NCBI GenBank assembly: GCA_028015205.1
Contig: CM051521.1
Location: 119,792,614-119,856,613, forward strand
Direction of reading: 5' to 3'
Origin: Mytilisepta virgata
Lineage: Eukaryota > Mollusca > Bivalvia > Mytilida > Mytilidae
DNA: 64,000 nucleotides
A program made the position numbers and the translations under genes. The notes below the pieces were generated by a model. It saw only the letters and a program-made list of their open reading frames with translations, ran no database searches and was not told the DNA's origin. Of the stretch, positions 1 through 64,000 are shown piece after piece (position 1 is the first letter of the stretch; the number at the start of each line of letters is the position of its first letter).

Positions 1-3000
1 GGTTTATATTTAACCATGTCTTCTCCAAGAGTGATGAGACGAGCTGCTGGGCATTCTTCTTTCTTCAAACCAAAGAATTCCAAAATCCTTGCATTGTCTT
101 CATCAGCTGTGTCTAAGGTAATATACAGAACTTTTCCTTTAAATCCTACAGCAGCTTTTTTGTATCCATCCAAGATTTTGTCAGATCCATCAGCTTTTTT
201 ATCCAAGAAAAGCAATATGTGGTTCTTGATTTCACCACCAAATATTTTTTGGGCAGACTACAAAAACAACAAATGAACAATTATGTATAAATGTATCAGA
301 AGTTTAAACTGTATAATAAATCTACCATGTCTCCATAATGGCTTAATACAAATATATTTGAAATATCTTGCATTTCCAGATTTTAATGTAATTTTACTTG
401 CTGTTGCATAACTGACTCTAACCAACATCTGATGCAAGATGGTTTTTAAAGATCTAAATTAACAGAACATATCTAACTTCTCTATGATTTAAGTTCAACA
501 GCAAATGATTTAAGTAACTGTCATTTTCCCCAAGTAATAAAATCTCATAAATTTCCATATTAGCTGCCTTAAGAAATGGGAATTTGATACAAGGATGTTA
601 TTTAAAACATTTCAATTTTTTAATTGACCAATCATAAAACAATATCAGCCCTTTATATCCACAGACTGCTGACTACTAATATCATGTCATATGGAAATAC
701 ATGTGTTTACTCAGAACTTCTAGAGTTTTTTTAAGGGTCACAGTAAATTTTAATATACAACATTATTGGATTTTTTCTTTCTTTGTACTTTGTCTATGAG
801 ATGATGAAATGAGTTTGACAGCCATTTTTTTCAAAAGTAAATTCCCCCAACCCTTGATTTTTTTTCTGTGGTGATCCGTGATTAATGCTTTATCCAATGA
901 CAGTTTCATAGATATATTTAGTACACATGCCGTCTCATTCCTTAACCTAGTTTTGGAGGCTAAGGAAATACATTATACAATCAAGTGTACCCCCAACAGC
1001 AAGTGTTAGAGGATACATGTACCCCAAATTAAAAAGAATCAGTGGGCCTGATAAGCTCTTCATATACTTACTTCTTGTGTAAATTCTATAACCAATGGTA
1101 ACCTGTTTGCCATTATAAATTTGTTAACAGCTTCATCTGTAACTTCTCCTTCAAAGTTGTTACGTCCTTCATCAAACTGAAAATAGTCATAAAGTAAAAA
1201 CATATGGAACCACACAGCAACTACTAACTTTCTTTTTTTTTCAGTTCTTTATTTTCTCAAAATGCTTTTGTTGGTCAACTGTGTGTCAAACTTTTATGAG
1301 GTTCTTCTGTATCTTTCATAGGTCTATTATCAAATCAATGAGAGAACATTTCTCTATTTTTCAAATACCTATCACCAAATAGTTGTCTCAATTTGTATTC
1401 CTGAAGGCAACATTATGATACAGGTGAAAATGAAACATTCTATTAATTATATGGAGATAATGGATTGATTCTATCTAAACATTTTTTGCCTTAAGCACTG
1501 ACACTGCCAATTACTGCTGGTCCAACTAATGCAGCCAATGAATAATTTTACACACTCATGAACAGGACATTTTTATATCAAAATATTTAAATGATTGTTT
1601 AATAGTTGAAATGGATTTATTTGTAAACAAATTTGTTAAATATTTCTAATAAAAACGGCAACCCTATGGGTTCCTCAGATAACAAATCTGATAAATTAGG
1701 TGTCAGAAAACAAATTTGGTTCTTTTACTAAAATGTATGACAGTTGTTTTGGCTTTCCGTATTTTCGTTCTTGAGCATTAGGCCAATTGAACTTTTGAAG
1801 ATTTTTATCAACCACGACCCAAGAAACAGGACTGATGACCTTGACATCAGACATGGGGTAATCACAATTGTAATCATTAATCAGCCAAAATTCTGTCATT
1901 TAATTTAATCTATTACTATGGTAAAAATGCCTGTCATTCTAATCAATTTCTGATAACATTGTTTCAACATACACATTATTGCCAAAAAGTGTGACTTCAA
2001 TCTTTATTGGTCTGTGAATTGACTAATTTCTTGAAAGAAGAGAAAGTTCATTTTTAGGGTTTAAAATTCTTATGTACATGTACTTAACTATTATTGTCAG
2101 TTTTATAAATATTGGTTCTTTAAAGTTTGAGTAGAACAGTGTATAGTATAAATTATTTCCCAATATACTAAACAAAAGTTAAATGATTAAAGACTTTCTT
2201 TATTAAAGAAAATACAACACAAACATTGACAATGATAGCCAATTTTGTGATGAATTTAGCCTGTGAGTACAAAATATTTCACAACTGACCTAGAATTATC
2301 TTTCCAATGCTTGAAGAAAAAAAAATAGTCTGCTCATTTTTAATTCATTTAACATTCGTAATTGATCTGTTTGTCCTGTTGAATAAACTGTCATCGTCTT
2401 TTGTTATACTGAAGCCATGTTTTGACACTTTTACCAATGCTTTACAATTTAATATGCAATCCATTGTAATCATGACAACACTGCTAATGTAATCATTAAT
2501 TTAATCAATTATATTTGAAAACCATGTAAACATTAATTTAATCGATTACATTTAAAAGCAAAAGTAATTGTAATTTAACTGATTACATTTGAAAGTAATC
2601 GGACCCATGTCTGCTTGACATCACCCATATAAATGTGCAAGTGCCAACCAATACTAATTACCTTCTTAAAGAGTGCAATGCCATCAGATTCCATCTCATA
2701 TTCTTTAAACACATCTGTTTTAGAAGTTATTCCAAATGGAATGTCATCTATACCTTGAGCAGCTTTCTCATACTGTTGAGCAGCAGTTGATTTCACATCC
2801 TGAAGTAATAAAGTCATCAATTTATGTATAGGTTAATTGGCTATCTGGAAATATTTTATTTGCTGAATTAAAACTTTTGGTTCCATGGTTCCTTAATGAA
2901 ATATATAATATTCACAGGAGTCATCATGCAAAAAAAACACAGATTGACCATTTACTTTTCTTCTTGTTTAACTAACGAAAACACTGTATAATGCTACTTA

Positions 3001-5700
3001 TTCCTATCTTACAAGAACCTAGAAATGTGTACAAATATGATTGTAAAGAACCACTGCATTTTCAATGGTGTATGGGAGATTACTCTAATTTAATTGTACA
3101 TTCCACATCATTATTGCATTTAAAGCCACTTAATATAGCAACCCTAACTTAAGATATATATATTCAAGATGTCACCTCCTATATACTCTGAAGAGGTAAG
3201 GAGGGACTTGCTGGAAATGTTATCTTTCAATGGGAAATAAATAAGCTTTATAAACATTTAGTTTTATACAAAATGTACACCTTGAAGAATCCAATAACAA
3301 CAACTTCATCTTTTTCAATCATTGCCTTAGCGGCATCTACTGAATCAAGAGTGACACATGGGGGACCAGTCTTCTTCTTCAACCAGTTGACAATGTCAGC
3401 TGACTGTCTTCCGCCTAAAGGAAATATTCAAAATAAAATATATGACAGTACAAATGAGCATATACAACACACTAAATAATATTTCCTATTCAGTACTCTC
3501 ATTTTTAAATATCACCATATAACAGTGTTACTTTTGAAGAGAGAAAAAAATCACTTTGTTTAAACATGTAGGTATTTATCAACCAGGGCTTCCAAAATTT
3601 CCTGACGACAGCCAGACATTTTCAAAGAAATATTAAGACCAAGCCGTACATTTATGTACCCAGAGGATTAGACTAACTGAGACACTTCAAAGTATCTGAA
3701 ATATGCTGCATCTGTTCTATTAAACCCAATTATGACCGAAATATCTTTGTGAAATAGATTGCCACAATTATAAACTAAAATGCCCAAATGGACATGCCCA
3801 AAGCCCCAAACGGACATTTTTATCAATCGATAGTTGGTAAAAATTGAAATGACCGTTTTATGAAAATGCCTTGAATAACAAAAAGTGGCAAACCAATTCT
3901 ATTTGACCGTTTGAGGCTGAGAGTTTCGGTCAAGCCCAGAATATATGACCGCTTTGGAAGCCTTGACATCAACTCTAATCCCATCATACCAACTCAGCTA
4001 TATGGTTAAACCACTAAAATTCTATTTCTTAGTATTATCAATCTGGTCAAATTTTGGTTAAATCACTAGAATTGTTTTTGTAAGTTATATCTGTCTAGTC
4101 AAATTTACATTGACTTATAAGAAATGCGTAATATACCTGAATAATCAATAGGTTTTCCGTCACGGAAGAATTTGATGGTTGGATAACCTCTGACTTCATA
4201 TTTTTCAGCTAATTTTGATTCTACTGTTGCATCAACTTTAGCCAGCTTTATATCTGAGCCATCTTCTGAAAGTGACTTAGCAGCCTTTTCATACTCTGGT
4301 GCCAAGGATTTGCAATGACCACACCATGGGGCATCTGAAAAGAACAATTCATCATGAAAAGAAATTGCATGTAAATTGACTCAACCTGGGTCCTTGATTG
4401 AATATCTGTAGATTCTTCATGTCATTTGTGACCAGCAAACAATTGTGTATTCATGAATAAGAGATCTACAGTGCTTTAAAGGTCTGATTTAAATGTTATA
4501 AATGGACAAAAATTTTTTTTACCATCCTTAACTTTCATGTTTCCATTCTAACATGATCTGGTGATCCAGATTGGATTTAACCCTTTTACCAATGGACTCC
4601 CTGCAGGAGCTAAACCTAGTACGATGGCAGTGGTTAAGAGCATTAATTGCAAGCCACTTATTCTTTAACTGAATATAAATGTTAATAAAATATGTTCTCT
4701 TCGCGATCTTTTTTCATTTTTGAATATAAATGTGAAGATTCGGCTGCAAACAGGGGTTTCTGCAGATGGATATGTTGAAATTCTTCAAATATCATTAAAA
4801 TTGCTCTAAATATGCACTTTTGTCATTGAAAAGAATAATAATGGTCAGAATCATCGATGTCGATTCCAATCAATTTTGGACAAATTTGATACGAATGAAC
4901 AGAATTTTCCACTCAACAAATTTCAAAAAGGCATCATGATGACGACCAAGCAGTTAGATGTCTTAAATTATTCGGAAGAAAGGCACAAAATTGCTGTTGT
5001 TGTCTCAAAATCAGAAACTTTTCATTCAGTGTGAAATATTACCACCACTGCGGCTGTATCAAGGTCTGAAACTGAACGTTAGTGAAAAAAAGGCCCATAC
5101 CTCTGTATAATGCTTGTAAAGAATGTTATAATACGGATGGATAAAAAACATGTCCATGAAGCATATCACTTTGCATCCATTTAGATCTAATTTCGATTGT
5201 TTGCATGCATTTCATAACTTCCCCTACTTTATATTATATTTTGAGTTATTTATATTTAATCTTTGAAATTCAAGCAACTGTGGTCACTTTAGCAGTTTGT
5301 CCGATATCACATAGCAAAACTGAAGTCATTCTTAATTTTGGCTCCATATACTATATTTTTTTACCTTTTTATATTAAGTCATTGAAATTCAAGCTAGTGT
5401 TGTCACTTTAGCAGTTTATCCCATATGGCATAGCATAACATTCTTAATTTCGGCTACGGTTTTATATTATAAACAACAATATAAACGACCTATCTTGTAC
5501 AAGACGCCTTTGGTGCCAAGCAAATGAGAAAAACTTTATAAAACTGAAATATACTCACAGAACTCCACCAGAATCTTGGAATTTTCTTTCAATACATCAT
5601 CTATATTATCAGTTGTCAGGACCAGGACCCCGTTGTCTTCCTTTACATCAGCTCCAAATGCAAGTCCAATAACACACACACTTAATACAAGCTTAAGCAT
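1..5700 (-). CDS. P4HB: Protein disulfide isomerase P4HB/PDIA1-like, 5' part (6 exons; runs off the left edge)
   Basis: Endoplasmic-reticulum thiol-disulfide oxidoreductase and chaperone. Exons, in transcript order: 5700-5559, 4334-4137, 3414-3281, 2799-2662, 1176-1072, 257 to <1. All junctions are GT-AG and keep frame, giving residues 1-324. The start gives a hydrophobic signal peptide ([16 protein letters not shown]). Thioredoxin domain a carries APWCGHCK (active cysteines C52 and C55) and the cis-Pro loop RGYPTIKFF. Domain b has [10 protein letters not shown], and domain b' has [12 protein letters not shown] and [11 protein letters not shown], all highly typical of PDIA1. The second CGHC domain and the KDEL-type tail must lie beyond position 1. 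The family assignment rests on close remembered similarity to vertebrate P4HB. Introns 1-5 hold no other gene. Confidence 0.95.
3584..3965. mobile_element. Small TIR element (MITE, hAT-like) in P4HB intron 2
   Basis: The 382-bp segment begins cagggcttccaaa and ends with its near complement tttggaagccttg. The flanking 8-mers ttatcaac and acatcaac match at 6 of 8 positions, as expected for an aged 8-bp hAT target duplication. No coding capacity is seen. Class assignment is inference. Confidence 0.5.
5222..5460. repeat. Imperfect tandem duplication, period about 119 bp
   Basis: Two diverged copies in P4HB intron 1 share gaaattcaagc, gtcactttagcagttt and the catatagca-like block, at a spacing of 119 bp (5265 and 5384). 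Both are non-coding. Confidence 0.6.
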
Positions 5701-6092
5701 TTTTCTTGCAACAATGTCAACAATTCTCTGTGTTGAAAAAGACTGATCCCTGTAAATTTAATACTACTTTTCGTCTTCAACGTGGCAAAGAGGCCGGTCA
5801 GTTGTACGCATGCGTATAATAAGTCTGCACAACACAACCGTGTGAGGGAGAGATTGGATGGAAAATAAAGTCACGTGCTAATATTTACTATAAGGAAAGG
5901 TGCTCCCGGATATTTTGTCCACGTTTACTACAAATTTACGCGTCATAAACCCAGAATTTTAACTGGTTAAAATAAAACTATATGTTTTGTCATATCTAGA
6001 AAATAAATTAACTTGTCTTTGTTTTTTTGTTTTCTTTACTTCAAACACGATAATTTAAGTCCGAACATTTATTTTCGATTAGCAGGAATTTA
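5701..6092 (-). promoter_or_regulatory. P4HB upstream region with an ERSE-like element and E-box
   Basis: This is the remaining native sequence between the P4HB start codon and the transposon. On the gene's strand, 5857-5839 reads CCAAT, then 9 bp, then ACACG. That differs by one base from the ER-stress element CCAAT-N9-CCACG that drives chaperone genes. A CACGTG E-box lies at 5872-5877, and a CCACG core (cgtgg on plus) at 5781-5785, nearer the gene. Regulation by unfolded-protein signalling would fit P4HB but is inference. Confidence 0.45.
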
Positions 6093-6099
6093 GTAGAAT
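6093..6099. other. Left 7-bp target-site duplication (gtagaat) of the 13-kb P-like transposon
   Basis: The heptamer gtagaat directly precedes the left terminal repeat and is repeated exactly at 19209-19215 after the right one. The outer eighth bases do not match, so the duplication is 7 bp. Confidence 0.93.
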
Positions 6100-6133
6100 C
6101 AGAGACATATAATACAAGAGATTGGCAACTCGC
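6100..6133 (+). repeat. Left terminal inverted repeat of the P-like transposon
   Basis: Starts CAGAGACATATAATACAAG and continues AGATTGGCAACTCGC. It matches the reverse complement of 19175-19208 at 30 of 34 positions. The subterminal block atcacgcggccc (6161-6172) also recurs, inverted, near the right end. Confidence 0.93.
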
Positions 6134-6380
6134 ATCAAAGCGCTAGTAATCGGTTTTAAGATCACGCGGCCCTCGAGATTTTACGTGATCTTTTGCCAGT
6201 CCGCCATATTGTTTTACCTGCAAATTTGTCAACACACATCGTAACACAAAATTCCATCATAATTAGCTTTCGGAGAAGATATATTTGAACAAAGTAAGTA
6301 AAATTAATTAATTTTGTTTATGTCTTGTTCATTTTGCTGCTGACACCGACACGGTGTGTTTTAAACTGTTTAATCCGGAG
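6134..6380 (+). promoter_or_regulatory. Left subterminal region: likely transposase promoter and non-coding first exon
   Basis: It contains the subterminal motif atcacgcggccc (6161-6172) and an acgtgatc box (6183-6190). A consensus donor follows at 6294-6299 (GTAAGT after AACAAA). With the strong acceptor at 12760-12761, two bases before the transposase ATG, this predicts a 5' UTR exon ending at 6293 and an intron of 6,468 bp containing the satellite. The transcription start is not identified. Confidence 0.5.
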
Positions 6381-9300
6381 GACAAATATGTACAATTTTC
6401 AGTGTACAGTGACGATGTATGAGAACTTCAGTTTATAGTGCCCCTTTGCCTTTTGATAAAACTTTTTATACAGAACAATTATTTCAATACTATGAATGTT
6501 TTCTTACACCTTTATAATAGAGGAATACCAAATAAAAATAGATTTTGAGAAAATGTTCACCTTTTTGATGAAATTTAACCTTGAAAGTGGACAAATATGT
6601 ACAATTTCTGTGTGACAGTGTATGAGAACTTCAGTTTATGGTGCCCCTTTGCCTTTTGATAAAACTTTTTATACAGAACAATTATTTCAATACTATGAAT
6701 GTTTTCTTACACCTTTATAATAGAGGAATACCAAATAAAAATAGATTTTGAAAAAATGTTCACCTTTTTGATGAAATTTAACCTTGAAAATGGACAAATA
6801 TGTACAATTTCTGTGTGACAGTGTATGAGAACTTCAGTTTATGGTGCCCCTTTGCCTTTTGATAAAACTTTTTATACAGAACAATTATTTCAATACTATG
6901 AATGTTTTCTTACACCTTTATAATAGAGGAATACCAAATAAAAATAGATTTTGAAAAAATATTCACCTTTTTGATGAAATTTAACCTTGAAAATGGACAA
7001 ATATGTACAATTTCTGTGTGACGGTGTATGAGAACTTCAGTTTATGGTGCCCCTTTGCCTTTTGATAAAACTTTTTATACAGAACAATTATTTCAATACT
7101 ATGAATGTTTTCTTACACCTTTATAATAGAGGAATACCAAATAAAAATAGATTTTGAAAAAATGTTCACCTTTTTGATGAAATTTAACCTTGAAAATGGA
7201 CAAATATGTACAATTTCTGTGTGACGGTGTATGAGAACTTCAGTTTATGGTGCCCCTTTGCCTTTTGATAAAACTTTTTATACAGAACAATTATTTCAAT
7301 ACTATGAATGTTTTCTTACACCTTTATAATAGAGGAATACCAAATAAAAATAGATTTTGAAAAAATGTTCACCTTTTTGATGAAATTTAACCTTGAAAAT
7401 GGACAAATATGTACAATTTCTGTGTGACAGTGTATGAGAACTTCAGTTTATGGTGCCCCTTTGCCTTTTGATAAAACTTTTTATACAGAACAATTATTTC
7501 AATACTATGAATGTTTTCTTACACCTTTATAATAGAGGAATACCAAATAAAAATAGATTTTGAAAAAATGTTCACCTTTTTGATGAAATTTAACCTTGAA
7601 AATGGACAAATATGTACAATTTCTGTGTGACAGTGTATGAGAACTTCAGTTTATGGTGCCCCTTTGCCTTTTGATAAAACTTTTTATACAGAACAATTAT
7701 TTCAATACTATGAATGTTTTCTTACACCTTTATAATAGAGGAATACCAAATAAAAATAGATTTTGAAAAAATATTCACCTTTTTGATGAAATTTAACCTT
7801 GAAAATGGACAAATATGTACAATTTCTGTGTGACGGTGTATGAGAACTTCAGTTTATGGTGCCCCTTTGCCTTTTGATAAAACTTTTTATACAGAACAAT
7901 TATTTCAATACTATGAATGTTTTCTTACACCTTTATAATAGAGGAATACCAAATAAAAATAGATTTTGAAAAAATGTTCACCTTTTTGATGAAATTTAAC
8001 CTTGAAAATGGACAAATATGTACAATTTCTGTGTGACGGTGTATGAGAACTTCAGTTTATGGTGCCCCTTTGCCTTTTGATAAAACTTTTTATACAGAAC
8101 AATTATTTCAATACTATGAATGTTTTCTTACACCTTTATAATAGAGGAATACCAAATAAAAATAGATTTTGAAAAAATGTTCACCTTTTTGATGAAATTT
8201 AACCTTGAAAATGGACAAATATGTACAATTTCTGTGTGACAGTGTATGAGAACTTCAGTTTATGGTGCCCCTTTGCCTTTTGATAAAACTTTTTATACAG
8301 AACAATTATTTCAATACTATGAATGTTTTCTTACACCTTTATAATAGAGGAATACCAAATAAAAATAGATTTTGAAAAAATATTCACCTTTTTGATGAAA
8401 TTTAACCTTGAAAATGGACAAATATGTACAATTTCTGTGTGACGGTGTATGAGAACTTCAGTTTATGGTGCCCCTTTGCCTTTTGATAAAACTTTTTATA
8501 CAGAACAATTATTTCAATACTATGAATGTTTTCTTACACCTTTATAATAGAGGAATACCAAATAAAAATAGATTTTGAAAAAATGTTCACCTTTTTGATG
8601 AAATTTAACCTTGAAAATGGACAAATATGTACAATTTCTGTGTGACAGTGTATGAGAACTTCAGTTTATAGTGCCCCTTTGCCTTTTGATAAAACTTTTT
8701 ATACAGAACAATTATTTCAATACTATGAATGTTTTCTTACACCTTTATAATAGAGGAATACCAAATAAAAATAGATTTTGAAAAAATATTCACCTTTTTG
8801 ATGAAATTTAACCTTGAAAATGGACAAATATGTACAATTTCTGTGTGACGGTGTATGAGAACTTCAGTTTATGGTGCCCCTTTGCCTTTTGATAAAACTT
8901 TTTATACAGAACAATTATTTCAATACTATGAATGTTTTCTTACACCTTTATAATAGAGGAATACCAAATAAAAATAGATTTTGAAAAAATGTTCACCTTT
9001 TTGATGAAATTTAACCTTGAAAATGGACAAATATGTACAATTTCTGTGTGACGGTGTATGAGAACTTCAGTTTATGGTGCCCCTTTGCCTTTTGATAAAA
9101 CTTTTTATACAGAACAATTATTTCAATACTATGAATGTTTTCTTACACCTTTATAATAGAGGAATACCAAATAAAAATAGATTTTGAAAAAATGTTCACC
9201 TTTTTGATGAAATTTAACCTTGAAAATGGACAAATATGTACAATTTCTGTGTGACAGTGTATGAGAACTTCAGTTTATGGTGCCCCTTTGCCTTTTGATA

Positions 9301-12300
9301 AAACTTTTTATACAGAACAATTATTTCAATACTATGAATGTTTTCTTACACCTTTATAATAGAGGAATACCAAATAAAAATAGATTTTGAAAAAATATTC
9401 ACCTTTTTGATGAAATTTAACCTTGAAAATGGACAAATATGTACAATTTCTGTGTGACGGTGTATGAGAACTTCAGTTTATGGTGCCCCTTTGCCTTTTG
9501 ATAAAACTTTTTATACAGAACAATTATTTCAATACTATGAATGTTTTCTTACACCTTTATAATAGAGGAATACCAAATAAAAATAGATTTTGAAAAAATA
9601 TTCACCTTTTTGATGAAATTTAACCTTGAAAATGGACAAATATGTACAATTTCTGTGTGACGGTGTATGAGAACTTCAGTTTATGGTGCCCCTTTGCCTT
9701 TTGATAAAACTTTTTATACAGAACAATTATTTCAATACTATGAATGTTTTCTTACACCTTTATAATAGAGGAATACCAAATAAAAATAGATTTTGAAAAA
9801 ATGTTCACCTTTTTGATGAAATTTAACCTTGAAAATGGACAAATATGTACAATTTCTGTGTGACGGTGTATGAGAACTTCAGTTTATGGTGCCCCTTTGC
9901 CTTTTGATAAAACTTTTTATACAGAACAATTATTTCAATACTATGAATGTTTTCTTACACCTTTATAATAGAGGAATACCAAATAAAAATAGATTTTGAA
10001 AAAATGTTCACCTTTTTGATGAAATTTAACCTTGAAAATGGACAAATATGTACAATTTCTGTGTGACAGTGTATGAGAACTTCAGTTTATGGTGCCCCTT
10101 TGCCTTTTGATAAAACTTTTTATACAGAACAATTATTTCAATACTATGAATGTTTTCTTACACCTTTATAATAGAGGAATACCAAATAAAAATAGATTTT
10201 GAAAAAATATTCACCTTTTTGATGAAATTTAACCTTGAAAATGGACAAATATGTACAATTTCTGTGTGACGGTGTATGAGAACTTCAGTTTATGGTGCCC
10301 CTTTGCCTTTTGATAAAACTTTTTATACAGAACAATTATTTCAATACTATGAATGTTTTCTTACACCTTTATAATAGAGGAATACCAAATAAAAATAGAT
10401 TTTGAAAAAATGTTCACCTTTTTGATGAAATTTAACCTTGAAAATGGACAAATATGTACAATTTCTGTGTGACGGTGTATGAGAACTTCAGTTTATGGTG
10501 CCCCTTTGCCTTTTGATAAAACTTTTTATACAGAACAATTATTTCAATACTATGAATGTTTTCTTACACCTTTATAATAGAGGAATACCAAATAAAAATA
10601 GATTTTGAAAAAATTTTCACCTTTTTGATGAAATTTAACCTTGAAAGTGGACAAATATGTACAATTTCTGTGTGACAGTGTATGAGAACTTCAGTTTATG
10701 GTGCCCCTTTGCCTTTTGATAAAACTTTTTATACAGAACAATTATTTCAATACTATGAATGTTTTCTTACACCTTTATAATAGAGGAATACCAAATAAAA
10801 ATAGATTTTGAAAAAATGTTCACCTTTTTGATGAAATTTAACCTTGAAAATGGACAAATATGTACAATTTCTGTGTGACAGTGTATGAGAACTTCAGTTT
10901 ATGGTGCCCCTTTGCCTTTTGATAAAACTTTTTATACAGAACAATTATTTCAATACTATGAATGTTTTCTTACACCTTTATAATAGAGGAATACCAAATA
11001 AAAATAGATTTTGAAAAAATTTTCACCTTTTTGATGAAATTTAACCTTGAAAATGGACAAATATGTACAATTTCTGTGTGACAGTGTATGAGAACTTCAG
11101 TTTATAGTGCCCCTTTGCCTTTTGATAAAACTTTTTATACAGAACAATTATTTCAATACTATGAATGTTTTCTTACACCTTTATAATAGAGGAATACCAA
11201 ATAAAAATAGATTTTGAAAAAATTTTCACCTTTTTGATGAAATTTAACCTTGAAAGTGGACAAATATGTACAATTTCTGTGTGACAGTGTATGAGAACTT
11301 CAGTTTATGGTGCCCCTTTGCCTTTTGATAAAACTTTTTATACAGAACAATTATTTCAATACTATGAATGTTTTCTTACACCTTTATAATAGAGGAATAC
11401 CAAATAAAAATAGATTTTGAAAAAATTTTCACCTTTTTGATGAAATTTAACCTTGAAAATGGACAAATATGTACAATTTCTGTGTGACAGTGTATGAGAA
11501 CTTCAGTTTATAGTGCCCCTTTGCCTTTTGATAAAACTTTTTATACAGAACAATTATTTCAATACTATGAATGTTTTCTTACACCTTTATAATAGAGGAA
11601 TACCAAATAAAAATAGATTTTGAAAAAATTTTCACCTTTTTGATGAAATTTAACCTTGAAAGTGGACAAATATGTACAATTTCTGTGTGACAGTGTATGA
11701 GAACTTCAGTTTATGGTGCCCCTTTGCCTTTTGATAAAACTTTTTATACAGAACAATTATTTCAATACTATGAATGTTTTCTTACACCTTTATAATAGAG
11801 GAATACCAAATAAAAATAGATTTTGAAAAAATGTTCACCTTTTTGATGAAATTTAACCTTGAAAATGGACAAATATGTACAATTTCTGTGTGACAGTGTA
11901 TGAGAACTTCAGTTTATGGTGCCCCTTTGCCTTTTGATAAAACTTTTTATACAGAACAATTATTTCAATACTATGAATGTTTTCTTACACCTTTATAATA
12001 GAGGAATACCAAATAAAAATAGATTTTGAAAAAATTTTCACCTTTTTGATGAAATTTAACCTTGAAAATGGACAAATATGTACAATTTCTGTGTGACAGT
12101 GTATGAGAACTTCAGTTTATAGTGCCCCTTTGCCTTTTGATAAAACTTTTTATACAGAACAATTATTTCAATACTATGAATGTTTTCTTACACCTTTATA
12201 ATAGAAAAATACCAAATAAAAATAGATTTTGAAAAAATTTTCACCTTTTTGATGAAATTTAACCTTGAAAGTGGACAAATATGTACAATTTCTGTGTGAC

Positions 12301-12680
12301 AGTGTATGAGAACTTCAGTTTATGGTGCCCCTTTGCCTTTTGATAAAACTTTTTATACAGAACAATTATTTCAATACTATGAATGTTTTCTTACACCTTT
12401 ATAATAGAGGAATACCAAATAAAAATAGATTTTGAAAAAATGTTCACCTTTTTGATGAAATTTAACCTTGAAAATGGACAAATATGTACAATTTCTGTGT
12501 GACAGTGTATGAGAACTTCAGTTTATGGTGCCCCTTTGCCTTTTGATAAAACTTTTTATACAGAACAATTATTTCAATACTATGAATGTTTTCTTACACC
12601 TTTATAATAGAGGAATACCAAATAAAAATAGATTTTGAAAAAATGTTCACCTTTTTGATGAAATTTAACCTTGAAAATGG
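6381..12680. repeat. Satellite array: 31 near-identical units, period 203 bp
   Basis: The first unit is diverged and 209 bp long (anchor acaatttt at 6392). Every later anchor (acaatttctg) falls at 6601 + 203n, up to 12488, which means no net length change over 29 consecutive periods. A degenerate partial copy continues to about 12715. Units differ at only a few recurrent sites: gac[a/g]gtg, tat[g/a]gtgcccc, aaat[g/a/t]ttcacc and gaaa[a/g]tgg. No frame stays open. The array lies wholly inside the inferred first intron of the transposase gene. Such uniformity points to recent amplification or homogenisation by unequal exchange or gene conversion. Confidence 0.97.
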
Positions 12681-12762
12681 AGTCAGTGTATGACAACTTC
12701 ACATTATAGTTCTCCTAACATGCATTTAGTTTATTATGTTAAATGTACATGTCTATTTCAGG

Positions 12763-15700
12763 ATGCCAAAGAGAAGAAGAAAATCCTCGGTATCTCAGAC
12801 CCAGAAATATAAATGGAAGAAGAAACTGAAACTTGACAATAGCAACTCTGTCATTGAACAAGATCAGCAGTCTATATTACATGTAGATTCCTTAATGACC
12901 GAGATTTTGAACGACGTCCAGCAGAAAACAACAGAAATTGAAACACCTACATGTACTAGTAGTTTGGTTTGTTTTTCACATGATCATGATGATGAAACTT
13001 TTTTGTTTGGCGATAATGAAAGGGACAGTGAGCCAGATATAGAAATAGTAAATTCTGAAAAGGATGCAGACACAGATACCAACACCATGCAGTGCAGTTC
13101 ATCAGTTGATACGTTTACCTATACTTGTAGTAGCACCCAGACCGATAATGATTTTGTTGAACTTTCCACATTTGAAAGACTTGGACAAGAAATCTCTCAG
13201 ACTATCAAGCCGCCGTTTATAGTTACTAGTAGTGCTGATAGTATTAATATCATGGAACTTTATAATGATACTAGTGGGCAGATAAGTGTGAAGCTCTCCA
13301 TTCTTATCCAGACTGACTTTACCACAAAGATTTTTGTACATAGGAAAGAGGTATCTAAAAACCATGATATTTGGACTGGACTATCCACCCTCTTTGACAC
13401 AGCAGATAAGGTCAATCAACTGTTGTTTCGACTCCAGACCTTTTATGTATGTACAGGGAATCCAGATGTTGTATTCCATGACTTAACACCAATTGGTAGC
13501 GGTATTAGTGATGGCTTCACAAATGGTATACGGTGTTACCGTGAAGGAGATTTCAATGCTTCGAAAGGTAGTCTTCTGTACTCATCAACAATAAGGTCTG
13601 TTCATTGTGGACTTCTCGTGAAAGGAAATCGCTGTTCCTTTTGTCAAGATGACCGTCGAATGCTTAGAAAGAGACATACTAGAGCTGAAGAAAAAAAGAA
13701 CTCTCCTTCCGTTAATTATGTGCACACCAAGATTAAGCACAAGAATATGAATAGGGAAAATCTCCTCACAAAAATTAACCAGCAAAACTCAGAACTGAAA
13801 AGTGTTACATCAGAACTGGAGAAGCTTAAACGACAATGTCAGAGAGAAATTTTGCAGAAAGGTTTATCATCAGATAAAGTTCAGGACATTGAATTTAAAG
13901 ACTTGATGTCATCCTGCCATAGCGACATTGTAAAGGCCTACCCTGACCCCAGTTGCCTTCAGCGTCTGTTTTGGGATCAGCAAACCCAGTTTGAGAATGC
14001 AGGAAAAAATGGAATGAGGTGGCATCCCATGATAATTCGTTGGTGTTTGTACATTAGAAACAAGAGTGCGAAAGGCTATGATGCTATGAGAGACTCAGGT
14101 TTTGTGAAGTTACCGAGTACACGTACTTTATTTGACTATTCACATTATACTAAAAGTGCTCTGGGATTTCAAGCAGATATAATGAAAATGCTACATGAGG
14201 AGGCAGATAAATTAGGTATGTAATACTTTTTAAAAATAAATTTTCCTGATAAACTAACATCCATTGTACATGTAATATTAGAAAATCAACCTAAAAAGTA
14301 TCAACTTGAAATTTAAAGTGTAACCTTGTGGATATTCTACGTGTTTTGTACATGTTACCCATTTAACAATGTTGACAATTTATGACAATATTTCAGCCAT
14401 ATCGTGGCAAACCATATTCTATATTTTTTTAACACATATGAAATACAGCATATGCATTGTTAAATGTACATTGCATCATTAGCAGTGACCAACAACAACA
14501 TAAACGGGATGGGCATAACATGTTCATTGTAGCAACAGGCACACATACCGTATTTGTTAATGGGAACACATACAGTATTTGTACATTGACCTATATGATA
14601 TAATATAAATGGCCCAGCATGTATGTGCATATGATCAATGATCATCTTGTTAATATAATTATTATGTAATGTGGTGGTACCAATAGGTACATCTTTTTGC
14701 ATTTATTAATTATTGCTTTAATTTTTTAGGTATGTTTGAAGAAAGCTACAAGAGTTATGTTGGTATCTTATTTGATGAGATAAGGATCAAAGAGGATCTC
14801 GTATACGACAAACATACAGGAGAGTTGATAGGCTATTGCAATTTGGATAGTGTAGGCAACCAGATAATGGAGTTGGAAAAAGTAGTAAATGACAATAAAA
14901 AACATGAACTGGCTAAATTCATGTTGGTTTTGATGGTACGTGGTGTTACAACAAGTTTGAAATTTCCATTAGCTGGATTTGCTACTAACAGTATCACAGC
15001 TGACTTTTTATATCCAATAGTTTGGAAAGCTATTTCAATACTTGAATGCAGATTAAAGCTACGAGTGTTATTTTGTACATGTGACGGTGCATCTTCAAAC
15101 CGAAAGTTCTTTCAGCTGCATAAAATAGACAATAGTCCAGACCCTGTATATTTTACAATAAATCCACATGATGCCAGTAGAAGTATTTATTTCATATCTG
15201 ATGTTCCACATCTGTTAAAAACCACCAGAAATTGCTTTAGCAATTCATATTCTCACAAAAATACAAGACGCTTATGGGTGAATGGTAAAGACATATCTTG
15301 GATGCAGCTAGTCCGATTATTTGAAGAACATTGCGAGCTGGAACTTTACAGTCCATGTCCGAAATTATCCAGAAGTCACATTGATCTGACAGCATTCAGT
15401 TACATGAAAGTTAATCTTGCCGCACAAATTTTGAGTAGCACAGTCGCCAATGCTTTGGAAGAACTATATGATGAAAGTGTCTCAGAGACAGTTAAATTTA
15501 TCAGAAACTTTAACAAATTTTTTGATTGCCTTAATGTTAGAAGTATATACGAAGGTCGTAACAAGAGAAATGACAATTTAAATCCATATACCGATTCCAA
15601 TGATGATCGGCTGGACTGGTTAAAGACTTCTTTTTTGGGTTATTTGGAAGATTGGCACCAGAGTGTTGAAATGAGAGATGACAATCTTAAACAACCACAG

Positions 15701-16027
15701 AAAGCAGCAATGAAGCTGAGTCAACAAACTATAACTGGTTTGAAAATAAGTGTGAATTCCATAACAGAATGTGTGAAATTTATGTTGGAGAGAGGTGCCA
15801 AATTTGTATTGACCAGCCATTTTAACCAGGACCCACTTGAACAACATTTTGGACATTACAGGCACAAAGGTGGAGCAAACAACAACCCAACTGTTTACGA
15901 TGTAAGGAACATGATGACCACACTACGTGCTGTTGGTGCACAGGCCCTTACACCAAAGAGAGGAAACACCCAGGGTAATGATGAGAACCGAGTTTTAGAC
16001 AATACCAAACTACATAGAAGGCGTTAA
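12763..16027 (+). CDS. P-element/THAP9-type transposase, 916 aa, 2 coding exons
   Basis: Exons 12763-14215 and 14730-16027 join in frame (…TTA G|GT ATG…; donor GTATGT, acceptor tttttag). The start at 12763 is chosen because a tttcag acceptor ends two bases before it. The protein begins with a basic NLS-like stretch (MPKRRRK). It then has a C-x8-C-x2-C cluster (C282, C291, C294) and a Leu-rich coiled coil (about 332-362). Next come a P-type region (MRWHPMIIRWCLYIR, LPSTRTLFDYSHY) and an RNase-H-like catalytic core. Candidate acidic triad: D500 (LFDEIRIK), D603 (CTCDGASSN) and E855 (QDPLEQHFGHYR). SDVPHLLKTTRN and GKDISWMQL resemble the GTP-binding insertion of P transposases. It lacks a THAP finger, and it ends soon after the catalytic Glu, without the C-terminal domain usual in THAP9. 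Family membership is from remembered motifs. No disabling mutation is visible. Confidence 0.88.
14216..14729 (+). other. Intron of the P-like transposase gene
   Basis: 514 bp with a GTATGT donor and a T-rich tttttag acceptor. I see no further feature in it. The stop codon met on reading through the donor confirms that splicing is needed to join the DNA-binding half to the catalytic half. Confidence 0.85.
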
Positions 16028-16563
16028 AAGTTAGAATAGACAATTAAATCGAACATTTTATTTGAAATCTTCAACGTTCATATACATGTACATAAACATT
16101 ATTTTCAGTTATTCAGTGTTCTCCCCTCTCTCATAGTTATAATACCATTCTGCTTCAATATTTACCATTGTAAAGGAATAATGTTCATCTTCTACTCATA
16201 TTATTTGCATTGTAGTGCAATAAAAATTGTAAGAAGAGAAATACATAACCACGATATCTACATTTATAAGTGTCATTTGATAAAAATTTTGTTACTGTTT
16301 AAAACCAAAAGATAATGTAATCGTTGTCAAAGGCTCTAAAATTTCTTTCTCACTCTTTGCTATTTACATATGTAGGGAGAACACTCACATTTATTTGATA
16401 TAATATTTCATTATTACTTGACCATTGAACTGTTATATACACTGTATATAGTATTTTGCAATTTTTCAACTATATATTTGTTATACAATGTCATCAAGTT
16501 TAATTTTCATTCTACCTACATTGTGTCATATACTGACTATAATATAAATTTTATATTTTGTTT
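16028..16563. other. Space between the two convergent transposon genes (3' UTRs)
   Basis: This AT-rich 536 bp lies between two stop codons. It holds an AATAAA on the plus strand at 16219-16224, for the transposase, and one on the minus strand (tttatt, 16391-16396) for the zinc-finger gene. The two predicted transcripts nearly meet or overlap here. No open frame is visible. Confidence 0.5.
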
Positions 16564-18787
16564 TTAATTGTTCATATGTTTTTCCTTTAAAGCTTGTCGA
16601 AGACTGCTGGATTTTTTTTTCACAATTACTTTGTCATGCATAGCAATGTTACGTTGCACACGGGTCACTGCATAACCTCGAATTGTCAAAAATAATTTAA
16701 TGATGTCTTCCAGAACACTTAATTGAAGCTGATCATCTATACCTTCAAACAATTTAGAACAATAATGTTTAACCATGAAAGATTCCATAGCACTTTCCCT
16801 CAATTTGTCACACAATAGAGATGTAGCATTTAATTTGGAGCTGTCTACATTTTTTCTAACAACAATCTCAAGTTCACGTACAAGTAGGAAAAAGTTATCA
16901 CATGGCATAATTAGACCACCACGATCATTCTTTTTTGTCCATTTGCTGTATTTGGTAACAAATGTTGTACTGTCTGATTTTGACTTAACCCTATCGATAC
17001 ATTCCATTTTACCACTTTTTTGGTCATCTTTGATTTTAGAGTAATGCTTTGAGCAAGAACGTATAATGTAACCACTTATATAGAACAAAATCTTTTGGTC
17101 ATTTTCAGAAAGCTCAGATTGCTGTTGTTCAGACTGCTTAAGTTCATGTTGTGTCTGTTGAATCAGAACTTGATTGATAAGCTCAAGCATAAAAACCTGA
17201 ATGAAGTTTTTGGATTCACTTTCAGGAAAACCATTGTTACTAAAAAGATCAATGTAACCTTTTTCAACAGTGTTGCTTAGTCTCATTTTGTGGAAACGTG
17301 TAAAAAACATTTCTCTGTCATATGACAAACAAATATTTGAATTGATCCTAAAAATTTCTAAAAAGAGTTTTTGAAAGAAATCTTTTATCTGAACATTATC
17401 TTGAACAGTTTTGGCAATTTTCACAATATCTGATTCACCAAACAAGTTATTAATTGGATCTTCTTGCACACTTATTAATGTATTGTGAAAAGCTTTGTCA
17501 AACACCAAGTCAAGTATGTTGTTCAAAGTACCACCTTGATTATGTTGTTCTGTGACTGTATTATCTATTGTTGCTTCCGTGTTATCTATAGATGTAGTTG
17601 CATCTGTGGTTTGTTTATATCTGTGTTCATGAGCTGTAAATATAATATATTGAAAATTAAAATCTGTATTTACTTGACCATGATTTTCTTTTATTATACA
17701 TTTGAAGAGTGGATTCCAAGTATAAGAAAAGGCAGAATTTCTAGATTTTAAAGAATGCGAAAATGGGGAATTTGAACCTAATTTAATACTCCAGATATGC
17801 ATACAGTATTTCAAAAGTTTATGAAATTTCAAATGATTTATTTTAGCAAATTAAAAATGTTCAGTTGCATGTCCCCAACACGCTTCTGTACAATGCTGAA
17901 GTGAAATTGCTTTTTAAATTGCATACATGTATTACCAGCAAATCAAAAATGTTCAATTGCATGTCCCTAACATGCTTCTGTACAATGCTGAAGTGAAATT
18001 GCTTTTTAAAATTGCATACATGTATTACCACCAAACATGTTGTCTATGTATAAAAGGGATTATATAACACGAAAATTGACTCTACCCTGTGTAGATTAAA
18101 AAGGAAATAAAAACTTGAATCTATGAAAGACAGACAATCTGAGACCAAAATCAATCAAAAGAGCACATCAATTAAGGGGTATTAAAAACTAATAATTATT
18201 TAATTTTGACCACATAAATTTAGTTCTACACATAGACGTATGCAACAATTGTCTTATGTGTCTGTTCTACATGACAATCTATTATCGTATTCTTGAAAAA
18301 AGAATATTTGATCAAAGACTTTAACGTTATAAAAATAAGATTTGAGACTCAACTTAGAAAAACTCCAAACAGGAAAAAAAGAACACAACACAATACCGGA
18401 GTTTAATTTTGAATTATCAAAATAATGAAAACACGTATTTTTTTTCAAATCTATTCAAGATCTTTAAACTAGACATGCGAGAAAAAACAATATAAAAATA
18501 TGCCTACCTTTCAAATTGTGTTTTCCATGTTGCTTGGACGTGTGACCACGAAATCCACTGATTGTCTTGAGAATCTTGTTGCAATCTGGACAAACATACA
18601 TAGAACATTTTTCGGAAGTGTCAATCGGAGGTTTACTTTCTGTCTTTATTTTCTTGGTTTTCTGAACAACAAAGTCGTCGTCGTCTTCATCAACTTTAAA
18701 CTCGTTGTCTGTAAATTCACCGAGAAGAAAGTCTAGTTCAAAATCATTGAGATCGTCGTCCCACGATAAAAAATCGGACTTTGACAT
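16564..18787 (-). CDS. Second transposon gene: acidic + C2H2 finger + P-transposase-C-terminus-like protein, 449 aa
   Basis: Exon 1 is 18787-18508 and exon 2 is 17633-16564. The AAAG|GTAGGC donor and ttatatttacag acceptor join in phase, giving 449 aa. The true ATG is 18787; codons upstream of it in the same frame lack an ATG. Residues 9-40 are very acidic, and KTKKIK follows. One C2H2 finger, C-x2-C-x12-H-x4-H (CPDCNKILKTISGFRGHTSK then QH), ends exon 1. Exon 2 encodes a polar linker and helical segments, then ILFYISGYIIRSCSKHY and DRGGLIMPCDNFFLLV. These resemble the 'Y-I-(A/S)-G-Y' and 'GGL-x-x-P' motifs that follow the catalytic core in THAP9-like transposases. A basic tail ends the protein. 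Possible roles are a DNA-binding accessory subunit or a regulator/repressor; this is inference. Confidence 0.85.
17845..18029. repeat. 92-bp tandem duplication in the intron of the zinc-finger gene
   Basis: Two copies (from 17845 and 17937), sharing blocks such as cttctgtacaatgctgaag and gcatacatgtattacca, are nearly identical. They lie in the intron 17634-18507 and are non-coding. Confidence 0.9.
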
Positions 18788-19174
18788 TACAAAAATATAC
18801 ACGTAAACATGCGTTCAAGTTTGTTAACCAATTAAAATAATAAAAAAGTTTATTTATATTTAAGTAAAACAACGTGTTGAGGGAAGCCATGAATTTTACC
18901 GACAAAAACATCTTATAATTGCATTTGTTTATGCAGAATAAACACTGGTCTTAATTACGTCAATTTATTTTATTAAATTATCTAATAAATGTTTGATCTC
19001 TAACAGTCCCAAGCTATTATTTCACCCGAATCACTAATTATCATTAAGTTGATCAGTTGATTAATTGTTTGTTTACATGTCGTTAGGTGATAAAATATTT
19101 GGTTAATTCCCCTTAATTAAAATCTCGTACGAAACGAAATCCCGAGTGGGGCCGCGTGATATCACGTTATTTCG
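18788..19174 (-). promoter_or_regulatory. Right subterminal region, likely promoter of the zinc-finger gene
   Basis: Sequence between the zinc-finger start codon and the right TIR. It includes gggccgcgtgat (19149-19160), the inverted counterpart of the left subterminal motif at 6161-6172, followed by atcacgtt. No TATA box can be assigned confidently in this AT-rich stretch. Confidence 0.4.
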
Positions 19175-19208
19175 GCGAGTTTCCAATCTCTTGTTATATA
19201 CGTCTCTG
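19175..19208 (-). repeat. Right terminal inverted repeat of the P-like transposon
   Basis: Read inward, the sequence starts CAGAGACGTATATAACAAG and continues AGATTGG, AAACTCGC. It aligns to the left TIR without gaps over 34 bp, with 4 mismatches. Confidence 0.93.
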
Positions 19209-19215
19209 GTAGAAT
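19209..19215. other. Right 7-bp target-site duplication (gtagaat)
   Basis: Exact copy of 6093-6099, directly after the right TIR. Confidence 0.93.
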
Positions 19216-22200
19216 TCAGTTAAAACTAAATCTTAAAGGCAAAATGTAGATGGAAGAAACAGCGATAAATATAAAGTTGCATTTGAATTTTCTTTTCTTT
19301 TCATAAACAGAAAGTCTTACTTTTAAAGAAATATAAAGCTAGTTAGTTCACGATAAGAATATTAATACACTAATTTTAATTGAACTCCTTTTCATTAATG
19401 GAAATGTGGCATTCAGAGTCCTTCAACAGAAAATTAATTTCACAAAATAAGATAGAGTAGGCTATATTTACGAATATTAAAATATTTTTGGAACGACTTT
19501 TAGAAGGTTATGATATTTACCATGAAATTAAAAATATAAATTCAGTCAACCTATTAACCAGCTGATAACATATATAATTATAAGCAGTTTCTAAATACTT
19601 TAACATGTTTAACGCAAACGACAGATTGCAGGTCTCTCAGTTGAATTAATTATCGTACGTGTCGAATACTTGAACAATATGTCATTGATCAGTCTCAACA
19701 TATTTACAACTGAGTGATTATAGACACGTCATCTAACCTAGGGTAAAAAAAATTCCTATTAAATTTTTTACAAAAACTATCTTAAAATTTTAATTCATCA
19801 CAGTTTGTATGTTTTATATTTTTTTCTAAGAAATATATAGTGATCTACTAGCTTTGTCTAGCGGATTTCCTTTGATAAAAAAAAGAGAGAAAAATAACAT
19901 AGCTCAGGAAGGAAAGTCACGCTTGTGTTAACAGAGGTGCAACCAGAACTAGGATCTAAACGTAGACGATAAAATCATATGACTAAATAAATACAACATA
20001 CCTGTTATATGTATTGGATATACTCCCGAGACAGGGGTATATCCTATTTACATGATTTATATCATGATACTCTGAAACGTGCAAATAGGTTTTAATAATT
20101 TAGAAGGGGATCTTTCAGGAATTCCCCCCTGTGCAAAGATAACTATGATAACTGCAGGATATCTGGTTACATTTTATGGCTTCATGATAATATAAAACAA
20201 ACCTTATGTACAAGAGAAATCTTGGTAATACTTTGTTTTTTTTATATATATAATTAAAAAGAGATAATGGGAAACACTGTCTTCCATACGCTGGATTCTA
20301 CACCATCCTGTTGAATTTATATCCAGCATATTCATGCAGTTTCAAAAGCAGAATTTGCACCTGGTGTCGAAAGAAAGACTAAAGCTATATGGGTGTTCTT
20401 TTTATACAGAATTATACGGCACAGCATGTAAAACATCGGAAGACCCTACTGTTCCAGATTAAACTGTAAGTGAAGGACCATTTGTTTTTAACTGGGTCGG
20501 GTGGAGGGGAAGCAGGGGGGGGGGGGGGGGGGGTCGGGCAGAAAAAAATTTGAATAAATGAAGACTCCAAAATATATACATGATGGATGGTTTGATTATT
20601 GCCTAGAATTGATAGCCAAGTTGTATAATACTTAAAACATCCTGACATGCTCATTGATGCTGCAAACAGAAGACAATTAAGAAACCAAAATCCGAAGAAT
20701 TGTTAAAATAGGTAGGATTGACTATTTCCTGGAATGAAGTAGATCAAACTTCGAAAAAGTATGGATACTCAAAGAATCCTGCGTTGCTCATCTGCTTTGC
20801 AATTCAAGGAACAAATGGAGGCATACAAGTTTAGTGTAAATTTCGCCAGTAGTTTCAGAGAAAATGAATTATTAAAGTAACATTTGTTGAACGTCTAGAT
20901 CACCGGACACATTTTAAAAGGGGACATCCTAAGGACATACATTCTAACAAAGTTTAGTCTCAATTGAAACAGTGGTTTCGGAGGAAAGAAAGTTTACGAC
21001 AGGATAGCAAGAACCGACAACGGACGAAAATATAGTAATAGCGCACCTTGCCCTTTTGAGGCCCCCCTTTGTGCTGCACAAAAAAACCCCAAAAAAATAA
21101 TGGATATCACACACTATCAACTTACAGAAGTCGTAAGAATGTAACTACAGAAGGTTTAACTATGCTTACAAAATTTTTCGTAAGAATGTTAACAGTCTTA
21201 CTACTGGCCTAGAACCCAACTACACGAACATTAATGTAAACCACAGTTAAGAAAGAGAAGCATTTATTGCTAGATTGCCCAAAATACATAACATTACTAA
21301 GTAAGGGAGGTCAATCAATAGTTAATTCAATCTTGAATTGTTAACGTTCACCATACCATTAAACATTAACATCAAAGCAAGTGGAAAATGTGGTTTTCTT
21401 TATTATAAAAATCATTCAGAAAATGGGGACTTGAATTTTAACTTATTAGGAATCGGGAGCCGTAAGTAATCTAATGATTATATACACATTCTTACAAGAC
21501 ATCTTCCAACCCATTCCTAGATATGAAAGAAGGTATTCTTTTCATTTTGCTTAAATCGTCTGATTCTGGAAACTCTTACCCTGATAGATGTGTTGAGAAT
21601 GAGCATTAGTTAAAATACCTAAGTTCCTTAAATGCTTCAACATCTGAGTCAGATCATACATAATTATAATACCAGCTTCTTCTATGAGAGAATTTTGTGT
21701 CAAAACATGAGCGATTTGAATATATGAAATTAATTTTGAAAATAACAAACTTCAAAAGTAGATTTGTCACTTTATTAGGGATCTGTCATCTTTCGGACAG
21801 TGCCCTATTGCAGTCACACTCCTGACTGTCACCACATTTCTATGGTGTGCATTAACTCTACTTTGTTTTCACGTTTTCTCATGTATTTTTCTTATACATT
21901 TTTGGTAATTTATATTATTATTCCTGGCTATTTTTGTGGGTACCACTTTTCATGTTGCAGTAAAAATTCTTTGTTTCAAGGATACAAAATTGAATGTTTA
22001 TTAGATTTTCTATTAATAACACAATATCAAATGTATACCGGTATGTATATATAATAAAAACTAAAATCAGTAGTTCCACTGCTACTGAGAATACCACGAA
22101 AATTGATATTCCATGAAATAAAACAGAAAGGGTTTTATGTGGTTTACTTATTGTTAATATATTCTTCATGGAATAGTATGTTCCGTTTACAATATCTGGT

Positions 22201-23006
22201 GACTTTTGAATACTAGTATTTTGGGGCCATTTAGTGCTTGTATTGTCCAGGCACAACTCTCTCTGTTTTCAACCAATTACTAGGATTTCTCAATTAAGCA
22301 TTCCTATATCTTTTCATTTTCATATATAATATTTTATACCTTCACCTGGAAGTACTTTCAGATCTAAACTACCTAGAAATCTGAATGAAATACTGAAACT
22401 GGCACATATACACTTTGGGAAAAATGCGTTTGCTGTGTACAAAAGAGGATTAGAATTGAGTTGTTTTCCATTGAGAAAATTTTAAAAAAGGCAAGCTATT
22501 TATAAAATTTGTACCAAATTATAATGCTTTTATTTCTTTTGATTTCAATTATTTCATTTGTCATGCTTCTTAACTGTATCAGTGATAACAAGCACTCAAA
22601 AAACAATTAACAACATATCCTCTGCTCAATAAAAAGCATGACTATCATTGTAAACTTGTATATCTAAGGCCAAATAAATTAACTCCTAGATTTTCATCCT
22701 GTGCAGGCACCAGTATTTGCCTATCATTCAAATTTTTATTTCCATTTTGCCAGTCTATTTACACTCAGATTTTTTTTTCTGTCCTGAAAACTGAGAACTA
22801 CTTAGTTATGTTTATTTACTTTCAGTCATTTGTGAAGATTATGAAATACACATATTGTTTATTATTACATAATTTGTTTTTCTATTTTCTGATTGGATGA
22901 GAAATGTCTAAAAGGTCTTGAGTACTTGTGATAGTAACTGAGAAGTATCTTAATTTAGTGCAAGAATTCCACTTGCATGGGTATAGGATTGAAATAGACC
23001 CTGATC

Positions 23007-23225
23007 GGTCAAGCGGAATGTGATAGTGACCGATTTGTTCTTAAAATAGAAACATGAGAAAGTGAAAGTCCAATTTTCTGATTCAGGTAATAAAACAATT
23101 TCTGGCTATGTAACAGGTCAAGCAGAATTAAATAGTGACCGATTTGTTCTTAAAATAAAAATTGAAAGTACAGTTTTCCGATTCATCTAACAAAACAATT
23201 ACTGGCTATGTAATAGGTAGCTATC
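23007..23225. repeat. Two-copy tandem duplication, period about 109 bp
   Basis: ggtcaagc…atagtgaccgatttgttctt occurs at 23007 and 23116, followed by matching ttccgattca- and ggctatgtaa-type segments. It lies 3' of ECHS1. Confidence 0.7.
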
Positions 23226-23312
23226 AGGATTGATTAACCCTTGAAAATGTATATTCAGCTCGCCTAAAGGCTCGGTAAATATTACATTTCTCGGGTTGAA
23301 ATATCCTGATAG
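23221..23312. repeat. 92-bp foldback
   Basis: The ends ctatcaggattgattaaccc and gggttgaaatatcctgatag form imperfect inverted arms around an internal GC-richer loop. It is probably a small MITE or foldback remnant. Confidence 0.55.
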
Positions 23313-23565
23313 TGACCTTTTTACAAAGTCAGTAATTGTATAATAGCATTTAAAGTGTTTTTTCAAAAAGGTAAATTCATCTTCACAACCTCCTTTATAC
23401 TTATTTTTAAAACATTGGACAAATTAATTCTACGAATTAATTTATTATGGCCTAAATAAAAAAATACTCCCTTATTATAAAAATCACAAAATACCCCTTC
23501 AAAATCATGTTAATTAGTTACAATCTATGTAAATGGATTCTGTTTTAGTGTATTTGGATTCATTT

Positions 23566-26500
23566 TTAGCTGTCTGTGAATTCTGGTTTTCTTTTCTCTG
23601 AGAATGCTGTCATTCCTTCTTTTCTGTCATCCTGTGAATAGAAAGAATATGATAAATAACATTATCTTTATTAAAGAACCTCACAAAATAGCAAAAGTAT
23701 ACAATATAAAAATCATTATGGCTGCCATGAACTCTTTGGCAATCCTTTATCTAGTAAGATTAAAGTCAAACACACCTTATAATAAAACTGACAATCCTTT
23801 GTCCAGTAATTTTCAAGTCAAACACACCTCATAACAAAACTGGCAATCCTCTGCACAGTAAAAAATTTGGTAAATGTATGTATTCTACATGGCTTACTTC
23901 ACTTCACTTAGTATTTATAATGCATGTATTATACTTGGCTTACATCACTTAGAATTTATAATACATGTATTATGTTTAGCTTACTTCACTTAGAATTTAT
24001 AATACATGTATCAAATTTGGCTTCACTTAGTATTTATCATACATGCATTATACTTGGCTTACTTCACTTCATATTTATAATAAATGTATTATATTCGGCC
24101 TACTTCACTTAGTATTTATAATACATGTATTATACTTGGCTTACTTCACTTAGTTTTTATAATACATGTATACTTACTTCACTTAGAATTTATAATACAT
24201 GTATTAAATTTGGCTTACTTCACTTTAATAGTATTTATCATACATGTATTTTACTTGGCTTACTTCATTTAGTAATTATAATACATATATTATACTTTGC
24301 TTATTTCTCCAAATATCTTTAAAGCAAGATAATTAGGTAGTACGAAAGCAGAAACTGTTTAACAAATTCAACACTTCTAATTAAGTTTACTTACAGTAGC
24401 AAATGATGCATGAAATATTCTTTTCTCAAAATGCAGACCTTCTTTCAATGACATTTCATATGCTGAAATAAAATGAAACCTTTGGCTAAATAGTCCACAG
24501 CTCTACCATCTGAGCTAAAGGAGTATTCCACTAGTACAGCTAATGGAGGGTGGTTATAAACCCATTACGATTCTATAATTTCAATCCTACATAAGGGAAG
24601 CCCCCTTACAGTAAAAATAATATCCCTGTTTGTCATATTAATAAATTACAGTAGTCATATTGATAAATTACAGTAGTAGTCATATTAATAAATTACAGTA
24701 GTCATATTATAGTTGTAATAACGCTACCTCTTAAAACATTTTTGAAACATAAGGACCATTCCAAAAGGCCCTATTGATCAGAAAAAAGATTTATATATAT
24801 TGTATTATTGATTTTTCTTCAATATCAGCTAGCATACTGGTCTAAAGTCTGGACTAAGTGACATAAGTTTGAAAGAGGACCAAGAAGTGACCACAGAAGA
24901 TAATTTTTACATATTTTTTACTGATTTATCAATTTCTAGTAATGGTGGCCACATCAGCCAAAAGGTCAAATCTCAACTGGAATGTCTTGGAACTCCTACA
25001 TGTTTTTATTTAGGTTGTTCAAGCATCAGAAACTGTACAGAACAATGTATATATTACAGTCATCTCTGACATCTCCCTTCAGTTTTACATTAGCAGTATG
25101 ATTCTTTGGTATTTTAGTTTATTTTGTGCTTTGAATTTTTTACTGATTTAATGTTTTAAAAAGTCTAAAGTATCCAGACCATAAATGACCACTCGATTCC
25201 GGACCATAAATGGCCACTCGATTCTTCCAAATGGTCCATACAACAAAATGGCGATAACGTCTGTAATTATCAGTAAACTTAGGAAACACAATATACCTAA
25301 AGCATCTTCATACACGACAACGAATTGTGTTCAACTTGGGAAAACATCTTCATATACGACAACAAACTGTATTTCAACTTGGGAAAGCATCTTCATATAC
25401 GACAACGAATTGTGTTACAACTTGGGAAAGCATCTTCATATACGACAAATTGTGTTACAACTTGGGAAAGCATCTTCATATACCACAACGAATTGTCTTC
25501 AACTTGGGAAAACATCTTCATATACGACAACAAACTGTATTTCAACTTGGGAGAGCATCTTCATATACGACAATGAATTGTGTTTCAACTTGGGAAAGCA
25601 TCTTCATATATGAAAAAAAAATTGTGTTTCAACTTGGGAAAGCATCTTCATATATGACAATGAATTGTGTTTCAAATTGGGAAAGCATCTTCATATACGA
25701 CATCGAACTGTGGAAATTCCTGCTTTAAACTTTTTGTTAAATTTATTTTCAATCAAAAAGAAATAAAATTTATAATACCTTAAGAGGAGTTTGCCAAGGA
25801 CACTGGGATCAAACTGGTGTCTGCAACTGAAGGAGATGTTTTGATCACAAAAAAAAAAAAAAAACACAAAAACAACAGATCTGAGAAAATACATTCATTC
25901 CAAACCAACTGTGAACTGAACAAATGGTGTTTTGAATATACATTGAACTGAGGGATTTTCTGTGAAAAAAAAATATTGTATTAAAGGATTCAATATTAAA
26001 TTATTAATAGTGAATATTAATTGTCCCCCGCCTCAATGTGGTGCAGGGACACAGAAATGCGGGCGTCCATCTTTCCGCGTGTAGTACATTGTAAGCGTTC
26101 ACACGCCTACATTTCTGAATAAATTTTTATATAAATTATATCATAGTTGTGATTTAGTATTATCTCAGTCAAGTTTGAATTTCAGTGCTGTACCATTATT
26201 TTTGTTGAGTTATTGCCCTTTGAACCCTGAAAATTTCCTCAATTTTTCTTGTAAGCACTCTCACACCCACAAACCTTAATGCATTTTATTTAAATTTATA
26301 TCATAGTTGTAATTTAGTATTATCTCGTTCAAGTTCGAATTTCAGTGCTGTACCATTATTTTTTTGTTTGGAGTTATTACCATATAGCAGGGGACATTAA
26401 AATGCTGTTCTTGTTCTAAATGGAGAGCTATATATTGAAAAATTTATGCTTGGCAGAGGAATTTCTTTTCTTCTTTTCTAGATTGGTGAGATACCAGATG

Positions 26501-29500
26501 CTCCCAGGAGCCTGTATCTCTCACTCAATACTGCATTGCTATTACATACAGTGACCAGTTCCCACAGGGTTAAATGTTAAAGTACAGAAAAGTCAGTGGC
26601 TATCACAATGTAAACTATAGCACTTCTTGTGCTGTACAGCAGCTTGCTTTCAGAAATTTGGGACATATTTCTGAAAGAGGACAATCTAAAGACCATTTCT
26701 GCCATGTCTGGTTCCAATTGGCTTAGTGGTTTCAGACAAAAAGATTTTTTAATGAATTTTCCCATAGGGTCCTATGTTAAACTCAATTTGGCTGTGGCGC
26801 CCATCTTGGTTGACATTCAATGTCATCGGATACAATTTTTACAGAGAACCATTTAAGGACCATTGCTGCTAACTTTGGTTCCAATTGGCTCTGTAGTTTT
26901 AAACAAGAAGATTTTTAAATGAACTTCCCATAGGGTCCTATGTTAAACTAAGTTCAGCTGTGGTGGCCATCTTGGTTTAATGTCCTGGTCATCAGACACA
27001 CTTCTGAAAGAGCGCCATCTAAGAACCATTGCTGCTAAGTTTGGTTCCAATTGGCTCTGTAGTTTTAGACAAGAAGATTTTTAAATGAATTTCCCTGAGG
27101 GTCCTATGTCAAACTAAGTTAGGCTGTGGCTGCAATCTTGGTTGATAGTCCAGGTCATCAGACACCATTCTGAAAGGATATTTACATCTAAGGACCATTG
27201 CTGTCAATTTTGGTTCCAATTGGCCAAGTAGTTACATAGATTTTTTAAATTCATCCCCCCTTTTTTCTATTTTAAGTAACAGCAGCCATGTCAGTTGGAA
27301 ATTGGGGATGCCTGACATAATTTTGGAAGGGGGCCACCCAAGGACCATTCCGTGAAAGTTTGGTCCCAATTGACCAAGTGGTTTCAGAGGAGATCTTTTA
27401 AGGAAAGTTTACACAAGACAAGGAAGATCAAGTGATGGCCTTATAGGCCAGTTGGGCTAAAAAACGAAGCCCTCAAAACAAAAGTAGATGCATCATAGTT
27501 TATTCTGATCATTTTGCACCATCATCAACACCTCAAAAAATTTACAGACCTAAGTACTTTCTGAAACTGCATAACTTTTATAATCTGATGTTGATTATAT
27601 GTTCTGTGCTATGTCAGTAATATTTCTACTTACAGGCATTGACAGCTTCCTTACACATAGTACTTGCTATTTTTGAATAACTACAGATTTTCTCAGCTGT
27701 TTTAATTGCTTCATCAACCAGCTGTTCTGCAGGGAAAACCTTACTTACTAGACCTGGAACAAAACAAAATTTGAACTAATGCATTGATTATTGAAAAATC
27801 ATTTAAGTAACTTACAAACAATATATTATGGAAACTATAGCTTCACAGTTTGAAGTATAATATAAATACCTCACTGTTCCAAACCTAGCTATATATTAAT
27901 GACAAATTGTTATATTTTTTAAAGAAGAAAAGGCCATTCACAAATTGTTATCACCATACTGCTCAAAAGTCAAATTAACAACCTTGCTCATCTACATAAT
28001 AAACAAAGTCACGTTTTGAATATAATTATATATATTATATATAATAAATAAATCTGCATTTTATATATATGCTGAAGAAACTTATGGTTTTTGAAATAAT
28101 ACAGAAACTTCCCAGCTTTTTGATATTCATATATATACAATATTAGTGTACTACAGAATAATATAGAAAATATGTGTACGAACTAAGGAAAATGTGAAGC
28201 TTGCAGTGCATCTTCCTCCAGTTCCGAGCCAAATACAAGTATTTTCTACATTCTCCTATAGTACACTAATATTGTCCTATCCTGCAATATAGACATATAA
28301 AATAGTTATTTCTTATAATTTAAAATTTGTGATTTCTAATATTCCTTAAGGAGGCCTCATGTAAGTCTATAAAAGGGTTTGTTTATATCTGCACGCATTG
28401 AAATAGTTTTCAGAAATTTGTCAACTTGGATAATGAAGTGGGAATGTGGTATAAATAATTTGAACAAAACAATAATAATTTGTTGAAAAGCAATTTCAAA
28501 GAATTGAACAGAATTGACCAGATTCTAACAGTGTTCTAGCTAGGGTTTAAGGGAAGAGGGGTTTATACTGGGGATGCAGTTCGGGATCTGAAAACGGCAA
28601 ACAAGATCAAGTCAACTTTTAAGAAATATAAATTATTCACTTATCTAATGCCCTTTTAAGAGTACTATTAGGCCCCCAGCACTCTTTAATTCAATTTCAA
28701 ATTAATTCAGTATTGTTTATGTGTATTTAAAAAGTGTTTTGTTGTATTTTATATTATACTATTGCAGAGGACAGAGGGTGCATTGGAAAAGGGGCAGAAG
28801 CTGTGCCCCTCTATTTTAAGCCAGCTGGAACAGTCTTATTACTTGTCATTGGGCGGGACCAAATGCTGTATTTGTATAGTACACAAATATAGCTTTGATG
28901 TAATCAAAACCTGTTATTTTTCTGTTGTAACACAGATTGCAGGATAAATAACTGTGTAGTAAAGAAATTTGCAAGATTTTAAATCTGCATGAATATAGTA
29001 TAAGAAATTTGCAGCTTTTAAATTATATAAGAAAGAAATCTGCTAGCTTTTACATTAAATCACTCAAAGACATAGCTTATACTACTTTGTAAATTTCTAT
29101 TCTTTTAAATGATTATTTGTACACAAACATGTAGCTCTTTATAACTCAAACAGTTTGTACCTCTATTGGATGTTTTAAGTGAAAAAATTTCTACTGTATA
29201 TTATGAAGAACTTGCCAGCTTTTTCAGCTTCAGTAGCTGACATTCTGTCTGCTGTTAGTACCATTTCCATAGCTTTAGATTTGCCAATAGCTTTTGTTAG
29301 TCTTTGTGTTCCACCAGCACCTAAAAACACGAAGAAATAGAAAATTTATTAAATTAAATAATGGTAAAATATGGCCAATCTGATTTGTTATGATATGATA
29401 AAGCTACAAGCAATATGTTTTTCAGCTATCCTTTCAAAACAGGAAAAAGGAAACATTTTTCACTGCCAGTGACAATTTCAACATTTAATAGAACAGGTAG

Positions 29501-32500
29501 CATGCACCCACTGCATTCAACTAAAGTCCACAAAAACTGTTTATCAAATTCAAATTTGGTAAAATTTTAAGGCAGCCCCCTTAAAATAATTTTTGTTGTT
29601 GAAGTACCAGGGCAAACTCAAATTAGAGTAAAGAAAGTATAAAATTAACATTTTCCCATTTACAAAGGGAATAACTTTGAAATTCTAATGTGCATGACAC
29701 CCAAATTTGGAATTGGTCTGTGTATGAAGGTATACATATGTAAAACAAGCATTGTGTATGTTTCAAAACTCAAGTTAGAGAGCAGAAAGTACATAATTCA
29801 CAATTTTTCCATTTATAAAGGGGCATAAATCAAAGTTTGAAGACAAAATTCCCAAATTTGAACTTGATCAGGATATTATGATGATGACCATTGTGTATTA
29901 GATTAATAACATTTGGCAACGGCAAACTCAACTTTTAGATTACAGAAAGTAAAAAATTCACAATTTTACCATTTATAAAGGGACAAAAGTCTGAAATGGT
30001 AAAAAGCATGTTAACCAAATTGGAACTCGATCTGTGTATTGTTGGGTAATAAGCATTGTGTATAAGTTTCAGAAAGATTTGGCAAAGACAAACTCAAGTA
30101 ACAGTGCAGAAAGTACAAAATTCACAATTTTCACAATTAATGATTTATAAAGGGGCATAACTCTGGATTTGAAAAAGGTATGATGCCAAATTTTAACTTG
30201 ACCTGCATTTTGTGGTAATAAGCATTATGTATATAAGTTTAAAAACATTCCAGAAAGGTAAACTCAAGTCAGAATGTTGAAATCAGAAAAATCACAATTT
30301 TTCCATTTATAAATGGCATAACTCTGGAATGGTAAAAAGCAAGACATTCAAATTGTAACAAGATCCATATATTTGGTACTTAGCATTGTGTATAAGTTTA
30401 AAAACATTTGGCCAAGAGTGTAGAATCCAAAGTATGAGATACAGACTTTGGTAACACTTCATTCTCCAGCCACTAATAACAACTAAAATACTAAAATTTG
30501 ATAAGATATATAATTAAGAACAATTTTGAAAAATGACATTTCTATCAAATCAATATATTTCATTGTATAATTTAATTTTCTGTAGTTTTTGTATTTTTTT
30601 TTATTATAAAACCCAACTCTATTATGGAGTATCTGATTGGTCAGATAATTGATCACATGACATTTGAAAATGAGAACTCTCCTCAAACACATAAAGAAAT
30701 TCATACATATGACAAGGCAAAGTATCCCATAATGTTCAACGAAAATTTGTAATATACTGAAGATAGAGGATGCCATTAACATAAAGTTCCTTTTCATACA
30801 GACTAAAGCATGTTGTCATGTCACATCAATTGACCCATCCAGGATAACAGTACTTGATAGAAGGAAAAAAGAGACTATGTCACATATCTACTTTTGAAGT
30901 TAAATTGGAACTATTTTGAGTACTTTGGATTCATTATTATTCGTTGTATACCAATTTTCGTGGTTTTTGTGGGTCCCAGTAAACCAAGAATTTAAATATC
31001 CAACGAAAAATAATATTTTTCTTCAGCTTAAATGCACTGAAGTTTGAAACCATGGAGTTTTGATGTACCTATTCAAGACAACATTGAACAATTGCATTTT
31101 TACAGCATGTACTTGGATACTGACATATGATCAGTCAGCTATATACATAGAGGATATAGTGTTTAATGTAATTTTGTCTTTGGTAGCATATAAACACTCA
31201 AACAATTTTCTTTAAAAATATCTTGACCGTGTAAATTGTCGCAGAATTCACTTCCGGTTTTTTTTATTCAAACAGTCAAGAAAAATATTAATCCTAAGTC
31301 GGCCTAAACAATACAGACTTTTCATAAATTACAGTAAAAACAACTTGTCAAAAGATAATAAAGCAGAAATTATTGATCGTAATAAGATTTAAGATATGTA
31401 TCTATAAGCCCCGAGGTATTTGGTGACAAGTGATTGCAATTTTGTCAATACATATTTCACACTTGATTACCCCAACAAGTAAATAATTACGTCAATCTTG
31501 TTAAATTCATGACAAATTTGAAGAATCTGTTTAGCGCTTAAAATCAGTACTTTACTGTAATATCAAAGTCTGATCGGCATGTTTTGTCGCAGTATTTTCA
31601 TGATATCTGATGTGCAAAGCAATGAATTTCAGTATTTCATCAACTTTTTATATTTTTTTCTAAGCCAGCAATCCACGAATTTACGTATCCCACGAAATGC
31701 CTTTTTTTCTCTATCCACAAAAATTGGTATCCACGAAAATAAATGAATCCACAGTAACTGGGGAGATAAATAACATAAAGACTTTAAGTTATGGGAAATG
31801 GGCCCTTGGACAGCATCACAGATGAGATATTTAAGATCAGTAAACAAATGCACTAGTGTATTACGGTAATAAACTATGGCCTTCTTTGTTGAATGACGCC
31901 TCACGCAAGTAAAAAATTCTGGACATTTACCTGCAAAGAAAGCCATAATTGTATAGTGTTAACTCATAACGAAATATATTTCTATTTTGATGAATATTAA
32001 AATTTCTGATTCCTCTATAAATTTGGCTATCCAATGGAATATAAAGATGGCACCTACAAATTACATATGCAGAGCTTTGTTGTGAGGTATACTGCATATG
32101 TAATATAATATGCAGTATACCTCACAACAAAGCCACTGAAAGGCACTTAAAAGGGCTGAATATTTTAATCAACAAAATGCCACCTGGTATTGTTCCTAGT
32201 GTAATTTCTGGCTGACCAAACTGTGCCTTATCTCCAGCATATATAATATCACACATCATAGCAAGTTCACAACCACCTCCAAGCTGTAATACATTAAAAA
32301 TATAATTCAATGTACTGTAGTCAGTTGTTTATCTTATTTTTTCAAATTTCAGGAATTTCAGAATTTATAAAATAACAGTATGCAGAATGAACATTCATGA
32401 CAAAGGTCATTACACATATTAGATATGTTCTTGTTTATTTTACCAAATAGTTTCAGATAAAAAGGCTTGAAAATAGTCCATTTTAAATTGAAACAATCAC

Positions 32501-35500
32501 TAGTAAAGTCTGTAACTTTACCTTTTTAACAGGGCAAAAATACATGAGTTGATGTTTGTACTCCTTGTGGACAATACTTACAGCAAATCCATTAACAGCT
32601 GCTATGATTGGTTTCTTACAAGTCTCTAGAGAATTCCAATGACCCAAGAAATTTTTATACCATACATCTGAAAATTTCTGTCCTTCCATTTCTTTAATGT
32701 CAGCACCAGCTAAAAAAGGAAATGAGTATACATATTAACCGAGTATTTCCTGCTAGTCCAATAAAGAGTTTCACTAAGTGTAGCATGATACGACCACAGC
32801 TAGCATGGTGACAGGTGAACAGCTGAAGTTAGCGTGGACACATTAGCATGCTTGACCTAATAAAGTGTTGAGTATTATAATATACATTGCTTTTTTTTTG
32901 TCCCTTTAACCCCTCATATCTTGGAAACTTTAAAAGATAGAAGAGATCTGTTATATATTACTGAAATAATTCATCAAGATGAATTATAAGAAAAAAAATC
33001 TCTTATGAAATGAAATGAAAAATAAAAACTTTAGGAGGTCTGCAAAATAGCTAATATTGGCCCCTTTAACTTCTTAAATCTCTGAAATGACAAAAGTTAC
33101 AAAAAAAGCCTGAAATAACTTTTACTGTACATGTCTGACATATTTCAACTGACCTTGACTCTATAGTTCAGACCTCTATGCACATTTTTTAGAAGTTATC
33201 ATATTTCTTTTCAAAGTTTGGTTTGAGTATGCCAAGTGGTTTCAGGAAAGAAAGTCAAAATTTTGTTCCCATTTTTAGTAACAATAGCCAAGATTGGTCC
33301 ATGGTTCTAGAAAGACAAACATACATATAAGAAAACCATCCAACTGGGCTGGTTGTTTCTGAGAAGATTTAAAAATATCTTATTGGTCTGTACCCTGCAG
33401 AAACATATTTTTGAAGAGACCACATGAGGACAATTTTTTCAAGTGAACCTTTTTTAAGATTTCCAACTGGTCTTGATGGAGATTTTTATACACTTTTTTG
33501 CTCATTCTTCTTTTTCAGTAACAGTGGTCAATTAGTTAACCCAAGATATAATTTTGGCAGAGGAACAACTCACTGTCCTATCAAAATATGGTTTGAGACA
33601 TTTCACCAAAAGTTGGTTTAAACTGGTAATAATGACTACCGATATATCTGTAAAATTAAACTTTGTAACAATTTTGACCAGTTGAGCTAAAAAAACTAGG
33701 CAATTTACAGCCTTTTAAACATAGCACACAGTGTTCAGGTCCAGTACTGATGCTAACATTCTACTACATAACAGGTATGATTTAGCTAATTTGTAAAAGG
33801 GATTTTCAAAAGGAGGAATCAAATTTTTTTTTCCGTTTTTTAAAACAGATGTAAATGAATTATGTCATGCAATTAATTTTGAATTAATACAAAAAGATTT
33901 ATAATTGTTCACTGGGTCATTCATAAAAATACTTCTCTACCATTTTATATAACGTAGGAAGATAACAAAGGTACGTGTATCATTTGTAAATTCCACAACT
34001 TCATAAAACTTTACTATCACAAGCAATCATGAAAAAATTACTGCAAATAAAATTCACAGAGGATACTCTAAATTCATATATGGTTATAGGATAGGAATCT
34101 CAAAATTTTCAAATTAATAAAGACAAATATTACTCTAGTTTCCGTGTTTTAATTTTAGCATACTGACTTAACCAATCAGAAGGCAGCAATTCATTTGACC
34201 CTTGCCGTCAAATTTGCAGTTCATTGTAGTAGTGATCAACGATTCATATTTGACTGATTTCACATGGCTATAGCGCTGTTGATTGGCAAGTAAGGTAGGC
34301 GTGTCCTACATCATTGTGTTGATAAATTTTTTTATTGATCCGAAAGTTTTGAGCAGTGAAGGGTGAACTTGGACGTTATCATCCATCATATCATCCTACA
34401 AATATGCAATGTACCTTGATTTAAACTTCATTCAGTTCATAGAACTATTTGCAGATTGGGAGTACTTTTTCCCATTGAAACCTTCGTGGCGACAATAGTC
34501 CAGTACTGGACTGAAAACTTCTGATACCTGCAAATGCCTTTTCACTTCCAGTTAACACAATACAGCCTATAGAAGGATCATCTTCAAATTTTTTTAATGC
34601 CTGAGCTACTTCTACCATAAGTCCATCACATAAAGCATTCAGAGCCTTCCTTCTGTTTAACTGTATAAATCCAACATTTTTCTTCTCACCCCTTACATCC
34701 TTTATAATGTATCCATCTACAATTTAATCATTTAATTTTTCATTTATAACAAATGTACTAAAACAAATTACAAGTTATACATCAGCTTTTAAAGAAAGTA
34801 GCCTGGTATGGCCACAGCCATATCAATAAAGTAGTAGTACAAATTCAAAATTCTTTAATCAAAGTGCTTAGTTAAACTTATGCTACATAATAATTTTTCT
34901 CTATCAAATTTTCAATTGCAGTGGTTAAATCACTGTCATCAAGGTGGGGCAGTTATTATCATCATAAAAAATTTTCACAGTTTAACTGGGATGTACCAAA
35001 AACTTCAATTCAAATTTAATTTGCTTGGAATTGTGTCCAGTGAGGCTACATGTGACACAGAGTAATCAATGCAAGTCCATTAAAAATAATCCCATTTGGA
35101 ATTCTATATCTGGAGTGGTTTTCCAATTTTGCGATCCACACTGGCCACAGAAGCCCATTCCAACACTCTAAAAAAGAATTCGAAATGGGATTTCATTACA
35201 CATTATTAATACTTAAGGATGTACACCTCTGAGGAGCCAAAAATTTCTAGTATTAAACTTTTTTCTTATCCTGATTTCTGGGTTTATATGAGTGTCAGAA
35301 AGTAATTTATGAAGAAAAAATCATATGGTGACTTCTTTTTTTACTACGGTCATTTGAAAGTACCCCATTTTTGATGATTTTCCCATTTTTCATCAATTTT
35401 TACCCATTTTTGGGCTATTATCATGAAAAAAATTACAGTTCCTCTATTAAACTTTTTTTCATACTTTCCCTAAAGATGAAGTGGACCAATCTGAATAAAT

Positions 35501-38500
35501 TTAACTTAAAAAAACTATAGGTCCGAAGTTAAAATATTTGTTTGTTTAGTTGGGGTTTTACGCCGTTTTCAGCACACTTGGCTATTTCGCGGCGGCCAGT
35601 TTTTATTGGTGGAGGAAGCCGGAGTACCCGGAGAGAACCATCGACCTTCGGTAGGAAAATTGGCAATCCTTGTCAATTAAGATCGGAGTCGAACACACCC
35701 CGCCACAGGTGAGATTCGAACTCACAACCTCAGCGTTGACAGGCCAGTGATCATTAGTAGTCATGACGAACTACCTAGACCACTCGGCCATCGAGGCCCC
35801 CCGAAGTTAATATAAGAAAGTTTTATAAAATTTTCGTGTCAAAATGACCATGCAGTCAATTTAGTAAATTTGGGGTTTTTCTCATTTTTTTTAGAACAAA
35901 GAGCATATAATTTCAACTTCTTTGTTATAAATGATTGGAAAAATACATATTAAAGAATTTTAAAAAGAAAAAATTGATAGGGGTTGTACATATTATTGGT
36001 AAAATCATTTCTTTGTACCGCTCACCCATTTTCTTAACATTTTGGCTTATGACACTGACCAGATTGGTTATAAAATTTGAACATAAATTTATTACTCAAA
36101 AACTACTTATTGTAAGAACATATTTTTTCACAGAGTTTAGTTGGATTATAAAATTTTTTGAATTCATTAATATTTTCCACTTTTATCCACAGGCTCTTGT
36201 CTCAGAAAAAAAAATTAGTATATATGCCAAGAGAAAAGAAAAGGTCCCAAACTCCAAAGAATTATCGCTTCCACATTTCGGTCTCGCTCAAAACTTTTGG
36301 ATCAATAAAAAAATATTAATTTATCAACACAATGATGTATGACACGCCTACCTTACTTGCCAATCAACAGCGCTATAGCCATGTGAAATCGGTCAAAAGT
36401 GAATTATTGATCACTACTACAATGAACTGCAAATTTGACAAGGGTCAAATGAATTGCTGCCTTCTAATTGGCTAACTCAGTATGCCAAAATTAAAATATG
36501 GAAACTAGAGTATAAATTTATAAATAGAACACCATCAACTCATCAAATGTAATGGATTTATTTACCAGCAGCGATTTATTATTACTTCTTCATACCATTG
36601 TTTATCAATTAATTAATCATGACAAAAGAACAAATAATTAAATTTTGTAAACAGTTCATTTTCTTTATTTTAATTTTTTTTAATTTGCTCCTTGTCTTCA
36701 ATTTGCAGTTCATTGTAGTAGTGATCAATAATTCACGTTTGACCGATTTCACATGGCTATACATGTAGCGCTGTTGATTGGCAAGTAAGGTAGGCGTTTC
36801 ATACATCATTGTGTTGATAAATTAATATTTTTTTTATTGATCCAAAAGTTTTGAGCGAGACCGAAATGTGGAAGCGATAATTCTTTGGAAATCGAAGCAG
36901 GCATGTAAAATTGTGTTGCCAGAGTTGGTGACCTCTTCTTTTCTCTTGGCATAGGGGAAATCCATGCAATTGCGGACAGTTTTCATTAGTCGGCCTCGTT
37001 TTTGGGTATTGTGTTCTATTGGAACTAATTGTTTTTATATCATTGAATGAATCCAACAGAGGGGTTCCGAAAAAACAGATTTCCCGCCCTTTTATTGACA
37101 AAGAGATGGTCGCGAATGTGGAAAATTTTATATTTTATAAGTAAACAAAGTCTTTCTTTTGCGGACAGTGGTATTGCAATTGCGGACACCAGGTTTTAAA
37201 ATGCGGACAGTTTAGATATTGTATTTAGAGTTTGAATTTAATGTGTTTTTTTCAATCTTTATGGAACAATCAGCAAGTGGGTAAATAAAATATGATTTGG
37301 AGAAACAATTAACATTTATTTTAGTTGGATATACACCATTCAGTTGGCTAATTTCTTATTGCATGCATATGACAGTTCAAACCCATTTCACCGATTTTTT
37401 TGTTTTTTGTTTTTTTGTTTTGTTTTGAGACATTTGTTTTGTTCAATTTTTTTCTTTCTTTCCCTTTTGTCTGCTTCCTTTTCTTCCTTTTTCTTTGCAA
37501 TGTTTTCTTTTTCCCTAAGAATCTCGAAAGATGTCAACAGGCGGTGAGATTTACTTTTTTTCAATGTTTTAACGTTACATGTATTTTCAGATAAGGGTAG
37601 TGCCGGTGAATTATTTGGGGTGGCAGCTGGAGGAAGAAATAATGTCTCAATTTCCGAGTTCCAATTTGTTGTTGTCATAGTCATTGTTTCGGGCTTGCTT
37701 TCCTCTACTAGTTTAGCCCTATGTGTCAAAAGCAAATCCATTAGATACTCAGGCTTTTCAATCTCCGGAGGTTGATTTGGGTCTGATGGAAATAAAGAAA
37801 GAATATCATTGGGTGAAGAGACCTGGCTCTCTAAAGAAGATTCAGTCTGAGTTATGTCTAAGTCAACAGATAGTAGTGTTTGTTCGGCGACGGACTGTTC
37901 TTGATAAGGAGAAGTTATATTCGTACAAGGTAGAATATTGTTTTGAGATTCTGATGGTGATGACGTTGGATTAGTTATAGTAGCTGGTGGTTTGGTCATT
38001 ACTGCTGATGGTGCCGATATATGCTCATGGGGAACATCGGTTGGGTCGCTTGGTTGAAAAGCTGATGCTGGAATAACTGTCGGATTTAAGGGAAATATTC
38101 CACACGCCTTAAAACCGGATTTAATGTTAGCAGCCGTGAAAGACATTTCCCATGCAGTTTTGAAAAGAGCAGGGAATGTCCATTTGTTAACTTGGTGTAA
38201 GGTGTTTTCTTGAAGAAACTCTGCACAGGCAGTATTAAATGCGTTATTAAATGGCCCAAAAACACACTTGTCAAGTGGTTGTAACTGTTGAGTAGTGTGG
38301 GGTGGCAACGACAAGAGTAAGATGTTGTTTTCAATTGCAGCTGAAATGAGACCAAGAGTCTCGAGGGATGAATGCCCGTCTAAAATTAACAATTGTGGAC
38401 GGCCATCTCCACACTGTTTTAAAAAAACTTCTCTAAACCATTTTTCACCGATGTCATCGGACATCCACCCAGATTCCTGATATGCCCAAATAGTTCCTTT

Positions 38501-41500
38501 TGGGACTGCCTCAGTGTTATAACCATATACAATTTTTTGGTTTTTCCTTTTGCAATTAGCAAAGGACTCATCGTTCCACCAGCCGCGCTTACACATGCCA
38601 TTATTGTAACATGCTGTCTGTTTGCTGTTGTTTTTCCTGGAACCGGCCTCGAACCTTTTTCTGCAATCACCTTAATTGGCTCATGTTCAAACGGTTTTCC
38701 CGTTTCATTGCAATTCCAAATAGCAGTAGGCTTATCTAACAAATTTTCCCTAGTCATAATAGAAGCCAGATCTGTAAAGTAATTTTTGACTATTACGGGA
38801 TTCATCATCCTACATCTCAAACTGGTAAGTTTTTCCGGCTTACAGATTGTTAAATCAGAGTGTCACAACTTCATTTGTTGCCAAAATTCTTTTCCTGGTA
38901 TGGAATTTTTAAACTGTGTTTTAATTTTTAATCTTTTGCATAGGGTGCCAACTCTAGTTAAAAGTTGTTTTCTCGTGATTCCCACGCCTAGCTTTGCGGA
39001 ATGCTTTAGAGACTTGACTATTTTGTTTTCCAAATAAACCGGCAACGAGGGTTTTCTGCCTTTCCCTATCCTTGTAATCTCCCTTTTCCCACTAACTCTA
39101 TCTCCTATAGTTGATTTTGGTACGTTGTAATGAATGGCGGCTTTCCTAATTGACATCTCCCCATTTCCAACCTTTTTTACAGCACAGGAAGTGTCAATCA
39201 AGAAAGACTTTTTACATGCTGCGTCGGATACTCGGAACGCTACAAAGATTCGTTTTAAAAGATCAAAATTCCAGATATATGTATTGGAGGACACCTGAAA
39301 TTGGTACAAGAACTTATAGGCGACTGGTATCACTAAGCGAATAGAACACTTATATATACCAGTTTACGGCAAATTTTAGTTAAATGTTTTCCCTCTAAAT
39401 ACTATTAGTTTTGGTATCAATACCCATAGGCTAGAATGAAATGCTTTTAATATACATGTAATTAAAATTTGTCTTATGGGCCCGAGTATCCGAATACACT
39501 ATGTGTTTTACTGAGGTTTGGATGGGGCTTCAATGTTCAATATCCCAAAATTTGTTACTATTCATAATTAATGTAAAATATGTCCATAAACTTTTTTAAT
39601 TGTTAATGTTGATTAACCGATCAATGGCTTAATAAAAGCTTGTATATATGCACTAAAATTCATCAATTTATTATCAGAATTTATCCAATTATTACATAAT
39701 ATTAATCCCATGAACTTTTTACAACTTTGTCTCCTATCAAACTTAGATGTTCACAAATTTCTCTGTCAAATTTTTCATAGATGGTAATAAATGTCTTTGA
39801 TACGAAGACAATACTTTGATCAAAATCATTATTTTCCGAACAACTTAATTCCAAAAATAATTTTGCTGCAATGTCATTTGCATTTATCAATTTTTCAAAG
39901 AGGTACACAAGCGGATGAAGGCTCTCAATTTCAAAGAGTATATCTTCATTGGCAAGTTTCTTTAATTTTCCACAAGCAATAATCTTGATCATATTTGATT
40001 TTTTTCCTACTTCCCTGTTCTGATATTCCTTTATTAATGACATTTTCTGCAAATAACAAAGAACTTCAAAATATAGTACCTGACGTATGTGTTTTGAACC
40101 GTTTTTGCAAAAGGCAACTGAATCAGCTTATTGTTAAAGACTTCATGGTGATTTCAAGATGAAGAACTACAGTCAAAGCTTCGTTCCATGTTTGTTATCA
40201 TTGATTTATTGGGATGTTGTCTCATGTACATCAGTACTTTTATTTTTCATTGACGAAACCAAGGCCTAAAAAAAAATATAGTTGTGTTTAGGGTAACCTG
40301 ACCCTACCTAATTTTTAGTGCCTACCCTAAATTTTTTATAACCTTTCTTCAACAAGCACTGATAAAGTCAAGGTGACTCCAGTATACAACCTAACTAAAA
40401 AAATTAATGTAAAAAAAAAAATTTCCCTACCTACCCTACCTAACTTTTTTCAGTGTGTCACCCTAAACACATGTATTTTTTTATTTGGCCCAATGTGTGA
40501 AAATGGGTTTAGACAGATTCTATTTTTTCTTGAGCTATGCTTGTATAAGCAAAAAAAATATACGCAGTATCATATATTGTAACATCATTATATTGTTCCA
40601 ACTTTTACCCTAAATTTTATATAATTTTTTCTTCAACAAGCACTGTTAAAGTCAAGGTGACTCCAGTATACAACCTAACTAAAAAAATTAATGTAAAAAA
40701 AAAAATTTCCCTACCTACCCTACCTAACTTTTTTCAGTGTGTCACCCTAAACACATGTATTTTTTTATTTGGCCCAATGTGTGAAAATGGGTTTAGACAT
40801 ATTCTATTTTTTCTTGAGCTATGCTTGTATAAGCAAAAAAAATATATGCAGTATCATATATTGTAACATCATTATATTGTTCCAACTTTTCAGTTTAACG
40901 ATAAATAGATTTTTAAAATCAATATTATTCCGATCAAAAGCCCTGTACCACACGGTACTTGTGTTTACTTTATGTCATATTGACTTGTAATGATTATATG
41001 ATGTTTTGTACGGGTTGCTTTTTTGAATATGCATGTTTATGGGAATTCAATGTCCGCATTTAAAAGACCGCAATTTTATCCGGTCTTCAAATTGCGGACA
41101 GCCATACTTTTTATATTTTCATAACAAAACAAAATGTATTTCTTTAATAACATATAAAAAATAGTATAAGAGGTGTTTTTGCATATATTGGTGTTTTAGT
41201 GCATATTTCAAACATATACGTACCCTAGAATACTTGTCTCAAACTATTGGGTATTGTTTTGAAAATTCCCGGTCTTTACACTTCAAGGGTGCAAAAGGTC
41301 ATAAACAGGAAGTGACACGTGATTTAGTTTCAATTATTTATTTATATTTGTTCGAACTTAGTCAAATGCAAATAACTATTATAACACATTTTATATTTAT
41401 TTTCAATACTCACCTTGCAAATTTCAAGTACAACTTTATTTTACATAAAAATAGACGTAAAATACCAAAAAAACCGAAATGTCCGCAATTGCAAGCTGTC

Positions 41501-41903
41501 CGCAAATGGAAGGATCTCCCCTATATAGTAATTTTTTTTTCTGAGACAAGAGCCTGTGCTTTTATCACGTTTTGGAAATAATTCCCAAACGAGACTGAAA
41601 CATCAGAAGAATACATCCTTAATACAATACTGAAAATATTTTTTTGCATTTCTTATGTATTTTCTAATTGTTTCAGTGAGATAAGTTTGCATATATCATT
41701 ATATGTGCATGTGTTATCAGTCACTGCAACAGGAAGGAAAATTCCTGAAAGGAAAATTGTGATAAAAAACTCTGTTGAACAGCAGAACAAATACCTCCAT
41801 CAGACATAAATCGTGCAATTGTTATTGCATGACAATTCTTCAAGGCTCGTGAATTTCTGGAATTCAGCAACACTCTCCTTAGTCCATTCCGTACGACCTC
41901 CAT
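23566..41903 (-). CDS. ECHS1: Enoyl-CoA hydratase, mitochondrial (short-chain), 294 aa, 8 exons
   Basis: Hydrates trans-2-enoyl-CoA in mitochondrial beta-oxidation and valine breakdown. Exons in transcript order: 41903-41795, 34716-34528, 32709-32582, 32283-32184, 29320-29216, 27753-27634, 24462-24395, 23631-23566. They sum to 885 nt with every phase consistent. The Arg-rich, Asp/Glu-poor N-terminus ([20 protein letters not shown]) fits a mitochondrial targeting peptide. Crotonase motifs are present: [21 protein letters not shown] (oxyanion-hole region), [16 protein letters not shown] and [13 protein letters not shown]. Catalytic Glu148 and Glu168 are 20 residues apart, as in the mammalian enzyme. 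The C-terminus ([18 protein letters not shown]) matches the family. Intron 5 uses a GC donor (G|GCAAGT at 29215). Introns are rich in repeats; intron 1 (7.1 kb) carries a nest of transposons. Confidence 0.96.
23890..24305. repeat. Minisatellite, unit about 41 bp (ECHS1 intron 7)
   Basis: About ten imperfect units contain tataatacatgtatta and ggcttacttcactta, separated by about 41 bp with small length changes. Three overlapping frames stay open by chance because of the repeat; none is a gene. Confidence 0.85.
24635..24713. repeat. Short tandem repeat of gtcatatt(a/g)ataaattacagta
   Basis: Three full copies and one partial copy of a 22-25-bp unit in ECHS1 intron 6, about 180 bp 5' of exon 7 on the transcript strand. 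Confidence 0.8.
25303..25710. repeat. Minisatellite, unit about 43 bp (ECHS1 intron 6)
   Basis: Nine to ten units built on catcttcatatacgacaa…ttg…caacttgggaaag. The period is about 43 bp, with 1-4-bp length differences. Several frames remain open across it (for example 25185-25613) only because the unit lacks stops. Confidence 0.9.
26020..26415. repeat. Dispersed repeat with internal duplication
   Basis: Begins gtcccccgcctcaatgtgg and ends aggggacattaaaatgctg. It includes a twice-repeated block (tatcatagttgt(g/a)atttagt, ttcagtgctgtaccattatt) about 180 bp apart. It looks like a degenerate dispersed element; the family is not recognised. Confidence 0.5.
26650..27425. repeat. Degenerate tandem repeats, unit about 150-180 bp, 4-5 copies
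   Basis: The blocks ccaattggct, gatttttaaatgaat, cccatagggtcctatgt and ggccatcttggttga recur in the same order across ECHS1 intron 6. Copies are diverged. The small frames here are not genes. Confidence 0.75.
28138..28274. repeat. 137-bp inverted-repeat element (MITE-like)
   Basis: The ends caatattagtgtacta and tagtacactaatattg are perfect complements over 16 bp, and further complementarity extends inward (gaaaatatgtgta with acaagtattttc). It lies in ECHS1 intron 5. No clear target duplication. Confidence 0.7.
29450..30440. repeat. Degenerate tandem repeats, unit about 120-140 bp, about 7 copies
   Basis: The blocks aattcacaattttt, ccatttataaaggggcata, aagcattgtgtat and ggcaaactcaa recur in constant order through ECHS1 intron 4, with substantial divergence. 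Confidence 0.75.
30923..31754. mobile_element. 832-bp non-autonomous TIR element with TA flanks (Tc1/mariner-type size and TSD)
   Basis: The ends are ctttggattcattattattc and, inverted, ctgtggattcatttattttc. Further inverted similarity follows (taccaattttcgtgg against taccaatttttgtgg). A TA dinucleotide flanks each end. There is no coding capacity. It lies in ECHS1 intron 4. Confidence 0.7.
32074..32133. repeat. Perfect 25-bp palindrome arms with a 10-bp loop
   Basis: gctttgttgtgaggtatact followed by gcata is mirrored exactly by tatgc, then agtatacctcacaacaaagc, around tgtaatataa. It sits in ECHS1 intron 4, 50 nt downstream of the exon 4 donor, and could fold as an RNA hairpin beside the splice site. 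Confidence 0.9.
32885..33700. repeat. Degenerate dispersed repeat (ECHS1 intron 2)
   Basis: Contains cccctttaac, cttggaaactttaaaagata and aattcatcaagatgaat, which recur in similar order at 60390-60520 and 60800-60960. It is non-coding; the family is unknown to me. Confidence 0.5.
34133..36510. mobile_element. 2.38-kb element with long (about 225-bp) inverted arms (ECHS1 intron 1)
   Basis: The left arm (34131-34354) and right arm (36286-36512) are inverted copies with scattered changes. They share ctctagtttcc at the tips, gcagttcattgtagtagtga, gcgctgttgattggcaagta and tcattgtgttgataaatt. TA flanks both ends. The interior holds a SINE (35532-35800) and no intact gene. A second copy of the arm lies at 36694-36953 and continues at 41522. 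It looks like a long-TIR foldback or non-autonomous element. Confidence 0.75.
35532..35800 (-). mobile_element. tRNA-headed SINE, full length, minus strand
   Basis: On the minus strand it has a tRNA-like head with an A box (tggccgagtggtct) and a B box (gagttcgaatctc). A conserved body follows (ccgggtactccggcttcctc, gccgcgaaatagcca), and a short caaacaaa tail. Direct repeats ccgaagtta flank it (35523-35531, 35801-35809). It is probably a broadly distributed bivalve tRNA-SINE; I cannot name the family with certainty. It is not a functional tRNA gene. Confidence 0.85.
36694..36953 (+). mobile_element. Second, truncated copy of the long-inverted-arm element, split by the pogo-like transposon
   Basis: Matches the arm of the element at 34133-36510 from gcagttcattgtagtagtga through ccaaaagttttgagcgagac to tctcttggcata. 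It resumes after the 4.57-kb insertion at 41522-41558 (ctgagacaagagcctgtg), in the same order as X1 positions 36287 to 36190 read on the minus strand. The outer arm tip is missing. Confidence 0.75.
36966..37215. repeat. Left cluster of GCGGACA motifs in the pogo-like element
   Basis: Four copies of tgcggaca(g/c) lie within 250 bp of the left tip, all in the same orientation. The matching cluster at the other end (41049-41510) has most copies inverted. Repeated subterminal motifs of this kind are typical transposase-binding sites; that function is inferred. Confidence 0.7.
37388..39333 (-). pseudogene. Degenerate pogo-like DDE transposase
   Basis: N-terminal Psq/CENP-B-type helix-turn-helix ([20 protein letters not shown], 39333-38866), then a DDE domain ([29 protein letters not shown]) and a Ser/Thr/Pro-rich tail with a basic end. 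Three faults are visible. An in-frame TGA at 38863-38865 lies where CGA would be expected, consistent with CpG decay. A one-base frameshift sits at the T6 run 38533-38538. The first catalytic Asp is replaced by Asn ([10 protein letters not shown]; codon 38707-38709). The piece upstream of the HTH may include intron sequence. Not functional as read. Confidence 0.9.
39702..40048 (-). CDS. Unidentified exon (about 113-116 aa) inside the pogo-like element
   Basis: An open frame to TAA at 39702, preceded by a good acceptor on the minus strand (ttatttgcag|AAAATG). It is therefore likely a 3' terminal exon rather than a chance frame. Composition looks like a soluble helical protein ([32 protein letters not shown]). 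I recognise no family. It lies upstream of the transposase on the same strand and may be captured host sequence, or an exon of the element. The upstream exon is not located. Confidence 0.4.
40321..40888. repeat. 284-bp tandem duplication within the pogo-like element
   Basis: Two nearly identical copies (from about 40321 and 40605) share aacaagcactg, gtcaaggtgactccagtata and cctacctaccctacctaact. Identical short frames in both copies are by-products. A related ccctacct-type motif occurs at 40290-40330. Confidence 0.93.
41049..41510. repeat. Right cluster of GCGGACA/TGTCCGC motifs in the pogo-like element
   Basis: Four copies: tgtccgca near 41051, gcggacag near 41094, tgtccgca near 41480 and tgtccgca near 41497. 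They mirror the left cluster. Confidence 0.7.
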
Positions 41904-42070
41904 GTTGACGACCTTGACATTGATGTAAACAGGAAGTGCTTCTGATCATGATGTACAATGGGGGTGTGTTATTCTTTTAATCAAACAAAGCCCACTCAAT
42001 ATTGTTCTGAACATTATTTATAAGGTATTTTCTTAAATATTGTCAGTCTTGAAATGAAAGGCTGAGGATA
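41904..42070. promoter_or_regulatory. Shared divergent promoter of ECHS1 (minus) and WDR45B (plus)
   Basis: Only 167 bp separate the two start codons. The region contains an ETS/GABP-like caggaagtg (41930-41938). It also has, on the ECHS1 strand, a TCAAGGTCG sequence (41917-41909) one base from the ERR half-site TCAAGGTCA. Both factor classes commonly drive mitochondrial metabolism genes. No TATA box is evident. Site function is inferred. Confidence 0.55.
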
Positions 42071-45000
42071 ATGAATTTGGAGCACGAAAACCACTATGGA
42101 AATGGGTTGTTATATGCTGGTTGGAACCAAGACCAAGGTTTGTTCATAAACTGACGAACTATATCATACAAAACACGTATATTTATTTTTTTTTTTTACA
42201 TTTCCAAGATACAGTTGTCAAGTTGAGACACATTACGAACCATATGTATTGCTACAATAATACATAGGTCCTGACCTATCAGCCTGTGTGTGTGACAAAT
42301 TGATTTCTGAGGGAAAAACTACAGAGATGATCACAATTTTGTACATTTCAAAGGGTACTTATAAAGTGAGAAATGGAATCGAAATGAAATGGAATATAGC
42401 GAAACGAAATATAATGAAAAGGGGTCTTTTATAGTCTGATCAAAGGTTCAGCCGCATGTAAATTAATTCTCCATTAAAGCAGAGCAGATTTTGTCAGTTT
42501 CTGCGGCCAAAAGTCAATGAGTCCATGTGGATTTATAAAAGACCTAATTTACCCTTTTGCGCCCAATTTCCTGCATTGGGGTCCAGAGTCTGTAAAATGA
42601 TTGAATTTGACATGTATATTCAATAGTTCGGTTACTTTGAAATAATATATACTGTAGACCTTAGAATTTTGGTACTGTCAGTCCTCATGGAGAACTACAA
42701 TCATTATGCAGTCTTTATTAAACAATAACTTAATTTGCAAACATAAAGCGTCCATAATTTAATGATTTTTAATAGAACACAACACATATTGATTAATATC
42801 ACTAATGTCTGAATGTTACAACAGAGGCCGGAAAATTTAAAAACCCCAAGCCAATACGCAATATGATCTGTATGTGGTAGGGTTCATTTTGAACAATTGC
42901 AAATGTCTAATTGAAGAGATAAAGCACTGGGAGTTTACATGAAAATCATAGTAAAAATTGGAGTTTGTAGTTGCAAAATTCAAAGTTCAAAAATCGAAAA
43001 AAAATGCCTTGAATAAAAAACAAAGTGATCATTAATTAAGAAAACATAGGGGTGTTTCCTTTCATCTTATATATTACGTTTAAACAATGATTTTTATCAA
43101 GAGCATCGCCAAAATTGCCATTTAGACGATCAAAACTATGTCAAACCACAGGCGTATATAAGGATATATGGGTGTTTTTTTAACAGAAACAACTGCCTGT
43201 GGCCAAACGATTCTCTTTTCAAGAATTATTTGGGTTAATGTATTATTTCGTTTCTTCATTTTTCATTTTATTTCGTTACGATTCCGTTTCTCACTTTATA
43301 AGTACCCCATTTCAAATAACAAATTGGTGTATCCGAACAGTCAGCATGGTTCAAACGTTTTGGAAACAAAATTGCACAAATTCAAAAACGTCACATTTGC
43401 TTGTGGTGTCGTCATTACTAAAAAAATCACAGAATTGCACTCAAATAAAGGGAAAATACTAGAGATATTTCGGCAGTGAAAAAGACAATAATGAATTATG
43501 ACCAGTTAAAACAAAAGGTAGAGTTAAACTTTTTACTTACATTTTAATGAAATATTTCAGATATTCACAAAAAATTGACTTGCAGACATACATTAGGTAG
43601 AGCTAAAAAAGAAGTCCCACTAAAGTCAGTCAAGGGTTTTTTGTTCTCATCAGTTTAAAAGGCTAAATGATGTCTCATATCCAGTATCCTTTCATTTAGA
43701 ATTTCAAGCTTACTCTGGCATAAATACAGCCTAGTTGTCAACTTGTTATGGCCAGGTAAAACCACTGTCATCACTGGGTGGCTATCATCTATCGTTTTGA
43801 AACTCGTCACAATTTTATCTTCTATTCTGAAACCCTGAACCAAATGAATTGAAACTCTAGGAAATACCTTTATAAAGTATGTTTTGTCTTAATCAGATAA
43901 TTATTATGATTGCTGTGAACAATTCTCTATTAGTGATAATTGTTTTAAAAAAACAATTTATAAACAATTCTTCAACTCTTCTTCTTTTAATTGAGTTTGC
44001 TATGAAGCATCTATGAAGGGACCTCTATAAAGTTTGCATAAAATTATGTTTGATTGGACAACTAAAATGGTTTACTTGAAAAATACACTGGATCTTATTT
44101 TGGGTTGGTCTGTCAGATTCCAAAAATCATCTCTGAAACCACTGAGGAAAAAAGTTCTGAAGTTTGGTTTGAAATGTCTACAGAAGGATGTTTATAAATT
44201 TTGCATATTTTGGCCCAGTTGTATAACCAACATGATAGCTTTAAGCAATTCCTTACTTGTGTTATGCCAAATTTAAAAATTCCTTCCCACTTAACTTACT
44301 TTGCCAATTGAATTAAAACTCTGTGAGTGTGTGAATTTTGCAGTTAAATAAATTACCTGGCAAGAATAGTTGGTTACCAGTCATATATTATTCCATTTAT
44401 TCTCCACTTGGCCAAATGAACTTTAACTTAATATGAGACATAATAGATAGACCTAGTTTAAACCCCAAGTAAATACAGTTTTATTAGTTTTAAGGGTTAT
44501 CGAAAAATGTAAACGATCAAAGGGTTTATTTCCCGAAATTTGTGATGGCAATGCGTGATGAAACTAATTTTTGGATGTCCAAGAATATTCCACTTTATTT
44601 GTCTGGTATTATAAATACGTGTATTTCATTTTTTAGGATGCTTTGCCTGTGGAATGGAAAATGGATTCAGGGTTTACAATGCAGACCCACTAAAAGAAAA
44701 GGAGAGACAAGGTATTCTACATATGCTCTTGTTTTAAAAGGGAATACATTTAAAAAACCTAAATTTTCTAACTGAAGGTTCTCTTTTGCAATAGCAAATC
44801 TGAGTCTTCTATGTTAAATAAAATACATTTATAATTTTTGCATTTCTTCTTCATCATACAACCTTGACCCAGCCAAAACTTTTTTGTCCTATGAGGTAGA
44901 CTCGTGATATTTGGTATGTAGGTTTATGTTGATGAGACAGTTTGCCTGGTATCACCATGATCAACATTTGTCTTTGACCTCAAGGTAAAAAAGTAGGCTT

Positions 45001-48000
45001 GAATGGACAATATTCTTCTCAGGGAAAACACTTTTTTATCTTTTGAGTTTGACTTGTGATATTTGGGATATAGATAATCTTGATGAGACTGTGTGTTGTA
45101 TATCATCATGATCAAAATTCGACCTTGACCTCAAGCTCAAATAATAGGCTTTTTTGGACAATATGCTTGACCAGGCCATAACCTCTTTGTCCTTTGAGTT
45201 GGACAGACAGTATTTGATATGTAGATGTATTTTTATAAACAATATTTTACCTTGACCTGTGACCTCAGGGTCAAATAATCAGATTTTTTGGACAATATGC
45301 TTGTCTGGGTCATAACCTTTTTGGTTGTTTGAGGTAGATTTATGGTATTTGGTATGTAGGTACCTGTATCATCATTACCAACATTTGACCTTGACCTTTG
45401 ACCTCAAAGATAATCAATCTTTGACATTAACCTGTTTATTCTTTAAGATAAATGTTTCATGATTAAATGGTTTGTCTTGTATCAATGTTGTCTTCATTTT
45501 ACCTTGACTCATGGTAAAAAAATAAGATTTTTTAAATATCCTTGTCCTGGCAATGACGTTTTTGTTTTTGAAGATAAACATATCATATTAAGAATGAAGC
45601 TGGAAATTATTCATATGTAAGAAGGTGAGACATATGTTTTAGTTCAACTAAAACTAGTTTAATTATATTTTATTTTGTACAACATTATTGTCAGTTCCCT
45701 TTTTTTGCCATTATTCTATATTCTTTATTTTCTGTTTTATAAACATAATCTAGACCCTGATGAATGTCTTAAAGATTCAAGCATGACTTATAGAAACTAA
45801 AGAATTACAAGATTTACTGGGAACTGCATTTGTGACTTCAGATTTTTTGTTATAGATTTTTCAGATGGTGGAATAAGACATGTAGAGATGCTGTTCAGAT
45901 GTAATTATCTAGCATTAGTTGGTGGAGGAAAGAATCCTAAATACCCCTGCACTAAAGGTCAGTAGTAATGTTTATATTTAACATGAATGGACATTAGAGA
46001 AATACAAATCCTTAGTGGGGCCTTGGTGGCCGAGTGGTCTAGGTAGTTCATCATAACTACTGATGATCACTAGTCTGTCAACACTGCGGTTGTGAGTTAG
46101 AATCTCACCTGTGGCGGGGTGTGTTCGACTCCCACCTTAATTGATAAGGGTTACCAATTTTCCTACCGAAGGTCCGTGGTTTTCTCCGGGTATTCCGGCT
46201 TCCTCCGCCAATAAAAACTGACTGCCGCGAAATAGCCAAATCTGCTGAAAACGACGTTAAACCCCAACTAAACAAACAAACAAATCCTTAGTTTTATATA
46301 TTTTAAATAAGTCAGATTATTGATAAGAAAAACCCCAAAAAATTGCATGTAATATGCACATTATTATTCTTATCTGTGATATTTTGAAAGTATCAGAATG
46401 TAAGATAGTTGAAGTTAATGTAGAATCTTTAAAGAATTTCTTGAATTTTTTTATGCCTCACCACGAATATGACTTGTAATATCGTAATATATCAATGATA
46501 TTTCACCACTACAGTCCTCTTGTATAGTACAACGCAGTTCAGCAATGCTTGGGTGGCTATGACCTACATTTCATGCTTCAATGACTTTGGTTAAGTTTTG
46601 TCTTTAGGTTTATTTCTTTGAAACTAAGCATAGTGTATCAATGAAACTTTATCAGTGGTTGTGTCTTGAGTAGTAATGAGCAGTCATACAATAATTGTGT
46701 AATTATGACCTACATTTTATACTTGAGCGACTCTGGTTAAGTTTTGCATTTAGGTTCATTTCTTTGGACTTAAGCATAGTGTATCAACAAAACTTCATCA
46801 GTGGATGTGCCTTGGATAGTACTGAGCATTCATACATGATGACCTACATTTTAGGCGGGCGTCCGTGTCTTACAGACACAATTTCTAGTTTTATGTGAGA
46901 TTGAGTATTTTTTATAGAACATATGTTTGCTGTATATTCCTCAACAAATATTCCATGACACCAATATTGAAACATAGAAAGATGATCTCCTGATTTCACG
47001 TTTTTGACATCTTCTGTAATATGGCTTAAGCAATTTTAACAGTGTGATATGTCCATTTAGCTTTGCTTGTTCTTTTCAAATAGTTATGGTTTGGGATGAC
47101 CTGAAAAAGAAACATGTGATTGAGTTAGAGTTTTCTTCAGATGTGAGAAGTGTTAGACTTAGGAGAGACAGGTAATAGTTTTCATGGCCAAAAATAAATA
47201 ATTGAAAATTTTTATCACAGAGTAACTTTGAATGAGTTAATATGTCTCACTTGTAATTTAAGTTTATAATGGTTCATTAAAAATTCAACGTTCTCTCGCT
47301 TTTGTGGATCATATTAAAATTGTATTTGACAGTGGTACTGGATAGGGTTAAAATAAGGTTACATTTAAATTACTGCAGGTTTGGTTTTTTAAGGTTTTTG
47401 GTAAAAGGTTAGGGTTAATATATTGAAAAAATGTGCCAATGAATAATTATATATGTACAGTGTTCTCTGAAAGTCGCAAATTCTTGTCATTCCAGAGTAG
47501 ACATTTCTTTGACCTGCAATCTCCAAGTAGGTTATATGAAAGCATGATGGGATAAAGAATCAGACAAAACAAGTTTATAATTTTTCCATGCACTTAATTA
47601 TTCCGAAAAAGGAAATCTACAAAAATATTGGATAACTATTTGAAATGTACATGATTGTATAAGAATGTACAAAAATAAATATAAATGTCATGTTTTTATT
47701 ATTACAGTGGTCATCTTGTCACATGTTGCATGATCATGCTTCATACTTATATGTACCTAAATATAAAATAAAAAGATATAGGGTATTCACCAATAAGACA
47801 ACATTTTATCAGAATACATGTAGTCCATAGATAACATTTAAACATCTTTACCTATTCCATATGTGAATTTTTTTCAGAATAGTTGTTGTACTAGATACAA
47901 TGATTAAAGTATATACATTTACACAGAACCCTCAACAGCTTCATGTTTTTGAGACATGTGCAAACCCAAGAGGTAAATTAATTTATCCATCTATATATTT

Positions 48001-51000
48001 TTAAAGAAGACTTCAAATTATATAATATAGGCATTTTTAACAGAGGTACTTATTGGTAAACACTATATGGGTAAAAAGTTAAAATTTCCAAAAAATATTA
48101 TTGATGGATTTTATTTTTGATTGCTTGTGTTTCATTTTTAAAACTAAACTTGCAGGAGAAATAATAAACAACTTAAAAACAGAATAAATCAGGATTGCAG
48201 CATTCTTATCTCATACTACAGACTCTTTACTATAATTGGTAAGAAAGGGTAATACTGGATACATGTAAGTCTTGGCACAAACTGCTACATGCACTTAAAT
48301 CAAGTTTTTATTACATCTGTGCAGTTGAAGATTTACACAGATGCAAGGTAAATTACTAGCAATATACTATATGTGAAGTTACATAAAAAACTTAAAGAAA
48401 AATCCCTATTTTCACTTCTGAAGTTATGAATTTCTTTAAAATTCACCCTAAGATATTTCAAGTAATACTGATCAAAATGAGGTCACCGGGCTCGTTTTCT
48501 TGTTATTCCATCCCCAACTTTTCTCGTTTTAAGAAATCGTTAAAAGTAACATGTATTTTACATTTTGGTAATGATTTTCTTCATGTTAATTGGGAGAATA
48601 GTACATTGTTTAACCTGCCAATAAAATAGTCGTATCATTTTTAACACAAAATGATATGTAAAAAATTCTGACATAAGGAATTTTCTTAAAGTTGGCATGA
48701 AAGAATATAAAAAGTGCTCATTAATGAATTAATTTTTTTTTAAAATATAGGTCACCGGCCTTTTAAGAAAGAAAAGACATTTTGTAATCATTTTCCAATA
48801 ATTGTTATAATGATTAGAATAATCATCTCTTGGAAAAAGGTTGGATGACGTTACATCTTAATTTGGGTTCACATCAGATGTTGCCGTTTATAAATTTGTG
48901 GCTTAGAAAATTTTATTGAGTAAAACCATGTAAAATACAACAAACATCGCAAATAAACATAAAAGTGAACGGAATCTATAAGAAATTATAAATTTTTGGA
49001 ATAATTGTTATAATTCATGAAGATAAAGTAAATGTACTTATTAGGTTTGATATTGATTCAGATGCTAGACACATGTATCCCGTCAGTCCTAACAGAATAG
49101 ATTTGGTTGAAATCTTTAAATGATTTCAGATGTATTAATTTACCACTTTTATTTCTTTTATTCTTTTGTAATGAAACCAAAACATTGTAAGAGAGTGGTA
49201 AGGAGTATAAAGTATAACATTAAAAAGTAACGTTTTGTCCAAGTAACAGTACTGATAAAAATCTTAACATTAGCTTAAGATAATAAGAAAATCTATAAGT
49301 CCAAATAAAGCTAGCAGTTGCATAAGATAATAGTAATAATAATATGATTATAATAAAAATACATTAAATGGAGGTCGGCAGAAATGCTTAATTTCATGAT
49401 CCCTAATTATATTTTATGACCTGTGATATATGAAATTAATCTACATGTATTTCAGACCAGATAATTTTAATCTTTATTTTATTTTGAAAGTTTAACTAAG
49501 TCATCGCATTTATCTCTTGAAAATTGTTTTTATGTTAACTTTTGCGAACTTTCCATTGATTCGAGTCATCTATCTCTTTCCATTGATCAAAGGTTGAACG
49601 TTAGAAGTAATTGCGAGGGCATAATAGCTTTGCCCAGCTATATGCACAAAAAAAATAGAGGGATTTGTCTTTAAACCCAAATATTTTCTCATTAAATCTA
49701 TATCATTGGCAAAGTGAGATTTAATGAGAAATATGATAGATTTATATTTTTTGTAACTTAACACAGATGTTTATATAGTAGTAATATTGTAACGTCATGC
49801 TATAGAGTAAATTATTGCATTTTTTCACTTGGAAAATCATGGTATTTTTCCATTCCAATTACAATGAATATACTTTTACCAGTAGACTGAGATATATATT
49901 AATCGAAATCTGTTTTTTTGTTTATTTGTATTTTTAAAAGAGTATTGTGAAGATGGTGGAAGTACATAAATTGATTTGCTAACTACTTGCAGATGTAAGT
50001 GTATAAATTTAACTTCACAGGCTTATGTGTAATGTGTCCAAACAGCAATAATTCAATACTCACATTTCCTGGTCGTAAGACTGGACATGTTCAGGTGGTA
50101 GACCTAGCCAACACAGAGAAATCACCTACAGATATAGCTGCTCATGAGGCACCTCTTAGTTGCATAGCTCTGAATCTTCAGGGCACCAGATTAGCAACAG
50201 CATCAGAAAAAGTAAGAATGTATTGCTAATATAAACAAAAATTATTTCATGCCAATAACATACCTCATTGTGATACCATTAGCTGAAATTCTCTTTATTT
50301 TTTTTTTGTGGTGGGGGGTGGGGGTGGGGGTTCCTTTTCACAGATATTGACATGAAATAATTAAATTGGATAGCTACAATTTATCTATATTTACTGAATA
50401 ATTAATCTATATATAGTCAATTTTAGATGATATTATCTATCACCAACAAATAGAAATCTAGTCCTCTGTCTTTACGATACAGTGTAAAGATAAAGTTTTT
50501 GTAAGTCATATTGACATATGATATAATTTTTATCACATTAAGTGATTTATCAGCTCCTGTAAACAATTACAAAAGATCCTGATATAACACAGAAATGAAA
50601 GGAGCTGTGATGTAAATTTGAAGACAATGCTGAAACCAAATATGAAAAGTACAAAAAGTATTTATATACATCTGTGTATATTATATAAGTATTTACAAAT
50701 GTATATACATGTAAGTTAATATGGTAAAGGCTTAACAAAACATGTTTATACTATCTATTATAACTCCTGTAATGGACAAATACCAAGTGGCCGAACCTCT
50801 GAAGGTTAGGTGCTATTTGATAATTGAATACACAAATGCCTAGCTGAGAAAAGGTGTTTATATAGGTAGAAATGCGGTTTTAAAGACATGAGTATGCAAT
50901 AAAAGTTTTATGACAATTATAATTTATAAACTTACTAATGCATGTCATTTAAGTTTTTTCTTTAGAGAAATAGTTGGACAATTAAATGTAAAAAATTCAA

Positions 51001-54000
51001 AAATATATTATTAATACTTTTATAAAAAAATATTAAGAAATTTGTTGTTTTACACCTTTATAAAAAGAAAAAAGGAGAATGGAAAGAAAAGAATATCTAA
51101 CATACGATTAAAGAAGTAAAAAATTGTTATGAAATTTAATGATATAATAAAATGTAATTATTTTTATTTTATTATATTATTGAAATATAAAAACTCAGGT
51201 AGTTTGTTTATTAGATTCAACTTTAAAGTCTTTTATTTAATAATTATTTAAAAAAAGTAGAAGATATATGACTTATTCCATATTTTTTAACTTTACAATC
51301 TTAAATAAGGTATTATAAATTTTATCTTGTGTAAGATGTTATACATGGTGCACAAACATTTCAGACTAGGACATTTCGGCCAATTTATTTTTTCAAGGCG
51401 GCTGTTTCGGACAAATTTATTTTTTATGAAGTGTATATTGTGATACCTAGGACATTTCGGACATTTTTTTTATTAAGTTTATATTGTGTTACCTAGGACA
51501 CTTTTTGCTGAGCTTGTGTATGTTTAAGCTAAAGAAGCCATCCAAATATGAGTAAAGTTTTGAAATATAAAAATAACAGCCAAAAATATTAAAAAACATT
51601 CTCTTATGATGGTGCATTGTTATCTATTTCTCGTGCGATGAATTATTTGTCATAACTAATTCCCCATCATATGATATGAACAAGTGTTATGAGAAATTCT
51701 TTTATTTGATTGGCCTTGATCCAAACTTTGTTGTTTTCTGATTGGTTAAAATCTGCGCTGTCATCGTTGAAAGCCACTGTTGCATATCAACATTTTACGT
51801 CACAGAAAAATGAATGTTAAGATTTCCCGCGGGTCGGACGCCGAATCACAAACAAACAAATATTCCTGAAGAATCATAAGAGAAATAGGTTGAACGACTT
51901 GTAAAAATTAGATACAGCTTGATATCAACTCTCGTTATTTAATTTTGACTTAATAATATTCTCCTCAAAGGCTCGTTTATTATTATATCCAAATTAAAGA
52001 ACTCAATTTGATATCAAGCGATATCTAATTCTCACTCATTGTGAAACCTATAAATAAATATAAGGTGATGATTGCTTTTGATGTTTGCCTCTATTGTTTT
52101 TTGTTATTACAGTCGACTCTCGTTGTCTCGAACTCGCTTGAGTCGAATTTTCGGATGAGTCGAATTTTTACTCTGGTCCCAAAAATCGTCCCATATTTAT
52201 GTATGTATTTTTTCTCCTGTTTAGTCGAATTCTTGTAAGTCGAATTTTTTCCTATCTCGAACTAATTTCATAGTCCCAAATTAACAAAACAACACAAATT
52301 CTGTTCATTATCTCAAGTAATTATCACCTTTCAAAACATCGCTTTCGGAAAATTCGGGGATTAAATGGCTTCGCCGGTGATCAGCCTAAATTGCTTGTCA
52401 TCTTACCTTGATTGCCAATTAACAGGTCATCACCTTACATAAGGTATTAATTAGTGACACATATTCTATAAAGAGCTTTTAATGACATTAATCAACCCTT
52501 TTATTTGTTTACCGCCATGCGCTTGGTAGGTATAAATTACGGATCGTATCATCTATTGTATTGATGTTCTATTAATAACTTCGAATGAATAAAAAAATAA
52601 TTTTGAGAATTTTGAGAAATTTAAAGCATTTTGTTATAAATACATGAAATATGAATCTTGATTGATCACTTGTATGCCTTTCAAAATGTCTTCTGACGAA
52701 CTTGTTGCACATGGATCTGGTGAAGTTTCCTTCAACTCATTATTGGAATACCTAATACACAAATAAGTTGGAAATGTACAAAAATAAGACAAAAGTAGCA
52801 TATTGTACACACACAACAAGAACTATCAATCACGAATATTAAAACTTACTTCGCTACCGGAACACAATACTCTCTTTAGGTTTACCGGAAGTCGCTAAAT
52901 TATCTCCCCTGTTCTTTCTCGAAAAAATGTCAACTCCTTTTGAGTCAAACTTCGCCTATCTCGAATTTTTCTTGTGGTCCCATGGAGTTCGAGATAACGA
53001 GAGTCAACTGTAATTGATATTAATTACCTTAATCTGCTGCTGATTAATACATTGTATAATAAGTATCAGTTTTGAGAAAATTATCCAATTTTTAAATATC
53101 AACTGGATTAAAAAATAATTAAAATCACACAACATTAAAAATAATTATTTTCAATTTTAGTTAAACCTTTTTAATTAAAAGAATAAGGAAAATAATAAAA
53201 AAAAATTAAATATAATTGCATTACATTAATATTACTACTATTTTTTATAGATATTTAAATTATTTATTTGAAAATATAAAATCTGGCCGAAAAGTACTGT
53301 CGGCCGAAACGCCCTACATTCGTTATACATAACGCCTTTTATTTTTAATTAATTGGTTTACGGATTTTTTTTTTTTAAATAGGGTCGGTCGGTCGGGAAA
53401 AAAAAGAAAAAAAAGAGGGAAAATCATGTACTTTTGAACAATCTTGGTTATATTGCCAAATATACAAAGGTTGCAAAAGATCAGTTAATTCCCTCTTTTG
53501 AAACCCAAATGTCAGAACATCTATCTTGAAAGGTGTTGTTCCCTTTTTAAGGGATCCGACTCGTCAACTACTACAACTTAAATCAAGATATTCATACAAA
53601 ACGAACGTAAAAGCCGCATTGATTCTATTAAGAAATTTGTTTCATAAAACTTGTTGCGGAAATTGACTAGATTCTTGATGTTCCTAAATGGAAGTATAAT
53701 ACTAACAGAAGAAGAAGAAGAAGACTAACATCTATAAATAGATATTTTTTTGGATTATGTTTACAAGTATTTTATTGATGGATAATCTATTTTTAGGCGA
53801 ATTGAAATATAATCTTTTATGAAATTTTGATTCAAAAAGGATTTAAATTTATTTTTATTTTCGGGATGGCTGATTTCAAAGGGTCCGCGGTAATAAAAAA
53901 CCAAAATTTTCAATTTTATTTTTTTTCTTCAAATCGGCAAAATCGGGTTGGCGGATCCGTAAACCAACTAATTAAAAATAAATGGCCTAATATATATGGT

Positions 54001-57000
54001 TTTTCCAGTGTATTTGATCATGTCACCTGAATATACAAAACTGATACCTAACAGTAACAGGTCCCATCTATGGTGGGAGTAAAACTACCTAAAGAAAATG
54101 GATCCACACAAAGGTGTGAAAGAATAAATCATAAAATAATTATGGTTATTCAACACTTTGAGAGCATTTCACATGTCATATTTTACCTTATATCTTATAG
54201 AATACATTTCATTTGAGTTTAACAACTTTTTTCTTGAAAAAAAATAACATGCTTTTAAGACTTTCAATGTTTGTAGTCTGTCTATAGATACTTATAAATG
54301 CACTCACCTCGGTAAATTTGTTTATGTTTATAAAAAGTATAAGTGTTTAAATCTGAGATTTAACACAGGCCACACATATTTTCATTGTACAATCTATTGT
54401 AGCTAGAAGCAGAGACGTATATATCAAAAAATTGTATTATATGTCTCTGCTAGAAGTTTGTACACATAAATTTGGATTATCTACCCTTGTCATCTGGGTT
54501 TTGGAAAAGGGTGAATTCTCAGGAAGTCTGATATATTTTATATTTCAAACTTCCGCAGAGTGGCATGAATTTTGATGAGAATGGTGCAATCAATAGAAAT
54601 TTTTGGTGTTTTTCTTGTTTAACAAACTAGATTATTGAACTTGAATACTTGTAATTCAAAATATCATAATTTTATATGTGTTTTATGGTAAATCTATAAT
54701 TCTATTATTAAGTAACATGAAAGGTTGTACTCACAGACAACACAGAAATCTTTTGTTTCAGTTTTGACAATTTTCAGATTTTCTAAAGTTTTTAAATGAT
54801 TATAAGAACTTGGCAATGGTTTCAGTAAGTCATTTTGGATTAGCATATGACATTAAGTTTAATAAACTATATTTACAATAAGAATTATTGATGGATTGTG
54901 ATGCTTTCAGGGAACACTAATTAGGGTATTTGATCCAATGTCAGGATTACAGCTACATGAATTAAGAAGAGGTGCAAATAGTGCTAATATTTATTGGTAG
55001 GTAACATGTAAGACAATAGATTTTTATCCCATGCTTAAGGAGAGGATATAGTGTTTTGTCTATTTATTTGTTTGTTCTTTATATGTTTTATTGACTGTTT
55101 ATGTTTTTGGCAATAGTCCAGATTTAACCAAGTACAAATCATAGAGGGATGATATTTTGTCAGTGCAAACATCTTGGAATAATAAGGTCAAGTAAAAAAA
55201 TAAGTGGTTCCTGTTACACCAAGATAAAAAATAGGGTAGTAGGGATTTTTTTTATTTTACAAATTATTTTAACATAGAATCTATGGTAAATACATTATGT
55301 CTTTAACAGTGCGGATTGAAAAATGTCTAAAATTCTTTATGGTAGGTAGGGTAACTGGAACTGCACATTTTAAAATTTTGGCCTAAATATCTTTTCATAA
55401 ATTCACCTTTACCTATATTTATATGTGAGAATGACTTTGAAGGGTCTGTGCTTGAATTAAGTCATCATGAAAAGCATTTCACTCATGAATCCATCCTTGA
55501 TAACGTTTACAACTTAAATATTGAATTTAAATTGGATTTAACTTTGCATGAGTATACATTTCAATTTTTATTCCAAAATTTGTGTTGGCCCCTGTAGGTA
55601 TGGTTTTGCAGAGTTTATTTTCAGTGTATATTTTTACATAACAGTCTATCCTTTGTGACTGATAATCATCATTTTATGTATTTTCCAGTATAAATTTTAA
55701 TCAAGATTCCAGTCTACTCTGTGTGGCCAGTGATCATGGTACTGTTCATATATTTTCAACAGAAGATCCAAAACGGAACAAACAGTTAGGGTATGTATAA
55801 ATAATAAGAAATTTTGTTCTCCCAGACAAAAAGGTGTTTGAATTAAACTGAAGAATATAAATTTCTGTGAAGGGACATACATGTTAAAATAGCTTTAGGT
55901 AATTGGGATCAGGCATTTCAGGTTCTGCTGAATGTACTTCTGTGTATTTGGTATGCTGGAAGCCAAATATAAAAGGTCTAGGTAGTTCGTCATGACTACT
56001 AATGATCACTAGCCTGTCAACGCTGAGGTTGTGAGTTCGAATCTCAGCTGTGGTGGGGTGTGTTCGACGCCGATCTTAATTGACAAGGATTGCGAATTTT
56101 CCTACCGAAGGTCATTGGTTCTCTCCGGGTACTCCGGCTTCCTCCACCAATAAAGACTGGCCGCCGCGAAATAGCCAAATGTACTGAAAACGGCGTCACA
56201 ACCCTAACTAAACAAACAAACAAACAAAGAAAGCAATTTATAAAAAAAAACATTTAAAGGACACATCTTGTTTATAAATACTTTATGTTACAATATGAAA
56301 AGTTTAAAGATAATAATTTTTCATATTACAATATATTATGTCTTTACCTATTTAAATATATACTTGTATGTTTATAATTTTACAGAATTGGGTCAGCTAG
56401 TTTCCTGCCAAAGTATTTCAGCTCAACATGGAGTTTTTCCAAGTTCCAGGTCCCAGGTGGTGCTCGATGTCTTTGTGCCTTTGGTGCAGATTCAAATTCT
56501 GTGATAGGTACATTTCATAAAAGAATACTGTAAATTCAGAAATTATTGCACCAAATGTTCCTTTTATTTAACAATCTTATTCTGTTGGTTATACAAAGTT
56601 AGAAACTTATTTTTAAAATTTTTGCTGTATCATTACCTCAATTACACATTGGGCTTTTGTAGTAAAATTATTTCATTTAGTACAATTTTTTCAGTGTGAG
56701 TGAGTCTGTTGTCATTGTTGACTTATTATGTAATTAATTTTTTATTGCCATCAAATGTGAGTAAATTTTCTTTGAACAAAATTTCTTGGTGACTTTTCTT
56801 CTGACACTGGAAAAATTCTAAACTAGCAACTTACAGTGTTTTTAAAAATTTTCAGCAACTTAAATCTCCATTTCACTTTCTAGTTTAGTCCACGGTATTT
56901 GTTAAATACCTGTCAAAGTTTGTTTTGGCTGACCAGATAGAACAATGGACAAAAAATCACATAAAAGAACACAAAACACAAACATTAACACAAAAGAGAA

Positions 57001-57180
57001 TCATGAGAGACTGACTTGGTAGAGACAGTGAACAGCAATCACAATAACATATACTTATTTTGTTCTTTTGTAGTTGTATGTGCAGATGGCAGCTATTATA
57101 AATTTGTGTTCAATCAGAAGGGAGAATGTACGCGAGATGTCTATGCCCAGTTTTTAGAAATGACAGATGACAGATCATAG
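42071..57180 (+). CDS. WDR45B: WD-repeat PROPPIN WDR45B/WIPI3, 344 aa, 10 exons
   Basis: Seven-bladed beta-propeller that binds PI3P on autophagic membranes. Exons: 42071-42137, 44637-44711, 45856-45957, 47084-47171, 47878-47972, 50021-50211, 54911-54996, 55689-55790, 56386-56507, 57074-57180. All are GT-AG and sum to 1,035 nt, with every phase consistent. The 344-aa length equals that of the human protein as I remember it. Diagnostic sequences: [66 protein letters not shown], and the phosphoinositide-binding LRRG (L224-G227, in the 54911 exon). [19 protein letters not shown] and [14 protein letters not shown] complete the match. Intron 6 (4.7 kb) contains several TIR elements and the P-like footprint. 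Confidence 0.97.
42353..43307. mobile_element. 955-bp TIR element with a perfect 9-bp duplication (Mutator/Merlin-type TSD length)
   Basis: The inverted ends gggtacttataaagtgagaa are identical, and similarity continues inward (ggaatcg). The 9-mer catttcaaa flanks both sides (42344-42352, 43308-43316). No transposase is encoded. It lies in WDR45B intron 1. A 9-bp duplication suggests the Mutator or Merlin superfamily; this is inference. Confidence 0.85.
44860..45600. repeat. Degenerate tandem repeats, unit about 110-140 bp (WDR45B intron 2)
   Basis: The blocks ttgaccttgacctcaa, ggacaatatgcttg, taacctttttg and gatatttggtatgtaggt recur four to five times with divergence. Confidence 0.75.
46016..46279 (+). 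mobile_element. tRNA-headed SINE, plus strand, with a 12-bp TSD
   Basis: Same family as 35532-35800: A box tggccgagtggtct, body tccgggtattccggcttcct, tail of aaac repeats. The direct repeat acaaatccttag flanks it (46004-46015, 46280-46291). The B box is mutated (gagttagaatctc). It lies in WDR45B intron 3. Confidence 0.9.
46437..46905. repeat. Dispersed repeat with an internal duplication (WDR45B intron 3)
   Basis: Two diverged copies of a segment containing atgacctacatttcat/ttat, ttaagttttg, aggtt(t/c)atttctttg and gcatagtgtatcaa, about 130 bp apart. It ends at ggcgggcgtccgtgtc. Similar GC-richer ends occur at 26050 and 62300. Confidence 0.5.
50313..50330 (+). other. G-run with G-quadruplex potential
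   Basis: Runs of 6, 5 and 5 G separated by single T lie about 100 nt downstream of the WDR45B exon 6 donor, on the sense strand. The 6-G run could supply two of the four tracts. Confidence 0.5.
52110..53010. mobile_element. 901-bp non-autonomous pogo/Tigger-type TIR element
   Basis: The ends cagtcgactctcgttgtctc and, inverted, cagttgactctcgttatctc continue into gaactc, with TA on both sides (52108-52109, 53011-53012). Subterminal repeats of the tcgaatttt type occur at both ends. No transposase is present. It lies in WDR45B intron 6. Confidence 0.85.
53335..53987. mobile_element. About 650-bp TIR element (MITE)
   Basis: Ends of about 32 bp (atttttaattaattggttta-cggat on the left; inverted atttttaattagttggttta-cggat on the right). 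The interior includes a gaagaagaagaagaag microsatellite (53709-53724). The exact termini and target duplication are unclear. Confidence 0.6.
54410..54449 (-). mobile_element. 40-bp excision footprint (or ultra-short relic) of the 13-kb P-like transposon
   Basis: The first 18 bp match the right TIR tip at 17 of 18 positions. The last 18 bp, inverted, match the left TIR tip at 18 of 18. Only AAAA lies between. The perfect 7-bp duplication ctagaag flanks it (54403-54409, 54450-54456), the same duplication length as the full element. Drosophila P transposase cuts about 17 nt inside each end, so excision leaves roughly this much of each TIR. The lost copy would have been in inverse orientation in WDR45B intron 6. 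Confidence 0.9.
55975..56228 (+). mobile_element. 5'-truncated tRNA-headed SINE
   Basis: Starts inside the A-box region (ggtctaggtagttcg). The B box is intact (gagttcgaatctc), the body tccgggtactccggcttcct is present, and the tail is aaac repeats. It lies in WDR45B intron 8. Target duplication not clear. Confidence 0.85.
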
Positions 57181-57700
57181 ACTGTGTACAATTTTATATA
57201 TGATATTGCTAAGATGGTGCCAATTGTTGTATATTGTACTGTGTCAATATGGTTGCATTTTATATTATTATAAATCATCGATGGTGTGTTGTCAGAACTG
57301 CTGTTAACCAGGATGCAAATTATAAGTTTAGTTTGTAATTACGATATGCTATAAATGTGCTGGTACTTTATATATAAATATAATGGTATCAGGTAAGTAA
57401 TTACGATATGTTATAAACGTGCTGATACTTTATGTATAAATATAATGGTATCAGGTAAGTAATTACGATATGTTATAAACGTGCTGATACTTTATGTATA
57501 AATATAATGGTATCAGGTAAGTTACAATGAGACAACATCCAGTTTGATTCAGCACAGGAAGAGATTTATTGTACTACATGTAGGTGTCACATGGTCAACA
57601 GTCCATCCCACAAGACTTAGGTTGATTTGGCCTCCTAAAAAAATATATATATTATACAGTTTAATATTGTCTTCTCTGTAATAAATATGACTATCATTTA
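57181..57700 (+). other. WDR45B 3' flank / 3' UTR with a triplicated 62-bp unit
   Basis: Three 62-bp copies (57335-57520) each contain gtaattacgatatg…ggtatcaggtaa. A possible poly(A) signal AATAAA lies at 57680-57685. The transcript end is not determined. Confidence 0.5.
57335..57520. repeat. 3 x 62-bp tandem repeat
   Basis: Units start at 57335, 57397 and 57459. The second and third are identical apart from the junction; the first differs at a few positions. Confidence 0.95.
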
Positions 57701-57975
57701 AAGATGAAAGCCTTTGGGTGAAAAAAAAAACTTAGTTTGACATACTGTTACTTCAAAAATCATTGTTCATATCTGTATTTCAAATCTCCAACAACTGAGA
57801 GTAATATGAAAATATGTAATGTTTTTCCTCTACATGTTATACAATATTACACAAAAATAAGAGTGCAATATTGAATTACTGCAATTTTCATTCTGTGTTA
57901 TCTTTCTGGATGGCAAGTTTATAGTAATTAATTTAATATTAGTTGAATTTTATGCAAGGATCCCAAAATTTCAGC

Positions 57976-58181
57976 CCTCTGCCTGACATATATTTGTCAC
58001 ACATGGATGTTTGAACATAGTTCCAACAATTGTATATTGTGTACCTCTGCCTGACATATATTTGTCAAACATGGATGTTTGAACATAGTTCCAACAATTG
58101 TATATTGTGTTCCTCTGCCGGACATATATTTGTCAAACATGGATGTTCGAACATAGTTCCAACAATTGTATATTGTGTACC
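57976..58181. repeat. 3 x 68-bp tandem repeat
   Basis: Units start at 57976, 58044 and 58112 (cctctgcc(t/g)gacatatatt … ccaacaattgtatattgtgt). Confidence 0.95.
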
Positions 58182-58258
58182 TTTTTTTAACAGTTACTGG
58201 TTATGTTTTATAATTTAATTTTATTTGGAAAAGATGTTATATTATATGATTATTGCAT

Positions 58259-58330
58259 GACTATTGGTGAATATTGTCCCAAGCAAGCTCATGCAATATA
58301 ATGTACTGCGAGGGACAATATTAACCAATT
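58259..58330. repeat. Imperfect hairpin
   Basis: attggtgaatattgtccc pairs with gggacaatattaaccaat (one mismatch) around a loop of about 35 bp. It directly precedes a TIR element. Confidence 0.65.
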
Positions 58331-58351
58331 TCATCCAATAACCATTTTTAT

Positions 58352-58807
58352 TATATAGTAATAAATATTTTCTTCTATTTTCACAGTTCTAAGAGCATTA
58401 AGCTCCAAATCAAAATAAATACCTTATTGAACTTGTGCGAATATGAATGATGAAACTCTTATTTGCACGAGTTCAAAATATAAAGTCGATTCGAAACCTG
58501 GGGAATATCTCATTGATTCCTGCAAATAAAATCCTCATATTTGTTCTTGTTTACATTATACTTAATTGTAGCTCAAATCGGCTCATTTTGGTGTTTGTTT
58601 CTTTAGAAAAGCATTTTCAACAACAGACAATTTTCGAGTCTACCTGGTTTCCGCCATTTTAATTTCTTTATAAACAGACGAAGATGTAAAAAATCAATTT
58701 CTGAACGCATATATTATTTACCAAAATTGAAACATTCTTTGCGTGCAAATACAAGGATTTATTTCAATTTCTATTGAAATTAATAGGGAAATATTTATTA
58801 CTATATA
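58352..58807. mobile_element. 456-bp TIR element (MITE)
   Basis: The ends tatatagtaataaatatttt and gaaatatttattactatata are inverted repeats of about 19 bp. No coding capacity. AT-rich ends obscure any target duplication. Confidence 0.6.
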
Positions 58808-59192
58808 AATTATAATAATAAATATATATGAACGATAGGATCACATGGAATGAGTTTAAATAGATAGGATTATTATACCTCAGTGTATTAGTTTCATTAG
58901 AAAATTACAGATAATTAAAATATTATTGTCAATAGTACTTTCATAAAAAACTATTGGACTAGGTGTACAATATTCTTTCGCAGAATTTTTAAACATTATG
59001 CATTTTCCCCGTGAAATTTCTTTCAAATGCTTCTAGTTTTATCACATCGAAAGTATTGATTCGTCTGACAACAATGAGGCATCCAGTTGGAACCGACTTG
59101 CCTCCCTATAACCAAGGAAGATTGACAGAGATATATTAGACCAAAAATGTATAAGATTCGGTATAATAAAACTCTTATTGACTGCATATTTA

Positions 59193-59310
59193 GGGAATAG
59201 TAAGTTTATTGTTCCCTTGATATCGAGTATTGCCACGAGGCATAACTATTGCCCCTTGGCTACGCCTCGTGGCAATAGTTGGTATCTCAAACAATTAACT
59301 TACTATTCCC
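59193..59310. repeat. 118-bp foldback element
   Basis: gggaatagtaagttta and (inverted) gggaatagtaagttaat form the tips. An inner inverted pair, attgccacgaggc / gcctcgtggcaat, makes a second stem. Confidence 0.7.
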
Positions 59311-60086
59311 CTCATACCCAGTTAATAAGTATACGCATATATATGAATACGCAAAAGTGTATCAATAGGGGGAATTATACATTTATTTGTTAAAGTATGA
59401 TACTTTTTCATTTGGTTAAAAATACACATCTGGCGTTGGAGTACAAGATTTTTTTCCCCATTTCGGTTAAAATATACTTTTATCGGTTGGAGTAAAATAT
59501 TTGAAAACCCTACAAGAGAACCTCACAAATGTAGCACATGCTCAATGATTATGTACCAAACAACATAAATAGGAAATGGCTACATTGTGGATTAAACTTT
59601 TTTGGAAATTACCGGTAAGAAGAATTTTTTGGGAGATAAATTGGTTTTTTTTGGTACTTTTTATAGTTAATGGAAATTGTAAGGTCATTTTGTATGCAAA
59701 TTTAATTAATAGATAGTTAAGATAGTTTCAAAAACCACTGATCAATCGGTCACTGATGAATGACCCAGATTGAACTTATTTTCAACAGATGGTCAGATGT
59801 ACAATATGGCTTTAATAATCACTGATCAATTAATGCTCTGATACAAACATATCCATCCAAGTTACTTGATATTGTTGTACATCTATTTTGTTTTAAAAAT
59901 AGATTTTTGAACTGGTTCATTCCATATTCTTGTAAGATCTTCATTTTAAGATTAACTTACATTGTGGGAGAAAGTGTTCATATTTGTTTATTAAATCAAA
60001 TATCATACAGAAATTAAATGATTCTTAATTATAATATTGCAATTATACATTTAAAATTTAGATTTTATCAAATAAATAAAGAGTGT

Positions 60087-60361
60087 TGCTTAGGGAGCAA
60101 CCATTTGATTTTTATGGGGGGGGCTAGGATTAAATTTGAAATAAAAAGGCAGGACTAGGATTTTGGCAAAATAAAGGGACGGGATCACTTTAGGTGTGAA
60201 AAAAAATGCAGGATCTGCATCAATCAGGAAATTTTTGAGTTTAAATGAAAATAAAAATTTAGGCCACAATAGCAGCTGAAAATAATCCAGGACCAAAATT
60301 TCAAATAAAAAAAATAGGCAAAATAGCCCCCCATAATAATCAAATGGTTGCTCCCTAAGCA
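60087..60361. mobile_element. 275-bp MITE with about 30-bp TIRs
   Basis: The tips tgcttagggagcaaccattt-gatt are identical at both ends (inverted), continuing into an atgggggg stretch. The interior is purine-rich and non-coding. The open frame on the minus strand across it is by-product. Confidence 0.85.
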
Positions 60362-60389
60362 CAGCATGATATGTCAGCAACATGCTTTT

Positions 60390-61200
60390 TTGCCACCTTT
60401 ATCCCCATGTATCTCAAGAACTGTAAAAAATAGTAAAAATCTGTTGACATTCTACTGAAATTACTCATCAAGACAAATTAAAAGAAAAAATATTCACTGA
60501 AATTAGATGAAAAATTTAAAAAATTACATATCAAGGCTTTTTTTACCCTTTTAATAATAATAATAATAATCATTTATTTCAGACATAAATAGTCCATAGT
60601 TAAATGAAAAATGAAGAATTAAAATACCAATAAATATAATTAGAAATTCTAATTTGATAACATGTCAGTCAAAGTTCACATAAATTTCGGTATACCATTT
60701 TCTGAGTAAAGACGAACTATACCATAAATCACTACCAAGAATAGTAAGAACAAGCTGATTATCAGACTGTTGCAAACGTTTATACAAACTATAGATAGTT
60801 TTACGTCTCATTTTAACCCCTTATATCTCAAAAATTGTAAAAGATGGAAGAAATCTGTTAAAATACTAGTCAAGACACTCATCAAGATGAAATAACAGAA
60901 AAATCCCCATTAAAAGTGGATTCAAAATACAAATTTTAGGTGTCCTGCAAAATGGTTAATTTTTCACCCCTTAAAATCCTGCATTGTCAAAAGCCTAAAA
61001 AAAATAGGTTAAGTAATTTAAGTTGTATTTCTTATGACAGACCTTTTGAACAAATCATCACAATCAGATAAGAAATTAAAAAGTTTCAAAAATTAAGGTG
61101 TGCTCCTTGTTCGGCCCCTTATATTTCTAAATTGGAAAGATAGTAAACATCAATCTTACAGAGGTTTTTCAATTTTTATCAAGGAAAATTATAAACCAAA
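60390..61200. repeat. Degenerate dispersed repeats plus an (aat)n microsatellite
   Basis: Recurring ccccttatatctcaa, aactgtaaaa and actcatcaagacaaat/gatgaa blocks match 32885-33100. An AAT repeat lies at about 60552-60570. No gene. Confidence 0.5.
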
Positions 61201-62249
61201 CAACATAAAAATCAGATATAGTTTCTGAAGTTTTATTTTCCCATGGTTTTATTTTAGTAGACAATCAAACCTGTGTATCAAGTGAACCCAAGGGACCAGA
61301 GAAAAGTGCCCTTTATATAGAGGTAAATTTTACAAGGTTTGTTCATGACAGAGACATTTTCAAAGTGCCCTTAGTACACATTGATTTGAGATATAGGGGA
61401 ACCTTTTGAAGCAGGTTTGAATGTAAATGATCCCCTTTCAATATTGCATTCAGGGCTCTGGTATTTGGACCAAAATCGCCACTGTTACTAAAAATAATTA
61501 CTGAAATTCTTTTTTCCTGAAACTTTCAGGCCAATTTGGTGGAAAGGTCAATTGATAGTAAATTCTCTTAATTTTGTTTGGCTGTTTAATCTTTTCTCAG
61601 CATTTACACTAAATTTCAACAGAAATATGGTCAAAATATAACTTACTTCAGGTGGTCATTAATGTTGTCATTGTGATTAACTTGTCAGATTTGCCTTAAG
61701 GATCCAAATGATCCTGGGATCCTCCAGTTAAATTTAGAAAAATAATTTGTAAATATTAAAACACTGAGTGAGATTCTGAACATTTAAATTGTAACGATAC
61801 ACAAAACATTGTGATGTTTGTGCCAACACAGCTACATGCCTTTTATTTTCATTTGATATATGAGAATGATATATGGCTTTGTCGGGCTACCTGACATAGT
61901 ATGAGTTTGGTTAATAAAGTTTTACTCGGTACATTTGGCTGTACTTAGGAAGTAAGTTTTGTATTTCTGTAGTAATCCAGGCTACCCAGAAAGAATCATT
62001 CATTCTCTGTAAAAAAATGGATCCAGTTTTTTTTGGGTCAGATAAGTCATTCAAGTTAGTCAATCCCAAGTCTCTGGGTTATAATTTTGATCACTCTTTA
62101 GTCCAGTTATATACATCAGTTGTTATGGAGAGATTGTTGATTGTTTTGACTGAGTACGATTTTTGTTATCATTCCATGCTTGTTCAAAATTTGCTGATAA
62201 TTATGTTGATTATTATTTTTGTATAATTTGTACACAAATCTGTCATGTG
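61201..62249. other. Intergenic stretch with nothing identifiable
   Basis: AT-rich. Short frames such as 62017-62226 lack splice or family support. I see no gene or clear repeat. Confidence 0.5.
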
Positions 62250-63340
62250 ATTCTTTATTATCTCACCTGTCCTAAAAGGACATGTGAGCTTTTGCCATCA
62301 CTTGGCGTCCGTCATCCATCCGTCATAAATTTTTTCAAAGATCTTCTCCTCTGAAACCACAGATTTTGACCAATTACAGCCATACTTAATCTGAATGATC
62401 CTTAGGGTATCTAGAATAAATTTGTGTTTTATTTTCTTGTCAGTCTAGAAACATGGTGGCCATGACTTAAAATAGAAAATGGGGGGTAAACTGCAGTTTT
62501 GGGCTTATATCTCAATAACTAAAGCAATTAGAGCAAAATGAACTTGTAAAAATGTTAATCAGGTCAAGATCTACCTGCCATGAAATTTTCAGACGAATCG
62601 GTCAACCCTTTGTTGGGATATTGCCCCTGAATTGTTAATTTTAAAGAAATTTTGTGGTTTTAGGTTGTTATCTTGAATATTATTATAGATAAAGACAAAC
62701 TGTAAACAGGAATAAATGTTCAGCAAAGTAAGATCTACAGATAAGTCAACATGACCAAAATTGTCAATTACCCCTTATAGGAGTTTTTGCCCTTGAAAGA
62801 TTATTTACATGTAAACAGAATGGTCTGACATATTGTCAGAGATGTTTAGAGCATAACTTGAAATACATTAAGTGGTAGCTGTACAAGTAAAATGGAGGGT
62901 CAAGGTCATTGAAAAAGTCCCTAGCAACCATATGTATTTGGGTTAAGGACCTTATAATTTACCTGTACAAGTCCAAAAAAAGGTCAAGAGTCAAGGTTTG
63001 AAAAAGTATTGAAAAGCATTGAAAAAGTCCATAGTAACCGATGAAAAGGTCCCTAGCAACCAGATATAGTTGGGTTCAGGACCCTACAATTTACCTGTTC
63101 AAGTCAAAAAAGAAGGTCAAGAGTCAATGCCGTTGAAAAAGTCCATAGCAACTGATGAAAAAGTCCCTAGCAACCATATCTATTTGTGTTCAGAATTCTG
63201 TATTTTAGTTGTACAGGTCAATATTAAGGAGAAAATTGCGATGGTATACATTAAATAAAAAAATAATTATTGATGCAAGATCTACACAAAATATAATGGG
63301 TGAGCAATTCAGGCTCTTGGGAGCCTTTTGTTTTCATTGT
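62250..63340. repeat. Long degenerate dispersed repeat
   Basis: Opens with a small hairpin (ctcacctgtcctaaaaggac / atgtgag) followed by gccatcacttggcgtccgtc, and ends at gtgagcaattcaggctcttg. Inside, gaaaaagtccctagcaacca and the variant gaaaaagtccatagcaac recur four to five times at irregular spacing. Probably an old mobile element; class unknown. Confidence 0.55.
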
Positions 63341-63797
63341 AATTTATACATCTGTATGTCATGTGAATATAGAGCTTATATATACAAACAACAAATGGTT
63401 GTCACATGGTAAATAAATGTGCAGGAAGAAAAATAAAAGCATAATGTTCCTTTTACATGATTTTTTTATTTTATACTACCAGAAATTCCATGTTACTTTC
63501 AGTTTTAATGGTACATCCAAGCTTTTGGAATCTGGTTGTTTCGGGTTTTATTTATTTATTTTTTTTTGTTTGTTTTGTGTGCATCTAATCATTTTGAATA
63601 TTTGACATTTTAGACGATATTTGAATCTAAATGATAAATTTGATAGATAATTCTTTAATATTCCCATAGGCAAATTTATGTTATTTGCCGATTTCAGCTT
63701 AATGGGAATTTTATATTATTTGTTAGATTTATTAGTGATAGTGTGAAATTCGTTATACATGGTAAATGTGTCCTTCAGTATACAGCTGTCGTCGGAA
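63341..63797. other. Intergenic, AT-rich, no feature seen
   Basis: The small open frames here look like chance. No repeat or gene is recognised. Confidence 0.4.
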
Positions 63798-63877
63798 CCC
63801 CACAGCCAGTCGTGCTTGCGATTTGCTTCCACTTACTGATAAGTGGAAGCAAAGCGTAAGCGCGACCAGCCGTGGGT
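63798..63877. repeat. 80-bp imperfect palindrome
   Basis: The core tttgcttccactta / taagtggaagcaaa is perfect. Arms continue as cccacagccagtcgtgcttg against an inverted cccacggctggtcgcgctta. tacagctgtc flanks it on both sides (63781, 63891). It is GC-richer than its surroundings. Confidence 0.75.
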
Positions 63878-64000
63878 TTCCAACAATGGTATACAGCTGT
63901 CATTATGTAGTAAATAATTCTACTCAAAATCATTGTTTAAAACTGATTGTGATTTTTTGTGTTGATATCCACTTTCACTTCAGGATGAGGGACAGCAATA

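Follow-up and report, generated by a model that had tools for sequence, protein, structure and literature searches.

A P-superfamily transposon of the mussel Mytilisepta virgata carries two convergent genes, between which its transposase may be split

The Drosophila P element is about 3 kb long and moves by a GTP-dependent cut-and-paste reaction with 17-nt staggered ends; its transposase has been described as a single six-domain protein. At the two ends of P elements, the spacing of the binding sites is unequal (PMC7776569, Fig. 4 legend). In the same superfamily, Galileo of Drosophila has a THAP-bearing transposase, long and internally repetitive terminal inverted repeats (TIRs), and mostly 7-bp target-site duplications (TSDs) (PMC4168063), and zebrafish Pdre2/THAP9 combines a P core with short TIRs and 12-bp subterminal repeats (PMC10983969). 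Two convergent genes between TIRs, together with a TSD, are found in the RAG1L-RAG2L transposons of, for example, oysters and mussels (PMC7204232). Passages on THAP9-like genes of a sea cucumber (PMC13228809) hold nothing like a two-gene P element, and a literature search covering titles and the starts of abstracts returned none; Repbase, outside the scope of that search, may catalogue one.

Here, we analyzed a window of 64,000 nucleotides (C14:119792614-119856613) and searched the 1.03-Gb genome, in 109 contigs. As seen, the element spans positions 6100 to 19208 of the window (13,109 bp), and the sequence GTAGAAT directly precedes it (6093 to 6099) and directly follows it (19209 to 19215), as expected for the perfect 7-bp target duplication reported in the initial annotation. 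The 34-bp TIRs of that annotation were found at 6100 to 6133 (plus strand, starting CAGAGACATATA) and 19175 to 19208 (minus strand), but they are not perfect, being identical at 30 of 34 positions. When 2,500 × 2,500 possible end pairs were scanned, this was the sole pair with at least 30 of 34 identities, and no end pair reached that level in 20 mononucleotide shuffles. A 7-bp TSD accompanied all five copies for which both ends were located, although for the copy on C13 the TSD was itself a search criterion. TIRs with a TSD of 7 or 8 bp are features of the P superfamily; the 7-bp length is shared with Galileo and differs from the 8 bp of both the Drosophila P element and Pdre2/THAP9. Unlike Galileo, the mussel element has no long internally repetitive TIRs, as its TIRs are 34 bp and its repeat array is internal. 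In addition to its TIR, each end carries ATCACGCGGCCC, which occurs at 6161 to 6172 (plus strand, position 62 from the left end) and, inverted relative to this copy, at 19149 to 19160 (minus strand, position 49 from the right end). The corresponding repeat of a second element family of this genome, family B, is TTATCGCGGCACT, at 61 and 49 from the ends, so that between families A and B the letters differ and the places hardly do. The Drosophila P element likewise has inverted repeats along with subterminal repeats that are unequally spaced at its ends (PMC7776569), and short TIRs with 12-bp subterminal repeats are shared with Pdre2/THAP9, as is the P core.

Gene 1 lies on the plus strand, with a first coding exon at 12763 to 14215 (N-terminal region and start of the core) and a second at 14730 to 16027 (RNase H fold and GTP-binding insertion). 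Its 916 codons are open across the predicted junction 14215/14730; the same TTAGGTATGT stands at both splice sites of this intron (14212-14221 and 14726-14735). Three P-family Pfam domains (TNP-like N, GTP-binding, and C domains) scored above cut-off, as anticipated by the initial annotation of a P-type transposase, and the predicted structure of a gene-1 homologue matches P transposase, whose catalytic core with GTP-binding insertion (PDB 6p5a/6pe2) the mussel element shares. In the alignment of gene-1 homologues, the three catalytic positions are D500 (D in 120 of 121 sequences, N in one), D603 (D in 119 of 121, two gaps), and E855 (E in 109 of 121, 11 gaps, and one K). With its RNase H fold, TNP-like domains, and DDE triad, the catalytic core is that of the P superfamily. 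A conserved cysteine motif, RS..C.LL..G.RC..C, was also observed in the beta-rich N-terminal domain of the homologues (window 12763-14215). The closest named proteins to the window genes come from Mytilus and other bivalves.

Gene 1 stops 61 amino acids past the catalytic E, the point where the disordered linker of the Drosophila enzyme begins, and no C-terminal domain (CTD) follows the core in the same polypeptide. When 146 proteins were searched with the gene-2 profile for a fused CTD, no match at E ≤ 10 was obtained in any of the 120 gene-1 homologues. The proposal of a THAP-less transposase also held, with no PF05485 match at E ≤ 1 in either protein; precomputed PF05485 assignments exist for 5 of the 120 listed gene-1 homologues. 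With no THAP domain detected and no CTD attached to the core, the mussel element is not a canonical P element. It has two genes where the Drosophila P element has one, a zinc finger joined to the CTD-like region, and a length of 13 kb including an intronic array; in Pdre2/THAP9, by contrast, THAP domain and CTD are in one chain.

Gene 2 runs on the minus strand and has 449 open codons across the predicted junction 18508/17633. Exon 1 (18508 to 18787) encodes an acidic N terminus and a C2H2 zinc finger (residues 64-87, 18527 to 18598, minus strand; below the Pfam cut-off, reaching E ≤ 0.1 in 15 of 20 members), and exon 2 (16564 to 17633) encodes residues 94-449 and the stop, as delimited by reading frame and homologues. 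Homologous proteins read through the junctions of both genes, in line with the initial annotation, in which both frames were open and restored by splicing; there, the identity of gene 2 had gone unrecognized. Structure models suggest that the C-terminal half of gene 2 resembles the domain absent from gene 1. The region like the P transposase CTD covers approximately residues 265-428 (16630 to 17121, minus strand), a range transferred by hand from the model of homologue P0001, and its predicted fold agrees with that of the CTD in 6p5a_B. This match appeared only on VIA realignment of Foldseek's best 1,000, the Foldseek search with the gene-2 model having returned nothing at E ≤ 0.001. Against PF12596, the window protein remained below cut-off (E of 0.0064, 17.5 bits versus 22.6), P0001 scored 22.0 bits, and the best member had an E value of 2.3e-4. 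A phmmer search of the PDB with gene 2 gave nothing at E ≤ 10, and the full-length gene-2 profile A1 matched 14 sequences, mostly zinc-finger proteins and no P transposase. PF22824 is precomputed for many gene-2 homologues and is absent from the rows of our own Pfam scans.

A copy on C23 (10,239 bp) has ends that match those of the window element, lies in different flanking DNA, and has a TSD of its own, CTATTAT. From just past the array to the right end, it is 99.08% identical to the window element over 6,514 aligned bases, and both of its genes are open with the same splice sites. The two copies differ by 8 synonymous and 5 nonsynonymous changes in gene 1 (dN/dS 0.157) and by 5 and 4, respectively, in gene 2 (dN/dS 0.189). 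Judged from these sequences, the element is recently mobile. Together with the P-family Pfam domains, the homologue model, the TIRs, and the TSD, this second insertion bears out the initial description of a P-like element that is complete, apparently intact, and carries two convergent genes. Copies were counted by right-end DNA, which has 26 genomic matches including itself. Of the 25 others, 23 stop at query positions 417-429, compared with 421 for the end of the window element; a few of these represent the other end of a copy already counted. The initial annotation had considered that copies might generally lack one of the genes, and this is borne out in part. A catalytic-domain match near such a right end was found only in the window and on C23. 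The two intact family-A copies and the family-B copy carry both genes. Two deleted copies were read whole, at C14:77.795M and C11:70.548M; one spans 4,931 bp (TSD GTGGTAC) and the other 3,425 bp (ATAAAAC), with TIRs matching at 34 of 34 positions. Each is missing most of gene 1 as well as the C-terminal domain of gene 2 but retains gene-2 exon-1 DNA, in a broken frame. In P-element families, complete copies are typically few and internally deleted ones more numerous, and these derivatives are faintly like the KP elements of Drosophila.

Other related sequences were also observed. Stretches like gene-2 exon 1 (approximately residues 2-98) gave 36 genome matches at 37 to 51% identity, many as open frames of 110 to 130 amino acids; at least two belong to the paired loci C5:10.9996M and C10:67.26M, and the remainder probably represent additional element families. 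P-like TNP genes with 886 to 888 open codons lie also at C13:68.94M, C13:87.83M, C13:87.92M, and C12:73.45M; the first shares 26% identity with gene 1, and the 10 kb examined there contain no match to gene 2. In the window itself, broken reading frames at 37388-39363 (minus strand) resemble a pogo-like DDE transposase, as recognized by eye.

The gene pair recurs in this genome. The family-B element at C13:74.98M (8,454 bp) also ends in CAGAGACATATA and carries both genes convergently, at 51 to 75% (gene 1) and 61 to 65% (gene 2) identity to the window; its TSD, CTCTACC, is weaker evidence because a TSD was a search criterion. For a second family-B copy, C10:14.45M, the left end was not within the 501 bases examined; the examined part begins close to where gene 1 ends, and no catalytic-domain match falls there. 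Convergent pairs were also found at C5:10.98M, where a long gap interrupts gene 2, and at C10:67.26M, where gene 2 contains stops, and at C6:49.15M the zinc-finger exon alone remains of gene 2 near gene 1. No credible TIRs were found for these three loci (on the right side of C5, 100 bp were searched), one candidate at C6:49.15M being judged a chance match. In other bivalves, 6 of 42 distinct gene-2 homologues come from a contig exactly equal in size to that of a listed gene-1 homologue (P0002/P0029, P0012/P0034, P0011/P0030, P0008/P0039, P0015/P0040, and P0025/P0067), a pairing that rests on contig size and not on contig names or distances. One of these contigs is 11,931 bp, and one pair is LOC143055246/LOC143055247 of M. 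galloprovincialis.

We think it probable that this is an autonomous P-superfamily cut-and-paste transposon whose transposase is split between the two convergent genes, with gene 2 encoding an accessory subunit. Gene 1 would provide the catalytic subunit, with a helix-turn-helix region, the RNase H fold with its GTP-binding insertion, and the DDE triad, and gene 2 would add an acidic segment, one C2H2 zinc finger, a helical middle, and a P-type CTD. The zinc finger may recognize the subterminal repeats 62 and 49 bp from the ends, taking the tethering role of the THAP domain. The gene-2 CTD would bind the gene-1 protein by docking in trans on the core, in the slot between the RNase H and neighboring GTP-binding domains that is filled by the tethered domain in the fly enzyme. 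The joint complex, for which gene 2 would be needed, could then pair, cut, and reinsert the ends with a 7-bp stagger. The main rival explanation is that gene 2 is a regulator rather than a participant, gene 1 being sufficient and gene 2, built from a detached CTD and a zinc finger, acting outside the complex as an activator or a KP-like repressor. CTD-less proteins among the listed gene-1 homologues occur in acorn worms, abalone, brittle stars, Hydra, and Exaiptasia, for which no named gene-2 homologues were found, and this weakens both the generality of the pair and the two-subunit reading. Moreover, many copies that lack gene 1 retain gene-2 exon 1, with an open frame in, among others, C3:18.85M, C6:26.34M, C13:39.66M, C15:2.81M, and C13:96.31M. 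However, exon 1 is in two different frames in the two wholly read derivatives, and most such copies have exon-2 remnants with stops; therefore, copies that retain exon 1 need not make protein. In addition, the CTD-like region holds 15 of the 16 columns that do not vary in A1, a proportion favored by N-terminally truncated rows, and the domain that gene 2 resembles is the one missing from gene 1, which leaves a purely regulatory role unlikely in our judgment.

That gene 2 plays no part in transposition, being a passenger or a captured host gene, seems very improbable. Its Pfam matches to PF12596 and C2H2 are below cut-off, as such a gene might show, but its convergent pairing with gene 1 in two element families and on the equal-size contigs of other bivalves, its resemblance to the P CTD, and its low dN/dS, albeit from few changes, argue against it. 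We give still less credence to the idea that the locus is an assembly artifact or combines two unrelated elements by nested or composite insertion, as the long internal tandem array and the large size might suggest, since the C23 copy repeats the layout, splice sites, and ends in different flanks with its own TSD, and family B shows the same layout.

If the transposase is indeed split between two subunits, the P CTD would be able to act in trans after a natural split at a flexible linker, and its parts would be separable for biochemistry. The split would also explain several CTD-less mussel proteins labeled THAP9, the missing piece being a neighboring uncharacterized C2H2 gene, and it would add another convergent two-gene layout to that of RAG-like transposons. 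The mussel element is like RAG1L-RAG2L transposons in its pair of convergent genes, its flanking TIRs, and its TSD, but its core is different, no RAG1-like catalytic subunit was found, and its second protein resembles part of the transposase, whereas RAG2 is a Kelch/PHD protein. More tentatively, and with slightly more doubt than confidence, a whole branch of metazoan P transposons could be an obligate two-subunit recombinase, with core and CTD as separate proteins of convergent genes and a zinc finger reading asymmetrically placed subterminal sites; this would be the P-family counterpart of RAG1/RAG2, possibly with an intronic array of approximately 200 bp as a conserved regulatory part.

The array in question, annotated initially as a satellite within the element, is indeed borne by it. 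It consists of 31 units of 203 bp (6380 to 12681, plus strand) inside a putative 5'-UTR intron of gene 1 (6294 to 12761, plus strand; donor after 6293, acceptor before 12762). The donor is also present in the C23 copy, whose array has 17 units, and a similar one is present in family B. The 203-bp unit has 101 genomic matches in 18 places (hand count), 13 of which lie no more than 10 kb from an end, gene, or catalytic-domain match of these elements. In family B, a 202-bp array occupies the same place, with a 42-column core in common with the 203-bp unit (score of 57 versus a maximum of 29 in 200 shuffles). No Rfam family reached its gathering score in the window. In 304 kb scanned, we found five arrays with a period of 185 to 210 bp, all upstream of gene 1 (window, C23, C13, C5, and C6); a sixth two-gene locus, C10:67.26M, has no array. 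Because these loci were chosen for holding P-like genes, the association of array and gene 1 is a lead rather than a test. The C5 and C6 units show no clear match to the 203-bp unit, and across the element families a period of 193 to 203 bp is kept while the unit sequence differs.
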